A DNA stretch of 64,000 bases. Origin: an uncultured Pelagibacteraceae bacterium. GTDB taxonomy: Bacteria; Pseudomonadota; Alphaproteobacteria; Pelagibacterales; Pelagibacteraceae. The notes beneath the pieces were generated by a model that saw only the letters and a list, made by a program, of their open reading frames with translations, was not told where the DNA came from and did not search any database. Numbering within the stretch: position 1 is the first letter of the stretch; every line of letters begins with the position of its first letter. Positions 1 to 64,000 of the stretch are shown one piece after another. A program made the position numbers and the translations under genes. The stretch covers positions 62,001 through 126,000 of the forward strand of contig CACBFJ010000002.1 in the NCBI GenBank assembly GCA_902538495.1, read 5' to 3'.

Positions 1-1425
1 AAAAGTGTGTTGTCGTCTCCTTAGATCTTCACCATCAAAATTATGTTTCTCATTAGAAATGAATAATTTTTCATCTAAATCTATTATCTGAGAATTAAAA
101 TGTTTATATTCTTTCGCTAAATAGTCTTTAATTTGGTTATTCGTAAATAATTTACCTTTTTCAATTCTAACACCAATTATCTCACCAGGACCTAGTCTAC
201 CTTTTGATAAAATTCTTTTTTCATTTAATTCAATCATTCCAGTTTCAGATCCAGCAAAGAGAAACTTATCTTTTGTGATTGCGTATCTTAAGGGTCTTAA
301 ACCATTACGGTCATTTGCTGCAATAACCCATTCATTATCTGTTGCAGCAATTGCAGCAGGACCATCCCAAGGTTCCATAGTGCTATTTAAAAAATTAAAC
401 AGTTGTTGATGGTTTTTTGGTAGAGTTTTATTTCTTTTTGACCAAGCATCAGGTATCATCATTAATTTTGCTAAAGGAGCGGGTTGACCTGATTTATTTA
501 ATAACTCAAAAACATTATCTAGGGCTGCAGAGTCTGAAACTCCTTTTTGTATAACAGGCTTTAAATTTTCAATATTTTCAAAAAAAGGACTACTCATCTC
601 CTGTTCATGAACTCTCATCCAGTTTTTGTTTCCTTTATAGGTATTAATTTCACCATTATGGGCGACTGCTCTAAACGGTTGAGCCAAACTCCAGCTCGGA
701 GCGGTATTGGTTGAGAATCTCTGATGAAAAATTGCAAATCTTGAAATAAATCTCTCATCCTTTAAATCCAAGAAAAAATCTGAAATAGCCTCAGCTAAAA
801 ACATGCCTTTATAGATAATTGATTTAGCGCTTATTGAACAAATATAAAAATTATTTAATGATAAATTGAATGCTTTATTCTCAATTTTTTTTCTTGTTTC
901 ATAAATTTTTCTTTCAAGATCTTTATCAATTAAATTTTTATTATTTGCTTTGAAAAGCACTTGAATTATCTCTGGCATAGTTTGAAGAGCCTTTTCTCCT
1001 AAAACTTTCGGATTTACAGGCACCTGCCTCCAACCATAAATACTAAAATTGTTTTTGGTTAATTCACTTTCTACAATTGTTTTACAGCTTTCCTGTGAAG
1101 CATAATCATTCCTAGGTAAAAAAATCATCCCAACACAAATATCAGAACCATCGTGTGTGTGACCTGTAACTTCTATTTTTTCAACAAAAAAATCTTTAGG
1201 TATTTCTAAATGTATGCCTGCCCCATCACCCGTTTTTCCATCAGCATCAACGGCTCCTCGATGCCAAACAGCTTTTAAAGCTTCAATTCCATATTCTACA
1301 ACTTCTCTTGATTTTTTTCCCTCTGTCGATGCAATTAACCCTACTCCACATGCATCATGTTCCATTTCTTTAGAATAAACATTATTTTTTGTAAGTAATT
1401 CTAAATTTTTTTTATAAGTACTCAT
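1..1425 (-). CDS. gltB: Glutamate synthase large subunit, N-terminal part (partial)
   Basis: This is the N-terminal 475 codons of the NADPH-dependent glutamate synthase large subunit. The gene runs off the left edge, so it is absent from the ORF track. The class-II glutamine amidotransferase domain is clear: HDACGVG places the catalytic Cys at residue 26, behind a short propeptide usually cleaved to free that Cys. Further in are the conserved runs FAIFHQRFSTNT, HNGEIN and LRPLRY. The start is fixed by the junction with gltD: the gltD stop and the gltB ATG share one base (TAATG). With gltD it makes glutamate from glutamine and 2-oxoglutarate. The synthase and FeS domains lie outside the window. 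Confidence 0.95.
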   Translation of the reverse strand, partial: MSTYKKNLELLTKNNVYSKEMEHDACGVGLIASTEGKKSREVVEYGIEALKAVWHRGAVDADGKTGDGAGIHLEIPKDFFVEKIEVTGHTHDGSDICVGMIFLPRNDYASQESCKTIVESELTKNNFSIYGWRQVPVNPKVLGEKALQTMPEIIQVLFKANNKNLIDKDLERKIYETRKKIENKAFNLSLNNFYICSISAKSIIYKGMFLAEAISDFFLDLKDERFISRFAIFHQRFSTNTAPSWSLAQPFRAVAHNGEINTYKGNKNWMRVHEQEMSSPFFENIENLKPVIQKGVSDSAALDNVFELLNKSGQPAPLAKLMMIPDAWSKRNKTLPKNHQQLFNFLNSTMEPWDGPAAIAATDNEWVIAANDRNGLRPLRYAITKDKFLFAGSETGMIELNEKRILSKGRLGPGEIIGVRIEKGKLFTNNQIKDYLAKEYKHFNSQIIDLDEKLFISNEKHNFDGEDLRRRQHTF

Positions 1426-2864
1426 TATGCGACTTTTGAATTTTTTAATTCTATATTTTCAAGATAAGACTTGATTGACAACGCAGCATCCCTTCCATCT
1501 TTTATTGCCCATACCACTAAAGATGCACCTCTTACAATATCTCCAGCAGCAAAAACACCTTTGATATTTGTCTCCATGGTATCAAAATCAGCTTTTATTG
1601 TTCCCCATTTTGTAACTTGTAACTCTTGCGCTTCAAATAATAATGGCAAGTTTTCAGGATCAAATCCTAAAGCTTTTATTACCATATCTGCTTTAATTTC
1701 AAATTCAGATCCTTGTTTAACTTCTGGTCTTCTTCTACCTGAGTCATCTGGATCTCCAAGTTGGATTTGATCTACAATTAATTTTTCGATTTTATTTTTT
1801 CCTATAAATTCTTTTGGACTACACAACCAAACAAATTCAACACCTTCCTCTTCTGCGTTAGCTACTTCTCTTGAAGATCCAGGCATATTATCTTTATCTC
1901 TTCTATATAAGCATTTAACCGAGTTAGCTTTTTGTCTTACTGAGGTTCGAACACAATCCATTGCTGTGTCCCCACCTCCAATAACTACAACATCTTTACC
2001 TTCAGCATTCAATATACCTTTATCAAATAAATCAACTTTGTCTCCCAATCCTTTTTTATTTGATGCGGTTAAAAACTCCATAGCAGGAAAAATATTATCT
2101 AAGTCATTCCCTGGTAGATTAATCTCTCTTGGTTTATAAACCCCGGTAGCAATTAAAATTGCATCATGTCTTTTTCTCAGTTGCTCTAAAGTTGCATCCT
2201 TACCAACTTCAAAATTTTGTTCAAATTTAATTCCACCATCTTTCAACAATTTGGTTCTTCTCTCTACTACATGTTTTTCTAATTTAAAATTTGGTATACC
2301 ATAAATTAACAAGCCACCTGCTCTGTCATATCTATCATAAATAGTTATTTGATATCCATTTTTCCTAAGTTGTTCAGCAGCTGCAAGTCCAGCAGGTCCA
2401 GCACCAATTATTCCAACACTTTGATCTTTTTCATGTTTAACTGAAATTGGTTTTACCCATCCATTCTCCCAAGCACTATCTGTAATATATTTTTCGACTG
2501 ATCCAATTGTAACAGTACCGTGGCCTGACTGTTCAATAACGCAGTTACCCTCACACAATCTGTCTTGCGGGCATATTCTACCACAAACTTCGGGCATATT
2601 ATTTGTGCTTTGAGATAATTCATAAGCTTCCCTCAATCTGCCTTCAGCAGTCAATTTGAGCCAGTCTGGAATATTGTTACTTAACGGACAATGGACTTGG
2701 CAAAAGGGAACACCACATTGAGAGCATCTACTTGACTGCTCTTGTGCTTTTTGAGTTATAAATTCATCATAGATTTCATTAAAATCATCTTTTCTATTAT
2801 CTACTTCTCTTTTAGGTGGAGTTTGTTGACCTATTTTGACGAATTTTAGCATTTTATCAGTCAT
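1425..2864 (-). CDS. gltD: Glutamate synthase small subunit
   Basis: This is the beta subunit that passes electrons from NADPH through FAD and Fe-S clusters to GltB. The N-terminal ferredoxin-like domain carries SRCSQCGVPFC and further cysteines (CGRICPQDRLC). It is followed by an FAD dinucleotide-binding motif (IGAGPAGLAAAEQL) and an NAD(P)H-binding motif (VVVIGGGDTAMDC). The C-terminal GVFAAGDIVRGASLVVWAI is the usual FAD signature. At 479 aa it has normal length. It is the first gene of a gltD-gltB operon with a one-base overlap; this order is the reverse of the common gltB-gltD order. A candidate operator lies 57 bp upstream of the start. Confidence 0.95.
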   Translation of the reverse strand: MTDKMLKFVKIGQQTPPKREVDNRKDDFNEIYDEFITQKAQEQSSRCSQCGVPFCQVHCPLSNNIPDWLKLTAEGRLREAYELSQSTNNMPEVCGRICPQDRLCEGNCVIEQSGHGTVTIGSVEKYITDSAWENGWVKPISVKHEKDQSVGIIGAGPAGLAAAEQLRKNGYQITIYDRYDRAGGLLIYGIPNFKLEKHVVERRTKLLKDGGIKFEQNFEVGKDATLEQLRKRHDAILIATGVYKPREINLPGNDLDNIFPAMEFLTASNKKGLGDKVDLFDKGILNAEGKDVVVIGGGDTAMDCVRTSVRQKANSVKCLYRRDKDNMPGSSREVANAEEEGVEFVWLCSPKEFIGKNKIEKLIVDQIQLGDPDDSGRRRPEVKQGSEFEIKADMVIKALGFDPENLPLLFEAQELQVTKWGTIKADFDTMETNIKGVFAAGDIVRGASLVVWAIKDGRDAALSIKSYLENIELKNSKVA

Positions 2865-2920
2865 ATTTTTTTTAAATTTATGGAAAGATATACATTGTTT
2901 TTATTAGTAAAAGAAATATA

Positions 2921-2941
2921 TAGGTCAGGTACTTTGACCTA
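2921..2941. promoter_or_regulatory. Inverted repeat in the gltD/uppP divergent region (candidate operator)
   Basis: A perfect 7-bp inverted repeat, TAGGTCA-N7-TGACCTA, lies in the 183-bp region between the divergent gltD and uppP starts. It is 57 bp from gltD and 106 bp from uppP, so a role in gltDB control is more likely. The half-site spacing of about 14 bp suits a dimeric regulator. The regulator is not identifiable from sequence. Confidence 0.4.
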
Positions 2942-3047
2942 AATATAAGAATATTTAGCTTAAAACCTACTAAATCTAATTTTTGCATATCTAATATGAT
3001 TAAATCGAATTGTTTAAATTGAATATTTTTTAAGTTACGACACTCAT

Positions 3048-3815
3048 ATGTTTCGAGATTTTATAGAAATTTTAATTCTTTCTTCAGTTCAAGGAATCTC
3101 TGAATTTTTACCCATAAGCTCATCAGCTCATTTAATATTGGTATCAAATTTTTACGATTTAGAGACAAGTTCTTTGTTGATAGATATAAGTTTACATTTA
3201 GGCTCGTTAATTGCGGTAATTTTTTTTTTTAGAAAAGAACTATTTGATCTAAGAAATAATAATAGATTATTAAGTTTAATAATTATTGGCTCTTTGCCTT
3301 TAATACTATTCGGATATATTTTATACACTACTGAATTTATTAATCTTTTAAGAAACACAAAAGTAATTGCATCAACAACATTGTTTTTTGGATTTATACT
3401 TTTTTTTGCTGATCAAAGAAAAACTGATCGATCTATCTCATCACATTTGAATATTAAATCAGTTTTATTAATAGGTTTATTTCAAATTCTAGCATTAATA
3501 CCAGGAGTTAGTAGAGCTGGAATAACAATTACCGCAGCAAGATTTTTAAACTTTAATAGAATTGACTCTAGTAAAATTTCTTTTTTATTATCTATACCTG
3601 CTTTGTCAGGGGCAAGCTTTCTAGGTTTAAGAGAGGCTTTTGAACAATCAGTAGAAATAAATCATTTATTGTTAATCGCCACTTTCTTATCATTTATGTT
3701 TTCATTTTTTACAATTAAATATTTTCTTAAATTTATAAATAAAATTTCCTTCAATATATTTGTAGCATACCGAATTATTCTTGGCTTAATTTTATTTTTA
3801 ATAATATATACTTAA
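3048..3815 (+). CDS. uppP: Undecaprenyl-diphosphatase (UppP/BacA family)
   Basis: An integral membrane phosphatase that recycles undecaprenyl diphosphate to the monophosphate carrier used for peptidoglycan and surface polysaccharide. Both catalytic signatures are present: QGISEFLPISSSAHL at residues 15-29 and PGVSRAG near residue 152. At 255 aa with hydrophobic segments throughout it is close to the family's usual length. It is transcribed alone, divergent from gltD. Its stop codon overlaps the stop of the convergent EamA gene by 4 bp (TTAA). Confidence 0.93.
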   Translation: MFRDFIEILILSSVQGISEFLPISSSAHLILVSNFYDLETSSLLIDISLHLGSLIAVIFFFRKELFDLRNNNRLLSLIIIGSLPLILFGYILYTTEFINLLRNTKVIASTTLFFGFILFFADQRKTDRSISSHLNIKSVLLIGLFQILALIPGVSRAGITITAARFLNFNRIDSSKISFLLSIPALSGASFLGLREAFEQSVEINHLLLIATFLSFMFSFFTIKYFLKFINKISFNIFVAYRIILGLILFLIIYT

Positions 3816-4702
3816 GTTGTTTTTTTAATCAATGGAACTAATTGTGATAATAGGACCCCACTTAATATGAGAAAACAACCAAGTAGATTATTAATTCCTA
3901 ATATTTGATTTAAAAGAAACCAAGCGGCAATCGTTGCAAATACACCTTCTAAGGAAAAAATTATTGCTGCTGGTGCTGGCGTTATATTTCTTTGGGCATA
4001 AATTTGTAAAACAAATGCAAAACCACCTGATAAAATTCCAGCGTATAAAATTGAGTCTATTTCATTCAAAATATTTTCAATTACAAATTCCTCAGAAAAT
4101 AAACCTATAATAAATGAAAATAGAGCAACTAGTAGAGTTTGAATTGCGCCAATCGTTAATGGTAAATTGTACTTTTTAATAATCATACCAGTAAAAATGA
4201 TATGTGTACTCCAAAATAAAGCTCCCAATATCACAAGAGTATCACCTAGTCTTACAGTTGCATCTTGAAAATTTGTTAATAAATACCCACCAATCAAACA
4301 TAAAATTACTGATGGCCATACACTCCAGTGTAAAAAATCTTTTTTAAAGATGAAAATAATTATTGGGACCATTGGCACATAAAAAATCGTAAAAAAAGCA
4401 GCATTTGCTACATCGGTGTAAAGTAACGCAACCTGTTGTAATGCTGAGCCTAGAAATAATGACACTCCAATTAAAAGGGACAGAATAATGAATGTTTTCG
4501 TATCAAATCTAAATTCCTTTTTGAGTTTTTTTGCTTCAAACAATAATGCTAAAGGAATAATTGCTAAAAAACCTACAAAAAATCTTACAGAGTTAAAAGT
4601 GAATGGACCAATGTCATCCATACCTGTATCCTGTGCTATGAATGTAGTCCCCCAAATGAAAGTGCACAGTAATGCACTAAATAATGATAGAGTTTTTGAC
4701 AT
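3812..4702 (-). CDS. EamA/DMT-superfamily permease
   Basis: A 296-residue hydrophobic protein with the ten-segment, two-repeat layout of drug/metabolite transporters. The N-terminal CTFIWGTTFIAQ and the C-terminal half with SLEGVFATIAAWFLLNQ are typical of EamA domains. The substrate cannot be told; family members export amino acids or other metabolites. It follows aceF with 5 bp between them and may be cotranscribed with aceE-aceF. The 3' end overlaps uppP by 4 bp. Confidence 0.88.
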   Translation of the reverse strand: MSKTLSLFSALLCTFIWGTTFIAQDTGMDDIGPFTFNSVRFFVGFLAIIPLALLFEAKKLKKEFRFDTKTFIILSLLIGVSLFLGSALQQVALLYTDVANAAFFTIFYVPMVPIIIFIFKKDFLHWSVWPSVILCLIGGYLLTNFQDATVRLGDTLVILGALFWSTHIIFTGMIIKKYNLPLTIGAIQTLLVALFSFIIGLFSEEFVIENILNEIDSILYAGILSGGFAFVLQIYAQRNITPAPAAIIFSLEGVFATIAAWFLLNQILGINNLLGCFLILSGVLLSQLVPLIKKTT

Positions 4703-4707
4703 ATTTT

Positions 4708-5970
4708 TTATACAGCTAATTTGTAAGCAAAATTTTTTCCAAGATTATCTTTCAAATCGTTGTTAAATCGAGCAGCTTCAGCTCCATCAATTATTCTATG
4801 ATCATATGATAAAGATAAAGGTAGAATTGTTCGTGTTAAAAACTTTCCATCAATAAAAATTTGTTTTTTTTGAGATTTACCAACTCCTAAGATTGCGACT
4901 TCAGGATAATTAATAATAGGTGTAAAAAAAGAACCACCAATGCCTCCTAGACTCGTTATTGTCATGGAACCACCAAATAATTCTTTTTTATCAATTTTAA
5001 GATTTCTGCATTGATCACTTAATTTTTTGAGTTCAGTACTTATTAAAGTTATGTTCTTGTTATCAGCATTTCTTAGTTTTGGTACCATAAGCCCATGCTT
5101 CGTATCCACAGCTATTCCAATGTGATAATACTTTTTTAGAGTCATTGTTCCTTTATCAATTTCATCAATAGATGAATTAAAATTTGGGAATTTTTTAAGT
5201 GATGCAGTTAAAGCTTTGACAATAAAAGCTAAAGGAGTAATTTTTTTTTTTTCTCCAGTGTAAATATCTGTAAGAGAAGTTCTAAACTCCTCTAATTCAG
5301 TTATGTCTGCTTCATCATGATTGGTCACATGAGGAATATTGGACCAAGAATTCATTAGATATTTAGATGAAAGTCTTTTTACTCTTGGAATATCTTTTAT
5401 TTCCGTTTTTCCAAATTCAGAGTGAGGATACTCTAGCTTTATCATTTCGTCTTTTTTGAATTCTTTTTCAATATTTCTCTCAGGAGTTTTTGCAACAAAT
5501 GACTTAACATCACTTTCAGTTACTCTTCCTAATCTTTCACTACCTTCAACTTTACTAATATCAACACCAAGTTCTCTAGCAAATTTTCTGACTTTTGGTG
5601 AGGCTGAAGTTTTTTTTGAAAAATCTTTTACGATAATATTTTTTGGTCTAACTTCTTTTTCAATTTCTATTTTGTTTTCTTTGATGTTTTCTTTTTTAGT
5701 TGATTGTATTTCTTTAGTTTCTAAATTGTTGTCTTTTAATTCAATTTCTAAAATCTTACTACCCTCAGAAACCTTATCCCCAACTTTTAAGTTTAATTCT
5801 GTAACTAATCCATCATACAATGAGGGAATTTCAACACTCGATTTATCGCTTTCAATTGTGATTAAAGGATCATTTTTTTTAATCTCTTGACCTTTTTTAA
5901 TTAAAATTTCAATAACCTCTACATCTTTGAACTCACCAATATTTGGAACTTTTATGTCTTTTTTTGGCAT
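4708..5970 (-). CDS. aceF: Pyruvate dehydrogenase E2, dihydrolipoamide acetyltransferase
   Basis: The core acetyltransferase of the pyruvate dehydrogenase complex. Domains: one N-terminal lipoyl domain with ESDKSSVEIPS (lipoylated Lys about residue 43), a Lys/Glu-rich linker, a peripheral subunit-binding domain (SASPKVRKFARELGVDIS), and the catalytic domain ending in SYDHRIIDGAEAARF, which carries the active His and Asp. The ORF track begins 26 codons upstream at 6048. I prefer the ATG at 5970 because MPKKDIKVPNIG begins exactly where lipoyl domains begin and the aceE stop lies 1 bp upstream. A single lipoyl domain in E2 is notable beside the extra one on E1. Confidence 0.93.
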   Translation of the reverse strand: MPKKDIKVPNIGEFKDVEVIEILIKKGQEIKKNDPLITIESDKSSVEIPSLYDGLVTELNLKVGDKVSEGSKILEIELKDNNLETKEIQSTKKENIKENKIEIEKEVRPKNIIVKDFSKKTSASPKVRKFARELGVDISKVEGSERLGRVTESDVKSFVAKTPERNIEKEFKKDEMIKLEYPHSEFGKTEIKDIPRVKRLSSKYLMNSWSNIPHVTNHDEADITELEEFRTSLTDIYTGEKKKITPLAFIVKALTASLKKFPNFNSSIDEIDKGTMTLKKYYHIGIAVDTKHGLMVPKLRNADNKNITLISTELKKLSDQCRNLKIDKKELFGGSMTITSLGGIGGSFFTPIINYPEVAILGVGKSQKKQIFIDGKFLTRTILPLSLSYDHRIIDGAEAARFNNDLKDNLGKNFAYKLAV

Positions 5971-5971
5971 T

Positions 5972-8900
5972 CTATAGTTTTGTTGGCATAGGTTTATCAG
6001 TATCAATCTTATACTTTTTAATTGCTTCTTTAGCATATTTTGATGCAATAAGCTGTTCCTTAGCTAAAATACTTAACCCATATGTTGTGATGTGTTCCTT
6101 ATCAACCTCAAAAAATTTTCTTAACTCTTTTCTTGTATCACTTCGTCCAAATCCATCTGTTCCTAATGAATAAAAACTTTTATTTACATAAGGTCTTATC
6201 TGATCAGAGTTCATTCTCATATAATCAGAGGCTGCTAAAATTGGTCCCTCAGAATTACCCAAACAATTTTCTACATAGCTTTTTTTAGGTTCTTTATCAG
6301 GGTTTAGAAGATTATATCTCTCTACTTCAAGACCGTCCCTTCTTAATTCATTAAAGCTTGTTACACTCCAAATCTCACTATCGATTTGATACTCATTTTG
6401 TAATATTTCTGCACCAGCTATCATCTCTCTTAATATTGTACCAGATCCAAGAAACTGAATTTTAGTTTTTTTATACTTATTAAACTCCTTTATTTTGTAC
6501 ATTCCTTTTAAAATACCATCCTCACATGATTTATCTTTAGGCATTTCTGGATGAGGATAATTTTCATTCATGGTTGTAATATAATAGAAAATATTCTCTT
6601 TTTTCTCATGCATTCTTCTTAAACCTTCTCGAAATATAACTGCAAGCTCATAGTGAAATGTTGGATCATATGATCTGCAATTAGGAATAGTCGAAGCCAT
6701 TATGTGGCTATGACCATCTTGATGTTGTAAACCTTCTCCAGCAAGAGTTGTTCTTCCAGCAGTAGCTCCAATCAAAAATCCTCTGGACTGACTATCTGCA
6801 CCTGCCCAAGCAAAATCTCCTATTCTCTGAAAACCAAACATTGAGTAGAAAAGATAAATTGGGATCATTTCTATGTCATGATTTGTATATGAAGTTCCTG
6901 CAGCTATCCACGATGACATTGCTCCAGCTTCATTAATTCCTTCTTCTAAAACTTGACCGCTCTTTTCCTCTTTATACGAACTTAGTTGAGCCGAGTCCTC
7001 TGGCTCATATTTTTGACCTTCATGTGCATAAATTCCAATCTTTTGAAAAAATCCTTCCATCCCAAATGTTCTAGCTTCGTCAGGAATGATTGGGACCAGC
7101 CTAGGTGAAACATTTTTATCTCTTAAAAGATTTGTCAACATTCTGACTAATGCCATTGTGGTCGACATTTCTTTTTCACCTGTAGAAACTTTCATATTAT
7201 CAAAAATATCTTTTGGAGGTGCTTTAATAGGTTTTGCGTAAGTAGTTCTCTCAGGAATAAAGCCACCCAACTGAAGTCTTCTTTCTTTGATGTATTTTAT
7301 TTCAGGTGAGTTTTGATCTGGCTTATAATATTCAATATTTCTGACCTGCTGATCTGTTAATGGGACATCAAATCTATCTCTATAATACATTAAATCGTCA
7401 ACATCTAATTTTTTAGTCTGATGAGTCGTATTTACACTTTCACCGCTTTTACCCATGCCATAACCCTTTATAGTCTTAGCAATTACTACAGTTGGACTAC
7501 CGACATTTTTAGATGCTTTATCATATGCTGCAAAAACTTTATGGGGATCATGTCCACCTCTATTTAATCTCCAAATATCTTTGTCAGAAAGACTTGAGAC
7601 TAGTTCCGAAGTTTGTGGATATTTTCCAAAAAATTTTTCTCTAACATAAGCTCCATCTCTTGCTTTCATTGCTTGATATTCTCCATCAACTGTTTCATTC
7701 ATTGTCTTAATAAGATGACCTGTTTTGTCATTAGCTAACAATGAATCCCAATAAGAGCCCCAAATTACTTTAATAACATTCCATCCTGCCCCCCTAAAAA
7801 TTCCCTCTAATTCTTGTATAATTTTCCCATTACCTCGCACTGGACCGTCTAATCTTTGAAGGTTACAATTTATAACAAATATTAGATTATCTAAATTTTC
7901 CCTAGCTGCTAAACCAATTGCTCCTAAAGACTCTGGCTCATCCATTTCGCCATCACCTAAAAATGACCAAACTTTTCTACCCTCATCCTTAATTAGACCT
8001 CTATTAATCAAGTATTTCATATATCTTGCTTGATAAATCGCTAACATTGGTCCTAAACCCATAGAGACTGTTGGAAATTGCCAAAAGTTTGGCATTAACC
8101 AAGGATGTGGATATGAAGATAAACCGCCAGGCTTAACTTCCTGTCTAAAACTATCCAATTGTTTTTCATTAAGTCTTCCTTCAAGGAATGCTCTAGCATA
8201 CATACCAGGTGCACTATGACCTTGAAAATAAATAAGATCTCCACCAAATTTATTATTTTTAGCTCTCCAAAAATGATTCATTCCGACATCATATAAAGTT
8301 GCTGCAGATGCAAAAGTTCCAATATGACCTCCGAGTTCAGGAAATTTTTTATTTGCTCTTACTACCATTGCAGCAGCATTCCATCTAATTAATGACCTAA
8401 TCCTTCTTTCTATATTCTGATCACCATTTGATTTCTTCTCCTCACTCACAGGAATCGTATTTATATAAGGGGTATTTTGCGTGTATGGAATATTGGCGCC
8501 TTCCATATAAGCTTTATTAATTAATTCCTTGATCAAATAGTGAGCTCTCTGATTACCATCTTTTTCAATAACATCTGATAGAGACTCTATCCATTCACGT
8601 GTCTCTAAAGGATCGATATCACCCTCATTTACAACTTCAATTTTGCTAGGTTTTTCTTTCTCTAATTCCGGAATTTGCTTTTCTTGTTCTTTATTTTTCT
8701 TTAAAGAGTTTTCCGCCTCTAAAATTAAATTTTCAGTATTTTTTGGAACCTCTTCTAATTTAGGCAATTTTTCGCTAGGGCTTGATATATTGAGAAGCAA
8801 ATCTCCTTTTGAAACTTTATCACCAACTTTTACCTCAATGTTTTCAACTTTCCCTGAAAAAGTTGATGGAATTTCAACACTTGATTTATCACTTTCAATG

Positions 8901-9010
8901 GTGACCACAGGATCATTTATTTTAATCTCTTGACCTTCTGCAACAAGTAATTCAATTACCTCAACATTTTCAAAATCGCCAATATCAGGAACTAATAATT
9001 TTTCAGTCAT
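5972..9010 (-). CDS. aceE: Pyruvate dehydrogenase E1 (homodimeric type) with N-terminal lipoyl domain
   Basis: The thiamine-dependent decarboxylase of the pyruvate dehydrogenase complex. Residues from about 135 to the end align by eye with AceE of the roughly 890-residue homodimeric type: DPLETREW, INTIPV, ERRIRSLIRWNAA, the TPP motif FLGDGEMDEPES...VINCN, and LGTDGFGRSD near the end. Residues 1-75 form an additional lipoyl domain (ESDKSSVEIPS, lipoyl Lys about 42) very similar to the one in aceF. It is joined by a charged linker, giving 1012 aa. Both domains are in one uninterrupted frame and the ATG is the natural lipoyl-domain start. It forms an operon with aceF. The E3 gene is not in the window. 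Confidence 0.95.
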   Translation of the reverse strand: MTEKLLVPDIGDFENVEVIELLVAEGQEIKINDPVVTIESDKSSVEIPSTFSGKVENIEVKVGDKVSKGDLLLNISSPSEKLPKLEEVPKNTENLILEAENSLKKNKEQEKQIPELEKEKPSKIEVVNEGDIDPLETREWIESLSDVIEKDGNQRAHYLIKELINKAYMEGANIPYTQNTPYINTIPVSEEKKSNGDQNIERRIRSLIRWNAAAMVVRANKKFPELGGHIGTFASAATLYDVGMNHFWRAKNNKFGGDLIYFQGHSAPGMYARAFLEGRLNEKQLDSFRQEVKPGGLSSYPHPWLMPNFWQFPTVSMGLGPMLAIYQARYMKYLINRGLIKDEGRKVWSFLGDGEMDEPESLGAIGLAARENLDNLIFVINCNLQRLDGPVRGNGKIIQELEGIFRGAGWNVIKVIWGSYWDSLLANDKTGHLIKTMNETVDGEYQAMKARDGAYVREKFFGKYPQTSELVSSLSDKDIWRLNRGGHDPHKVFAAYDKASKNVGSPTVVIAKTIKGYGMGKSGESVNTTHQTKKLDVDDLMYYRDRFDVPLTDQQVRNIEYYKPDQNSPEIKYIKERRLQLGGFIPERTTYAKPIKAPPKDIFDNMKVSTGEKEMSTTMALVRMLTNLLRDKNVSPRLVPIIPDEARTFGMEGFFQKIGIYAHEGQKYEPEDSAQLSSYKEEKSGQVLEEGINEAGAMSSWIAAGTSYTNHDIEMIPIYLFYSMFGFQRIGDFAWAGADSQSRGFLIGATAGRTTLAGEGLQHQDGHSHIMASTIPNCRSYDPTFHYELAVIFREGLRRMHEKKENIFYYITTMNENYPHPEMPKDKSCEDGILKGMYKIKEFNKYKKTKIQFLGSGTILREMIAGAEILQNEYQIDSEIWSVTSFNELRRDGLEVERYNLLNPDKEPKKSYVENCLGNSEGPILAASDYMRMNSDQIRPYVNKSFYSLGTDGFGRSDTRKELRKFFEVDKEHITTYGLSILAKEQLIASKYAKEAIKKYKIDTDKPMPTKL

Positions 9011-9104
9011 TTTTATGTTTTATACACTATAAAAATATAGTTAATTGCAAATTTTAACACATTCTGTCCTATTTTATGACAATCTTTTACTCTTAAATGC
9101 AAGA

Positions 9105-9221
9105 ATGATTAAAAAGTTATTGAAATTTCTTATTCATTCTAATGATAATACACACATAGATGCTAAAATGTGGATACAAAAAATATTACTAGAAGGGAAG
9201 TACGGAAAGAGAAATTTCTAA
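9105..9221 (+). CDS. Small hypothetical protein (38 aa)
   Basis: A short ORF, MIKKLLKFLIHSNDN...GKYGKRNF, sits in the gap between aceE and the thiolase. It is too short for the ORF track and I do not recognise it. In its favour, its TAA stop shares CTAA with the convergent thiolase stop, the same 4-bp convergent overlap seen at four other junctions here. It has a basic, partly amphipathic N-terminus. No good ribosome-binding site is visible. Confidence 0.4.
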   Translation: MIKKLLKFLIHSNDNTHIDAKMWIQKILLEGKYGKRNF

Positions 9222-10393
9222 ATTTTTTCAATACATAAGGCTATACCCATTCCACCTCCAATACAGAGAGTCGCACAACCCTTACTTTTTTTTTGTCTCT
9301 TCATTTCATGTACTAAAGTTACAAGTATTCTTGCTCCTGATGCACCAATAGGATGACCAAGCGCGATTGCACCACCATTTACATTAACTTTATGTGGGTC
9401 AACACCCAACTCACGGATTACAGCTATACTTTGAGCTGCAAAAGCTTCATTAATTTCAAATAAGTCAATCTCATCTAAATTCCATCCAGCTTTATTAATA
9501 GCCTTACGAACAGCTTCTATTGGCCCTAGACCCATTAAAGTTGGATCTACTCCAACTGATGCCCATGACACTATTTTTGCAAGCGGATTGATAGATTTTT
9601 TTTCTGCTTCTTTAATAGTAGTTAAAAATAAAGCTGCAGCCCCATCATTTATACCAGAAGAATTTCCAGGTGTGACTGTTCCATTTTCTTTAAAAACTGT
9701 TTTAAGTTTTTCTAGATCAGAAATTTTTAGACCTATTCGTGGATGCTCATCTAAATTTAGCATGTTATTTCCTTGATTAATCTTAACTAACTCATCGTCA
9801 AATTTGCTATTTTTAATTGCTTCTTCTGTTTTTTTTTGAGAATTTAGAGCAAACTCATCTTGTTCCTTTTTAGATATTTCAAATTTTTTTGCAATATTTT
9901 CTGCTGTAACTCCCATGTGATAATTATTAAAAGCATCCATTAATCCATCATTAATCATTGTATCTGTTAGTTTATCTTCTGAAATTTTTCTTTCATCTCT
10001 AAAAAAAATTGAATGTGGTGCTATTGACATATTCTCTTGTCCCCCAGAAATAACATTTAATGACTCACCTAATTTGATTGATTGATATCCTGATATTACT
10101 GCTCTTAATCCGGACCCACAAACTTGATTAATTATATGGGCTGGTTTTGAAACTGGTATTCCAGCATTTATTGCAGCTTGTCTAGCAGGGTTCTGTCCAG
10201 CCCCAGCAGTCAATACTTGGCCCATAATTACTTCATCCACCTCATCTGGACTAAATTTAGTCAATCTTAAAGCTTCTTTGATCACTAAAGATCCTAGCTG
10301 ATCTGATCTCATTTCTTTTAATGAACCTCTATAAGATCCTATTGGTGTCCTAACAGCACTAGCAATCACCACTTCTTTTGATTTATCTGTCAT
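9218..10393 (-). CDS. Acetyl-CoA C-acetyltransferase (thiolase)
   Basis: A thiolase II-type enzyme interconverting two acetyl-CoA and acetoacetyl-CoA. The nucleophilic Cys is residue 92 in INQVCGSGLRA. NEAFAAQ, GGAIALGHPIGASGAR and the C-terminal CIGGGMGIAL supply the other active-site residues. At 391 aa with no extension it matches the biosynthetic/acetoacetyl-CoA thiolase subfamily rather than the longer FadA type, though the exact physiological role cannot be read from sequence. It stands alone; no PHA or mevalonate genes are nearby. Confidence 0.92.
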   Translation of the reverse strand: MTDKSKEVVIASAVRTPIGSYRGSLKEMRSDQLGSLVIKEALRLTKFSPDEVDEVIMGQVLTAGAGQNPARQAAINAGIPVSKPAHIINQVCGSGLRAVISGYQSIKLGESLNVISGGQENMSIAPHSIFFRDERKISEDKLTDTMINDGLMDAFNNYHMGVTAENIAKKFEISKKEQDEFALNSQKKTEEAIKNSKFDDELVKINQGNNMLNLDEHPRIGLKISDLEKLKTVFKENGTVTPGNSSGINDGAAALFLTTIKEAEKKSINPLAKIVSWASVGVDPTLMGLGPIEAVRKAINKAGWNLDEIDLFEINEAFAAQSIAVIRELGVDPHKVNVNGGAIALGHPIGASGARILVTLVHEMKRQKKSKGCATLCIGGGMGIALCIEKI

Positions 10394-10465
10394 TAATTTT
10401 TAAATTTATCTTATAATTAAAATATACTAAAAATTAATATATTGTATTTAAATAAAATTATAAAT

Positions 10466-10542
10466 GCGCCTGTAGCTCAACTGGATAGAGCGCTTGGCTA
10501 CGGACCAGGAGGTTCTGGGTTCGACTCCTAGCAGGCGCACCA
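10466..10542 (+). tRNA. tRNA-Arg (ACG)
   Basis: A full cloverleaf can be folded. The acceptor GCGCCTG pairs with CAGGCGC, followed by discriminator A and an encoded CCA. The D arm reads GCTC...GAGC. The anticodon stem CTTGG/CCAGG (one G-T pair) closes the loop CTACGGA, giving anticodon ACG. The T arm contains GGTTCGACTCC. A34 is presumably edited to inosine, as usual for this tRNA. Confidence 0.97.
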
Positions 10543-10552
10543 AAAAATATAA

Positions 10553-10651
10553 ATGTTTGATTGGCTCCTTAAATCTTCCTTGCAAATGTCTGTAATTTAT
10601 TTTTTCGTAATAATCTTTATTATTTTATTAATTTTAACTTTTATATTATAA
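10553..10651 (+). CDS. Possible small membrane protein (32 aa)
   Basis: An ORF beginning MFDWLLKSSLQMSVIYF and followed by a strongly hydrophobic stretch (about residues 12-32) starts 10 bp after the tRNA-Arg CCA end and stops 7 bp before the thioesterase gene. It is below the ORF-track cutoff. One transmembrane segment with the short N-terminal part cytoplasmic is likely. In such AT-rich DNA hydrophobic short ORFs arise by chance, so this stays tentative. Confidence 0.35.
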   Translation: MFDWLLKSSLQMSVIYFFVIIFIILLILTFIL

Positions 10652-10658
10652 AAATTCT

Positions 10659-11072
10659 ATGACAGATAAATTTGAGCAAATTAGTCTAAAAACAGGATTT
10701 ATGAAACATAATGGTGGAGTCTTATTTAGACAAATTTCTGAAAATCATTATGAGTTTAAATCAACAATAACAAAAAACCATCTAAATTCAGCTGGTATCA
10801 CTCACGGTGGTTACCTTGCGGCTTTAATTGATGCTGGCTCTGGTTCAGCAGCTCACAGATCAGCTAAACCTTCACCATGTGTAACAATTTCATTAGATTT
10901 AAAATTTATTGGTACATCTAAAGTTGGAGATGAAATTATAGGTCATGTTAGAATTTTAAAAAAAACCAAAACACTTGTGTTTTTATTTTGTGAGCTTAAG
11001 TGTAACGATGAAATAATTACTACCGCAAACGGTATTTGGAAAATTCTAAAGAATAAACCCATTAATATCTAG
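10659..11072 (+). CDS. Hotdog-fold acyl-CoA thioesterase (PaaI-like)
   Basis: A 137-aa single-domain hotdog protein. The helix region AGITHGGYLAALIDAGSGSAAH matches the HGG...D signature of PaaI/YbgC-type thioesterases, followed by TISLDLKFIGTSKVGDEI, the typical central strands. It would hydrolyse an acyl- or aryl-CoA in the cytoplasm; substrate unknown. It is transcribed alone downstream of tRNA-Arg. Confidence 0.85.
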   Translation: MTDKFEQISLKTGFMKHNGGVLFRQISENHYEFKSTITKNHLNSAGITHGGYLAALIDAGSGSAAHRSAKPSPCVTISLDLKFIGTSKVGDEIIGHVRILKKTKTLVFLFCELKCNDEIITTANGIWKILKNKPINI

Positions 11073-11280
11073 TATGTATTTGGCTAATAAGTTTAAGATG
11101 AAATACACCTGAAGAATAAATATTAATTGTTATATAAATTTTATATATGTGCTAAAATAAATCTGTTTATTTTTTAAATGAGAACTTTTTAACTTCCGAT
11201 TCGGTCTTGTTTTAGTCTATTTTTGTTCTTTAGTACTAACAATATCTGGTAGGGTAAGAAAAAAGCATACCAAACATAGA
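11073..11280. other. 208-bp intergenic region before the Suv3-like gene
   Basis: No RNA gene or convincing ORF was found. It contains an AT-only palindrome TATATAAA-T-TTTATATA at 11131-11147 that could be promoter DNA or chance. The reading frame of the helicase is open upstream for about 30 codons but holds no ATG, GTG or TTG, so the start at 11281 stands. Confidence 0.5.
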
Positions 11281-13764
11281 ATGTCTAAAAATAAAATATC
11301 TGCAATTCTTGGTCCAACTAATACTGGAAAAACCCATCTTGCAATAGAGACAATGTTGTCTTTTGAAAGTGGTATGATTGGTTTTCCTTTAAGACTATTA
11401 GCTCGTGAGGTCTACGACAAAGTACTAAAAAGGCTAAATACAGACAGTGTAGCATTAATAACCGGCGAGGAAAAAATTATTCCGTCGAATGCTAAATATT
11501 TCCTATGTACTGTTGAGTCTATGCCAATTGATAAACGATTAGATTTTGTTGCTGTTGATGAAATTCAAATGTGCTCGGATCATGAAAGAGGTCATATTTT
11601 TACGGATAGACTTTTGAATATGAGGGGTGAAAAATTAACAATGTTTATGGGTTCAAATACAATTAGGAATATTGTTGCCAAACTAGACGACGATGTTGAA
11701 TTTATAAATAGAAATCGTTTGTCAAAACTCTCTTATTCTGGCCACAAGAAAATTTCAAGAATAGATCGAAAAACTGCTATAATTGCATTTTCTGCGGAAG
11801 AAGTATACGCAATAGCTGAACTTATCAGAAGACAGAAAGGGGGAGCCTCAATCGTAATGGGGTCTCTCAGTCCAAAGACTAGAAATGCTCAAGTTGAATT
11901 ATATCAATCTGGCGATGTTGATTTTTTAGTAGCAACAGATGCAATTGGGATGGGTATAAATATGGATCTCAATCACGTGTATTTTTCGAATTTAAAAAAA
12001 TTTGATGGAAAAAAATTAAGACGATTAAACTTATCCGAAATTGGTCAAATTGCTGGTAGAGCAGGAAGATATATGAATGATGGAAGTTTTGGTATAACTG
12101 GTCAATGTGGAATAATTAGTCCTGAGAATGTTGAATTACTCGAAAACCATAAATTTGAGGAGATTAGCTGTTTATTTTGGAGAAATTCAAATTTGAATTT
12201 TAATAACTCCACTTCATTAATAAAATCACTAGATGAAAAACCCCACAAAGACTGGTTGAGAAAAATATACGAATGTGAAGATGAAAAAGCCTTAAAGTTT
12301 TTTTTAAAAGACAAAAACTTTGAAAATATCGTATTCAATCAAGAAAAATTAAGACTTTTGTGGGAATGTTGTCAAATACCAGATTTTGTTAAAAAAACAT
12401 ACGGTAATCATTATGAGGTAATTAGAAACGTATTCAAATATTTAAACAGTAAAAAAGGCAAAATCCCTAACGATTATTTGCGATTACAGCTGATGAAACT
12501 TGATAAATTAGATGGAAATGTAGATTCTTTGTCAAATAGAATTGCAAATGTAAGAACTTGGTCATATGTTTCAAATAAAAATAATTGGGTAGAAGATCAT
12601 AACTATTGGATAGAAAAAACTAAGTTATTAGAGGACAGACTTTCAGACAGATTGCATGAGGAACTTACAAAAACTTTTATTGATAAACGTGCAAGTATTC
12701 TTGCAAGAGGTTTAAAGCAAGATATGGAATTTGACACAAAAATTTTAGAAAATAATGATGTAATAATCGACAGTCAGTTTATCGGTAAAATAAATGGTCT
12801 CAAACTAGAATTAGATTTAAAAAAAGGAGCCTTAGAAACTGACATTAAATCTTTGAAAAAAGCCGCCAGACAATCTGTTGGCCCTGAACTCGAAAAAAGA
12901 GTAAAAATTATAATTGATACTGGTCTTGTTGAACTTAGGGATGATTCTAAAATTTATTGGAATAACTCAGCGATCGTAAGGTTAACTGCTGGTAAAGATT
13001 ATTTAAATCCTAATTTAGAATTAATAGTTGACGATATTTTAGATCAAGATCAAAAACTAAAATTATCAGATTTTATTAGTAAATGGTTAAAAAACAAAAT
13101 TAGTTCAGTTTTAAAAAGTCTAATTGATTTAAAGAATATCAAAGAAAAAAATCCATCAACAAAAGCTTTAGCATATCAACTTTATGAAAATAACGGTGTA
13201 ATTAAAAGAGAACAAGTTTCAGAATATTTAGAAAAGTTAGATCAAAATGAGAGAAAAACTTTACGCAACATAGGAGTGAAATTTGGAAGGTATCACGTGT
13301 TTTTGTATAAATTAATAAAACCTGATGCTGTTTCCTTAAGGACACTATTATGGAAAAATTATCACCAAAAATATTTCAATTTAAGACCTCCAACATTCGG
13401 TTTGAACTTTTTAAATGATAAGAATTTTAAAAATAAAAATTTCATGCTGTTATGTGGATTTGAAAAATTTGACACCTTTTTTGTTAGAATTGATATTCTC
13501 GAGAGATTGTTTATTCAAATATTAAATTCGGATAATAAAGAGAAAAAAAAGATGATCAAAATGGTCCCAGAGATGATTAATCTACTAGGCTGTAGTAAAG
13601 AAAATTTTAAAAAGTTAATTAGTATGATGAATTATAAAATTTTTGAAAAAAATAACGAACTTTTTTTTAAATATAATCCCCCTAAGAAGAACAAAAAGAT
13701 TTTTTTAAAAAAACCTAATAAAGAAAGCCCCTTTATGGTTCTTAAAAATCTTAATTTAAATTGA
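11281..13764 (+). CDS. Suv3-like ATP-dependent RNA helicase
   Basis: A superfamily-2 helicase close to the mitochondrial Suv3 family and its alphaproteobacterial homologues. Motif I is GPTNTGKT (residues 11-18), with the Asn-Thr typical of Suv3. Motif II is the DEIQ variant (93-96). The second RecA domain has ATDAIGMGINMDL and motif VI QIAGRAGRY. A long lysine-rich C-terminal part of roughly 500 residues has no motif I can name; bacterial members commonly carry such extensions. In mitochondria Suv3 works with an exoribonuclease in RNA turnover; a similar role here is inference. It heads a run with a TerB-like gene and fdxA. Confidence 0.88.
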   Translation: MSKNKISAILGPTNTGKTHLAIETMLSFESGMIGFPLRLLAREVYDKVLKRLNTDSVALITGEEKIIPSNAKYFLCTVESMPIDKRLDFVAVDEIQMCSDHERGHIFTDRLLNMRGEKLTMFMGSNTIRNIVAKLDDDVEFINRNRLSKLSYSGHKKISRIDRKTAIIAFSAEEVYAIAELIRRQKGGASIVMGSLSPKTRNAQVELYQSGDVDFLVATDAIGMGINMDLNHVYFSNLKKFDGKKLRRLNLSEIGQIAGRAGRYMNDGSFGITGQCGIISPENVELLENHKFEEISCLFWRNSNLNFNNSTSLIKSLDEKPHKDWLRKIYECEDEKALKFFLKDKNFENIVFNQEKLRLLWECCQIPDFVKKTYGNHYEVIRNVFKYLNSKKGKIPNDYLRLQLMKLDKLDGNVDSLSNRIANVRTWSYVSNKNNWVEDHNYWIEKTKLLEDRLSDRLHEELTKTFIDKRASILARGLKQDMEFDTKILENNDVIIDSQFIGKINGLKLELDLKKGALETDIKSLKKAARQSVGPELEKRVKIIIDTGLVELRDDSKIYWNNSAIVRLTAGKDYLNPNLELIVDDILDQDQKLKLSDFISKWLKNKISSVLKSLIDLKNIKEKNPSTKALAYQLYENNGVIKREQVSEYLEKLDQNERKTLRNIGVKFGRYHVFLYKLIKPDAVSLRTLLWKNYHQKYFNLRPPTFGLNFLNDKNFKNKNFMLLCGFEKFDTFFVRIDILERLFIQILNSDNKEKKKMIKMVPEMINLLGCSKENFKKLISMMNYKIFEKNNELFFKYNPPKKNKKIFLKKPNKESPFMVLKNLNLN

Positions 13765-13767
13765 TTG

Positions 13768-14181
13768 ATGTTTTTTAAAAAAAAAGAAAAAATAGAAATT
13801 AATAGTAATTTAATTGAAATATGTGCTCTTTTAATTCATGCAGCAAAAATTGATGAACACTTCTCTGAAAAAGAAGAGAAAATTATTAAACAAACAATGC
13901 TAAAAATTGGAGTAAAAGAAGACCATTTAGACAAGTTATTTCACGAAGCGATAAAAATTGAGGATAACTCTAATCAAATTCTTAATTTTACAAAAGAGGT
14001 CAAAAATATGAATGAACAAAATAAAATTCAAATTATTGAAGCATTGTGGAGAATTATTTATTCTAATAAAGAGGCGGATATCTACGAAACAAGTTTAATG
14101 AGAAGGCTTGGAGGATTATTGTATGTAGACAATAAAGTAATGGGAGACATTAAAGAAAAGATAAAAAGTGAGAATTTATAA
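13768..14181 (+). CDS. TerB-like protein
   Basis: A small all-helical protein of 137 aa resembling the TerB/DjlA N-terminal domain. Acidic helices [23 protein letters not shown] and [27 protein letters not shown] give the usual repeated 'D...E...' metal-binding-like pattern. The ORF track starts at a TTG directly after the helicase stop; the ATG three bases later is the more likely start (MFFKKKEK). It shares one base with fdxA (TAATG). The function of stand-alone members is unknown. Confidence 0.75.
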
Positions 14182-14507
14182 TGACATACTTAGTTAATGA
14201 TAAATGTATTAAATGTAAACTTACTGATTGTGTTGATGTTTGCCCGGTTGATTGCTTTTATGAAGGTAAAAATATGCTTGTAATTAAACCCGATGAGTGT
14301 ATAGATTGTGGCGTTTGTGAACCTGAATGTCCAGTGGATGCAATTCAAGCAGATACAGAGCCAGGGAGCGACAAATGGTTAGAGATCAACAAAAAATATT
14401 CTGAAATCTGGCCGAATATAAGCGAAAAAAAAGATCCACCTTCGGATCATGAAAAATATAAAGATGAGCAAGATAAGTTTGAAAAATATTTTAAAGAGAA
14501 CATTTAA
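14181..14507 (+). CDS. fdxA: 7Fe ferredoxin
   Basis: A cytoplasmic electron carrier with two cluster motifs: [18 protein letters not shown] for the N-terminal cluster (extra residues and a Cys as in FdxA-type 3Fe-4S/4Fe-4S ferredoxins) and [12 protein letters not shown] for the 4Fe-4S cluster. A C-terminal tail of about 40 residues containing [16 protein letters not shown] is characteristic of the FdxA family. It is 108 aa. Its 3' end overlaps the next gene in another frame. Confidence 0.93.
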
Positions 14508-15333
14508 AAATAAATCCAAAAAAACAAAAAAGGTGACTAAAGCAAAAGTTACCAAAAGTATAAAAAAACCAGTCAAAAAGATTAAAAAATTAGTAAAACC
14601 AAAATCTAAAAAAATTATTCAAAAAAAACAAAATAAAAGTAATCAAAAAAATATAGAGTTAAAACAAGACAACTTAAGAATTTCCAAGGGGACAGAAATC
14701 AAACCTGAGATAAAAAAGGTAAATAAACAAGCGACTGAAAAAAGAGAGTATAAAATAAAAGATTATGTTGTTTATCCTAAACATGGTGTTGGACAAATAT
14801 CTGAATTTAAAAAAATTAGTATTGGCGGAATTGATGTTGAAACATATGTAATTAAATTTGAGAAAGATAAAGCTAATGGCATGGTTCCAGTCAATAAACA
14901 ATCTCACCTTCGTCCATTAGCTACAATCAACCAAGTTAACAAATGTATTTCGATTTTGAAAAGTAAACCCAAAATTAAAAGATCAATGTGGAGTAGGAGA
15001 GCACAAGAATATGAGGCTAAAATTTCCTCAGGTAAAATTTATGAATTAGCAGAAGTGGTAAGAGATCTGAATAAAGGAGACGATTTAATGGTCGACCAAT
15101 CCTACAGTGAAAGACAACTTTTTGAAAAAGCTTATGAAAGGATTTTATCTGAATTTAAAATAATATTGAATGTATCTTTGGAAGATACCCAAAAAAAAAT
15201 GGATAAAGCATTAAAAAGAAACTTAGATGGCCAAAATAAACAAGAGACTACAGCAATTAAAAGTTCAGCACCTGAAATACAAGATGAAGAGCCAATTTCA
15301 GAAAGCGACAATGACGAACCTGTTGAAGACTAA
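14449..15333 (+). CDS. carD: CarD-family RNA polymerase-binding regulator with Lys-rich N-terminal tail
   Basis: The CarD/CdnL RNA polymerase-interacting domain starts near residue 103 ([17 protein letters not shown]...[14 protein letters not shown]). It is followed by the helical DNA-binding part ([25 protein letters not shown]) and an acidic C-terminal tail from about residue 262. About 100 residues before the domain are almost entirely Lys with Thr/Val/Pro, unlike ordinary CdnL proteins of about 160-170 aa. The start is uncertain: ATG at 14449 overlaps fdxA by 59 bp; ATG at 14464 or TTG at 14479 would also work. The family stabilises promoter open complexes, notably at rRNA promoters. Confidence 0.85.
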
Positions 15334-15338
15334 AAAAA

Positions 15339-15375
15339 AACGCCTCTCACACATAACGTTATGAGAAGCGTTTTT
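15339..15375. terminator. Bidirectional intrinsic terminator after carD
   Basis: A stem AACGCcTCTCA / TGAGAaGCGTT (one mismatch) closes a loop containing ATAACGTTA. It is flanked by an A-run on the carD side and a T-run on the far side, so it can end transcription from carD (+) and from the small basic-peptide gene (-), which converge here. Confidence 0.85.
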
Positions 15376-15394
15376 AATAAAGAATACTAAGTTA

Positions 15395-15472
15395 TTATCT
15401 TCTTCTTCTTTTCTTAGCTTTTTTCTTAGCTTTTTTCTTAGCCTTCTTTGCTTTTTTTCTTCTTTTAGCCAT
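15395..15472 (-). CDS. 25-residue Lys/Arg/Ala-only basic peptide
   Basis: A short ORF reading MAKRRKKAKKAKKKAKKK and ending in RRRR uses only Met, Ala, Lys and Arg. It is too short for the ORF track. Support: an unusually good ribosome-binding site (AGGGAG seven bases before the ATG), an inverted repeat just upstream, a bidirectional terminator just downstream, and tandem TAA stops. The composition recalls histone-H1-like tails and tiny basic ribosomal proteins, so nucleic-acid or ribosome binding is plausible; this is inference. Confidence 0.7.
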   Translation of the reverse strand: MAKRRKKAKKAKKKAKKKAKKRRRR

Positions 15473-15494
15473 CTTTAGCTCCCTTTTTAGTTAA

Positions 15495-15514
15495 ACGAAT
15501 CAAAATTGATTCGT
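15495..15514. promoter_or_regulatory. Perfect 9-bp inverted repeat upstream of the basic-peptide gene
   Basis: ACGAATCAA-AA-TTGATTCGT lies 23-42 bp before the ATG of the 25-residue peptide. It could be an operator for a dimeric repressor, or a leader hairpin next to the ribosome-binding site. The rest of the region up to the acyl-CoA synthetase stop (15515-15670) holds nothing I can name. Confidence 0.55.
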
Positions 15515-15670
15515 AATTACTTATTTTTATTTTTTTATACACGTTATGTCAATTCTTTAATTGAAGTTAAAATTTTTAAAGAAAAAGAATTTAATAAAAA
15601 AAAATTTTCAAATTTTAATGTATAAAAAAGTTAATGTTTATGCGCTTAATAATCAAATATTTTACTTTAA

Positions 15671-17416
15671 TTAATAAAGTTTTTCTAAATCTTCTTTATA
15701 TTTTTCTAAAATTTTTTTTCTTTTTAATTTTAAAGTTGGTGTTAACATTCCATTTTCAATTGTAAATTCTTCATTTATTAATTTATATTTTTTTATTTTT
15801 TCTATTAAAGACAAAGTTTTATTTAAATCTTCCAAATAAATTTCAATTTCTTTATTATTTTCATTGCTTTCACTCACGATCAATGCAACCAGATATGTTT
15901 TTTTGTCTCCGTATACAAAGCTCTGTTTAATTTTTTCATTTAAACATAATAAATTTTCAATTTTAGAAGGTGAAATATTGTCTCCACCAAGATTTACAAT
16001 TATTTCTTTTTTTCTATCTGTTATTTTTAAATTTCCCTCTTTTGTAATTTCACCTATATCTCCTGTGTGTAGCCAGCCGTTTTTAATAACTTCATCAGTT
16101 TCTTTCTTTTTATTCCAGTAACCTAGCATAATGTTTTCCCCTTTAACTAGGATCTCACCATCTTCAGCAATTTTTACTTGGTTTGTCTTGAAAGGGGGCC
16201 CCACTGTTTCAATCTTAATTTTTCCAGGAATATTACAACTAACAACAGGAGAGGCTTCAGTTAATCCATATCCTTGCAGAGTTGGTAATCCTATAGAATT
16301 CAAAAATTCACCAATTTTTTGATCTAAAGCACCCCCTCCAGAAACAAAAGCCTTTAATTTACCCCCAAATTGATTCTTAATTTTTCTTCTTACCAATATT
16401 TCACAGAAAAAATTAATAAAACTTTCTCGTAAGCTTAATTTATTTTTATTTAGTTTTTTAATCCCAAGTGAAATAGTAGATGAAATCAGCTTCTTCTTAA
16501 AACCTTTTTGTTTTGTGAAATTCATAGAAATTTTACTGTATAAATTTTGATAGAATCTAGGGACTGCTGTCATTATTGTTGGTTTTGCAATTGACATATT
16601 AGATAATAATTTTTCCAGACTTTCAGCATAATAAACTTTTGCTCCGAGTGAAATTTGAACAAATTGAACTGCATGTTCATATGAATGAGATAATGGTAAC
16701 CACGTTAGAAAGACTGGTTTTTCATTTTTAAATAAAGGTACTAAAATATCTAATGCTCCCTCGCAATTGGATAGAATTCCTCCATGACTCAACATTACTC
16801 CTTTTGGGTTTCCAGTCGTTCCAGATGTATAGATAATACATGCAAGATCATTTCGTTTTAAATCAGAATTAAAAGGATGTAGAATTTTAAAGTTTTCATC
16901 AATCAAATTATTTTGATAATTAGTAAAGATATTATGAAAAAGATCTGCCTCTTCATTAATTCCATCTATTGATATAAGTTTTATGTCTTTAGTAATATAT
17001 TTCTTGATCTTATCAAATTGTTCTTGATTAGAAACAATACAAACTTTTGGCGAACAGTCTTTAATTATATATTCATAATCTTTATCAGAGTAAGTAGTAA
17101 ATAAAGGTACTGTTACTCCACCCGCATTCATAATTGATAAATCAGAAACTAACCATTCTGGTCTATTTTCTGAAAGCAATATACATCTATCACCTTTAGA
17201 AATTTTTTTTTTTAGATAATTAGATAATATTCTTGTATACCCGTCTATCAATCTCCAAGAATACGAAGTTGGTTTTTTTAATTTAACTAATTCATGATCT
17301 TTAGGTTTGAGATTTATTAAAAACGCTGGCTCGTTTAAACTGTATTTTTTTGGAATATTTTCCTCTGATTTTCTAAAAAAAAGTTCTACTAAACTATTTA
17401 TGTGTTTTAGTTCCAT
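15671..17416 (-). CDS. fadD: Long-chain acyl-CoA synthetase (AMP-forming)
   Basis: An adenylate-forming enzyme that activates fatty acids to acyl-CoA. The AMP/P-loop motif IIYTSGTTGNPKGVMLSH is complete. GYGLTEASPVV, WLHTGDIGEI and TDRKKEIIVNLGG follow in the right order. At 581 aa it fits the FAA1/FadD15-like long-chain group. The ATG lies only 4 bp after the 3' CCA of tRNA-Leu, leaving almost no leader. The substrate range is not predictable from sequence. Confidence 0.9.
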   Translation of the reverse strand: MELKHINSLVELFFRKSEENIPKKYSLNEPAFLINLKPKDHELVKLKKPTSYSWRLIDGYTRILSNYLKKKISKGDRCILLSENRPEWLVSDLSIMNAGGVTVPLFTTYSDKDYEYIIKDCSPKVCIVSNQEQFDKIKKYITKDIKLISIDGINEEADLFHNIFTNYQNNLIDENFKILHPFNSDLKRNDLACIIYTSGTTGNPKGVMLSHGGILSNCEGALDILVPLFKNEKPVFLTWLPLSHSYEHAVQFVQISLGAKVYYAESLEKLLSNMSIAKPTIMTAVPRFYQNLYSKISMNFTKQKGFKKKLISSTISLGIKKLNKNKLSLRESFINFFCEILVRRKIKNQFGGKLKAFVSGGGALDQKIGEFLNSIGLPTLQGYGLTEASPVVSCNIPGKIKIETVGPPFKTNQVKIAEDGEILVKGENIMLGYWNKKKETDEVIKNGWLHTGDIGEITKEGNLKITDRKKEIIVNLGGDNISPSKIENLLCLNEKIKQSFVYGDKKTYLVALIVSESNENNKEIEIYLEDLNKTLSLIEKIKKYKLINEEFTIENGMLTPTLKLKRKKILEKYKEDLEKLY

Positions 17417-17420
17417 AACA

Positions 17421-17505
17421 TGGTGGGCGAAGAGAGAATCGAACTCTCACTTCTTGCGAAACACGATTTTGAGTCGTGCGCGTCTACCAGTTCCGCCATT
17501 CGCCC
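17421..17505 (-). tRNA. tRNA-Leu (CAA)
   Basis: A class II tRNA with acceptor GGGCGAA pairing TTCGCCC, discriminator A and an encoded CCA. The anticodon stem CACGA/TCGTG closes loop CTCAAAA, giving anticodon CAA for UUG. The extra arm TTTCGCAAGAAG and T arm GAGAGTTCGATTCTCTC are intact. The length of 85 nt with a long variable arm fits leucine. Confidence 0.97.
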
Positions 17506-17564
17506 ATAATTGTTTAATAATTTATTAAATAGTATAAGAACTAAAATTATATTAAAACCAAAAA

Positions 17565-18170
17565 ATGTTTAATAATCTTTATAAAAAGTGTTTAGATTTA
17601 GCGGCACACAAAAGTTCAAAATATTACTTAGCAATTGTATCTTTTGTTGAAAGTTCTTTTTTTCCAATTCCTCCTGACGTTATGGTCATACCGATGGTGA
17701 TCTCAAAAAAGAATGATTTTATCAAAATCTTTCTTATAACAACGATTTTTTCTGTTATGGGCGGTATGTTGGGTTATTTAATAGGTGCTTTCTTTTTCGA
17801 TTTTGGATCACAAATTATGAGTTTTTATGGATATGAAAATAAATTATCTAATATCAAAGAAAATTTAGTTAATAGTGATGGTTTTTATGCCTGGCTAGGT
17901 ATACTTTTTTTAGCAGGATTTACACCTCTTCCCTATAAAGTTTTTACCATTGCAAGTGGCCTAATAAGTTTTAATTTTTTTATATTCATCTTTATTAGTT
18001 TGGTTTCAAGAGGGTTAAGATTTTTTATAGTCTCATACCTCTCTTATAAGTTTGGGAATTTATTTACTGAGTTTATGGAAAAGCACGGGTCAAAATGGTT
18101 TACAATAATTGGATTATTAATTGTTATAATTGCCTTTTTTATTTACCTAATTATAAAATTTTATGTTTGA
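17565..18170 (+). CDS. DedA/YqaA-family membrane protein
   Basis: A 201-aa polytopic membrane protein of the VTT/DedA superfamily, YqaA-like branch. The reentrant-helix region is SFVESSFFPIPPDVMVIPMVI and the second half has FLAGFTPLPYKVFTIASGL, both with the Pro-rich pattern of the family. DedA proteins are linked to lipid-carrier or lipid flipping; the role of this branch is not settled. It overlaps dsbB by 8 bp and begins a yqaA-dsbB-coq7 operon. Confidence 0.87.
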   Translation: MFNNLYKKCLDLAAHKSSKYYLAIVSFVESSFFPIPPDVMVIPMVISKKNDFIKIFLITTIFSVMGGMLGYLIGAFFFDFGSQIMSFYGYENKLSNIKENLVNSDGFYAWLGILFLAGFTPLPYKVFTIASGLISFNFFIFIFISLVSRGLRFFIVSYLSYKFGNLFTEFMEKHGSKWFTIIGLLIVIIAFFIYLIIKFYV

Positions 18171-18648
18171 TTTAAAAAATGAATTCTATCTAAAAATTAT
18201 TTTAATTATTAGCTTTACTGCATTAATATTTGCGTATTTCATAGAACATATTTTAGGTCATCAACCATGTAATTTATGTATTATTGAAAGAATTCCTTAT
18301 TGGATAAGTATAATCTTAATTGCAATAATTTTTATCATAAAGAAAAATCAAAAATTTTTAACTTTGTTGTTAATTCTTACCTTTGTCTTTTCGTTTACAA
18401 TTTCTATTTACCATTATGGGATTGAGCAAGGTTTTTTTGAGGAGTCAACCGTATGTAGCGCCAGGAATTTTACAGAAAATATAACTAAAGAAGATTTACT
18501 TAAAGAGTTAAGTAAAAAAACTATAAGCTGTAAGGATGTGACATTTAGGTTTTTTGGATTTTCACTAACAAGTATTAATGTTGTATTAAGTTTATTATTT
18601 ATTATAACCCTCATAAAAATTTTTATAAAATATGAAAAAAACAAGTAA
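18163..18648 (+). CDS. dsbB: Disulfide bond formation protein B (DsbB family)
   Basis: A four-helix inner-membrane protein that reoxidises the periplasmic disulfide donor and passes electrons to ubiquinone. The first redox pair is C36-C39 in HQPCNLCIIERIPYW. The second periplasmic pair is C98 (STVCSA) and C123 (ISCKD), as in the family. It overlaps coq7 by 17 bp, so a quinone-using oxidase sits in an operon with a quinone-biosynthesis gene. Confidence 0.92.
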   Translation: MFDLKNEFYLKIILIISFTALIFAYFIEHILGHQPCNLCIIERIPYWISIILIAIIFIIKKNQKFLTLLLILTFVFSFTISIYHYGIEQGFFEESTVCSARNFTENITKEDLLKELSKKTISCKDVTFRFFGFSLTSINVVLSLLFIITLIKIFIKYEKNK

Positions 18649-19162
18649 CAAAGTTGAAGAATTTATAAGAGTTGATCATGCAGGTGAAAGAGGGGCTGTC
18701 AAAATTTATGAAGGCCAGCTGCTAGCTCTAAATACAATTGTTAAGAATGAGGATCTAAAAAAGACAATTGAAGACATGAAAGAGCATGAGGTAGAACATT
18801 GTCAATTTTTTGAAAATGAAATAAAAAAAAGAAATATCAAACCTACAAAATTTTTACCTTTATGGGACTTAATGGGTATAGGTTTAGGGTTTGGATCAAC
18901 ATTATTAGGAAAAAAAGCAGCGATGTTGTGTACTGCATCAGTTGAAGAAGTGATAGACAAACATTATTTAGATCAAATTAATCAGTTAGGTCCAGAAGAA
19001 AAAGAATTAAGAAAAAAAATAACTAAATTTAGACAAGATGAGCTAGATCACAAAGATATAGCCTATGAGGAGGGTGCATCAAAAAAAGGTTTTTACTCAA
19101 TTATGGACAAAATAATTAAAACAGGTTCAAAAATAGCTATTCGTATTTCAGAAAAAATTTAG
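18632..19162 (+). CDS. coq7: Demethoxyubiquinone hydroxylase COQ7
   Basis: A di-iron monooxygenase of ubiquinone synthesis. The four-helix metal ligands are visible as two repeats: RVDHAGERGAVKIYEGQ with EHEVEH, and ASVEEVIDKHY with DELDH. At 176 aa it is the usual bacterial COQ7 size. This is the alphaproteobacterial/mitochondrial solution in place of the FAD enzyme UbiF. It is the last gene of the yqaA-dsbB-coq7 operon and converges on the HNH gene with a 3-bp gap. Confidence 0.93.
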   Translation: MKKTSNKVEEFIRVDHAGERGAVKIYEGQLLALNTIVKNEDLKKTIEDMKEHEVEHCQFFENEIKKRNIKPTKFLPLWDLMGIGLGFGSTLLGKKAAMLCTASVEEVIDKHYLDQINQLGPEEKELRKKITKFRQDELDHKDIAYEEGASKKGFYSIMDKIIKTGSKIAIRISEKI

Positions 19163-19165
19163 AGA

Positions 19166-19735
19166 TTAAGCCTCAAGCTCAACATCCCAATACAAATAAT
19201 CCATCCAACTTTTATGTAAATAATTTGGAGGAAAATTTTTTCCGTTACGATGTAGATCTTCTGTTGAAGGTTGATAAGGGTACTGACTTAACTTCATCCC
19301 TGATGTTTTTAAAAGTTTACCACCTTTTTTAACATTACATTCAGAACAAGCTGTTACAACGTTATCCCAATTAGTTTCTCCCCCTTTAGATCTTGGCAAC
19401 AAGTGGTCAAAAGTTAGCTCTTCACCACTACCACAATATTGACAAGAAAATTTATCTCTTAAAAAAACGTTAAATCTTGTAAAACTTGGTTTAGTTTGAG
19501 GGACAATATAATTTTTTAATGCAATAACGCTTGGTAGCTGCATATTAAAAGATGGACTCCTAATTATTCTGTCATAACTACTTACTATAATAACTCTATC
19601 TAAGAATACCGACTTGACAGTATCTTGCCAAGACCACAAGGACAAAGGATAATAGCTTAGCGGTCTGTAATCTGCATTTAAAACTAATGCAGGACATTTT
19701 TCTAAGGAAACATTTTGTTCAACAAAATTATTCAT
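19166..19735 (-). CDS. HNH endonuclease family protein
   Basis: A 189-aa protein with a complete HNH/zinc-finger core: CQYCG, then TFDHLLPRSKGGETNWDNVV, then ACSECNVKKGGK. The N-terminal about 70 residues (VLNADYRPLSYYPLSLWSWQD) are conserved in a group of widespread bacterial HNH proteins that are not part of restriction systems. No methyltransferase or phage gene is adjacent. Its biological role is unknown. Confidence 0.88.
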   Translation of the reverse strand: MNNFVEQNVSLEKCPALVLNADYRPLSYYPLSLWSWQDTVKSVFLDRVIIVSSYDRIIRSPSFNMQLPSVIALKNYIVPQTKPSFTRFNVFLRDKFSCQYCGSGEELTFDHLLPRSKGGETNWDNVVTACSECNVKKGGKLLKTSGMKLSQYPYQPSTEDLHRNGKNFPPNYLHKSWMDYLYWDVELEA

Positions 19736-19772
19736 AAATAATAGTAGCTTAATTAAAAAATTATTTCAATAA

Positions 19773-20432
19773 TTAGCGGTTATTAAATTTTTTTAAAATA
19801 TAATTTAATCCTATGCTTGAAGCCTCTACTGGGATATGATGTCCGCAATTTTTTATGAGTTGTGTTTCAACATTAACACCATTCCTAATAAAAAAATCCT
19901 TAGCTTCAAGCAAAAAATTAGGTGAAACTATTTCATCTGCGTCACCATGAATCATTAAGATATCTGCATCCACGCTCTTTTTTTTCGTTAAATATTCTTG
20001 ATTAATTATTTTTCCTGAAAAACCTACTATACAATTATAACTTTGATCAGAGATTAAACCTATGTTTAATGACATCATGCAGCCTTGGCTAAAACCAGAT
20101 AAACAAATTTTATTATTCTCTAATTTAAATTCATTTTTTATTTCGTTTATAAATTTGTTTAGTTTGGTTTCTGCTTTTTTTGATTCATTTAGAATATATT
20201 CTGGGTCATCCTTTGATAAATCAAACCACTGATAACCTGTAGGATTTATTGAACATTTCTCATGACCGTTCGGACAAATAAAAATTGTGTTAGGCAAATG
20301 ACGTCTCCAGCCTAAAGATAGCGTACTAATATCTTGACCATCACCCCCATACCCATGAAGTAAGATTATTGCATTCTCAATTTTTAAACCCTTCTCAGGT
20401 TTTAATATTATTGCATCAAGACAAAATGTCAT
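19773..20432 (-). CDS. Phospholipase/carboxylesterase family alpha/beta hydrolase
   Basis: An alpha/beta hydrolase of the carboxylesterase/acyl-protein-thioesterase-like family, 219 aa. The oxyanion-region motif is LLHGYGGDGQDI. The nucleophile is S115 in GFSQG, the Asp is in HGDADEIVSP, and the His is in CGHHIPVEA. No signal peptide, so it is cytoplasmic. Substrate unknown. Confidence 0.9.
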   Translation of the reverse strand: MTFCLDAIILKPEKGLKIENAIILLHGYGGDGQDISTLSLGWRRHLPNTIFICPNGHEKCSINPTGYQWFDLSKDDPEYILNESKKAETKLNKFINEIKNEFKLENNKICLSGFSQGCMMSLNIGLISDQSYNCIVGFSGKIINQEYLTKKKSVDADILMIHGDADEIVSPNFLLEAKDFFIRNGVNVETQLIKNCGHHIPVEASSIGLNYILKKFNNR

Positions 20433-20481
20433 AGTTTATAATTAATGTTTTTTTATTTTAAAAACACCCTACAATAAGTAA

Positions 20482-20685
20482 ATGATTTCTGGAATAATTT
20501 TAAAAGTGCTATCAATATCACTATTAATTGTCGTAGGAATAGTCCTTATACTTGGAATTGGAACTTTGTTTAAAGGAGGAGAGACTAGTAAAAAATACTC
20601 AAATAAATTAATGCAGTTGAGAGTAATATTGCAATTTATTGCTATTATCGTATTAGTGGGATTTGCATATTTTTTTAAGAACTAA
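20482..20685 (+). CDS. HIG1-domain twin transmembrane protein
   Basis: A 67-aa protein with two hydrophobic helices flanking SKKYSNKLMQLRVILQF, the pattern of HIG1/twin-TM domains. In mitochondria HIG1 proteins associate with cytochrome c oxidase and respiratory supercomplexes; a similar respiratory role here is inference. Its stop overlaps that of the convergent tlpA-like gene by 4 bp (CTAA). Confidence 0.8.
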   Translation: MISGIILKVLSISLLIVVGIVLILGIGTLFKGGETSKKYSNKLMQLRVILQFIAIIVLVGFAYFFKN

Positions 20686-21191
20686 TTATAAAGTTTTAGC
20701 CACTCAATAAAATTTTCTTCATTAAAATCTAATGAACCAATAACTCTAGCGAATTCTTTTCCATTTTTATTTAGTAAAATTGAAGTCGGAATTCCTCTTA
20801 AAGCAAACTTTTTTGTTAAATTTATATTTTCATCGAAATATAAATTTAAATTTTTAATGTTCATGTCATCAAAAAATTTTTTAGCTTTTTTAATATTTTC
20901 CTGTCCAACATTTACAGGAAATATTTTGAGGTTATTCAAATCTTTGTTTGATTTCAATAAATCTAACGATGGCATTTCTTCTTTGCATGGAGCACACCAA
21001 GTTGCCCAAAAATTTAGCAATAAAATGTTTCCTTTATAATCACTTAAATTTAGTTGATTATTTTGATCATCTAAGATGATTAAATTTGTGTATTCTTTTA
21101 ATTCTTTATTAATTATAAGGTTTTTAATATTCGGGGTTTCATTTGCAAACGTATTTGAAATTAAAAATATAAATATTACTAAAAATCTCAT
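20682..21191 (-). CDS. TlpA-like periplasmic thiol-disulfide oxidoreductase
   Basis: A 169-aa thioredoxin-fold protein with an N-terminal signal peptide (hydrophobic run to about residue 16) and redox motif WCAPC at C66-C69 inside LNFWATWCAPCKEEMPSL. The cis-Pro loop is RGIPTSILLN. It is probably anchored or secreted to the periplasm, where relatives keep cytochrome or oxidase assembly factors reduced. It is divergent from argH with 24 bp between starts. Confidence 0.9.
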   Translation of the reverse strand: MRFLVIFIFLISNTFANETPNIKNLIINKELKEYTNLIILDDQNNQLNLSDYKGNILLLNFWATWCAPCKEEMPSLDLLKSNKDLNNLKIFPVNVGQENIKKAKKFFDDMNIKNLNLYFDENINLTKKFALRGIPTSILLNKNGKEFARVIGSLDFNEENFIEWLKLYN

Positions 21192-21215
21192 ATTAAAAAG
21201 GTATAAATAATTAGC

Positions 21216-22607
21216 ATGGTAAAAAATAAAAACAATAAGGCAATTTGGAATAGCCGAATAAAAACAAAGACATCTGCTCTCTATAAAAGATATGGGAGCT
21301 CAATTATCATTGATAAAAAACTTTTTAAAGAAGATATAATCGGATCTATCGCTCACGTAGAAATGCTTTTTAAACAAAAAATTATTTCTTTTAAAATTAA
21401 AAATAAAATTATCTATGGTCTTAATAGAATTGAAAAAGAAATACTAAATAATAAATTTGAATTTAATAAAGAATTTGAGGATATTCATATGAACATAGAA
21501 AAAAGACTCACACAATTAATAGGTGACGATGCAGGCTACATTCATACGGCCAGATCAAGAAATGATCAAGTTATTACAGATTTAAAGATGTGGATGAAAT
21601 CAGCAACTCAAAATATAGACTTAAATTTAAAAAAATTGATTAAAACCAATCTTAAGATTGCAGAAAAAAATATTAAAACTATTATGCCTGGTTTCACTCA
21701 CCTAAAAAACGCTCAAGCTTTATCTTTAGGTCATTACTTAATGTCTTATGTTGAAATGTTTACTAGGGATAGAAAAAGATTTTTAAATAATTTAGAAAGT
21801 CTTAATGAAAACCCTCTGGGTGTATGCGCATTGACTGGAACCTCCTTTAATATAGATAGAAAACTTACGACGACAAAATTAGGTTTTAAAAACCCTACTA
21901 ACAATTCAGTAGATACAGTATCAGACCGAGATTTTGTTTTAGATTTTTTATATTGTTGTTCAGTATGTGCAATGCATATATCTAGAATAGCTGAGGAATT
22001 AATAATTTGGAACTCCGATGGTTTTAACCTGATAAATTTATCAGATAAAGTTGTAACAGGATCTTCCATAATGCCTCAGAAAAAAAATCCAGATATGTTA
22101 GAATTTTTGAGAGGAAAGACAGGAGGGATGTACGGCAATTTATTTTCAATGCTAACTGTGCTTAAAGGTTTACCTCTATCTTATTATAAAGATCTTCAAG
22201 AAGATAAAGAGATAATCTTTAAAACTAATGATACTTTGAATAGTTGTTTAAAAATTCTTGACGAAATATTGAATAATTTTAGTCCAAATAAAAAAAAAAT
22301 GTTAGAGTTGGCCAATAATGGGTATATTACTGCAACTGATTTAGCTGACTATATTGTTAAAAATCATTCTAAATCTTTTAGAGAAGCTTATCAAAAAACA
22401 GCTGCAATCATAAATATGGCTGAGAAAAGAAAAAAAAAATTATATGAGTTAACATTATATGATTTGAAAAAAATTGAACCGAATTTGACAGAAGATGTTT
22501 TAAAAGTATTCGATTTAAAAAATTCTGTAAATTCAAAGAAATCTTATGGAGGAACTGCTTTTGATAATATAAAAAAAATGATAATAAAATATAAGAAACG
22601 ATTATGA
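21216..22607 (+). CDS. argH: Argininosuccinate lyase
   Basis: The last step of arginine synthesis, splitting argininosuccinate into arginine and fumarate. The fumarase/aspartase superfamily signature GSSIMPQKKNPD is present. The N-terminal TARSRNDQV and GFTHLKNAQ segments are typical. At 463 aa it has normal length. It is first in an argH-lipoprotein-lysA operon joined by ATGA overlaps. Confidence 0.95.
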   Translation: MVKNKNNKAIWNSRIKTKTSALYKRYGSSIIIDKKLFKEDIIGSIAHVEMLFKQKIISFKIKNKIIYGLNRIEKEILNNKFEFNKEFEDIHMNIEKRLTQLIGDDAGYIHTARSRNDQVITDLKMWMKSATQNIDLNLKKLIKTNLKIAEKNIKTIMPGFTHLKNAQALSLGHYLMSYVEMFTRDRKRFLNNLESLNENPLGVCALTGTSFNIDRKLTTTKLGFKNPTNNSVDTVSDRDFVLDFLYCCSVCAMHISRIAEELIIWNSDGFNLINLSDKVVTGSSIMPQKKNPDMLEFLRGKTGGMYGNLFSMLTVLKGLPLSYYKDLQEDKEIIFKTNDTLNSCLKILDEILNNFSPNKKKMLELANNGYITATDLADYIVKNHSKSFREAYQKTAAIINMAEKRKKKLYELTLYDLKKIEPNLTEDVLKVFDLKNSVNSKKSYGGTAFDNIKKMIIKYKKRL

Positions 22608-22729
22608 TGAAAAAATTTTATCTTTTATTGATAATTTGCCTACTAGTAATGTCTTGTGGAAAAAGAGGAGATCCTACCTATAAAGAACCAAATTCCAAAA
22701 TACCTTATTATGTTACAAAATATTCATGA
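22604..22729 (+). CDS. Small LptM/YifL-like lipoprotein
   Basis: A 41-residue lipoprotein missed by the ORF track. It has a basic start (MMKKF), a hydrophobic segment, and a lipobox LVMSC with the lipidated Cys at residue 18. The mature start CGKRGDPTYKEP resembles the CGxKGPLYxP motif of YifL/LptM, which in enterobacteria helps LptD assembly. Its ATG overlaps the argH stop and its stop overlaps the lysA ATG (both ATGA), so translation of all three is coupled. Confidence 0.85.
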   Translation: MMKKFYLLLIICLLVMSCGKRGDPTYKEPNSKIPYYVTKYS

Positions 22730-23940
22730 AATATGTAAATAAAAATTTTTTTGTAGAGGATATTAAAGCATCTTATTTAGCAAAAAAATTTGGAACTCCG
22801 CTTTATTGTTATTCATCAAAAAAGCTAAAAAATAACATAAGTAATTTGAAGAATAATTTTAGAAAAATTGATCCAATTATATGCTTTTCTGTAAAATCAA
22901 ATCCCAATACATATCTGTTACGGGAAATTAGCAAACAAGGTTTGGGTGCTGATGTTGTTTCAATTGGTGAGCTAATGAAAGCCCTTAAAGCAGGAATAAA
23001 GCCAAAAAATATTGTTTTTTCAGGAGTTGGTAAAACTGAAGTTGAAATTGAATACGCCGTTAAAAAAAAAATATTACTTATAAATGCAGAGTCTAAAAAT
23101 GAAATTTTGCAAATAGAAAAAATTGCTAGAAAGCACAAAACTAGAGTTAATGTAGGAATTAGATTAAATCCAAATACTGATGCAAAGACTTTGAGCCAAA
23201 TATCAACAGGGAAAAAAGAAAACAAATTTGGGGTTTCCGATAAAGTATTCCTGACACTTGTCAACTATGTGAAAAAATCAAAAAATTTAAAATTGAAGTG
23301 TTTAAGTGTTCATATAGGAAGTCAAATCTTAGACTCAAAACCATATGAAAAAATGCTCAAGATACTTGATAAAATTATAAAAAAAACCAAGTTCAATTTT
23401 GAATATATTGATTTAGGCGGTGGAATGGGAATTAGTTACAATGATGATAAGAAAACTTTAAATCTAGATAAATATTCCAATAGTATAAAAAAATTTATAA
23501 AAAAAAATAAGTCTAAAATCATACTAGAACCTGGTAGATCTATAATTGGTAATACAGGTATTTTAATATCAAAAGTAATTTACAATAAAGAAGGATATAA
23601 AAAAAATTTCATAATATTAGACGCAGCCATGAATGATCTTATGCGTCCAGCCTTGTATAATGCAAAACATCAAATTAAACCAGCTATAAAGAATAATAGC
23701 TATACAAATAAAGTTTATGAATTTGTTGGTCCAATTTGTGAGAGCACTGATAAATTTGGATCATACAAAAAGTTTCAAAAATTGAAGGAGAATGATTTAA
23801 TAATTATTTGTGATGTTGGAGCTTATGGGATATCCTTAAGTTCAAATTATAATTTAAGACCCAAACCAGCAGAAATATTAATTAAAAAATCAAAAGCTAG
23901 TGTGATCTCAAAAAGACAGAAACTTATTGAAATAATATAA
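22726..23940 (+). CDS. lysA: Diaminopimelate decarboxylase
   Basis: A PLP enzyme of the alanine-racemase fold making lysine from meso-diaminopimelate. The PLP Lys is about residue 57 (CFSVKSNPN). HIGSQI, GGGMGI, EPGRSIIGNTG and the C-terminal CESTDKFG complete the family signature. It is 404 aa. Last gene of the argH operon. Confidence 0.94.
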   Translation: MKYVNKNFFVEDIKASYLAKKFGTPLYCYSSKKLKNNISNLKNNFRKIDPIICFSVKSNPNTYLLREISKQGLGADVVSIGELMKALKAGIKPKNIVFSGVGKTEVEIEYAVKKKILLINAESKNEILQIEKIARKHKTRVNVGIRLNPNTDAKTLSQISTGKKENKFGVSDKVFLTLVNYVKKSKNLKLKCLSVHIGSQILDSKPYEKMLKILDKIIKKTKFNFEYIDLGGGMGISYNDDKKTLNLDKYSNSIKKFIKKNKSKIILEPGRSIIGNTGILISKVIYNKEGYKKNFIILDAAMNDLMRPALYNAKHQIKPAIKNNSYTNKVYEFVGPICESTDKFGSYKKFQKLKENDLIIICDVGAYGISLSSNYNLRPKPAEILIKKSKASVISKRQKLIEII

Positions 23941-23952
23941 AGTTATCTAAAT

Positions 23953-24654
23953 ATGATAAGAAACTTTTTATTTTCATTTTCCTTTTTTTCAGGAATTGTA
24001 TTTATATCATTAATTTTTTTACCCTCACTTTTGTTGCCACAAAAAATTACTTTGTTTGGTGGGAAACTTATGGGTTATTGGTCTCAATTTTGTCTGAAAA
24101 TCATTCTGTCAACCAAGATAATTATCAAAGGAAAAGATAATATGATAAGTAACGAAAAGTTCTTCATCGCTTCTTCACATCAATCAATGTTTGAAACTTT
24201 TTTTCTTCAAACCATTTTTAATTCACCAGTGTTTATTTTGAAAAATGAACTCATGAGAATTCCTATTTTCGGATGGTATTTAAAAAAAATAGGCTCTATC
24301 TCAATAAAACGAGATAAGATTACTAAAGATAATATCAATTTTTTTGAAGATATTTCAGAAACAATTCAAAATTCTAAAAGACCGATAGTTATTTTTCCCC
24401 AGGCCACAAGAGTATTACCAGAAGATCGGCCACCCTTTAAAAAAGGAGCATCACGAATTTACGAAAAATTAAATATTCTCTGCCAACCGGTTGCAATCAA
24501 TTCAGGTTATGTATGGCCTAAAGACGGTATCAAAAAAACTAATAAGGTAATTACTATATCAATACTTAAGCCAATTAGTCCTGGATTACAAAAAGAGGAA
24601 TTTTTACAAGTCCTCCAAAAAAAAATTTATGACGAACTAGACATAATTTGCTAG
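23953..24654 (+). CDS. plsC: 1-acyl-sn-glycerol-3-phosphate acyltransferase (PlsC family)
   Basis: An inner-membrane lysophosphatidate acyltransferase with one or two N-terminal hydrophobic segments. The catalytic box reads HQSMFE, HX4E rather than the textbook HX4D; I believe an HQS.xE form occurs in alphaproteobacterial homologues. The second block is FPQATRVLPE, where EGTR is usual, also altered in the same subgroup. It converges with dnaN, overlapping by 4 bp (CTAG). Confidence 0.86.
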   Translation: MIRNFLFSFSFFSGIVFISLIFLPSLLLPQKITLFGGKLMGYWSQFCLKIILSTKIIIKGKDNMISNEKFFIASSHQSMFETFFLQTIFNSPVFILKNELMRIPIFGWYLKKIGSISIKRDKITKDNINFFEDISETIQNSKRPIVIFPQATRVLPEDRPPFKKGASRIYEKLNILCQPVAINSGYVWPKDGIKKTNKVITISILKPISPGLQKEEFLQVLQKKIYDELDIIC

Positions 24655-25763
24655 CCTTTCATTGGCATTACAATAAAAATACTATCAAAATCACTTGGAT
24701 CTTTAATTAGTACAGGTGAACCGGTATCATTAAAGTGCAATTCAATTTTCTCACCATCTAACTGAGAGGCTACATCAATCAAATACCTTGAATTGAAACT
24801 AATTTCTAGATCATGCTCAAATTTTGTTGCAATAGTCTCATTACCATCTCCACTGTTTGTATTGTTAACAGAAAGATTTAAGGTATCTTTTTTTAGACTA
24901 AATTTTACACCATCCTTTTTGTCTAAAGAAACTGATGCAACTCTATCCACTGAATTTAAAAATAATTTTAAATCGATCTCTAATTTTTTTTGATTATTTT
25001 TAGGTATCACTTGTATATAATTTGGGAATTTTCCATCAATAAGTTTTGAAATAAGAATGCTATTACTTAGTTCAAATTTTATTTTTGACTTCATATTTGA
25101 AATTTTTACTTCACCATCATAGTTATCTAAAATAGCACATAATTGAAAAATAGTTTTTTTTGGTAAAATTATAGGTTCAAAATCAATTTGTTTTTCTAGT
25201 CTTATTTTTGAAATTGACATTCTGTGGCTATCGGTTGCTACAGCTGTCAAATATTTTTTTTCATCAACCTCGGTTTGGTGTAAGTATATGCCACTTAAAT
25301 AATGCCTTGTTTCATCATTTGAAATTGAAAACTTACACTTATTTAATAATTTTAAGAATTTTTTAGATTTAATCGAAAATTCGTTTTGATTAAAATTTTC
25401 ATCAGTTACAGGAAACTCCGAATGACTTATACAATTAAGGTTGAAAATGGATTTGTCTGACTCAAGATGTAACTTATTCTTGTCATTTAAAGTTAAATTA
25501 ATTTTTTTTCCAGAAGAAATTTTTCTTACTATGTCATACATTATAGAAGAAGTTGTAGTAGTTTTACCCTCCTCGAACACTTCGATATTGTTAATTTGGT
25601 GAATAAAAATAATGTCTAGATCAGTTGCGGTTAAAATTAGTTTTGAATTATTAGCATTCAAAAGAATATTTGATAAGATTGGTAATGTTCCTCTTTTTTC
25701 TATAACTCCCTGACAGTAATTTAATGCTTGCTGTAAATCCTGTTGGTTTACACTAAACTTCAT
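24651..25763 (-). CDS. dnaN: DNA polymerase III beta sliding clamp
   Basis: The processivity clamp, 370 aa. N-terminal MKFSVNQQDLQQALNYCQGVIEKRGTLPILSNILL and the C-terminal HFNDTGSPVLIKDP...IVMPMKG are characteristic of the first and third clamp domains. It begins 11 bp inside the dnaA 3' end, so dnaA-dnaN form a tight operon. Confidence 0.96.
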   Translation of the reverse strand: MKFSVNQQDLQQALNYCQGVIEKRGTLPILSNILLNANNSKLILTATDLDIIFIHQINNIEVFEEGKTTTTSSIMYDIVRKISSGKKINLTLNDKNKLHLESDKSIFNLNCISHSEFPVTDENFNQNEFSIKSKKFLKLLNKCKFSISNDETRHYLSGIYLHQTEVDEKKYLTAVATDSHRMSISKIRLEKQIDFEPIILPKKTIFQLCAILDNYDGEVKISNMKSKIKFELSNSILISKLIDGKFPNYIQVIPKNNQKKLEIDLKLFLNSVDRVASVSLDKKDGVKFSLKKDTLNLSVNNTNSGDGNETIATKFEHDLEISFNSRYLIDVASQLDGEKIELHFNDTGSPVLIKDPSDFDSIFIVMPMKG

Positions 25764-27177
25764 TTTCTTTTGTATTATATAATATTTGGTTCTTTAAATT
25801 ATTTATATTTTCTACCATATCCTTGTCATTCTCTTTTAATCTCTCTATAGTTTTAACTGAATGAATTATAGTTGTATGATCTCTATTTGAAAATTCTCGA
25901 CCTATTTCTGGTAAAGATTTTGATGTAAGAATTTTAGTGAGATATATGGCGGTTTGTCTAGGTCTTACCAGATACCTTGATCTTCTTGAAGACAACATCT
26001 CATTCTTGCTAATTTTGAAAAATTTGCACACCAAAGTCTGTATTAAATCAATAGTAACTTTATTTTCATTAATATTCAGTAAGTCTTTTAAGACTACCTT
26101 AGTTTCAGCCAAATTAGGTAATTTATTATAAATTCTTGAGAAAGATATTAAACGGTTAATAGCACCAACTAATTCTCTTATACTGTTAGAAATTTCAAGG
26201 CTTATAAAATCTTTAATTTCCTTTGAAATTTCAATCTTATCTGCATAAAGCTTATTTAATTCGTTAATTTTTTTTTCAATTATATTCCTTCTTAATTCTA
26301 GATCAGGTTTTTGTATATCAACAACTAATCCTCCAGAGAATCTAGATTTTATTCTTTCTTGAATTCTAGATAATTTATTTGGAGATCTATCTGCAGATAC
26401 TATAATTTGACTCCCTTTATCAAGTAAAGCATTAAAGGTATGAAAAAATTCCTCCTGCATAGCTTCTTTTCCGTTCATAAATTGGATATCATCTATCAAT
26501 AATATATCAGTGTTTCGAAAATATTCTTTAAATCTTACCATGTCGTTTGATTTTATTGATTTAATAAATTGATACATAAAACGTTCTGCTGGAATAAACA
26601 TTACTTTTTTTCTTTTTTTTAATTCAAAACCTATAGAATTTAAAAGATGTGTTTTACCCATTCCAACACCTCCATAAATATACAAAGGATTATATTGGGA
26701 TAGATTTTCGGTGACTTTTAATGAAGCCTCATACGCAAGCTTATTACTGCTACCAGTTACAAAATTTTCAAATCTTTTATTATGATCAACTCGATTGTAT
26801 TGTAAAAAAGAGTCCTTTAAAAATGAAATATTTTCATTTTTTTTTAATAAACTTTCACTATTTTTTTGATTTTCTAAATTGATACTATTTTCTACAATTT
26901 TAAATTCTATCCTAATTAGATCTTTTTTAAAAATTTTTACGATTTGTAAGATTTGATCCAAATATCTTGATGTTATCCAATCTCTAATAAATCTGGTTGG
27001 CACTGATATCAGTATATAGTTATTGAATTCCTCAATAAAATTAATTTTTTTTAACCAACTTTCATAAACTTCCGATCCCAATTTTTTTTTCATATCGTTT
27101 TGAATTAATTGCCAATCTAATTTATTTGAAATAGATTTATTTATGTCTGGATTCTTGTAGCTATTTTCCATATTCAT
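25753..27177 (-). CDS. dnaA: Chromosomal replication initiator DnaA
   Basis: The initiator ATPase. Domain I is at the N-terminus (WQLIQNDMKKKLGSEVYESWL) and domain II is a short linker. Domain III has Walker A GGVGMGKTHLLNSIG and Walker B LLIDDIQF. Domain IV has the DnaA-box helix-turn-helix REFSNRDHTTIIHSV. It is 474 aa. The start is MNMEN; a second ATG two codons on is possible. It lies downstream of rpsT, a common alphaproteobacterial arrangement, with a repeat-bearing leader between them. Confidence 0.95.
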   Translation of the reverse strand: MNMENSYKNPDINKSISNKLDWQLIQNDMKKKLGSEVYESWLKKINFIEEFNNYILISVPTRFIRDWITSRYLDQILQIVKIFKKDLIRIEFKIVENSINLENQKNSESLLKKNENISFLKDSFLQYNRVDHNKRFENFVTGSSNKLAYEASLKVTENLSQYNPLYIYGGVGMGKTHLLNSIGFELKKRKKVMFIPAERFMYQFIKSIKSNDMVRFKEYFRNTDILLIDDIQFMNGKEAMQEEFFHTFNALLDKGSQIIVSADRSPNKLSRIQERIKSRFSGGLVVDIQKPDLELRRNIIEKKINELNKLYADKIEISKEIKDFISLEISNSIRELVGAINRLISFSRIYNKLPNLAETKVVLKDLLNINENKVTIDLIQTLVCKFFKISKNEMLSSRRSRYLVRPRQTAIYLTKILTSKSLPEIGREFSNRDHTTIIHSVKTIERLKENDKDMVENINNLKNQILYNTKENEV

Positions 27178-27487
27178 GAAGAGAGTTCAGTAAGAGCTAT
27201 AATAAAAATTTTTGCAAGAAAATATTTTATAAATTCAAAAAAAAATAAAATCTAGGATTGTGTAATACAAACAAGTTTAAAAAAAAAATTAAAATCTAGG
27301 ATTGTGTGAATTTTTTTAATAGAAATTTTTTCGTATCTTTTTTTATTTATAAATTAGTTAATAAAATTTTTAATTGAATCAAAAGAGTTCGGGTTATTTA
27401 CTAAATCTAAATATTGTATAACAATTTCTTTTAATTACAGATTTTGTAGATCCTGAGGTTGTATCTCTTAACAACCGTTAATATGGA
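27178..27487. promoter_or_regulatory. 310-bp dnaA upstream region with a perfect 18-bp direct repeat
   Basis: This gene-free stretch between rpsT and dnaA holds two identical 18-bp copies of TAAAATCTAGGATTGTGT at 27246-27263 and 27290-27307. They are 44 bp apart, about four helical turns, each next to an A-run. On the dnaA sense strand the motif reads ACACAATCCTAGATTTTA. It is not a clean DnaA box, although TGTGTAAT and TGTGAATTT next to the copies are weakly box-like. A GGTTGT-N8-ACAACC hairpin at 27457-27476 follows rpsT without a U-run. No RNA gene or ORF seen. Confidence 0.6.
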
Positions 27488-27748
27488 TTAAATAGATGAA
27501 ATTTTTTTCGTTATTCTGGAAATATTTCTAGAAGCGTTTTGTTTTTTGATTACCCCAGTTTTAGCAATCTTCATCAATTCAGAATTCAACTTAGGTAAGA
27601 ATTTTAAAGCCTCTGATTTATCTTTTTTCTCCAATAGCACATTCATTTTTTTTATTGCGTTTTTATATCTACTCTTTCTGATTTTGTTTACAGAAGTTTG
27701 TTTTGATATTCTTCTTATTCTTTTGATTGCTGATTTTGTATTAGCCAT
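27488..27748 (-). CDS. rpsT: 30S ribosomal protein S20
   Basis: A primary 16S rRNA-binding protein, 86 aa. MANTKSAIKRIRRISKQTSVNKIRKSRYKNAIKK and a C-terminal GVIKKQNASRNISRITKKI are diagnostic. Highly basic and helical. Upstream is mutM, downstream dnaA. Confidence 0.96.
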   Translation of the reverse strand: MANTKSAIKRIRRISKQTSVNKIRKSRYKNAIKKMNVLLEKKDKSEALKFLPKLNSELMKIAKTGVIKKQNASRNISRITKKISSI

Positions 27749-27799
27749 TTGCGCAGGGGTATAGCTTGATAAATACTATCGGTCAATCAAATAATTATT

Positions 27800-28663
27800 T
27801 TATTTTTGGCAGAATGCACAAAAGAATGTTGATCTATTTAAAATATTTTTTTTCTGAATAATACCTTTACAATTTGTTCTTTTACATTTTAGTCCTTCTC
27901 TTTGATAAACCTTGAAATTTTTTTGAAATGATCCTTTTTTTCCTGAGAGGTCTTTGAAGTCTCTTATTGATGACCCTCCTCTTTTTATAGCATTTAGTAG
28001 CACCAACTTTGTGTTTTTAAAAATTTTTTTACACTCTATTTTATTGATAGATTTTCCCTTTTTAACAGGATTTATCTTGCTTAGATAAAGAATTTCACTA
28101 GCGTAAATATTTCCAATTCCTGATATAAAATTCTGATCTAATAGAAAATTTTTAATATTTTTTTTTTTATTTTTTAAATTATTGTAAATATAATCTGTAC
28201 TAAACTTTGAGTTAAAAGGTTCAGGTCCAAGTTTTTCAAATCTTTTTTTAAAAGACTTTTTATCTTTAATGATTTCAAAAAAACCAAATCTTCTAGGGTC
28301 GTTATATACTAATTTAAAATTTTCAAAAAAAATTTCAATGTGATTATGGTTGCTAGGTAATTCTAAAGAATTATAGAAACTTGTATTTGTCAAAATATTT
28401 TTTTTATTTTGTTCCAAAATGTGTATTGTGCCACTCATACCAAGATGAATTAATAATATATTCCTACCAGATAAAAAAAGGATTAGATATTTTGAAAATC
28501 TATCTACATTTAAAATTTTTTGGTTTTCTAAAAATTTTTTGAAATTTAGAGGTATCTTAACCCTTAAATTTCTATTCCTTACTATTACTTTTTTTATAGT
28601 TTTTCTTATAATTTTTTTACTCAGTGATTGTCTTACAATTTCTACTTCTGGTAATTCTGGCAT
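27800..28663 (-). CDS. mutM: Formamidopyrimidine-DNA glycosylase
   Basis: Removes oxidised purines such as 8-oxoguanine. The catalytic N-terminus MPELPEVE (Pro2 nucleophile, Glu3) is intact. The helix-two-turn-helix region SGIGNIYASEIL and the C-terminal zinc finger (LKCKRTNCKG...FFCAFC) are complete, and KR before FGFF gives the intercalation loop. It is 287 aa. It is divergent from ubiE with 32 bp between starts. Confidence 0.94.
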   Translation of the reverse strand: MPELPEVEIVRQSLSKKIIRKTIKKVIVRNRNLRVKIPLNFKKFLENQKILNVDRFSKYLILFLSGRNILLIHLGMSGTIHILEQNKKNILTNTSFYNSLELPSNHNHIEIFFENFKLVYNDPRRFGFFEIIKDKKSFKKRFEKLGPEPFNSKFSTDYIYNNLKNKKKNIKNFLLDQNFISGIGNIYASEILYLSKINPVKKGKSINKIECKKIFKNTKLVLLNAIKRGGSSIRDFKDLSGKKGSFQKNFKVYQREGLKCKRTNCKGIIQKKNILNRSTFFCAFCQK

Positions 28664-28695
28664 TTCCTACTATATTATTTGTATAATTAAATTTT

Positions 28696-29400
28696 ATGCA
28701 ACAGTATCTTCAAAATAAAAAAGGACTGGTACAAAATGTCTTTAACCAGGTTTACAATCAATACGACCTAATGAACGATTTAATGTCACTAGGTGTGCAT
28801 AGAATATGGAAAAAAAACCTTTTAAATATGATGAACCCTTCTACAAACCAAAAGTTAATAGATGTTGCTTGTGGAACAGGAGATATAGCTAAAATTTACT
28901 TAAAAAGTGTAGGTAAAAATTCTGAGGTAACTTGTGTCGATCCAAATAAAGGAATGATAAATATTGCTAAAAAAAAATTGGCTAATTATAAAAATCTAAA
29001 ATGGTATATATCCTCAGCTGAAAGTTTGCCTGTTTCAAGTAATATATTTGATTTTTATACAATTAGTTTTGGATTAAGAAATACAAAAAATATAAAAAAA
29101 TCCTTGAATGAAGCATACAGAGTTTTAAAACCAGGAGGTCGCTTTTTATGTCTTGAATTTTCAAAAATTCAAAACACTAATTTAAATAATCTTTATAAAA
29201 AATATACTAGACTAATACCAGAAATTGGTAAAATTGTTGTTGGAAAAAAAGAGCCTTACCAATATTTGATTAAAAGTATAGAAAATTTTGTTAATCAACA
29301 TGAGCTCATAGAATTAATGCATGAAAGTAAATTTGATAAATGTGATTATACAAATTTATCTGGTGGTATAGTTTCAATTCATAGTGGTTGGAAAATATAA
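28696..29400 (+). CDS. ubiE: Ubiquinone biosynthesis C-methyltransferase UbiE
   Basis: A SAM-dependent methyltransferase of ubiquinone synthesis. YDLMNDLMSLGVHRIWK and the SAM motif VACGTGDIA are the family signatures, followed by GLRNTKN and PGGRFLCLEFS. It is 234 aa. Its stop shares a base with the ubiB start (TAATG). It starts a ubiE-ubiB-coaBC-dut-moeB-SH3 run. Confidence 0.95.
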   Translation: MQQYLQNKKGLVQNVFNQVYNQYDLMNDLMSLGVHRIWKKNLLNMMNPSTNQKLIDVACGTGDIAKIYLKSVGKNSEVTCVDPNKGMINIAKKKLANYKNLKWYISSAESLPVSSNIFDFYTISFGLRNTKNIKKSLNEAYRVLKPGGRFLCLEFSKIQNTNLNNLYKKYTRLIPEIGKIVVGKKEPYQYLIKSIENFVNQHELIELMHESKFDKCDYTNLSGGIVSIHSGWKI

Positions 29401-30968
29401 TGATCAAAAAATTAGTAACATTATTTAAACTTGGAAGAAAAATCGCAAAATCAGATATTTTGGATATAACCTCTAAATTTCAAGAACCACCTCTATCAAT
29501 TAAAATTTTATTTAAAATTTTATCTTTCTCTTTTTCCTCAAAAAACAACAGAGAGGTAACCAATAATGAAGGAGAAAGGTTATCTAAAACGTTAGAATCA
29601 ATGGGTACAACTTTTATAAAACTAGGTCAATTCTTAGCAACAAGACCAGATATTATTGGAGAAAGTTTATCAAAGGAACTTGAAAATCTTCAAGATAAAT
29701 TGCCCCCTTTTTCCCAAAATCAAGCCAAAAAAATTATTGAGGCTGATTTGGGAATTAATACCTACAACTCAATTATTGATTTAAGCGAGCCTGTTGCAGC
29801 TGCATCTATAGCTCAAGTTCATAAAGCTAAAATAGACGATAATGGAATGATAAAAGATGTTGCCATAAAAATTTTACGGCCTGATATTAAAAAAATTTTC
29901 AATGATGAAATTGATGCTATTATGTTATTTGCATTCTTAATTGAGTCTTTAATAAAAAAAACAAAAAGATTGAAACTTGTAGAGGTAGTTTTTTTACTCA
30001 AAGAAATTACTAATCTTGAAATGGACCTGAGATTTGAGGCAGCTGCTGCAAATGAATACGCAGAAAACACAAAAAATGATATTGGTTTTAATGTTCCAAA
30101 AATTTACTGGAATTATACTAGTGAAAATGTAATGACACTAGACTGGGTAGAGGGTATCTCAATTAGAGAAACTGAAAAGTTAAAAAAAAGGGAAGTAAAT
30201 ACAAAAAAATTAGCAGAAGATATTATTCAAAATTTTCTCAGACATGCTGTTAGGGACGGTTTTTTTCATGCTGATATGCACCAAGGAAATATTTTGATAG
30301 ACAATGATGGCCATATTGTTCCTATTGATTTTGGAATTATGGGCAGGCTGGATAAAATGAGTAAAAGATTTTTAGCTGAAATACTCTTTGGTTTTATTCA
30401 AAGAGACTACAAAAAAGTTGCTGAAGTCCATTTAATTGCAGGTTTAGTGCCAAAAGATGTACCCATAAATGATCTTGCTCAAGCTTTAAGATCTATAGGT
30501 GAACCAATTTTTGGTCAAGCAGTTAAAGATATATCTGGTGGAAAATTATTAAAACAACTTTTTGATGTTACAGAAAAATTTAATATGCAAACACAACCAC
30601 AATTATTAATGTTACAAAAAACAATGGTAGTAGTTGAAGGAGTAGCAAGAAAATTAAATCCTGAAACAAACATTTGGACTACATCTAAACCTATTCTTGA
30701 AAACTGGTTGAAAGAGACAAAAAACCCTATGACCACAATTAATGAAACAATTAATAGCACGTCAGAAGTAATAAAAAGATTACCAGAATTTCCAGAAATA
30801 ATGGATAAAGCTAATCAGGCTCTTACCTTTTTAGCTAGTGGACAAATTCCTCAAAACTCAAATTCTTATAATGCATTGAGTGACAAAAGATCTGAAATGG
30901 TGGCTTTCAGAAATCAATCTATAATAGGTTTTTTATTGCTTGTAATTCTTGGTCTTCTAGTATTTTAA
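29400..30968 (+). CDS. ubiB: UbiB/ADCK-family atypical kinase
   Basis: A membrane-associated atypical kinase/ATPase needed for ubiquinone synthesis. The KxGQ motif (FIKLGQFLATRPD), the Ala-rich loop AAASIAQVHKA, HADMHQGNILID and PIDFGIMGRL are all present. A C-terminal hydrophobic anchor ends the 522-aa protein. The ORF track begins four codons earlier; I prefer the ATG at 29400 because it forms the TAATG junction with ubiE used elsewhere in this genome. Confidence 0.94.
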   Translation: MIKKLVTLFKLGRKIAKSDILDITSKFQEPPLSIKILFKILSFSFSSKNNREVTNNEGERLSKTLESMGTTFIKLGQFLATRPDIIGESLSKELENLQDKLPPFSQNQAKKIIEADLGINTYNSIIDLSEPVAAASIAQVHKAKIDDNGMIKDVAIKILRPDIKKIFNDEIDAIMLFAFLIESLIKKTKRLKLVEVVFLLKEITNLEMDLRFEAAAANEYAENTKNDIGFNVPKIYWNYTSENVMTLDWVEGISIRETEKLKKREVNTKKLAEDIIQNFLRHAVRDGFFHADMHQGNILIDNDGHIVPIDFGIMGRLDKMSKRFLAEILFGFIQRDYKKVAEVHLIAGLVPKDVPINDLAQALRSIGEPIFGQAVKDISGGKLLKQLFDVTEKFNMQTQPQLLMLQKTMVVVEGVARKLNPETNIWTTSKPILENWLKETKNPMTTINETINSTSEVIKRLPEFPEIMDKANQALTFLASGQIPQNSNSYNALSDKRSEMVAFRNQSIIGFLLLVILGLLVF

Positions 30969-30976
30969 TTCACAAA

Positions 30977-32182
30977 ATGAAAAATTTAGCTAACAAAAAA
31001 ATTTTATTTGTAATTTGTGGAGGAATTTCTGCATATAAAAGTTTAGAATTAATAAGATTATTTAGGAAAAATAAAGCCGATATAAAAACAATTTTAACAA
31101 AGAGTGCTAAAAAATTTGTAACTCCCTTATCTGTCGCTTCATTATCACAAGGAAAAGTTTACGAAGACTTATTCAATATAGAAAATGAGTTAGAAATGGA
31201 CCATATTGCTTTATCAAGATGGGCTGATGTAATTATTGTTGCTCCTGTAACTGCAAATACTATTTCAAAACTTGCCACTGGAAACGCTGAAGATTTAGCT
31301 TCAACTGTTATCCTAGCATCTAATAAGCAAGTTTACTTGGCTCCTGCAATGAATGTTAGAATGTGGGAGCATCAATCTACTAAAAATAATTTAAAAAATT
31401 TAACAAGTTATGGTTATAAAGTTATAGGTCCTATTACCGGTGATATGGCATGTGGAGAGTATGGTGAGGGCAAAATGTCTGAACCACTCGAAATATTTAA
31501 TGAAATCCAAAATTTTCTTGAAAATAGAAAAGAAAATAAAAAAATGAAAGCTTTGGTTACCGCAGGACCAACAAATGAATATATTGATCCAGTAAGATTT
31601 ATTTCGAATAAATCAAGTGGTAAGCAAGGTTATGAAATTGCAAAATCTCTGCATAAAAGAGGATTCGACACAACTTTAATATCAGGTCCAACTAATCTTG
31701 ACTTAGATCAAGAAATTAAACTTATAAAAGTTGAAACAGCTGACGAAATGTTTAAAGCTACTCAAAAAAATTTACCAGCTGATATTGCAGTATTTTCAGC
31801 TGCAGTTTCAGATTTTAAGATTAAAGTCAAAAGTAAAGATAAAATAAAAAAAAAAGAAAGCCTAAATATCAAATTAGAAAGAAATGTTGATATCTTAAAT
31901 TATATTTCAAATCATAATTCAATGAGACCAAAACTAGTTATTGGTTTTGCAGCTGAAACAAAAAATTTAGACTCGAATGCCATGAAAAAACTTAAAAATA
32001 AAAATTGTGATTGGGTCGTTGCAAATGATGTGTCTAAAGAAAATATTGGTTTTGATAGTGATTATAACGAGGTTACAATTCATTATAATAATCTTAAAAA
32101 GAATAAAGAGACACTTTCATACAAAAAGAAATCTGAAATCTCAGAAGAGATTGTTGATAGAATTGTCACTCACATGAATTAA
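30977..32182 (+). CDS. coaBC: Phosphopantothenoylcysteine decarboxylase/synthetase
   Basis: A two-domain enzyme for two consecutive steps of coenzyme A synthesis. The flavin CoaC domain (1 to about 180) has ICGGISAYK, APAMNVRMWEH and the Cys-bearing GDMACGEYGEG. The CoaB domain follows with TAGPTNEYIDPVRFISNKSSGKQG. It is 401 aa. It overlaps dut by one base. Confidence 0.95.
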   Translation: MKNLANKKILFVICGGISAYKSLELIRLFRKNKADIKTILTKSAKKFVTPLSVASLSQGKVYEDLFNIENELEMDHIALSRWADVIIVAPVTANTISKLATGNAEDLASTVILASNKQVYLAPAMNVRMWEHQSTKNNLKNLTSYGYKVIGPITGDMACGEYGEGKMSEPLEIFNEIQNFLENRKENKKMKALVTAGPTNEYIDPVRFISNKSSGKQGYEIAKSLHKRGFDTTLISGPTNLDLDQEIKLIKVETADEMFKATQKNLPADIAVFSAAVSDFKIKVKSKDKIKKKESLNIKLERNVDILNYISNHNSMRPKLVIGFAAETKNLDSNAMKKLKNKNCDWVVANDVSKENIGFDSDYNEVTIHYNNLKKNKETLSYKKKSEISEEIVDRIVTHMN

Positions 32183-32619
32183 TGGTCAGAGTATTAATTA
32201 AAAAACTTGATCCTAAGGTTACTCTTCCATCTTATAAGACTAAAGGAGCTTCGGGTATGGATCTAATGGCTTTTGTGAAGGAAAAAATTGTAATTAAACC
32301 ACAAACCTCAGCTTTAATTCCAACAGGATTGTCTGTCGCTTTCTCTGAAGAATATGAGATACAAATAAGGCCGCGTTCTGGCTTAGCAGCTAAAAATAAT
32401 ATTAGTGTTTTAAATACTCCTGGAACTATAGATAGTGATTATAGAGGTGAGTTAAAAATTATCATATTTAATCATAGTAATCATGACTTTATTGTTAATA
32501 ATGATGATAGAGTCGCACAAATGGTTTTAACCCCTATTGCAAAGATGGAATTAGAGGAAGCAAATGAACTGCCCAAGACTTTAAGAGGAGAGGGTGGATT
32601 TGGCTCAACAGGTAAATGA
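32182..32619 (+). CDS. dut: dUTP diphosphatase
   Basis: Trimeric dUTPase, 145 aa. The five motifs are present in order: GMDLMA; PRSGLA; GTIDSDYRGEL; RVAQMVLTPI; and the C-terminal RGEGGFGSTG. It clears dUTP, which matters in an AT-rich genome. It overlaps moeB by ATGA. Confidence 0.96.
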   Translation: MVRVLIKKLDPKVTLPSYKTKGASGMDLMAFVKEKIVIKPQTSALIPTGLSVAFSEEYEIQIRPRSGLAAKNNISVLNTPGTIDSDYRGELKIIIFNHSNHDFIVNNDDRVAQMVLTPIAKMELEEANELPKTLRGEGGFGSTGK

Positions 32620-33365
32620 GTCAAAATTTAAATAAAAGCCAGGTTGTAAGATACTCAAGACAAATAATCTTAAAGAATATTGGTGTATTAGGTCAAAAAA
32701 AAATAATTAAATCTAAAGTTCTTATCATTGGAATAGGTGGTTTAGGTTGTTCTGTTGCAGAATTTCTTACTAGAGCAGGTGTAGGTAACCTTGGGATAAT
32801 TGACTTCGATAATGTTGATATAACCAATATTCATCGACAAAGCCTTTATGATATAAAAGATATCAAAAAGTCAAAAGTTATAGCGGCAAAAAAAAAATTA
32901 CGTAAAATTAATTCAAATACAAAAATTAATTGTTACAAAGTTAAACTTAATAAGGGTAATATTAAAAATATAATAAGTAAATATGATTATATCATAGATG
33001 GATCAGATAACTTTAAAACTAAATTCTTAGTAAATGATTATTGTAAAAAATCAAAAAAATTTCTTGTTGTAGGAGCTATAAGTAAATTTGATGGACATAT
33101 CTTTACTTTTAATTTTAAAAGTAAAAACACGCCATGTATAAGATCCTTTTTTCAAGAAAAAGAAATCTCAGATGATATTTTAAATTGTGAGTATGGAGGT
33201 GTTTTAGGAACTGTTGCTGGTATAATTGGTACAATTCAAGCTAATGAGATATTAAAAAAAATTTTAAACATTGGTAAAAATTTAAATGGATATATTCTAA
33301 TACTTGATTTACTAAATCTAAGTTTTAGAAAGGTTAAATTAAAAAAATTTAAAATATCTAAATAA
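32616..33365 (+). CDS. moeB: MoeB/ThiF-family adenylyltransferase lacking its zinc cysteines
   Basis: An E1-like enzyme that adenylates the C-terminus of a sulfur-carrier protein (MoaD or ThiS type). The nucleotide motif GIGGLGCSVAEFLTRAGVG, the arginine finger RYSRQ and the catalytic Cys191 in LNCEYGGVLG are intact. The usual zinc tetracysteine is not: the first pair reads C174-I-R-S177, and the C-terminal CxxC is absent because the protein ends at KFKISK. It is 249 aa. Whether it serves MoeB, ThiF or another carrier cannot be decided from the window. Confidence 0.85.
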   Translation: MSQNLNKSQVVRYSRQIILKNIGVLGQKKIIKSKVLIIGIGGLGCSVAEFLTRAGVGNLGIIDFDNVDITNIHRQSLYDIKDIKKSKVIAAKKKLRKINSNTKINCYKVKLNKGNIKNIISKYDYIIDGSDNFKTKFLVNDYCKKSKKFLVVGAISKFDGHIFTFNFKSKNTPCIRSFFQEKEISDDILNCEYGGVLGTVAGIIGTIQANEILKKILNIGKNLNGYILILDLLNLSFRKVKLKKFKISK

Positions 33366-33811
33366 TGTTACAAAAAATAATATTATTACTTATTTTAACA
33401 TTTTTTTATTTATCCAATTCTTTTGCGAATGAAATTTTTCTATCTTTAAAAAAGAGTAAGGTTAATGTCAGATATGGACCCAGCTTAGAATCCCCTATAA
33501 AATATGTATATAAGAAAATAAATCTCCCAATAAAACAAATTGATAAAAATGAAAATTTTAGAAGGATTATTGATTTAAAAAATAATAGCGGTTGGATACA
33601 TGTTTCGCAATTAAAACAGATAAATTCAATTATACCACTTAAGGATAAAATTTTATTTCAAAAACCATCTAATTTTTCAAAACCCCTGGCAAAAATTAAA
33701 AAAGGTAGAATATTAATTGTTAAAAGATGTAATGAAAATTGGTGTCAAATTAAAACATCTAAATTTAAAGGATGGATTAAAAACACCAATATTTGGGGAA
33801 AAATTAAATAA
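33365..33811 (+). CDS. Secreted bacterial SH3-domain protein
   Basis: A 148-aa exported protein. A signal peptide (hydrophobic residues 4-18, ending SFA) is followed by two SH3-type-3 repeats: KVNVRYGPSLESPI...GWIHVSQL and KPLAKIKKGRILIVKRCNENWCQIKTSKFKGWI. Such proteins may bind cell-wall peptides; target unknown. It shares a base with the moeB stop and ends the operon. Confidence 0.85.
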   Translation: MLQKIILLLILTFFYLSNSFANEIFLSLKKSKVNVRYGPSLESPIKYVYKKINLPIKQIDKNENFRRIIDLKNNSGWIHVSQLKQINSIIPLKDKILFQKPSNFSKPLAKIKKGRILIVKRCNENWCQIKTSKFKGWIKNTNIWGKIK

Positions 33812-33825
33812 CTTTTAATATCCAG

Positions 33826-34005
33826 TTATTTTTGTTGCGCGCAAACGTCTCTGATTACTGGTGTATTTGCACAATCACCGCATTTTGTTTTCTGCACAAT
33901 ACAACCATCATCAAGAACTTCAACATCAACTACTTTATCACATTTAGAACAAGTTGAAGAAATTGTAAGCCCGCATTTTTTACAATTATAGTTTTCAATT
34001 TGCAT
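33826..34005 (-). CDS. Small zinc-ribbon protein (59 aa)
   Basis: An ORF below the track's cutoff, starting MQIENYNCKKCG, with CxxC pairs at C8/C11, C19/C22 and C42/C45 plus C35 and C56. Two structural zinc sites are likely. I do not recognise a named family. A Fur-box-like inverted repeat lies 45-95 bp upstream and a candidate -35 (TTGAAA) falls between it and the ATG. It could be the last gene after katG, the hydroxylase and the DUF2061 gene, or have its own promoter. Confidence 0.75.
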   Translation of the reverse strand: MQIENYNCKKCGLTISSTCSKCDKVVDVEVLDDGCIVQKTKCGDCANTPVIRDVCAQQK

Positions 34006-34049
34006 ATAATTAAAATAATATTATGAAAAACGCTTTCAAGAAAAATCTG

Positions 34050-34100
34050 TGATAATAATTATCATTAGCACATTTTTTTTGATAATGATAATTATTATCA
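34050..34100. promoter_or_regulatory. Perfect 18-bp inverted repeat of two Fur-box-like arms
   Basis: Arms at 34050-34067 and 34083-34100 are exact reverse complements (TAATGATAATTATTATCA) separated by 15 bp that include a T8 run. The right arm extended two bases, GATAATGATAATTATTATC, differs at one position from the classic Fur box GATAATGATAATCATTATC. Each arm is therefore a Fur-like site and the pair can also form an 18-bp hairpin. No strong U-run follows on either strand, so an operator for the zinc-ribbon gene is preferred to a terminator. Confidence 0.65.
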
Positions 34101-34147
34101 AGAATTATCTCGAAAAAAAAGAATTATGGTTTGATTAAAAATTTTTT

Positions 34148-34387
34148 TTAATTTTTCGACTTACTGGCCCACCATTTGTCTAAAATAAAATACCAAACGG
34201 AGTTAGCGATTGGTTCAACAATCGCGTCAGTCAATGCAATCATGAAAGAAACGTCGGCAACTAACATTAGAACAGTTATGGCTATTGCAAAGTGTCCGAT
34301 TGTATAGATTATTGTCCTAAGGATAGAACCTTTATTATTTTGGTAGATATTACCTGCTGCTTTAAATATTCCGCTAGTTATTTCCAT
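34148..34387 (-). CDS. DUF2061-like small membrane protein
   Basis: A 79-aa protein with two hydrophobic helices (LRTIIYTIGHFAIAITVLMLVA and a second around residues 50-68) separated by a short loop and ending YFILDKWW. The pattern of 'R..IK/TIIY...H' followed by 'E.I.N.VWYF..ERxW' resembles DUF2061. Function unknown. It overlaps the hydroxylase-like gene by 14 bp, so they are translated together. Confidence 0.65.
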   Translation of the reverse strand: MEITSGIFKAAGNIYQNNKGSILRTIIYTIGHFAIAITVLMLVADVSFMIALTDAIVEPIANSVWYFILDKWWASKSKN

Positions 34388-34985
34388 TTTGTTCCTTAAA
34401 AGGGCTTTCTAGAACGCAAGCTACTAAGTGAATTCTAGCCTGTTCCCCACCATTAAAGAAATTATGATATTTTGTGTTGTTGGTTATCCAAACTTTACCA
34501 TTAGCAGGGAGATGTTTTGCAACATTCTCGATTACCATCGAGCAACCCTTGTTAGTAATAATTGGTACATGCAGCCTACACTCTGGGTCTTTATGCCAGC
34601 TGAGTGTTGACCTTGGCTCTTTTAACAAAAGTCTTACTCTACCCAGTTTAAATCTTTTACTTAACGTGTCATAAACTTCTTTAAAATAAGTATTCTCAAA
34701 TTCAGGGATTAATTGAGTATATTTAGACTCATCTATATCAACATCTCTACAAACTTCTTTTCCAGTTTCATCTGCTATAGTCCAATATTTACCTCGAATA
34801 TTATTTCCTTCAATAGAGCTTTTGTCATTTGGAATTTGGTTTAATGATATTGCACCAAAGTGTGTTACTCCAGGAGAGTTAAATTTTTTAGCTTTTAAAA
34901 TTTTATCTAAATCTTCCCTTAATCTTGTGATATCAAAATTAAGGTCTGGGACCTCATAAAAATCATCGAAGGTTACTGATGGCAT
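34374..34985 (-). CDS. Aspartyl/asparaginyl beta-hydroxylase-like dioxygenase
   Basis: A 203-aa protein with a cupin-type Fe(II)/2-oxoglutarate core. The metal HxD motif is in LSWHKDPECRLHVPI. The distal His and the 2OG-binding Arg are in KYHNFFNGGEQARIHLVA. The residue or substrate it hydroxylates is unknown; bacterial members also act on small molecules. It sits 21 bp downstream of katG on the same strand, so a ferrous-iron enzyme is probably coexpressed with catalase-peroxidase. Confidence 0.82.
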   Translation of the reverse strand: MPSVTFDDFYEVPDLNFDITRLREDLDKILKAKKFNSPGVTHFGAISLNQIPNDKSSIEGNNIRGKYWTIADETGKEVCRDVDIDESKYTQLIPEFENTYFKEVYDTLSKRFKLGRVRLLLKEPRSTLSWHKDPECRLHVPIITNKGCSMVIENVAKHLPANGKVWITNNTKYHNFFNGGEQARIHLVACVLESPFKEQNGNN

Positions 34986-35006
34986 AAAATAATCATTTAG
35001 TTTTTG

Positions 35007-37244
35007 TTAATTCAATTTTAAGTCAAATCTGTCCGAATTCATTACTTTAACCCACGCTGCGATAAAATCGTTAATAAATTTATCTCCTGAGTCCTCACAT
35101 GCGTAAACCTCTGCTAATGCTCTTAATTGAGAATTTGACCCAAAAATCAAATCAACTCTTGTCGCTTTCCATTTAATTTTTTGAGTTTTTCTGTCTTTAC
35201 CGACAAAAGTCTGCTCTGATTTATCTTCTTCTTTCCAAGTGGTATTCATATCTAGTAAGTTTATGAAATAATCATTTGTCAGATAACCAGGTCTTTTTGT
35301 AAAAACACCATGTTCTGAATTGTCATAATTAGTATCTAAAACTCTCATTCCACCTATTAGAGCTGTCATTTCAGGCGCTGTTAAACCCATCAACTGAGCC
35401 TTATCTACTAATTTTTCTTCTGCAGAAACATTTGAAGCTCCACCATTCAAGTAATTTCTAAAACCATCTGCTTGTGGTTCTAGAAGGCCAAACGAATTAA
35501 TATCAGTTTGGTCTTGTCTCGCATCTCCTCTTCCTGCTGAAAATGGAACTTTAACTTTATAACCAGCTTTTTTTGCGGCCATTTCGACTCCAACACCACC
35601 TGCTAGTACAATTAAGTCAGCCATTGAAACACTTTTTTTATTACTGTCAAATTTACTTTTGATTTTACTCAAGGCTTTAATCACATTTGATAACTTCTTA
35701 GGATTATTAACTTTCCAATTTTTTTGGGGCTCTAACATTATCCTTGCACCATTAGCACCACCTCTTTTGTCTGATCCTCTAAAAGTTGATGCTGACGCCC
35801 AAGCAGTTGATACTAAATCTGAAACCGATATTTTTGATTTAGAAATTTTATTTTTCAAATCTTTAATATCTTTTGACTTGAGTTTATATTTTGGTTTATC
35901 TATTGGATCTTGCCAAATTAACTGTTCTTTTGGAACTTCACTACCAAGATAACAAACTCTAGGACCCATATCTCTGTGAGTTAATTTAAACCAAGCTCTT
36001 GCAAAAGCATCATGAAACTCTTTTGGATTTTGATGAAAATGTTTTGTAATAGGGCCATAACTTGGATCAACTTTCATTGAGATATCAGTTGTTTGCATCA
36101 TTGGTGGGTGTAGCACACCTTTCTTATGTGCATCAGGAACCATTTTAATTTCTTGACCATTTTTCTTAGGCGTCCATTGGTGAGCACCAGCAGGGCTTTT
36201 TGTAAGCTCCCATTCATGTCCATATAAACAATCTAAATAGCCCATGTCCCATCTAATGGGATTTTGAGTCCAGGCGCCCTCAATACCACTGCTTATTGTA
36301 TCAACACCTTTTCCAGATTTGTAACCACTATTCCATCCAGTAGACTGGTCTTGAAGTTTTGAGGCCTCAGGATCAGGACCCTTAAATGATTCAGATGCTG
36401 CACCATGCGATTTTCCAAACGTATGTCCTCCAGCAACTAATGCAGCTGTCTCATAATCATTCATAGCCATTCTGCCAAATGTCTCTCTAATATCATGTGC
36501 TGCAAGTTTTGGATCTGGATTAGCATCAGGACCTTGGGGGTTAACATAAATTAAACCCATATGTGAAGCACCTAATGGTTGTTCTAAATCTCTTTTTCCA
36601 CTATACCTCTCAACACCTAACATTTCTTTTTCCGAGCCCCAATAGATATCATCTTCTGGCTCCCAAATGTCTGTTCTACCAGCTCCAAAACCAAAAGTTT
36701 TGAAACCCATTGAGTCTAACGCAACATTACCAACAAGTATAAATAAATCAGCCCATGAAATTTTTCTTCCATACTTCTTTTTGATCGGCCATAAAAGCAA
36801 TCTAGCTTTATCCAAATTCACATTATCTGGCCAAGAATTAAGAGGAGCAAATCTTTGATTACCTGTTCCAGCTCCACCTCTACCATCACCAGTTCTGTAA
36901 GTTCCAGCAGCGTGCCAAGCAAGCCTAATAAAGAGTGGTCCATAATGACCATAATCAGCTGGCCACCACTCTTGTGAGTCAGTCATTAATTTTTTTAAAT
37001 CTTTTTTCAGTGCTTTATAATTGAGTTTTTTAAACTCTTTAGCGTAACTAAATTTTTTATCCATAGGGTTAGATAAATTTGAGTGCTGACTAAGAATTTT
37101 AAGATTTAGGCTATTAGGCCAAAAATCTCTCACCGTTTGTCCCCGCCCTGCAGAAAACTTTGCAGGTGTTCCTGTCCCCGTAAAAGGACATTTGCTCATT
37201 TGATTTGCTTTAAAAGATTTATCTTTAAAATTTTCAGTACTCAT
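35007..37244 (-). CDS. katG: Catalase-peroxidase KatG
   Basis: A bifunctional haem enzyme that removes hydrogen peroxide. The distal triad is R107, W110 and H111 in [14 protein letters not shown]. The proximal His is in [13 protein letters not shown]. The Tyr and Met of the Met-Tyr-Trp crosslink are in [13 protein letters not shown] and FGRMAMND. At 745 aa both the haem and the degenerate C-terminal domains are complete, and no signal peptide is seen. A strong ribosome-binding site (AAAGGA) and a promoter with an Irr-like box lie upstream. Peroxide defence of this type is often missing from streamlined ocean bacteria. Confidence 0.97.
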
Positions 37245-37279
37245 TATTTTCCTTTAGATTAATTCGTTATAGAGTGTAG

Positions 37280-37306
37280 TTTATAATGATTCTAAAAAGC
37301 TGTCAA
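37280..37306 (-). promoter_or_regulatory. katG promoter with Irr-like box
   Basis: Read on the katG strand: a perfect -35 TTGACA (37301-37306), 17 bp, then -10 TAAACT, or TATAAA at 15 bp spacing. The box TTTAGAATCATTATAAA (37280-37296) fills the gap between -35 and -10. It is nearly palindromic about its centre and 15 of 17 bases match the copy between irr and fabA. Position and symmetry suggest repression by Irr or another Fur-family protein. Confidence 0.65.
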
Positions 37307-37339
37307 TTGGTTTAAAATGACGCTAAAGAAAACAAATAA

Positions 37340-37738
37340 TTAGTCTTCTAGCTTAACAAGAACTTCTACAGATTTAATCTTTTTACCGTTTATTTTTTTT
37401 AAGATGTTTATTGGGCCTACATCAGAATTTTCTAAATCGATTAACTTTTCATCTTTTAAATCATAAAAATGATGGTGATCGGTAACATTTGTATCAAAAT
37501 AAGTTTGGTTTGAATTAATCGGGATCTGTTTAAGATATCCTTTTTTTTCAAAAGCATGAACAGTATTATAAATTGTTGCTAATGAAATTTTGTTATTTTT
37601 TTGTCTCTTAATTTTCTGATCTAGCTCATTAATCGTGAAATGAAATGTCTTTTCTGTATCAAATAAAACCTCACATATTTGAAGTCTTTGTTTAGTTGGT
37701 CGTAATCCAGAATTTCTTAATTTATCGATATATTTCAC
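37340..37738 (-). CDS. irr: Fur-family iron response regulator Irr
   Basis: A 132-aa Fur-superfamily repressor/activator starting with GTG. The winged helix is SGLRPTKQRLQICEVLF and SLATIYNTVHAFEKKGYLKQ. The metal/haem-associated HHHFY motif follows in TDHHHFYDLKDEKL. Similarity to Irr, and the divergent fabA-fabB-fabI, an arrangement known from Rhizobiales, favour Irr over PerR. Irr senses iron through haem in rhizobia. No Cys-Pro haem regulatory motif is visible here, as in many Irr proteins outside Bradyrhizobium. Confidence 0.85.
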   Translation of the reverse strand: MKYIDKLRNSGLRPTKQRLQICEVLFDTEKTFHFTINELDQKIKRQKNNKISLATIYNTVHAFEKKGYLKQIPINSNQTYFDTNVTDHHHFYDLKDEKLIDLENSDVGPINILKKINGKKIKSVEVLVKLED

Positions 37739-37756
37739 TATTTAACCGTATTGTTA

Positions 37757-37773
37757 TTTAAAATTATTCTAAA
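37757..37773. promoter_or_regulatory. Irr-like box between irr and fabA
   Basis: TTTAAAATTATTCTAAA lies 19-35 bp upstream of the irr GTG and 60-76 bp upstream of fabA. It shares 15 of 17 bases with the box in the katG promoter, including the whole right arm ATTCTAAA. A TATAAT at 37794-37799 is a candidate -10 for fabA, so one bound regulator could affect both directions. Autoregulation of irr is the simplest reading. Confidence 0.6.
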
Positions 37774-37832
37774 CTGAGATTAAATTTATATTATATAATG
37801 GTAAAATCAAGTAAATAAGGATACTCAATTCT

Positions 37833-38333
37833 ATGAAAAAAAACTCATACTCCTATGATGAACTTATAAATTGTGGAGAAGGAAAATTATTTGGCCCAGG
37901 TAATGCTAAATTACCACTTCCACCAATGCTGATGTTTGATAGAATTACAGAAATTAATGATGACAAAGGAGCATTTAAAAAAGGTTCTTTAAAAGCTGAA
38001 TTAGATATTAAAAAAAATCTTTGGTTTTTTGATTGTCACTTTAAAGAAGATCCTGTTATGCCTGGCTGTCTTGGTCTTGATGCTATGTGGCAGCTGGTAG
38101 GTTTTTTTTTAGGTTGGATTGGAAATCCAGGAAAAGGAAGGGCTTTGGGTGTAGGTACAGTGAAATTTACAGGAGAAGTTTTGCAAAATATAAAATTAGT
38201 AAAATATGAAATTGATATGAAAAAAATCATGTCTCCTGGAGGTACTACAGTAGGTCTTGCTAATGGTATGGTTTTAGCCGATGATAAAAAAATTTATTCA
38301 GCAGACAATTTAAAAGTAGGATTATTTAAATAA
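37833..38333 (+). CDS. fabA: 3-hydroxydecanoyl-ACP dehydratase/isomerase
   Basis: Makes the cis-3-decenoyl-ACP branch point for unsaturated fatty acids. The catalytic His69 ([12 protein letters not shown]) and Asp83 (GCLGLDAMW) match the E. coli enzyme's pair. It is 166 aa. First gene of fabA-fabB-fabI, overlapping fabB by one base, divergent from irr. Confidence 0.96.
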
Positions 38334-39544
38334 TGAAAAGAGTCGTAATTACAGGTTTAGGAGTTGTTTCGTGTTTAGGAAATAACCAAGATGAAGTATA
38401 CAATTCTCTTTTAAACTCAAAGTCTGGAATATCTTTCAGTCCAGAATATAAAGAACATAATCTTAAAAGTCATATTCACGGTAAACCAAATATAAAACTT
38501 GAGGATTTTATTGATAGAAAAACAATAAGGTTTATGGGATCAGGTTCAGCATATAATTATGTTGCAATGAAAGAAGCTATCGAGGACTCTGGGCTTGAGG
38601 AGAAAGAGGTAAGCAATTTTAAAACTGGAATAGTAATGGGCTCAGGTGGCCCGTCGATTGAAAATGTGATTTTGGCTGCAGATAAAACTAGAGCTAAAAC
38701 TCCTAAACTTATGGGACCATTTATTGTTCCAAGAACAATGGCAAGCACTGCTTCGGCAACTTTGGCCGTACCTTTTAAAATAAAAGGGACTAATTATACA
38801 ATGAGCTCAGCATGTGCAACTAGTGGGCATTGTATAGGAAACTCTATGGAGTTAATTCAAATGGGAAAACAAGATATTGTCTTTGCTGGTGGAAGTGAGG
38901 AAATTCATTGGGCCATGACAGCTATGTTTGATGCAATGACTGCTTTGTCCTCAAAATATAATGATACACCTGAAACTGCTTCAAGAGCTTATGATAAAAC
39001 AAGAGATGGTTTTGTTATTGCTGGTGGGGGTGGAGTATTGGTGCTTGAAGAATATGAGCATGCTAAAGCAAGAGGTGCCAAAATATATGCTGAACTCACT
39101 GGATATGGAGCAACTTCAGATGGTTATGACATGGTAGCTCCATCTGGCGAAGGAGCTGTAAGATGTATGAAGATGGCAATGGCAACAGCAAAAAATAAAA
39201 TTGATTATATTAATACTCATGGAACATCTACTCCTGTTGGAGACATAACAGAACTAAACGCTGTAAAAGAAACTTTTGGTGAACAAATTCCGAAAATTAG
39301 CTCAACAAAATCTTTATCAGGTCATCCTTTAGGAGCAGCGTCGGTACACGAGGCGATATATTGTTTAATTATGATGAAAAATAATTTTATTGCTGGTTCA
39401 GCTAATATCAAAGAAATGGACGAGGAAGCTAAAAAATTTCCAATTGTTGCAAAATCAGAGAAAAATGTTTCTTTAAATGCGGTTATGTCAAACAGTTTTG
39501 GCTTTGGTGGAACCAATGCTGCACTTATTTTTGAAAAGGTTTAA
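38333..39544 (+). CDS. fabB: 3-oxoacyl-ACP synthase I
   Basis: Elongating condensing enzyme partnered with FabA for unsaturated fatty acids. The nucleophile is Cys161 in [14 protein letters not shown]; the two catalytic His are in [12 protein letters not shown] and [11 protein letters not shown]-terminal [15 protein letters not shown] is typical. It is 403 aa. Operon with fabA and fabI. Confidence 0.95.
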
Positions 39545-39546
39545 TC

Positions 39547-40332
39547 ATGAGCTTGATGAAAGGTAAAAAAGGATTAATCATGGGAGTTGCTAATGAAAGA
39601 TCTATTGCTTGGGGTATCTCTCAGAAACTTTCAGAGGCTGGCGCTGAATTAGCTTTTACGTATTTAGGTGATGCTCTTAAGAAAAGAGTGGTCCCTCTAG
39701 CAGAAAAATTAAATTCAAAATCAACTTTTAGCTGTGATGTTGAAAAAAAAGAAGAGGTTGTAAAATTATTTGAGAATATCAAATCTCAATGGGGAGAAAT
39801 TGATTTTGTAGTTCATGCAGTTGCATTTTCAGATAAATCAGAATTATCAGGCGAATATTTAAATACAACTAGAGAAAACTTTTTAAGAAGTATGTTAATT
39901 TCATGTTTTTCATTTACTGAAGTAGCAAAAGAAGCGTCAAAGGTAATTAAACAAGGTGGAAGTTTATTAACTTTAACTTACGAGTCTACTAAAGCTATTC
40001 CAAATTATAACGTAATGGGTGTTTGTAAATCAGCTTTAGAAGCTAGTGTTAAGTATCTAGCTCGAGATTTGGGTGCCAAAGGCATGAGAGTAAATGCAAT
40101 AAGTGCGGGCCCTATTAAAACATTGGCAGCTTCTGCGATTGGAGATGCAAAATTCCTATATAAATGGAACGAAGACCATTCTTTTCTCAAAAGAAACGTA
40201 GATATCCATGATGTTGGAAATTCAGCATTATATCTATTAAGTGATCTCGCAAACGGAGTTACTGGTGAAATTCACTATGTAGATGCAGGCTACAATAAAG
40301 TAGGAATGCCTGATCCAAAAAATATAACTTAA
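39547..40332 (+). CDS. fabI: Enoyl-ACP reductase
   Basis: NADH-dependent reductase finishing each fatty-acid elongation cycle. The SDR cofactor motif is the FabI-type MGVANERSIAWGI. The catalytic Tyr-x6-Lys is in NYNVMGVCKSALEA. C-terminal HYVDAGYNKVGMP is typical. It is 261 aa. Last gene of the fab operon, ending 2 bp before the convergent lectin gene. Confidence 0.95.
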   Translation: MSLMKGKKGLIMGVANERSIAWGISQKLSEAGAELAFTYLGDALKKRVVPLAEKLNSKSTFSCDVEKKEEVVKLFENIKSQWGEIDFVVHAVAFSDKSELSGEYLNTTRENFLRSMLISCFSFTEVAKEASKVIKQGGSLLTLTYESTKAIPNYNVMGVCKSALEASVKYLARDLGAKGMRVNAISAGPIKTLAASAIGDAKFLYKWNEDHSFLKRNVDIHDVGNSALYLLSDLANGVTGEIHYVDAGYNKVGMPDPKNIT

Positions 40333-40334
40333 TT

Positions 40335-42575
40335 TTAATATAAGTTTTGTCTTGATTTAACAGCTCTTAACTCTATTAAGTTTTCGTGTCCAACACCATC
40401 TTTATCAATTCTACTAAATACAGATTTAATATTCCACCCATTATCTAAAAACCAATCAAATCCAGTTTCCAAAATAATCATTGAGCTAAAGTTTTTATCA
40501 ATAGTAGTGTTATATATGGTTGTGTTTCCAACATAGTTGGCTAGTATATCTGATCCATCTGTAAGGTCTTTATTAAAATCTAACTTAAAATAAGGTATAA
40601 ATAATGAGTCGGTAAGATAAATTTCTTTCTCAACAGCAGATCCTAAAGAAATTGATGATGTTTCAAGTTCTCTTTTATCAAATTTTAGCTTTGAACTACT
40701 GCTACCTGTTTCAGAATATCCATCAAAATTTACAAAACCAAAATCAAATTTGGAATAATTGTGAAATTTATAATTTTTATGGACATTCTTTAAATTATAT
40801 TTAACCGAACCAAAAATTTGATTTGCTTTAAATTTACCTTTAACAACGTTAGAAGGATTTGAGGTATCAACAACACGTGTTGTAGCGTAAGTAGTTTTTC
40901 CTATTCCCAAGAAAGAATCAATATAATTTTTTTCAGATCCTTGCCAGGTATTGTATAATGAAAAATTATCAGATCTTGCTAAAAACTTAGTACTATTCTT
41001 AGTGCCTATATTAGATCGATCATCTTCATGCCTTAAAACAAGTCCAAATAAAGAACCTTTATCATAGTTAACGTCTGCACCTACTAAAAAACTTTCAGTT
41101 CTATTAATTATTCCTAAATCACCACCTGAGGTAAGATTAAGTCTACCTTTATTAATTGATCCAGCTGTCCAAAACGCCCAATCTTTTGGCGTCATATTAT
41201 AATTTTCTTTTAAATATTTTGTTAATGGTAGTTCACTAATTAAATCATCAATATTTTTTGCAGATAAATTCTTATATTTATCAATGTAATAATCAAAGAA
41301 TTCTGGAGGTATTTGTTCTTTGTAATTATTTTGATTAGAAAGAGTCAATTTCATATCTTTAATTCGAGTTGATTTATTAATTCCAACTCTTCTAAACTGT
41401 TCCATTCTTCGCATAACTTGATTGGTAGTATTAAACATAAATCTCTTAGCATGTTCTGTTTGTGCGTTTACCATTCCACTTACTTGTTTATCATTGAACG
41501 CAGTGTAAGTACTGCCGCTAGCTTCAGTTGAATTAATTGTTAATGTTGTTTGACCGCTTACTGTTGCACTTTCACCAGCTGTTCCACCATATTCAATTAC
41601 ATACGCTCCAGTTGTATCATTTGTGCAATGTAAGTCATTCCATTTACCTTTTCTGCCTGATGGAGAACCGTACATATGAGCACAATTTTCATCCCCGTCA
41701 TATGCAGATGGGTGATCGTTAGGTTCATCAGTTAACCAATTTGCATAAGAATAACCTGATGCAACTGTGCAATCCTCATGTGCAGGATCTGCCTTATTAA
41801 CTCCTGGTGTTGTACTCTCAATTGCTACTTGACAAAAAAAAGTCTTTCCGTTTTCAGGTCCTGAAACCCATTCCCATGTACCTTCTCCTGCTCGAGCATT
41901 ACCTTGTCCTAAATCAAGACTTATAGCTGGATGGGTATTAGATGTATGTGTTGCATCATCAGATCCACCAATCCAAGTATTGGTACCAATTTTATTTTTA
42001 ATAAAATTATTCTCAGCTTCACTTGTAATTGTTACGAGATAACCTGTAAGACCTAAGTAAGTTGAAGCTTCTGCAGCAGTTTTTGCGTCTTCCCAATTAA
42101 TAGTTCCAGTTACAAGTTCATAGTAATGACCATTTCCTGAAAAATAATTAGTACCAGCTGGAGTTACAGCAACAGTAATAGTAGGAGATCCAGCAACGCC
42201 ATCGCCTTTAAATGATAATGTTGCAAGTGCATTATTAATATCATCTTGTGTTCCTCTAAAACCTATTTCTGTAAGAGAATTACCTGTACACTGAGAAGGT
42301 ACACTTGAATTATCACTTGGATAATTACAATAGCCCTGTGCCTGCATTAGATTTGTAACAGAAGTTACCTTTATATTTCCATCCGATGCTACTGCTGAAA
42401 CGAGGAGAGTTCCTGTATAACCGCTAATACTAGGTGTTGTTCCTGAGCTTGATAGTAAAACGAAATCAGTTGTATCAGTTGTTAAAGTTGAAGGCATAGT
42501 AACTGTGCCTGAATAAACTTTATTACTGTTAAAGAAAAATAATAAAATAATCAAACTTAAGACAGCAACTCTCAT
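40335..42575 (-). CDS. Secreted C-type-lectin-domain protein with probable outer-membrane barrel
   Basis: A 746-aa exported protein. A signal peptide (residues 1-22, ending VYS) is followed by a Thr/Ser-rich domain with GTQDDINNALATLSF, a pattern of cadherin-like repeats. A C-type lectin domain (about 145-335) has WEDAKTAAEAS, the ligand-type motif EPNDHPS, and WNDLHC with paired cysteines. From about residue 465 to the end, alternating polar/hydrophobic strands with many Tyr/Asn/Gly, ending RQNLY, look like an autotransporter-type barrel. The EPN motif is the mannose-type in animal lectins; ligand here unknown. No partner transporter gene is adjacent. Confidence 0.75.
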   Translation of the reverse strand: MRVAVLSLIILLFFFNSNKVYSGTVTMPSTLTTDTTDFVLLSSSGTTPSISGYTGTLLVSAVASDGNIKVTSVTNLMQAQGYCNYPSDNSSVPSQCTGNSLTEIGFRGTQDDINNALATLSFKGDGVAGSPTITVAVTPAGTNYFSGNGHYYELVTGTINWEDAKTAAEASTYLGLTGYLVTITSEAENNFIKNKIGTNTWIGGSDDATHTSNTHPAISLDLGQGNARAGEGTWEWVSGPENGKTFFCQVAIESTTPGVNKADPAHEDCTVASGYSYANWLTDEPNDHPSAYDGDENCAHMYGSPSGRKGKWNDLHCTNDTTGAYVIEYGGTAGESATVSGQTTLTINSTEASGSTYTAFNDKQVSGMVNAQTEHAKRFMFNTTNQVMRRMEQFRRVGINKSTRIKDMKLTLSNQNNYKEQIPPEFFDYYIDKYKNLSAKNIDDLISELPLTKYLKENYNMTPKDWAFWTAGSINKGRLNLTSGGDLGIINRTESFLVGADVNYDKGSLFGLVLRHEDDRSNIGTKNSTKFLARSDNFSLYNTWQGSEKNYIDSFLGIGKTTYATTRVVDTSNPSNVVKGKFKANQIFGSVKYNLKNVHKNYKFHNYSKFDFGFVNFDGYSETGSSSSKLKFDKRELETSSISLGSAVEKEIYLTDSLFIPYFKLDFNKDLTDGSDILANYVGNTTIYNTTIDKNFSSMIILETGFDWFLDNGWNIKSVFSRIDKDGVGHENLIELRAVKSRQNLY

Positions 42576-42617
42576 AAAATAATTTTAATTATTTTAATAA
42601 TTTTTCAATTTTACATA

Positions 42618-44690
42618 TTAAACCAAAGCTTGTTTGATAGAAAGTTTTACCTTTCCTCTATCAAATCCAATTACTTTAACTTTTACTTCATCGCCTTCTT
42701 TGACAACATCAGTTACCTTAGCAACTCTTTTATCTGCAAGTTCTGATATATGAACAAGTCCGTCTTGTTTTCCTAGGAAATTAACAAATGCACCAAACTC
42801 CATAATCTTCATAACTTTTCCAGAATAAATTTTATTCAATTCAGCTTTGGCAGTGATATCTTTGATCATTTGCATAGCAATGTTTCTAGACTCTTCATCT
42901 GGAGCAGCAACTGTTACTATACCCTCATCATTTACATCAACTTTAGCACCTGATTTTTCAACTATCTCTCTTATGGTTGCTCCACCTTTTCCAATCACAG
43001 CAGCAATGTCTTTTTTATCAACATTAATTTTTTCCATTTTTGGAGTGTGTTTTCCAACATCAGCTCTTGAGGCTGATAATGCTTTATTCATCTCTCCTAA
43101 AATATGAACTCTTCCATCTTTAGCTTGGCTTAATGCCTGCTCCATTATTTCAAATGTAATACCTGTAATTTTGATATCCATTTGAAGAGAAGTAATTCCA
43201 TCTTTAGTTCCGGCAACTTTAAAGTCCATATCACCTAAATGATCTTCATCACCTAAGATATCTGATAAGACACTAAAATCATCACCTTCTTTGATCAAAC
43301 CCATTGCTATACCTGCAACTGGTTCTTTAATGGGTACACCCGCATCCATTAGTGCTAATGATGTTCCACAAACAGTAGCCATTGAAGATGAGCCATTAGA
43401 CTCAGTAATCTCCGAAACTACTCTAAAAGTATAAGGGAATGCTTCTTTTGATGGCAATGAGGAATGTATTGCTCTCCACGCTAATTTACCATGTCCTATT
43501 TCTCTTCTACCAGTTCCGATTCTTCCTGTTTCTCCAACTGAAAAAGGTGGAAAATTATAGTGAAGCATGAATCTTTCTCTTTGTAATCCATCTAAACTTT
43601 CAATTCTTTGCTCATCATCCGATGTGCCTAAAGTAGCTGTCACAATTGCCTGTGTTTCGCCTCTGGTAAATAATGCAGAACCATGGGTTCGTGGTAAAAC
43701 ACCAACTTCACAAGATATAGGCCTTACATCAGATAATCCTCTACCATCAATTCTGTTTTTATTTTTTAAAATGTCTGTTCGAACTATTGATTTTTCTATT
43801 TTTTTAAGTTCAGAATTAACATCAAGATCTGTAAAATTTTCATCCTCCTCATAAAGTTTTTTAGCTTTATCAGTAATTTCTGAAATTTGATTTGATCTAT
43901 CTTGTTTATCTCTTGTTGCAAAAGCTTTTTTAAGATCTTCTGTGAAAGTTCCCTCAAGTTTTTTCTTAACTTCTGATAGGTCTTTCTTTTCAACAGTCCA
44001 TTCAGGTTTTCTACATTCTTTTGCAAGTTCCTCGATCATTTCAATCACAGGAACAAAACCTTCATGACCAAATTTAACTGCATTTAACATCTCTTCCTCT
44101 GTTAAACCGCTCGCTTCAGACTCAACCATAAGCACTGCATCTTTAGTACCCGCTACAACTAAGTCTAATTTTGATTTTTCAAGCTCATCTTTTGATGGAT
44201 TTAAAACATATTTTCCATCAATATAACCAACTCTAGAGGCTCCAACAGGGCCCATAAACGGCATTCCTGATATAGCCAAAGCTGCTGATGAAGCTGTAAT
44301 TGATAAAATATCTGCCTCATTTTCTTTATCGTAAGAAATGACAGTTGGTAACAACTGAACTTCATTTTTAAATTCATCAGGAAATAACGGTCTGATTGGT
44401 CTATCAATTAATCTGGAGATTAATGTTTCACTCTCGGTTGGTCTTGCCTCTCTTTTGAAATACCCACCTGGAATTTTTCCTGCAGCATAGTATTTTTCCT
44501 GATAATTTACAGATAGTGGAAAATAATCAACATCAGGATTTACTTTTTTTGCTCCCACCACTGTTGCTAAAACAACTGTTTCTCCACATGACGCAATTAT
44601 TGCACCGTCTGCTTGTCTTGCTACTTTTCCTGTTTCTAAACTTATCTTCTTTCCTGCTACTTCAATTTCCTTCTTATATACTTTAAACAT
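42618..44690 (-). CDS. pnp: Polyribonucleotide nucleotidyltransferase (PNPase)
   Basis: A 3'-5' phosphorolytic exoribonuclease. Two RNase PH domains ([39 protein letters not shown]) surround a helical linker. A KH domain ([14 protein letters not shown]) and an S1 domain ([28 protein letters not shown]) end the protein. It is 690 aa. It lies downstream of rpsO as in most bacteria. The presence of a Suv3-like helicase in the same genome suggests a possible helicase partner. Confidence 0.96.
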
Positions 44691-44695
44691 TTCAT

Positions 44696-44722
44696 TTCCA
44701 TTTCGTTTCGTTCGTTTCGTTT
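44696..44722 (-). repeat. Purine-rich GAAAC repeat in the pnp leader
   Basis: On the pnp strand the leader reads GAAACGAAACGAACGAAACG followed by AATGGAAATGAAATG up to the start codon. The (GAAAC)n run is about 22 bases long. Several ATGs overlap the true start. It may be a low-complexity leader or an RNA-binding site; rpsO-pnp leaders are classic sites of PNPase autocontrol in other bacteria. Confidence 0.5.
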
Positions 44723-44747
44723 CATTCAGTTCTATCTATTTTGATTT

Positions 44748-44996
44748 TTACTTTCTCAATTTCAATTTCGACAGTACATTTTTGTAAGAATCAACCTTAT
44801 TTTTTTTAAGGTAATCTAACAATTTTTTTCTCTTATTAACTGCTTTCAGCAAGCCAACTGAGGAGTGTTTATCTTTTTTAAACTGTTTAATATGTTTGGA
44901 TAAATTCTCAATTTTTTCTGTTAATAAAGCTATTTGAATCTCAGATGATCCTGTATCCTTATCATGAATAGCTAATTCTGATGATTTTTTGCTCAT
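44748..44996 (-). CDS. rpsO: 30S ribosomal protein S15
   Basis: A 16S rRNA-binding protein, 82 aa. The central TGSSEIQIALLTEKIENLSKHIKQ and KDKHSSVGLLKAVNKRKKLLDYLK are diagnostic. It lies between rbfA and pnp; truB, usual before rpsO, is absent (10-bp gap to rbfA). Confidence 0.96.
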   Translation of the reverse strand: MSKKSSELAIHDKDTGSSEIQIALLTEKIENLSKHIKQFKKDKHSSVGLLKAVNKRKKLLDYLKKNKVDSYKNVLSKLKLRK

Positions 44997-45006
44997 ATTT
45001 ATTTTC

Positions 45007-45375
45007 CTACTTATTTGTTTGTTTAATTAAATATTCAATTTTTTCTGCATATTCAAAAGACTCATCTTTGCGAAAAAGAATTTTTGGTAAAAACTTTGCA
45101 ATAATTTTTTGAGACAAAATTTTTCTTATTAAAAAAGAATACTCTTTTAATTTTTCAATTGTTTTATCAGCATCCTTACCACCTAATGGTAATACATATG
45201 CTTTAGCTATTTTCAAATCTTGACTCATTCTAACTTCTGTTACTGTTATATTATTTGTTTCTAAATTAGGGATTTTCGCCTCATTCCTTATAAAAATCAT
45301 ACTCAAAGACTGCTTAATCATTTCACCAACTCTAAGCTGCCTTTGGGTAAATTGTTTTCCTATTCTATCAGCCAT
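45007..45375 (-). CDS. rbfA: Ribosome-binding factor A
   Basis: A 30S maturation factor, 122 aa. N-terminal RQLRVGEMIKQSLSMIF and MSQDLKIAKAYVLPLGG match the KH-type RbfA fold. Its ATG overlaps the infB 3' end by one base, giving coupled infB-rbfA-rpsO-pnp. Confidence 0.9.
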   Translation of the reverse strand: MADRIGKQFTQRQLRVGEMIKQSLSMIFIRNEAKIPNLETNNITVTEVRMSQDLKIAKAYVLPLGGKDADKTIEKLKEYSFLIRKILSQKIIAKFLPKILFRKDESFEYAEKIEYLIKQTNK

Positions 45376-47594
45376 TATATTGACCTTTCTGTAGATGTAA
45401 CATTAAAAGCTTCAATTGTATCATTTTTTTGAAAGTCCATGTAATCTTTGAGAGCGATACCACACTCCTGGCCAATATCCACCTGTTTTACTTGATTTTT
45501 TTCTCTAAATATGGTCGCTATTTTACCGGTATAAATAATCGTACCATCTCTAATAATCCTTACGCTGGAATTAGCAAGAATTTCACCTTCGGTTACTTTA
45601 GAACCCGCAACTTTGCCTGCACCGGATACTTTAAATATTTCTAAAATTTGAGCTGTGCCCGTTATACTTTCTTGTACTTCTGGGGCCAATAGTCCTGACA
45701 TACTTTTCTTAACAAAATCCAGCACCTCATAAATTATATTATATGTTGATATCTTTATATTTTCATCTTCTGCCAGTTTTTTTGCTTCTTTACTTGGTTT
45801 AACATTAAAAGCTATTAAAACAGCTTCTGATGCTTTAGCTAAAGTAACGTCAGTCTCTGTAATCATTCCTATATCTGCTAAAATAATTTTTGGTTTCACT
45901 TCATCATGTTTAATTTGATTGATTGCATTTTTGATAGCTTCTGAGGAACCGTGGACGTCTGATTTGATAATTAAATTTAAATCCTGAGATGATTTGTTTG
46001 AAAATGCTGATTCTTGTGTTGCAAAAGACAACGGATTTTTAATATCTTTATTTTCCTCTGTTCTATTCTCACTAAGAATTTTTGCTTCTTTTTCACTATC
46101 AAGAACAATAAAATCATCTCCCGATTTTGCAGCGCCGTTTATACCCAAGATTTCTACTGGAGTTGACGGAATTGCTTCTACAACATTTTCGCCTTTATCG
46201 TTTATTATAGCTCTTATTTTACCCCATTTTATCCCACTAACAAAAAAGTCTCCTTTTCTTAGAGTACCGCTTGTTACAATAATATTTGCGACAGGACCTC
46301 TTCCAACATCAATTTTCGATTCTAGAACTACTCCAGTAGCTTTTGAGTCAAAATCAGTTTTTAGATCTAAAATTTCTGCTTGCAAAGTTATCGCTTCAAG
46401 CAATTTGTCTAAATTCATTTTTGTTTTAGCAGAGATTTCAACCATTAATGTATCTCCTGATAAATCCTCAGCGATTAACTCATGTTCTAATAATTGATTT
46501 TTTATTTTTTGAGGATCAGCATCTGATAAATCACATTTATTTATTGCCACTACTATAGGAACCTTTGCAGCTTTTGCATGTCTTATTGATTCTACTGTTT
46601 GAGGTTTAACTCCATCATCTGCTGCAACTACTAAAACAACAATATCAGTTAATTTTGATCCTCTTGCGCGCATTTCAGTAAAAGCAGCATGTCCAGGAGT
46701 ATCAATGAAAGTTAAATTATTATCACCACTTTTAATTTGATAAGCTCCAATATGTTGTGTAATTCCACCAAATTCTCCTGACACCACATTGGCACTTCTT
46801 AGAACATCCAAAACAGATGTTTTTCCGTGATCAACATGACCCATTACAGTTATTATCGGTGCTCTATTTTTTAAATTTTCAGTTCGAGAGTCTTTTATTT
46901 TCTTTATTATCTCCTCTGCTTTTTCTTCCCGAATAGGATTATGTCCAAATTCTTTTACTAAATACTCAGCGGTATCAGCAGCTAATGTTTGATTTATTGT
47001 TACGGTAACCCCCATTCCAAACAAATGTTTAATTACATTACTAGACTGTTCAGCCATTCTATTGGCTAACTCTCTTACGGTTATAGCTTCTGGAATATTT
47101 ACATTCCTTTTAATGGGTTTTTGATTTTCTTTACTATCCTCTTTATTTATATTTTTAAGTTCTTTTTGTCTTGCTCTTTTTACAGACGCTAAACTTCTTT
47201 CTCTTGTTTCTATTTCATCGCTTAACGCTCTAGAAACTGTCAATTTTACATCTCTTTTTTTTAAGCCACTTGCTTTAGATTTTTTGTCTTTATCATCCTC
47301 TCCTTTAAATCTTTTTGTTGCCCTTTGCTCTGCCAGTTTACGTTTTTCAAAATCACTTATTGCTGTATTAGGATTATTTATTTTAAAATTTATTTTATAG
47401 TTATCAGCTTTTTTAAAGTTCGTTGAAGTGGATTTATAGCCACTTCCTTTTGAAAACTTCGCTTTCCCTGGAAATTTAGATGATTGTCTATTAATTATGA
47501 CTGTTTTTTTTCCCTGATTATTTACACTATCAATATTTTTAAATGACTTTTTAGGACCACCAGAAATTGTTAATTTTGTTTTTTTGTTTTCCAT
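45375..47594 (-). CDS. infB: Translation initiation factor IF-2
   Basis: The GTPase that places initiator tRNA. A short Lys-rich N-terminal region is followed by the IF2-N motif ([12 protein letters not shown]) and the G domain with [20 protein letters not shown] and NKCD. Domains II-IV end at [12 protein letters not shown]. At 739 aa it is shorter than E. coli IF2 because the N-terminal region is reduced. It starts 10 bp after nusA, with no ylxR between. Confidence 0.96.
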
Positions 47595-47604
47595 TACTCA
47601 TCTC

Positions 47605-49158
47605 TCAATCTTTGTAAACTATGTTTCTAGCTGACATAATTAGTTCATCAGCCTCAACTTTTGACAATGCAAAATCTTCTAAATATCCTTGAATTCTGAT
47701 TTTTTCACCTTTTACAACATCAAAGCCTCCTGTTAGTTCATCTGATGCTAGATCAGCAAAATCCTCGAGATTCAAAATTTTTTGCTCACCCAAAGTTAAC
47801 AGCATGCCTGGTGTTAAGCCTTTCAAGTTAATCAAATCATCTGAAATTCCCAAATCTTTAATTCTTTGTGAAATATCTTCTTGATCTTTTTTATAAAATT
47901 CTTTTGCTCTCTCAATCAAAGCTTTAGCTGTATCTTCTTCGATCCCCTCTATATTTTTAAAATTATCTAAAGAACTATCTTTGATATCATCGATAGTTGA
48001 AAAACCCTCTGCTACAAGCAATTGGCCGAGAGTTTCATCCAATTCTAAATTTTTAACGAAATTTTCTGTCTTTTCTTTGAACTCTTGTTGTCTTCTTTCA
48101 GAGTCCTCTTGATCTGTCATTATATTGATTTCATAGTTTAATAACTTAGTAGCAAGTCTAACATTTTGACCTCTACGACCAATCGCTTTACTAAGATTTT
48201 CCTCAGTTAAAATTACATCTAACTTTTTTCTCTCAATATCAACATTTACGCGCTGGACTTCAGCAGGAGATAGTGCATTAGAAACTAAAATTGCAGGATC
48301 CTCTGACCAGTTGACTATATCAATTTTCTCACCCTGTAATTCATTAACAACTGCTTGAACTCTTGAGCCTCTCATTCCAACACAAGCACCAACAGGATCT
48401 AGTGAGGTATCTATTGCTTTAACACAAATCTTTGCTCTACTTCCAGGATCTCTAGAAGATGACTTAATTTCAATCAATCCATCATAAATTTCAGGCACCT
48501 CTTGTACAAAAAGCTTTTCCATAAACTTTGGATGAGCTCTAGATAAAAAAATTTGTTGCCCCTTATTTTCTCTTCTAACGTCATAACAATAAGCTTTGAC
48601 TCTATCACCAGCTTTTATATTTTCTCTCGGAATAAGTTCATTTTTTTGTATTATTGCCTCTGTTCTTCCAAGATCAACTATGACATTTCCAAATTCAAGC
48701 CTTTTTACTATTCCACTTAAAATTGTATCTTGTTTATCTTTAAAATCGTTAAATTGTCTTTCTCTTTCGGCTTCTCGAACATTAAAACTTATTACTTGTT
48801 TAGCAGTTTGCGCAGCTATTCGTCCAAAATCAAAAGCTGGAAGTGGTTGTAAAATTTCGTCTCCAATTTTTTTATCTTTATTTTGTTGATTTAAAACTAT
48901 GGCGTCTTTTAATTTTATTTCAGTGTTGGAATTCTCTGGATTTTCAGTAATTATCAGTTTCCTAAAAATCTCAATATCTCCATTATCTCTATTAATTGAG
49001 ACTTTAATCTCATTGTCTTGACCAAACTTTGATTTAGCAGCTTTCGCAATTCCAGATTCCATTGAATGGATAATTAACTCTTTATCAATTGCCTTTTCTA
49101 AAGCTACAGCTTCGGCAATTCTTAATAGTTCCAGTTTATCAGCTCTTTTATTTAACAT
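47605..49158 (-). CDS. nusA: Transcription termination/antitermination factor NusA
   Basis: The N-terminal RNA polymerase-binding domain is followed by S1 (GIVKRLEFGNVIVDLG), KH1 (DPGSRAKICVKAIDTSLDPVGACVG), KH2 (LSKAIGRRGQNVRLA) and two C-terminal acidic helix-hairpin-helix repeats (LGQLLVAEGFSTIDDI; GLTPGMLLTLGEQKI). The ORF track starts at 49188, but that lies inside a terminator hairpin. The ATG at 49158, eight bases after GGAG and reading MLNKRADKLELL, is the natural start and gives 517 aa. rimP, which normally precedes nusA, is missing. Confidence 0.95.
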   Translation of the reverse strand: MLNKRADKLELLRIAEAVALEKAIDKELIIHSMESGIAKAAKSKFGQDNEIKVSINRDNGDIEIFRKLIITENPENSNTEIKLKDAIVLNQQNKDKKIGDEILQPLPAFDFGRIAAQTAKQVISFNVREAERERQFNDFKDKQDTILSGIVKRLEFGNVIVDLGRTEAIIQKNELIPRENIKAGDRVKAYCYDVRRENKGQQIFLSRAHPKFMEKLFVQEVPEIYDGLIEIKSSSRDPGSRAKICVKAIDTSLDPVGACVGMRGSRVQAVVNELQGEKIDIVNWSEDPAILVSNALSPAEVQRVNVDIERKKLDVILTEENLSKAIGRRGQNVRLATKLLNYEINIMTDQEDSERRQQEFKEKTENFVKNLELDETLGQLLVAEGFSTIDDIKDSSLDNFKNIEGIEEDTAKALIERAKEFYKKDQEDISQRIKDLGISDDLINLKGLTPGMLLTLGEQKILNLEDFADLASDELTGGFDVVKGEKIRIQGYLEDFALSKVEADELIMSARNIVYKD

Positions 49159-49171
49159 TTTAGTAATCTCC

Positions 49172-49196
49172 AAAAAAAAATGGGCCAAAGCCCATT
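49172..49196 (-). terminator. Terminator/attenuator hairpin directly ahead of nusA
   Basis: On the minus strand AATGGGC-TTTG-GCCCATT is followed by a run of nine T. It is a strong intrinsic terminator by eye, 58 bp after the metK stop and only 13 bp before the nusA ATG. No promoter fits between the U-run and nusA, so nusA transcripts must read through it. A candidate promoter (-35 TTGAAT, 16 bp, -10 TATATT at 49220-49247) lies upstream of the hairpin. Confidence 0.8.
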
Positions 49197-49253
49197 ATAG
49201 AAATCGAGAATGTAACTGAAATATAATAAAGTTTTTTAATTATTCAATAAAAA

Positions 49254-50423
49254 CTATTTCATAAATAGACTAATTTTATCCGTTTTTTCCCAAGAAAAAG
49301 CGCCATCTTTCTCAGGTTTTCTTCCAAAATGACCATAAGCAGCTGTTTTTTCATAGATAGCTTTATTTAAACCCAACATCTCTCTGATCCCTCTAGGGCT
49401 TAAGTCAAAATTTTCTTTAATTTTATCTGTAACAAACTTGTTCTTTTCTAAATCATTATCAAAAAGGTTTACATATATTGATAAAGGTTTTGATACTCCA
49501 ATAGCATATGCTAACTGAATTAAACATTTTTCAGAAATCTTTGAAGCTACAATATTTTTTGCAATATACCTTGCAGCATAAGCGGCTGATCTATCAACCT
49601 TGGTTGGATCCTTTCCTGAAAACGCTCCACCTCCATGGGGAGCAGCACCACCATATGTATCTACAATAATTTTTCTTCCTGTTAGTCCACAATCCCCATC
49701 AGGACCTCCAATTACAAAATTCCCAGTTGGATTTACATAAAATTCATCATCATTAAAATCTTCCATAAATTCTTTTGGAATTGACTTTAACAAATATGGC
49801 CTGAGTATTTCTCTGACCTCTTTTTGACTCACGTTGGCTGAATGCTGGGAAGATATAACCACTGACTTCACTTTTGCTGGTTTTCCATTTATATATTCAA
49901 ATGTGACCTGGCTTTTAGAGTCGGGTTCAATATTTTTCAATTTTCCAGATTTTCTATCCTCAGCCATTAGTCTTAAAATTTTATGTGAATGATGAATTGG
50001 TGCTGGCATTAAAACATCAGTTTCATCACATGCATATCCAAACATTATTCCTTGATCTCCAGCTCCTTCATCTTTATTTCCTTTGGAATCTACTCCCATC
50101 GCAATATCTGAAGATTGTGAGTGAAGATGAGATTCTATTTTTGTAGATTCTTTCCAAGTAAAACCTTCTTGATCATAACCAATATCCTTAATACAATTTC
50201 TTACTTTTTTTATAAGATCATCTTTGTTGATTTCTGGTCCTCTCACCTCTCCAGCTAAGACAACTTTATTAGTAGTGGTAAGAGTTTCACAAGCAACTCT
50301 AGCATAAGGATCTTTAGATAAATAAGTATCTACAACCATATCAGATATTCTATCGGAAACTTTGTCTGGATGTCCCTCAGAAACCGACTCACTTGTAAAA
50401 AGAAAATTTTTTAAATTACTCAT
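49254..50423 (-). CDS. metK: S-adenosylmethionine synthetase
   Basis: Makes SAM from ATP and methionine. [28 protein letters not shown], and [19 protein letters not shown] are the three family signatures. It is 389 aa. It overlaps lnt by 8 bp on the same strand. No SAM riboswitch can precede it because it starts inside lnt. Confidence 0.97.
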
Positions 50424-51960
50424 CTTTGATCCTATTAAATGAAAAAATTAATAAAATATACAACAAAATTAATAAGAAAAATATTTTGTTTCCATATAAA
50501 GAAAATATAGTTGGATTGAAGTCTCTTCTTTTTTCAAAATCAATAAAACCATCTTTGTTATAATCAATTTTTTTTTCGATCTCTCCAAGTGGATTAATTA
50601 TTGCAGTCATTCCATTATTCGCTGACCTTAAGACATATTTTCCAGTTTCAATAGCTCTAAATATACTGTGAGAGAAGTGTTGCTTTGGCCCAACAGATTT
50701 ACCAAACCATCCATCTTCGGATATATTTATTATAAAATCGTAATCATTATCTTTTGTCAGATTACCACTATAAATTATCTCATAACAAATTAATGGTAAA
50801 AATTTGAACTCATTAAAGTTATTTTTTATATGGATAATCTTTCTTTCACCGCCCTTAGTAAAAGATCCAATATTATTTGTGATTGTCTTTAAACCAATTT
50901 TGTTAAGCAAATTTTCAAATGGAAGAAATTCACCAAAAGGAACTAAATTTATTTTATTGTAATTTTGAATTAAATTTAATTTATTATCAATAAGCGAGAA
51001 TGAATTAAAATACTTATAATTTTCGTTTATTAATGATCTACTAGAAATACCAAGTCCTATTAAATGATTTTGATTAAAGTTTTCAGCAAATAAACTCTCA
51101 TATATTTTTAATTCATCTAAATATGTATTTGGTATGATTCCTTCAGGCCATAAAAAAAAAGTTTTTTTATAAGGTTCGGGTGAACTTAACTTTATCAACT
51201 CATTAATGATGTTTTTAGCTTGATTATCAGTGTAAAATCTATCTAAACTTATATTTGATCCAATTATCCTTATCAAGTAAGGATTTTTTACAATTTTTTC
51301 ATTTAAAAAACTTTGCTTATATAATTTTCCATAAAATAAAAATAACATTGGAATTGATATAATTAAAATAGAAATAAAACCTTCAACTTTTGATTTTCTT
51401 AAAATGTAAATTGCAGGTGCAGAAAAAAAACTAATTATTAAAAGATTTAATCCGTATGTTCCGCTAATAGACGCAAAACTTATAAAACTTAGGTTCTCCG
51501 AAAGACTATAAATAAATAAGTTCCAAGGAAAGCCTGTTAAAATATTTCCTCTTAAAAATTCGACTAATCCAAAAAGAAGACAAAATAGAAAAAAAGAGCT
51601 TAATAATTTCTTTAATCCAAATTTATAAAAAATAAATGTTGCCAATCCATAGAATAGGCCCAAAAAAGATGGGATAAGAATTAAAGAAACTGGTATTAAA
51701 AATTTAAAATTTGGATCAAAAGTAAGTGATATGGTTATCCAATATAAATTGCTTAAAAAATAACTTAAACCAAATAGCCAACCATAAAGAAAAAAAAATT
51801 TCCCATTCTTTTGATCATTAAGTTTCTTAAATAAAAAAATAAAGAGAAAACTCAATGTAAAAAAATTTACAAAAAAGTAATTTAAAGGTGGAAGACTTAT
51901 AGAAGTTAATCCTCCTAGGATTAATAAAAGTAATATTTCTATTAAAAATTTTTTATTCAA
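50416..51960 (-). CDS. lnt: Apolipoprotein N-acyltransferase
   Basis: An inner-membrane nitrilase-superfamily enzyme that adds the third acyl chain to lipoproteins. An N-terminal block of several transmembrane segments (1 to about 215) is followed by the nitrilase domain with the catalytic Glu in [10 protein letters not shown], a Lys in the [12 protein letters not shown] region, and the nucleophilic Cys in [10 protein letters not shown]-terminal anchor helix ends the 514-aa protein. It fits the lipoproteins predicted in this window. Confidence 0.93.
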
Positions 51961-51961
51961 C

Positions 51962-52429
51962 TTAAATTAAAATTTTTTTAACTGACCTAAATATTTTTTG
52001 TTCTTCACGAAACATTATCTGATATTCCTTTTCTTTGATATGATTAAAATTTAGTAAGTGTAAAAAACCATGAATAAAAATTTTTGTAACTTTTTCTCTA
52101 AAATCATAATTATTTATATTTTTAGGTTTATTCATATAATTAAAACTAATAATAACATCTCCTAAATATACTTCTTTGAAATTCTTTATTTTTTTTTGTA
52201 ATGGAAAAGATAACACGTCTGTATGTTTATCTTTTTTCCTAAATTTTTTATTTAATCTTTTAATATTTCTATTGTTAGAAAGTAATAAAGTTAAATAAAC
52301 TCTTTTATTTATAAATTTAAATTTTTTTGGAAAATGTCTGCATAGTTGGTTAAAAAAAAATTCTTTTTTCTTAATTTTTTTTGACCAAGATTTTTCCTCA
52401 GTGAGGACATTAACTTTGATCATTGTCAC
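51962..52429 (-). CDS. ybeY: Endoribonuclease YbeY
   Basis: A metal-dependent RNase of 16S rRNA maturation and quality control. The zinc site reads HGFLHLLNFNH, which keeps the three His ligands of the usual HGxLHLxGxDH, with Asn for the Asp. DVLSFPL and YLGDVIIS precede it. It is 155 aa. It overlaps phoH by 20 bp; ATG at 52423 is an alternative start. Confidence 0.9.
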   Translation of the reverse strand: MTMIKVNVLTEEKSWSKKIKKKEFFFNQLCRHFPKKFKFINKRVYLTLLLSNNRNIKRLNKKFRKKDKHTDVLSFPLQKKIKNFKEVYLGDVIISFNYMNKPKNINNYDFREKVTKIFIHGFLHLLNFNHIKEKEYQIMFREEQKIFRSVKKILI

Positions 52430-53414
52430 TAGAATATGCTTTTACAATTTTTGATACTAAAGGGTGTCTTACAACATCTGAATGATCAAAATCTATAACT
52501 TTAATTTCATCTAAATGGGATAATAATTTCTTAGCTCTGTCCAAACCTGACATATGTTTATTTGGAAGGTCTATCTGTGAAGGATCACCATTAACTACTA
52601 TTTTTGAGTTTTCGCCAATTCTTGTTAAGAACATTTTAATCTGAGTATCTGTTGCATTTTGAGCTTCATCAAGTATCGCAAAAGAATTTTTAAGAGTTCT
52701 TCCTCTCATAAATGCTAATGGAGCAATCTCAATATCTCCTATTTCAATCATCCTTTGAATTTTTTCAAAATGAAATAAATCGTAAAGTGAGTCGTACAGA
52801 GGTCTTAGATATGGATCTACTTTTTCTTTCATATCTCCTGGTAAAAAGCCCAATCTTTCACCCGCCTCAACAGCTGGTCTTGATAGAATTATTCTTTCAA
52901 TCTTTTTTTCTAAAAGCATGGTAAGGCCAACAGCGACAGCAAGAAAAGTTTTTCCTGTTCCTGCTGGACCAGCAGAAATAACTATTTCGCTTTCCCTTAA
53001 AGCTCTAACATATCTTTTTTGTTTTTCAGATCTTGGAATAATAGATTTTTTTGGTGTTTTAATAATATCAGTGATATTTGAGTTTTTAACTTTTTCATTA
53101 ATCATAAATTGGTCGACAGATGATAAGATATCTTTGTTTTCAATATTTCCATTATTCAAAAATTGGTTTACTAAAAATTGAATAGCATTTTTAACAATTT
53201 CATTTTTTTCATCAGAAGACTTAATAAGTATTGAATTTCCTCTGGAATACAAGCTTGCTCCAGTAATTTTCTCTAATTCTTTTAAATTTTTATTAAATTC
53301 ACCTACAATGCCCATTAGAAGTTTATTATCACTAAATATCACACTTAATGAGTTATTATCTGAGTAAACAAATTTTAAAAGCGCTTGAGTGTCTTTTTTA
53401 ATTGAATTATTCAA
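52410..53414 (-). CDS. phoH: PhoH-like ATPase
   Basis: A PhoH/YbeZ-type P-loop ATPase paired with YbeY as in most proteobacteria. Walker A is GPAGTGKTFLAVAVG; Walker B is FAILDEAQNATDTQIKMFLTRIG; RPAVEAGERLGFLPGDM lies between. An N-terminal KH-like part (EKITGASLYSRGNSILI) completes 334 aa. It starts 2 bp after miaB. Confidence 0.94.
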   Translation of the reverse strand: MNNSIKKDTQALLKFVYSDNNSLSVIFSDNKLLMGIVGEFNKNLKELEKITGASLYSRGNSILIKSSDEKNEIVKNAIQFLVNQFLNNGNIENKDILSSVDQFMINEKVKNSNITDIIKTPKKSIIPRSEKQKRYVRALRESEIVISAGPAGTGKTFLAVAVGLTMLLEKKIERIILSRPAVEAGERLGFLPGDMKEKVDPYLRPLYDSLYDLFHFEKIQRMIEIGDIEIAPLAFMRGRTLKNSFAILDEAQNATDTQIKMFLTRIGENSKIVVNGDPSQIDLPNKHMSGLDRAKKLLSHLDEIKVIDFDHSDVVRHPLVSKIVKAYSSDNDQS

Positions 53415-53416
53415 AT

Positions 53417-54745
53417 TTATGCAACTCTCAATTTTGAAATTTCTAAAGTTTCACCAAAAAGTGTATTTTGATTACTACTGTTAATTTTAACTTTTACAAG
53501 CTTTCCTACATCCTCATCTTTACCATCAAATATTACTGAAGTCATATAACCAGTTCTGCCAAAATACTTTGCACTTTCAGACACTCTATTTTCTACTAAC
53601 ACCTCTATTACGTTACCCTCCAAAGATATATTCATTTTCTTTTGAAAATTAAATAATTCTTTTTGGACGATTTTTAGTCTTTCATTACTTAACTTTCGAT
53701 CAATTAATGGTAGATGTGAGGCTTTTGTACCTGGTCTTGGGCTAAATACAAAAGAAAAAGAATTTATAAATTTTATCTTTTTTATAAGATCAAGTGTCGA
53801 ATTAAAATCACTCTCTTCCTCACCTGGATAACCAATTATAAAATCACTAGAAAATTTAGCAAAGGAATTTTTTTTAATTATTTTTTCGTAAATTTGAAGA
53901 TAATATTCAATATTGTGATTTCTATTCATTAACTTTAAAATTTTATTTGAACCGCTTTGGACTGGTAAATGAACAAGAGGCATTAATTTTTTCGAGATCC
54001 CATATAAGTCAATTAAATCATCACTCATGTCAATTGGATGTGAAGTTGTATATCTAATTCTTAAAATTTCAGGAATTTTTTCTATTTCTAAAATCAAATT
54101 AGACAACTTATAATTTTCATTATTGTAAGCGTTAACATTCTGTCCTAATAAAGTAATCTCTCTAACTCCATTTCCTGCAAGGATTTTGGCCTCATTAACT
54201 ATTTCATTAAATGGTCTGGAATATTCAGGACCTCTTGTATAAGGAACAACACAAAAGTGACAAAACTTATCACAGCCTTCTTGTATGGTTAAAAAAGAAG
54301 ATATTTTTGTGGATGAGTTTTTTATTTTATCCAAATAATTGAACTTTGAAACAGCATCAAAATCAGTTTCATCCAACCTCTTCTGATTATCTAGGTATTC
54401 CTCAATCTTGTCATTAATTTTATGGTATGCTTGTGGACCAATAACTAGATCAATAAAAGGTTCTCTTTTTAGCATCTCCTCGTTTTCCGCTTGAGCAACG
54501 CATCCGGCAACAATGACAAAAGGTTTTTTTTTTAATCTAAATCTTTTTTTTACTCTACCTATCTCATGATAAACTTTTTCTTTTGCCTTATCTCTTATGT
54601 GACAAGTGTTTAGTAAAAAACAATTCGTATCGTCGAGATTTTCGGTTTTTGTAAATCCTATCTTTTTTACAGTATCAATTATTCGATTAGTGTCATACTC
54701 GTTCATTTGGCAACCAAATGTTTTAGCGAATATTTTTTTATTCAT
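53417..54745 (-). CDS. miaB: tRNA-2-methylthio-N6-dimethylallyladenosine synthase MiaB
   Basis: A radical-SAM methylthiotransferase acting on A37 of tRNAs. The N-terminal cluster domain starts FGCQMNEYDTNR and continues with NTCHIRDKA and AGCVAQ. The radical-SAM motif is CDKFCHFC, and a C-terminal TRAM domain follows. It is 442 aa. It overlaps fur by 8 bp. Confidence 0.96.
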   Translation of the reverse strand: MNKKIFAKTFGCQMNEYDTNRIIDTVKKIGFTKTENLDDTNCFLLNTCHIRDKAKEKVYHEIGRVKKRFRLKKKPFVIVAGCVAQAENEEMLKREPFIDLVIGPQAYHKINDKIEEYLDNQKRLDETDFDAVSKFNYLDKIKNSSTKISSFLTIQEGCDKFCHFCVVPYTRGPEYSRPFNEIVNEAKILAGNGVREITLLGQNVNAYNNENYKLSNLILEIEKIPEILRIRYTTSHPIDMSDDLIDLYGISKKLMPLVHLPVQSGSNKILKLMNRNHNIEYYLQIYEKIIKKNSFAKFSSDFIIGYPGEEESDFNSTLDLIKKIKFINSFSFVFSPRPGTKASHLPLIDRKLSNERLKIVQKELFNFQKKMNISLEGNVIEVLVENRVSESAKYFGRTGYMTSVIFDGKDEDVGKLVKVKINSSNQNTLFGETLEISKLRVA

Positions 54746-55169
54746 TTTTTTTATCTACTTTGACACCATAAAGTTCCAGCTTGTGGTCAACTAATTTATA
54801 TCCATATTTGTTTGCAATTTTTTTTTGGAGTTCTTCTATCTCTTCATCAACAAACTCTATAATATCACCAGTTTTAATATCAATTAAATGATTATGATCA
54901 TCATTTATTTCATATCTTGCCTTACCACCCTTAAAATCGTGTTTTGTTAGAATCCCAGCTTCTTCGAAAAGTTTTACAGTTCTATATACTGTTGCGATGC
55001 TAATTTTAGGATCAATTTTTGAAACTCTATTATACAGCTCATCAACATCCGGATGATCAGACTCACCATAGGCTTTTTTTGACTCAGAAATAACCTTGGC
55101 AATAATTCGTCTTTGATCAGTGAGTTTTACCCCTTGAGATTGACATTTTTGTTCAATTGTTTCTGACAT
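54738..55169 (-). CDS. fur: Ferric uptake regulator family protein Fur
   Basis: A second Fur-superfamily regulator, 143 aa. The winged helix is KLTDQRRIIAKVI and ISIATVYRTVKLFEEAGIL. The dimerisation domain has DDHNHLIDIKTGDIIEF, a Fur/Mur-type metal site. Its place before miaB is the conserved alphaproteobacterial fur/mur locus. Whether it answers to iron or manganese cannot be read directly; the Fur-box-like repeat near 34.07 kb is a candidate target. Confidence 0.92.
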   Translation of the reverse strand: MSETIEQKCQSQGVKLTDQRRIIAKVISESKKAYGESDHPDVDELYNRVSKIDPKISIATVYRTVKLFEEAGILTKHDFKGGKARYEINDDHNHLIDIKTGDIIEFVDEEIEELQKKIANKYGYKLVDHKLELYGVKVDKKNE

Positions 55170-55177
55170 ACGTATTT

Positions 55178-55564
55178 TTAACCCGAATAGATAGGATTAA
55201 TCAAATTTTTTTCAACTTTAAATTTTTTACATAAATCTGGGATAAATTCATATTTTATGAGTTTTTCTCCATTAAAATCTCTAAAACTAAAACAATAATA
55301 ATCAATTTTATTAACCAAATGAATAGCTTTAACGACTGATAATGAATTTCTGATGCCTGCAAAACTACCAGGACCTCTATTTATATATATATCTGAAATT
55401 TTTTTTAAATCTAAATTTTTTGACATTAAAAAATCGTTTAAAAGTATTATTAATCTCTCATAATTTTTTTTGCTATTTTCATAGCTAACATTATAATTAT
55501 TACCGTTTACAATGATCATGAAAAAAACTCTATCATTAGCCGCATCTATTATTAGCTTTGTCAT
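55178..55564 (-). CDS. tsaB: Shortened TsaB (tRNA threonylcarbamoyladenosine factor)
   Basis: The partner of TsaD in making t6A37 of tRNA. N-terminal KLIIDAANDRVF and the dimer motif RGPGSFAGIRNSLSVVKAI (about 62-80) identify it. It has only 128 aa against about 200-230 in most bacteria. It ends NPIYSG, reminiscent of the PxYxR tail of full-length TsaB, so the loss looks internal rather than a simple C-terminal truncation. Its 5' end overlaps the divergent deacetylase gene by about 50 bp. Confidence 0.82.
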   Translation of the reverse strand: MTKLIIDAANDRVFFMIIVNGNNYNVSYENSKKNYERLIILLNDFLMSKNLDLKKISDIYINRGPGSFAGIRNSLSVVKAIHLVNKIDYYCFSFRDFNGEKLIKYEFIPDLCKKFKVEKNLINPIYSG

Positions 55565-56573
55565 AATTCAATTATTTATTTTTACCAATTCTAATTCAGA
55601 AGAAAACAATACCAAATATTATGCAAAAGATAATGGTATTTTATCGATAATGTACCATAGATTTAACGAAAATAAGTATCCTTCAACAAATATCAAAATG
55701 GATATTTTTCAAAAACACATAAAAATAATTAAGGAACTTGATTATGAATTTTATAATCCAAAATTTTTTGTAAAAGAATTTAAAAAACCAAAAAATAAGA
55801 AGAAAATTTTGATAACAATAGATGATGGTTTCAAGTCTTTCTATAATAATGCTTGGCCATATTTAAAGGAAAATAACATTCCATTTATTTTATTCGTATC
55901 TACAGAACCGGTCGGTAAAAATGGTTATATGACTTGGGATGAAATAATTGAGATTGACAAATCTGAATTTGGTTATATTGGCCATCATTCTCATTCACAT
56001 GACTACTTAATTGATAAAAGTGAGGAAGAATTTATTAATGATATAGAGCTTGCATCAAAAATTTTCAAAAATAAATTAGGATATGTTCCCGAAATATTTT
56101 CATATCCATTTGGCGAATATTCTCTTTTTATGAAACAATACATAGCTAAAAATTTTAAAATAGCTTTTGGGCAACATTCCGGAATTATTGATGTGAATAA
56201 AGATAAATTTGAATTACCAAGGTTTCCAATAAATGAAAAATATGGTGAATTAAAAAGGTTTAAGTCTATAATTAATTATTTACCACTTGAGTATAGATCT
56301 CTAGAACCAGAGGAAAAAAAGGTAAATAAAAAGAACAACCCCCCACAAATGGTAGTTGAATTTTTTAATGAACAAAAAAATATAAAGAATATTAATTGTT
56401 ATTCTAATGATGGTGGTAAGTGGAAAAAACCAAATTTAAAATTTGATATCAATAAACTTATCGTAAATTTTGAAGATCCATTTATACCAAGAAGAGGAAG
56501 AATTAATTGTTCACTAATGGATAATGGTAAGTGGCGATGGTTTGGAACTCAATTTATTGTAAGCGAGAACTAG
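55512..56573 (+). CDS. Exported polysaccharide deacetylase-family protein
   Basis: A NodB-fold carbohydrate esterase, 353 aa (351 if the third-codon ATG is used). A signal peptide or anchor (residues 3-27) precedes MYHRF. The metal/catalytic blocks are LITIDDGFKSFYNNAW (motif 1, TIDDG), HHSHSHDYL (motif 2) and FSYPFGEYS (motif 3). The substrate is an N-acetylated wall or surface sugar, unknown. The start lies inside tsaB on the opposite strand. It converges with the Bax-like gene and shares CTAG with it. Confidence 0.87.
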   Translation: MIMKKTLSLAASIISFVIIQLFIFTNSNSEENNTKYYAKDNGILSIMYHRFNENKYPSTNIKMDIFQKHIKIIKELDYEFYNPKFFVKEFKKPKNKKKILITIDDGFKSFYNNAWPYLKENNIPFILFVSTEPVGKNGYMTWDEIIEIDKSEFGYIGHHSHSHDYLIDKSEEEFINDIELASKIFKNKLGYVPEIFSYPFGEYSLFMKQYIAKNFKIAFGQHSGIIDVNKDKFELPRFPINEKYGELKRFKSIINYLPLEYRSLEPEEKKVNKKNNPPQMVVEFFNEQKNIKNINCYSNDGGKWKKPNLKFDINKLIVNFEDPFIPRRGRINCSLMDNGKWRWFGTQFIVSEN

Positions 56574-57649
56574 ATTAGGCTTTCCAATTCTATACTTGAA
56601 GGGAGCAATTTAGCATCGTCAAAATCCTGGAGATTGTTTTGTTTTATAATTTTTTGTAAAACTTCAACATATTGATCGCCTGTTTCTGCATATTTGTTCA
56701 AAAATTTGGAAAGTATCATGCTATCCAAAGGTTCTCCTTTATCTCTTAATTTAGCTCTCTCTTGTCTAAAATCTTTGTAAGTTGAATGTGTGTTAAGATT
56801 TCTTTGATATGCTCTAACAGATGCTTGAAGAACATTGAACTTCATTACTTTATGTCCCTCACTTTTGTCAGCATCTTTTGGTTTTAACCCCTCACCTGAC
56901 CAAGTCCACTGGCCAAACAATGCATTACCTTCTTGGGCAAATCTTGATGTTCCCCAACCTGTCTCCTTAGCAGCTTGTGCTAATGCTAATGAAACAGGAA
57001 CTTCATCCATTCTAATTTTAAGAGTTGATAAATCTCTTGAGGGAACTCCGTACTGTTTATATTTTTTTTCAAGCCACTTCTTTTCTAAGACTGTATTGTT
57101 ACTTTTATTTATAATGCTAAAAAGTCTTTTCCTATCAATCTTTATGTTACTATTTTCTTTCAAGATTAATGGAAGGACAATCTGAATAAAAAATTCTTTT
57201 CTTTTAGAAGTGTTTTCAATCATTTTTATTTCATTTGGTAATAACGTTAAAGCAACTGGTTTTACTAGTTTAGTTTTTCTGACGTCTTTAAGGGTGTAAT
57301 TTGTGTCTTCAAATAATTGTTTTATGGTAGAAGCGTTTAATCTTACTGTGTCAGTTTCCAACTCATTTAGACTAAAAATGTCAACTAACAAATCTTGTTC
57401 ATTTAAAATCTTGTCATTGATTTCATTTCCACTGGCACCATTCTTAAGAGTATAAGCTAAAACCGCTTTTGATTTATTTTGAAAAGCCATATTCTTATTG
57501 TTGGCAAAGTTCACCACTATTGGCATTGCATAAAAAAGAGTGATTAACAATATGGATGATATAAAAATTCTAGGTAATGAACCAATATTTCTTCTTCTGT
57601 TAAAAAAATTTATTGATTTTACTCTTTTAGTAAAATTTCTTTTATACAT
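56570..57649 (-). CDS. Bax-like glucosaminidase-domain protein
   Basis: A 359-aa membrane-anchored protein with one N-terminal hydrophobic segment (about 30-50) and a periplasmic glucosaminidase/lysozyme-like domain. ALAQAAKETGWGTSRFAQEGNALFGQW carries the likely catalytic Glu, and VLQASVRAYQRNLNTHSTY matches E. coli Bax and its relatives. It probably cleaves peptidoglycan glycan chains. It faces the deacetylase gene, so the two wall-modifying genes form a convergent pair. Confidence 0.85.
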   Translation of the reverse strand: MYKRNFTKRVKSINFFNRRRNIGSLPRIFISSILLITLFYAMPIVVNFANNKNMAFQNKSKAVLAYTLKNGASGNEINDKILNEQDLLVDIFSLNELETDTVRLNASTIKQLFEDTNYTLKDVRKTKLVKPVALTLLPNEIKMIENTSKRKEFFIQIVLPLILKENSNIKIDRKRLFSIINKSNNTVLEKKWLEKKYKQYGVPSRDLSTLKIRMDEVPVSLALAQAAKETGWGTSRFAQEGNALFGQWTWSGEGLKPKDADKSEGHKVMKFNVLQASVRAYQRNLNTHSTYKDFRQERAKLRDKGEPLDSMILSKFLNKYAETGDQYVEVLQKIIKQNNLQDFDDAKLLPSSIELESLI

Positions 57650-57652
57650 AGT

Positions 57653-58192
57653 TTATATTGCCTCAACTTGTTTTACCTCAGGTATATAGTGACATAGAAG
57701 GTTTTGAACACCTTGTTTTAATGTCATTGTAGAACTTGGGCACCCCGAGCAACTTCCTTGTAATTGAACTTTAACTATACCATCTTTAAATTCCTTAAAT
57801 TTAATATCCCCTCCATCTTTTGCAACAGCAGGTCTAATTTTTTGGTCTAGGATTTTAATAATTTTTAATTCTATTTCCTCTAGATTTTCAGATTTCTCAT
57901 TTAAGTCTTTTTCCACGACGTATTCTTTACCTGTCGAATAAAAATCATTTATTAATGATATAATAATATGTTTTATTTCCTCCCACTCAACTTCATCATG
58001 TTTATTTACTGAAATAAAATCTTTTCCTAAAAAAATACTTTCTACACCATTAACAGAAAACAAATTTTTAATTAGTTCATTATTGGTCTCATCTTTTTTT
58101 GTAACTTCGAAAGAACCACTTTTAGAAACAGTCTTGCCAGGCAAAAACTTGATCGAGTTTGGATTGGGTGTAAATTCTGACTGCACAAACAT
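57653..58192 (-). CDS. nfuA: Nfu-type Fe-S cluster scaffold/carrier
   Basis: Delivers Fe-S clusters to target proteins. An N-terminal Nfu domain (FVQSEFTPNPNSIKFLPG) is followed by the NifU-like C-terminal domain with cluster ligands CSGCPSS in VQLQGSCSGCPSSTMTLK. It is 179 aa. This two-domain form is the mitochondrial/alphaproteobacterial type. Confidence 0.93.
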   Translation of the reverse strand: MFVQSEFTPNPNSIKFLPGKTVSKSGSFEVTKKDETNNELIKNLFSVNGVESIFLGKDFISVNKHDEVEWEEIKHIIISLINDFYSTGKEYVVEKDLNEKSENLEEIELKIIKILDQKIRPAVAKDGGDIKFKEFKDGIVKVQLQGSCSGCPSSTMTLKQGVQNLLCHYIPEVKQVEAI

Positions 58193-58244
58193 AATTTATA
58201 TATAGTCAATAATTTTTAAAATGAAACTTGTTTGTATTTTATAT

Positions 58245-59246
58245 TTAAAAACCCATGATTTCTTGAATTTTTTTGACCTTTTCTGATGCAATCTTATCAG
58301 CTTTTTTACGTCCACTATCTAATATTTGGTCTAAAAAACTTTTTTCTTTTAAAAGTTTTTTAATTTCATTCGATATAGGGATAATTTTATCAACTAAAAC
58401 TTGTGATAAATTTTCTTTAAATTCTGAAAAATTTTTTCCAGAAAATTTATTAATTGTATCATCTAGATTTACGTCAGTTATACTAGAATAAATACTCATC
58501 AAATTTTTAGCCTCAGGTCTTTTTTCTAAATCTGCGCTTGTGGCTGGTAATGGCAAAGTATCAGTTTTTGCTTTTTTGATTTTATTAATTATTTGATCTT
58601 TATCATCAGTTAAATTTATTCTACTCAGATCTGATAATTCAGATTTGCTCATTTTTTTTGTTCCGTCTCTTAAACTCATTATTCTAGAAAACTTTTTTTG
58701 AATTAATGGCTCAGGTATTTTGAAAAACTCATCAACATTGAAATCATTATTAAATTTTTGTGCGATATCTCGACAAAGTTCTAAATGTTGCTTTTGGTCG
58801 TCTCCAACAGGCACGTGAGTAGTGTCATATAGAAGGATATCTGCTGCCATTAAAACAGGATATGAGTAGAGACCAATACTTGCTTTTTCTTTATCTTTGC
58901 CAGCTTTCTCCTTAAATTGTGTCATTCTGTTAAGCCATCCCATCCTAGCCACACAGCTTAGTATCCAAGCAGTCTCTGAATGAGCGCTCACGCTTGATTG
59001 ATTAAATATAATACTTTTTTTGGGATCTATACCGCTTGCAATAAAAGTTGCAGCAGTTTCATAGATATTATCTTTCAATTTTTTTGGATCTTGGGCAACT
59101 GTGATAGCATGAAGATCGACAATACAAAATATACACTCATTTTGGTCTTCGTTATTTAGCTTAACAAAATTTTTAATCGCGCCCAAATAATTTCCAAGAT
59201 GGAGATTTCCGGTAGGCTGGACACCTGAAAAAATTTTTTTTCCCAT
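58245..59246 (-). CDS. trpS: Tryptophanyl-tRNA synthetase
   Basis: Class I synthetase. The HIGH-like motif is [11 protein letters not shown] and the KMSKS motif is intact (KKMSKSE). [15 protein letters not shown] binds adenylate/tRNA. It is 333 aa. It starts 2 bp after murJ. Confidence 0.96.
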
Positions 59247-59248
59247 AG

Positions 59249-60778
59249 CTAATACTTTAGTTTAATATCACCATATTTAAAAGCTTTGATAAATAACGAA
59301 AAACTCAAATAAAATACAAGACTTAAAAAAGATGATAATATTAAATAAATAGATTTTAAATTATATTGATAAATCAATTTATTTTCAAAAAACAAAATTA
59401 AATAATTAAAAAATATTCCCATAAGGATAGAAGCCAGAAGTATCTTTAAAAATTTAATAAAGAATAAATCATTGAAATTAAATAAATTATTATTTTTTAA
59501 ATAAACAAATAATACAATTGAATTAAACCAAGATGAGATTGTCGTAGCTATAGGAATTATTATGAAACCAATGTCTCTGAAAAAATAAATACTTATTAAT
59601 ATATTTAAAACTACAGAAATTAATGAAATATAAAAAGGTGTTTTAGTATCCTGATTTGCGAAAAAAAATGTCGAGAATACTTTGATTAATGCGAATGCTG
59701 GCAGTCCTAAACCAAAATAGTAAAGTGCATTTGCTGATTTAGTTACTGAAAGTTCGTCAAAAGAACCATAACCAAATAATGCAGAAATAATTTGTTCTGA
59801 TCCTATAATTAAAGCGACTGAGGCAGGTAAACTTAAAAACATACTAAGCTCAAGTGCTTTATTTTGGAGTAAACGTATTTTGTTTTTTTTTTTTAAAAAA
59901 ACATGTTTAGAGAGTTGTGGTAAAACAACAACTCCAATTGCTATTCCAGCTATTGCTAGGTTTATTTGATAAATTCTATCAGCATAGTATAGATAAGATA
60001 CGGCACTGGCTTGAAAAGATGCAATTATAGTGCCTACTAAAATATTAATTTGCGTGACACCAGATGAGAAAATACTAGGTAAAAGTTTTTTAAAAAAAAA
60101 TCTAACCTTATTATTAATTTTGAAATTAAAACTAAATTGAATAGAATAAAATTTTTTTGTAAATTGATATAAAAAAACAAGCTGTAATATCCCTGCTCCT
60201 GAAACTCCATATGATAGATAATAAACCAGTTCATCGTTGAGAAATTTACCAAAAAATAAAATAGATATTAAAACAATATTAAGAATTATTGGTGCTGCAG
60301 ATGCAGCAGCAAATTTATTATGTGAGTTAAGAATTGCTGCAAAAAAAGAAGATAGGCTTACAAACATTAAAAATGGAAGAGTTATCCTTGTTAAATTTAC
60401 AGCTAACTGAATTTTTTCTGGATTATCAACAAAACCTGGTGCTATTAATCTCACAAAAGCTGGCATGAAAACTTCAATAATTAAAACTAAAAACAATAGA
60501 CCTAAAAATAATAAATTAAAAATTTCGCTTGCAAATTTTTGTGATCCAGATTTTTTTTTTACTAATTCTGAAGTATAGCTTGGTATAAAAGCTGCATTAA
60601 AAGTTCCCTCTGAAAATAATCTCCTAAAAGTATTAGGTATTCTAAATGCTACAAAAAAAACATCTGCTAAAAAACCTGTTCCGAGAAAAATTGCTATCAA
60701 AACATCTCTTAAATAACCAAGTAATCTACTGATAATAGTATAAAAACTAAAAGTCCCTGTTGACTTAACTATATTCAT
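59249..60778 (-). CDS. murJ: Lipid II flippase MurJ
   Basis: A MOP-superfamily membrane protein of about 14 helices, 509 aa. N-terminal [39 protein letters not shown] and the later [19 protein letters not shown] are diagnostic. It moves lipid II to the periplasm for wall synthesis. glnD and mutS, often upstream in this class, are absent. Confidence 0.95.
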
Positions 60779-60828
60779 AAATCATATTTGTCTTAATTTT
60801 ACCCTATTTGTACACCTAATTGACATAA

Positions 60829-63111
60829 ATGAAAAAAACAAAAATTGATCATTACACTGATAAAGAAGCTTTAGATTTTCATAAAGAAAAAAAGCCAGGC
60901 AAGATTGAGATATCTTCCTCAAAAAATATGACCACAAAAAGAGATTTGGCTTTAGCATATTCTCCTGGGGTAGCAGCTCCTGTAAGGGCGATAAGTGAAA
61001 ATCCAGAGGCAGCATTTGATTATACTAGTAAAGGAAACCTCGTTGCAGTTATTAGTAACGGCTCTGCAATTTTAGGCATGGGAAATTTAGGTGCATTAGC
61101 ATCGAAACCAGTTATGGAAGGAAAGGCTGTTTTATTTAAAAGGTTTGCCGATATAGATTCTATTGATTTAGAGATAGATTCAGATGACACAGAAGAGATC
61201 ATAAATAGCATAAAAAATTTTGCTCCCAGCTTTGGTGGTATCAATCTTGAAGATATTGCGGCGCCTGATTGTTTTATTATAGAGGATAAGCTGAAAGAAA
61301 TTCTTGATATACCTGTATTTCACGATGATCAACACGGTACAGCAATTATCACAACCGCAGCATTAATTAATGCGTTAGATATTAGTAAAAAAAAAATTGA
61401 TAAAGTAAAAATAGTTGTAAATGGTGCTGGAGCTTCAGCAATGGCTTGTGCAAATTTATTTAAAAAATCTGGTGTGCCAAATGAAAACATCACGATGGTA
61501 GATAGAAAAGGGGTTATTTATAAAGGTAGAGAAAATTTGAACAAATGGAAATCAAATCATGCAATTGAGACAAACGACAGAAATTTAAGCGACGCAATTA
61601 ATAATGCTGATGTTTTTTTAGGATTATCTGCAAAAGGAACATTAACTAAAGCGATGGTAAAAAAGATGGCAAAAAATCCAATAATATTTGCCTGTGCAAA
61701 TCCTGACCCTGAAATTACACCTGAGGAAGTTGAGGAGGTTAGAAATGATGCGATTATAGCTACGGGAAGATCGGATTACGCTAACCAGGTAAATAATCTG
61801 ATAGGTTTTCCCTATATTTTTAGAGGAGCATTAGATGTAAGGGCAAAAACAATAAATGAGGAAATGAAAGTTGCCGCTGCACATGCAATCGCTAATTTAG
61901 CAAAGGAAGATGTGCCAGATGAAGTTGTTGCAGCAATGGGAGGTGAAAGACCTCATTATGGAAAAGATTATATAATACCATCAACATTTGATCCAAGATT
62001 AATTAGCGTTATTCCAGCAGCTGTAGCTAAAGCTGCAATGGAAACCGGAGTTGCTAGAATTGATATTAAAGATTTTGATATCTACAAAGATCAACTTAAG
62101 CAAAGGCTAGATCCAACTGTTACAATTCTTCAAGGTGTTAATAACTATATTAAGAAAAAACAAAAAAAGGTTGTATTTGCTGACGGTGAAGATGAAAATA
62201 TGTTAAAGGCTGCAATTGCGTTTAAAAATTCAAAATTAGGAATTCCAATTTTAGTGGGGAAAGAGGATTTAATTAAGAATCAAATAAAAAAAATTGGTTA
62301 TAATGAGGATTTTGATATTGAAATCGTAAATTCTAAAGATAAGAAGAAAAGGGAGAGATATGTTCAATATCTTTTTAAAAAACTTCAAAGACAAAAGGGA
62401 ATGCTTGAAAGAGACTGTGATAGACTTATCAGAAATGATAGGGTAATTTGGGCATCGTGTATGGTTGCTTGCAGTGATGCAGATGCCATGGTCACTGGTA
62501 ATACTAGAAGATATTCCTCATCACTCGAAAAAGTAATCCAGGTTGTAGATCCTAGACCTGGGGAAATCATGTTTGGTTTAAATTTAGTCGTAAACAGAGG
62601 TAAAACAATTTTTATTTGTGATACATCAGTTATTGAATATCCCGATTCAAAACAATTAGCTGAAATGGCAAAATCTGCAGCAAGAGTTGTGAGACTTTTC
62701 GGATTTGACCCTAAAGTCGCTTTTTTATCTCACTCTACTTTCGGTGAACCAGCTACAGATAGAACAAAGAGATTAAGCGATGCAGTTGAAATTCTGAAAA
62801 AAGACAAAGTAGATTTCAAATTTGATGGGGAAATGCAACCAGATGTGGCTCTAGATGAAATTTATAAAGAATTATATCCATTCTCTGAAATTGTTGGAAA
62901 CTCAAATGTCTTAGTAATGCCTAGTCAACATAGCGCAGCTATTTCATATAAAATGATTAAATCTATGAGTAGAGCTAAAGTAATTGGACCACTGCTAATT
63001 GGTCTAGGATTACCAATTGAGATAGCACCACTGAGATCATCTACGTCTGAAATTTTAAATTTAGCATCTATAGCTGCATATTCTGCAGATGTAATTAAGT
63101 ATGATAAATAA
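60829..63111 (+). CDS. maeB: NADP-dependent malic enzyme with phosphotransacetylase-like domain
   Basis: Oxidatively decarboxylates malate to pyruvate. The malic domain (1 to about 420) has YSPGVAAPV, FHDDQHGTAI and VNGAGASAMACANLFK. The C-terminal part (about 430-760) is the phosphotransacetylase-like domain usual in MaeB (VFADGEDENMLKAA; NVLVMPSQHSAAISYK), thought to be regulatory rather than catalytic. It is 760 aa. Divergent from murJ with 50 bp between starts. Confidence 0.96.
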   Translation: MKKTKIDHYTDKEALDFHKEKKPGKIEISSSKNMTTKRDLALAYSPGVAAPVRAISENPEAAFDYTSKGNLVAVISNGSAILGMGNLGALASKPVMEGKAVLFKRFADIDSIDLEIDSDDTEEIINSIKNFAPSFGGINLEDIAAPDCFIIEDKLKEILDIPVFHDDQHGTAIITTAALINALDISKKKIDKVKIVVNGAGASAMACANLFKKSGVPNENITMVDRKGVIYKGRENLNKWKSNHAIETNDRNLSDAINNADVFLGLSAKGTLTKAMVKKMAKNPIIFACANPDPEITPEEVEEVRNDAIIATGRSDYANQVNNLIGFPYIFRGALDVRAKTINEEMKVAAAHAIANLAKEDVPDEVVAAMGGERPHYGKDYIIPSTFDPRLISVIPAAVAKAAMETGVARIDIKDFDIYKDQLKQRLDPTVTILQGVNNYIKKKQKKVVFADGEDENMLKAAIAFKNSKLGIPILVGKEDLIKNQIKKIGYNEDFDIEIVNSKDKKKRERYVQYLFKKLQRQKGMLERDCDRLIRNDRVIWASCMVACSDADAMVTGNTRRYSSSLEKVIQVVDPRPGEIMFGLNLVVNRGKTIFICDTSVIEYPDSKQLAEMAKSAARVVRLFGFDPKVAFLSHSTFGEPATDRTKRLSDAVEILKKDKVDFKFDGEMQPDVALDEIYKELYPFSEIVGNSNVLVMPSQHSAAISYKMIKSMSRAKVIGPLLIGLGLPIEIAPLRSSTSEILNLASIAAYSADVIKYDK

Positions 63112-63112
63112 T

Positions 63113-63706
63113 CTAATTTTTTTGAATTCTTAAATTATCGACTAATAATATACTTGCAATCACATTTTCTACATCTAAAATTTCATTTGCTTCTTCGATA
63201 ACTGCATCTTTTTCATCTGGTGTTGTTGCTATACCATAAATATAAATTTTTTTCTTGTATGTATCTATTTGATAATTGGTTGCTTTTATTGTGTCGTTAA
63301 AAATTAATGCTGTTCTTAATTGCGAGGTAATAAGTAAATCTTTTGCAGATTGTTTAAAATTAAAATCTTCTTTGATTTTTAAATCATTTTTTACAGACCT
63401 TACCCCTTGAGTTTCCCATGCAAGCTTTGTTAATTTAAGCTTTTCCTCCGGATCTTCAACTTTACCTGTTATAAATATTCTACCATCAATAACTTTTGTT
63501 TTTACAGATAAAAAATAATTTTTATCCAACAATAAAATTCTTGCACTTAAATTTTTTTGCATTATCGAATCATCTATTTGTGTGCCTAGAGACCTTGGGT
63601 CTATCGCTACGCTAACTCCAGTTCCAAATATACCTGATGACGATACTCCAACACATCCGTTGAAAACTAGTCCAATTAAAAAAATTAATATAATCTTAGC
63701 TTTCAT
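63113..63706 (-). CDS. BON-domain lipoprotein (DolP/OsmY-like)
   Basis: A 197-aa lipoprotein with signal and lipobox LVFNGC (Cys about residue 18), then two BON domains: ILLLDKNYFLSVKTKVIDGRIFITGKVED and TSQLRTALIFNDTIKATNYQIDTYKKKIYIYG. The closest described relative is DolP/YraP of the outer membrane. It overlaps rsmI by 11 bp, echoing the rsmI-yraN-BON neighbourhood of other proteobacteria with yraN absent. Confidence 0.88.
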   Translation of the reverse strand: MKAKIILIFLIGLVFNGCVGVSSSGIFGTGVSVAIDPRSLGTQIDDSIMQKNLSARILLLDKNYFLSVKTKVIDGRIFITGKVEDPEEKLKLTKLAWETQGVRSVKNDLKIKEDFNFKQSAKDLLITSQLRTALIFNDTIKATNYQIDTYKKKIYIYGIATTPDEKDAVIEEANEILDVENVIASILLVDNLRIQKN

Positions 63707-64000
63707 TCTTAATATCGACGCAATATTTATAAATTATTTTTTTTGAAACTGGATTATTTTGATGGATAAGGCTTGTAATTTCTTTTATGCTCAGTTTGTA
63801 AATCATTTTTTTAATAGTTCTTTTATCTGATTCACTTAATTCAAGCGAATTTTTTTTATTTAATCTCTCTGAAATTACGATTGTTAATTCACCCTTTAAG
63901 TTTTTTTCAAAGGGTTTTAATTCTTCAATATCTAATCTAATGAATTCTTCATATAATTTTGACATTTCTCTACAAATTAAAATTTTTCTACCTGAAAATT
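63696..64000 (-). CDS. rsmI: 16S rRNA 2'-O-ribose methyltransferase RsmI, C-terminal part (partial)
   Basis: The ORF track shows only 89 aa from an internal ATG at 63965, but the frame stays open to the right edge. It then reads FSGRKILICREMSKLYEEF, which matches the 'R.REMTKxxEE' region of RsmI, followed by LKGELTIVISE. This is therefore the last about 101 codons of rsmI, not a small independent gene. RsmI methylates C1402 of 16S rRNA; its catalytic part lies outside the window. Confidence 0.85.
   Translation of the reverse strand, partial: FSGRKILICREMSKLYEEFIRLDIEELKPFEKNLKGELTIVISERLNKKNSLELSESDKRTIKKMIYKLSIKEITSLIHQNNPVSKKIIYKYCVDIKNES

Follow-up and report, generated by a model that had tools for sequence, protein, structure and literature searches.

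Irr, Irr boxes and the synteny of irr with fabA are known, and the main comparative study of Irr boxes is reportedly that of Rodionov et al. 2006. In the Irr/iron control element regulons of Bradyrhizobium, Rhizobium, Brucella and Rhodobacter, an Irr-branch protein of the Fur family is associated with a palindrome of the TTAGAA-N-TTCTAA type, irr lies beside fabA, and the protein carries PerR-like iron ligands and a His cluster. Irr activates or represses according to the position of its box (PMC7762939). In R. sphaeroides, loss of Irr raised katE, and Irr did not bind the katE promoter (PMC3413700). Irr also controls mbfA of Rhizobiales and Rhodobacter, a ferritin-like, rubrerythrin-type gene with an Irr box (PMC3413700). 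A regulator gene likewise adjoins a catalase gene in the PerR-katA/katG circuits of Gram-positive and other bacteria, where an autoregulated Fur-family repressor has five peroxide-reacting iron ligands, and in the OxyR-katG pairs of Proteobacteria, where a cysteine-based activator of the LysR type serves peroxide defence.

The locus described here lies in a stretch of 64,000 nucleotides (the window) from a 966-kb genome in 26 contigs (86.5% complete, 30% G+C), whose nearest named relatives are single-cell and metagenome assemblies of Pelagibacteraceae (SAR11). It shares with the Irr regulons a probable Irr-branch protein, the palindrome, the position of irr beside fabA, the PerR-like iron ligands and the His cluster, but the circuit would be small and local, limited to irr and a single peroxide scavenger, where those regulons take in dozens of iron and haem genes. 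Like the PerR circuits it combines a Fur-family regulator, putatively autoregulated, with an adjacent catalase gene; the regulator nevertheless matches the Irr branch best, and the box is of the Irr type. The box on katG also differs from the situation in R. sphaeroides, where no binding to katE was seen (PMC3413700). The features of the locus are as follows.

35007-37244, minus strand: katG, catalase-peroxidase of 745 aa (TIGR00198, 1116.8 bits, cut-off 770)
37278-37283, minus strand: likely katG -10, TAAACT, with a 17-bp spacer (from sequence)
37280-37285, minus strand: alternative katG -10, TATAAA, with a 15-bp spacer (kept in relatives)
37280-37296, minus strand: Irr-type box B of katG, TTTAGAATCATTATAAA in the katG direction
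37301-37306, minus strand: katG -35, TTGACA (from sequence; conserved)
37311-37327, minus strand: degenerate second katG box, box A, TTTAGCGTCATTTTAAA (score 8.4; block conserved in the window's clade)
37340-37738, minus strand: irr, Irr-branch Fur-family regulator of 132 aa with a GTG start (IrrA model, E 1e-36)
37757-37773, minus strand: Irr-type box of irr, TTTAGAATAATTTTAAA in the irr direction
37794-37799, plus strand: likely fabA -10, TATAAT (from sequence; kept in genomes without the box; part of the neighbourhood, outside the proposed circuit)
37833-40332, plus strand: fabA-fabB-fabI operon (NCBIfam/Pfam; judged a syntenic neighbour, not a shown target)

katG is followed in the same orientation by a gene resembling aspartyl/asparaginyl hydroxylases (34374-34985), which may share its transcript. 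Beyond the fab operon, positions 40335-42575 encode a protein of 746 aa with a signal-like start and, by eye, a stretch resembling C-type lectins, which is unusual for so small a genome.

The reading preferred here, held with a probability of roughly 0.7, is that the two boxes are Irr operators through which Irr regulates its own gene and represses katG until haem or peroxide releases it, that katG occupies a modular slot, and that fabA is a neighbour. The boxes themselves are as the earlier note had described them: TTTATAATGATTCTAAA at 37280-37296 and TTTAAAATTATTCTAAA at 37757-37773 have 15 of 17 bases in common. Each is a palindrome at seven of eight pairs and agrees with TTTAGAATNATTCTAAA at 15 of the 16 positions specified. 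The katG strand here reads TTGACAGCTTTTTAGAATCATTATAAACT, with a perfect -35 followed by the box. The earlier placement of this box between a perfect TTGACA and the -10 thus holds for the -35 and slightly understates the rest, since the right end of the box overlaps the -10 (TATAAA/TAAACT). The second box is placed as had been stated, 19-35 bp ahead of the GTG of irr, and is about 60-76 bp before fabA. Box A (TTTAAAATGACGCTAAA, 37311-37327), 31 bp upstream of box B, had been overlooked.

The likeness of the two boxes is in itself weak evidence. A best 17-mer identity of at least 15 occurs in 2.5% of Markov-resampled pairs and in 3.9% of real intergenic pairs of the same genome (comparable A+T-rich regions), and as a standalone argument the 15/17 similarity was set aside as close to chance. 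It is the comparison with relatives that makes the case. In a matrix scan of Pelagibacterales, a site scoring at least 14 is found upstream of katG in 40/40 katG-irr loci, a score that is partly circular because the matrix was built from most of the sites scored. In 38 of the 40 loci TTTAGAATNATTATAAA occupies the spacer of the katG promoter, following the -35 (TTGAC or TTGAT) by 10-12 bp and overlapping the -10. This copy is the weaker of two in L126 and L133, while in L134 and L135 the katG box lies directly upstream of the -35 instead and is the only box present. A second box, 30-33 bp further upstream and immediately ahead of the -35, is present in many katG promoters, and better copies of box A than that of the window are found at this distance in L015, L016, L023-L029, L125, L129, L131 and L133.

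A matrix-free check made use of a further 80 named loci, in all of which katG adjoins irr. Across 79 distinct katG promoter sequences, no 17-bp window of the katG-irr intergenic region is better conserved than the katG box (98% mean identity, rank 1 of 77). The irr box is 93% conserved among 75 distinct sequences (rank 14 of 78), and it is kept in SAR11 with or without katG. Alignment of the katG-irr-fabA region across relatives shows strong conservation of both boxes. The conserved SAR11 box at katG and irr also resembles TTAGAAATATTCTAGA, the site bound by R. sphaeroides Irr in a gel shift (PMC6956336). Together with IrrA being the best curated model for the adjacent protein, these observations bear out the earlier proposal of Irr-type boxes at katG and at irr itself.

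The gene adjoining irr is not always katG. In most of the katG-less SAR11 with an irr locus that were examined, irr has as its codirectional neighbour a gene for a rubrerythrin of 138 aa, and a single genome, G073, has a peroxiredoxin-like protein of the Redoxin family in that place. The promoters of the rubrerythrin and peroxiredoxin genes have the layout of the katG promoter, with a box ending in TTCTAAA followed by CT.TTGAC and often a second box over the -10. Of 144 Pelagibacterales genomes, katG is present in 49 and rubrerythrin in 67, with no genome carrying both and 28 lacking both (Fisher P about 1e-18, uncorrected for phylogeny and with many genomes incomplete). Where irr and katG were both located they are less than 400 bp apart, in 44/44 genomes. 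The SAR11 rubrerythrin differs from MbfA in being of the soluble type and in adjoining irr, and scores only 21 bits on the MbfA model.

Several other settings combine a box with a peroxide gene. A divergent katG lineage (56% identical) occupies the slot in G015 and is preceded by TTTAGAATTATTATAAA. In three genomes of family f2 (G104, G130, G136) a tRNA-Pro gene adjoins a further katG lineage (about 61%); here katG does not adjoin irr in the stretches examined, and the upstream box is TTTAGAATCATTATAAA or a form ending in AAT. G092, also of f2, has a boxed irr next to a boxed katG, the pair resembling that of the window's genus; its fabA lies elsewhere and has no box. The arrangement looks like a transfer of the pair. 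In family f2, irr has no box although rubrerythrin does; like the failure of R. sphaeroides Irr to bind katE, this counts against the preferred reading. Because of the G015 katG, the katG beside tRNA-Pro, the pair in G092 and the rubrerythrin and peroxiredoxin promoters, box and peroxide gene are found together in several independent settings. The arrangement of irr with its own box next to a boxed, swappable and putatively Irr-controlled peroxide scavenger is well supported by this sequence comparison. The link from Irr to peroxide defence suggested in the earlier note is strengthened, the slot gene always being a known or likely peroxide scavenger (katG, rubrerythrin or peroxiredoxin).

On the irr tree at least five changes of the slot gene are needed, of which well-supported branches force two or three. 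The fabB tree, which is poorly resolved, requires 11 against these five, a difference that is only suggestive of cassette exchange.

Three side observations concern these loci. In L219, L220 and L221, from another family of the SAR11 order, a different katG lineage directly follows tRNA-Pro. Integration typically occurs at such genes, and yet an Irr-type box lies upstream of this katG. In rubrerythrin-type loci L030 and L137-L150, fabB is 90-96% identical to that of the window and irr only 62-67%, which suggests recombination exchanging irr and the slot gene as a unit. Beyond rubrerythrin in L137-L158 lies an ORF of roughly 440-450 aa that contains a CHGCRRCFNLCDSFP motif and resembles Fe-S oxidoreductases; it is conserved in both SAR11 families and in other Alphaproteobacteria.

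The proposed mechanism has Irr as the putative binder. On the box over its own promoter Irr would regulate its own synthesis, and on the box between the katG -35 and -10 it would exclude RNA polymerase and so repress katG. By analogy with Bradyrhizobium Irr, the operators would be occupied when haem or iron is scarce. Release would follow when Irr is loaded with haem or is oxidised by peroxide chemistry, and KatG, itself a haem enzyme, would be produced once haem becomes available or peroxide increases. The place adjoining irr would be a modular slot, filled in other SAR11 by rubrerythrin or peroxiredoxin behind the same box-TTGACA promoter.

In 'Cand. P. ubique' under low iron, rubrerythrin mRNA rose 1.57-fold with little change in irr (PMC2864753), a rise which simple low-iron repression does not predict; the sign of regulation may depend on box position. 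An alternative is thus that Irr activates the peroxide gene, binding at box A beside the -35 in low iron and recruiting polymerase while box B only modulates. The increase in iron-limited cells is what such activation would give, the sign of Irr action is known to follow box position (PMC7762939), and box A lies directly upstream of TTGACA in many slot promoters, being the position of the sole box at katG in L134 and L135. In the window, however, box A is degenerate, the strong box B lies over the -10 and the -35 is perfect, and activation is considered unlikely here.

The window protein scores 125.9 bits on the NCBIfam IrrA model (cut-off 150), 116.2 on the Irr model (cut-off 170) and at most 56 on PerR and Fur models. 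Its position below both Irr equivalog cut-offs counts against the preferred reading, and by model match it lies nearer to IrrA (126 bits) than to PerR (at most 56). Five PerR-type iron ligands, H33, D82, H88, H90 and D101, are invariant in 77 rows and correspond to H63, D111, H117, H119 and D130 of B. japonicum Irr, so that the His cluster with its HxH is present. B. japonicum Irr is oxidised via peroxide chemistry around these five ligands (PMC4700492). Unlike Irr of the described regulons, the window protein has no Cys-Pro haem regulatory motif in its sequence, and unlike typical PerR it has no CxxC zinc motifs, with a single cysteine in all.

The boxes could instead be bound by another regulator, for example the Fur paralogue at about 54755-55170 of the window or some other factor, with irr a passenger. 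Fur-family sites are all A+T-rich palindromes, and the genome encodes two further Fur-family proteins, which look like Fur and a Zur-like protein. This is improbable in view of the box on irr itself, its apparent movement with the irr-katG pair into G092 and its match to the known Irr site. Neither OxyR nor PerR was found in the available sequence of this 86.5%-complete genome. OxyR was rejected as a candidate, the sole LysR-type protein found being GcvA-like and, in contrast to OxyR, without cysteine.

The earlier note had also proposed that the circuit perhaps extends to unsaturated fatty-acid synthesis. Under this alternative, Irr at 37757-37773 would regulate the divergent fabA-fabB-fabI operon and couple it to iron status, and in the window the box does precede the likely fabA -10 by about 20 bp, within a divergent promoter region. 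Across relatives the spacing is variable: from the irr box to the conserved fabA leader element AAATCAAGTA most genomes have 24 bp, most members of the window's clade 30 bp and a further group 42-43 bp. The irr box is gone or decayed in L012, L014, L127, L128 and L130, all of which retain the fabA promoter region. In f2 irr adjoins fabA with no box between them, and fabA of G092 is likewise unboxed. Given these observations fabA was rejected as an Irr target and the proposed coupling did not hold up; such control of the operon is improbable, a minor effect of Irr on fabA is not favoured by anything found, and fabA-fabB-fabI is probably merely a neighbour of the circuit. The AAATCAAGTA element itself (37804-37813), between the fabA -10 and the start codon, is conserved in almost every fabA leader of the window's genus, including those that have lost the box, and may be a separate control element of fabA.

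It is very improbable that the boxes are no operators and simply represent core promoter sequence rich in A+T (-10 regions). In favour of this, the right arm contains a -10-like TATAAA, the genome has 30% G+C and the similarity of the pair alone is near chance. Against it, the conserved arm TTTAGAAT falls within the spacer, a part of promoters that is not conserved, a box can also lie upstream of the -35, as in L134, L135 and the rubrerythrin promoters, and perfect palindromes such as TTTAGAATAATTCTAAA in L153 exist.

With Irr retained as the putative regulator, its reach was judged from a matrix scan of the available genome. Of the 15 sites scoring at least 14, ORFs contain 12 (about 93% of the sequence is coding), and the three intergenic ones are those of katG, irr and C1:2450. 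With a matrix made from relatives and the window's own sites, the katG and irr sites rank as the top two among 126 intergenic regions. C1:2450 was followed in relatives as a candidate third target and rejected, as it is not conserved. An exact pattern search in 18 SAR11 genomes gave 1-6 matches in each, recurrently at the irr locus. The matrix scan yielded no wider regulon of haem, iron and Fe-S genes in this 86%-complete genome (about 13% is missing, and weaker sites would escape the matrix). As katG and irr are the only conserved intergenic matches in the available 86%, and no conserved target was found beyond them, the Irr circuit looks local, unlike the broad rhizobial regulon.

KatG and rubrerythrin are already known in SAR11 (PMC11366302). 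No description of Irr control of katG or of a swappable slot in SAR11 was found in the literature searched, which did not include Rodionov et al. 2006. As far as the literature examined goes, direct control of a catalase gene by Irr, putative here, would be new. A broader view is held tentatively, at somewhat less than even odds: in SAR11, Irr may have shrunk from global control of iron to a dedicated, PerR-like role over a single swappable slot, and lineages may exchange as one cassette irr, its operators and a scavenger based on haem (KatG), di-iron (rubrerythrin) or thiol (peroxiredoxin) chemistry. If this is true, lineages change the chemistry of the enzyme without changing its control. 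The locus would tie iron and haem sensing to peroxide defence and offers a concrete candidate regulator, with operators, for peroxide defence in SAR11, here in a genome whose available sequence yielded neither OxyR nor PerR. The slot, with katG and rubrerythrin mutually exclusive behind common operators, amounts to a natural experiment in which enzymes are swapped under one promoter, and it yields position-dependent predictions. Few marine bacteria are as abundant as SAR11, and their peroxide sensing and survival bear on the turnover of peroxide in the ocean.
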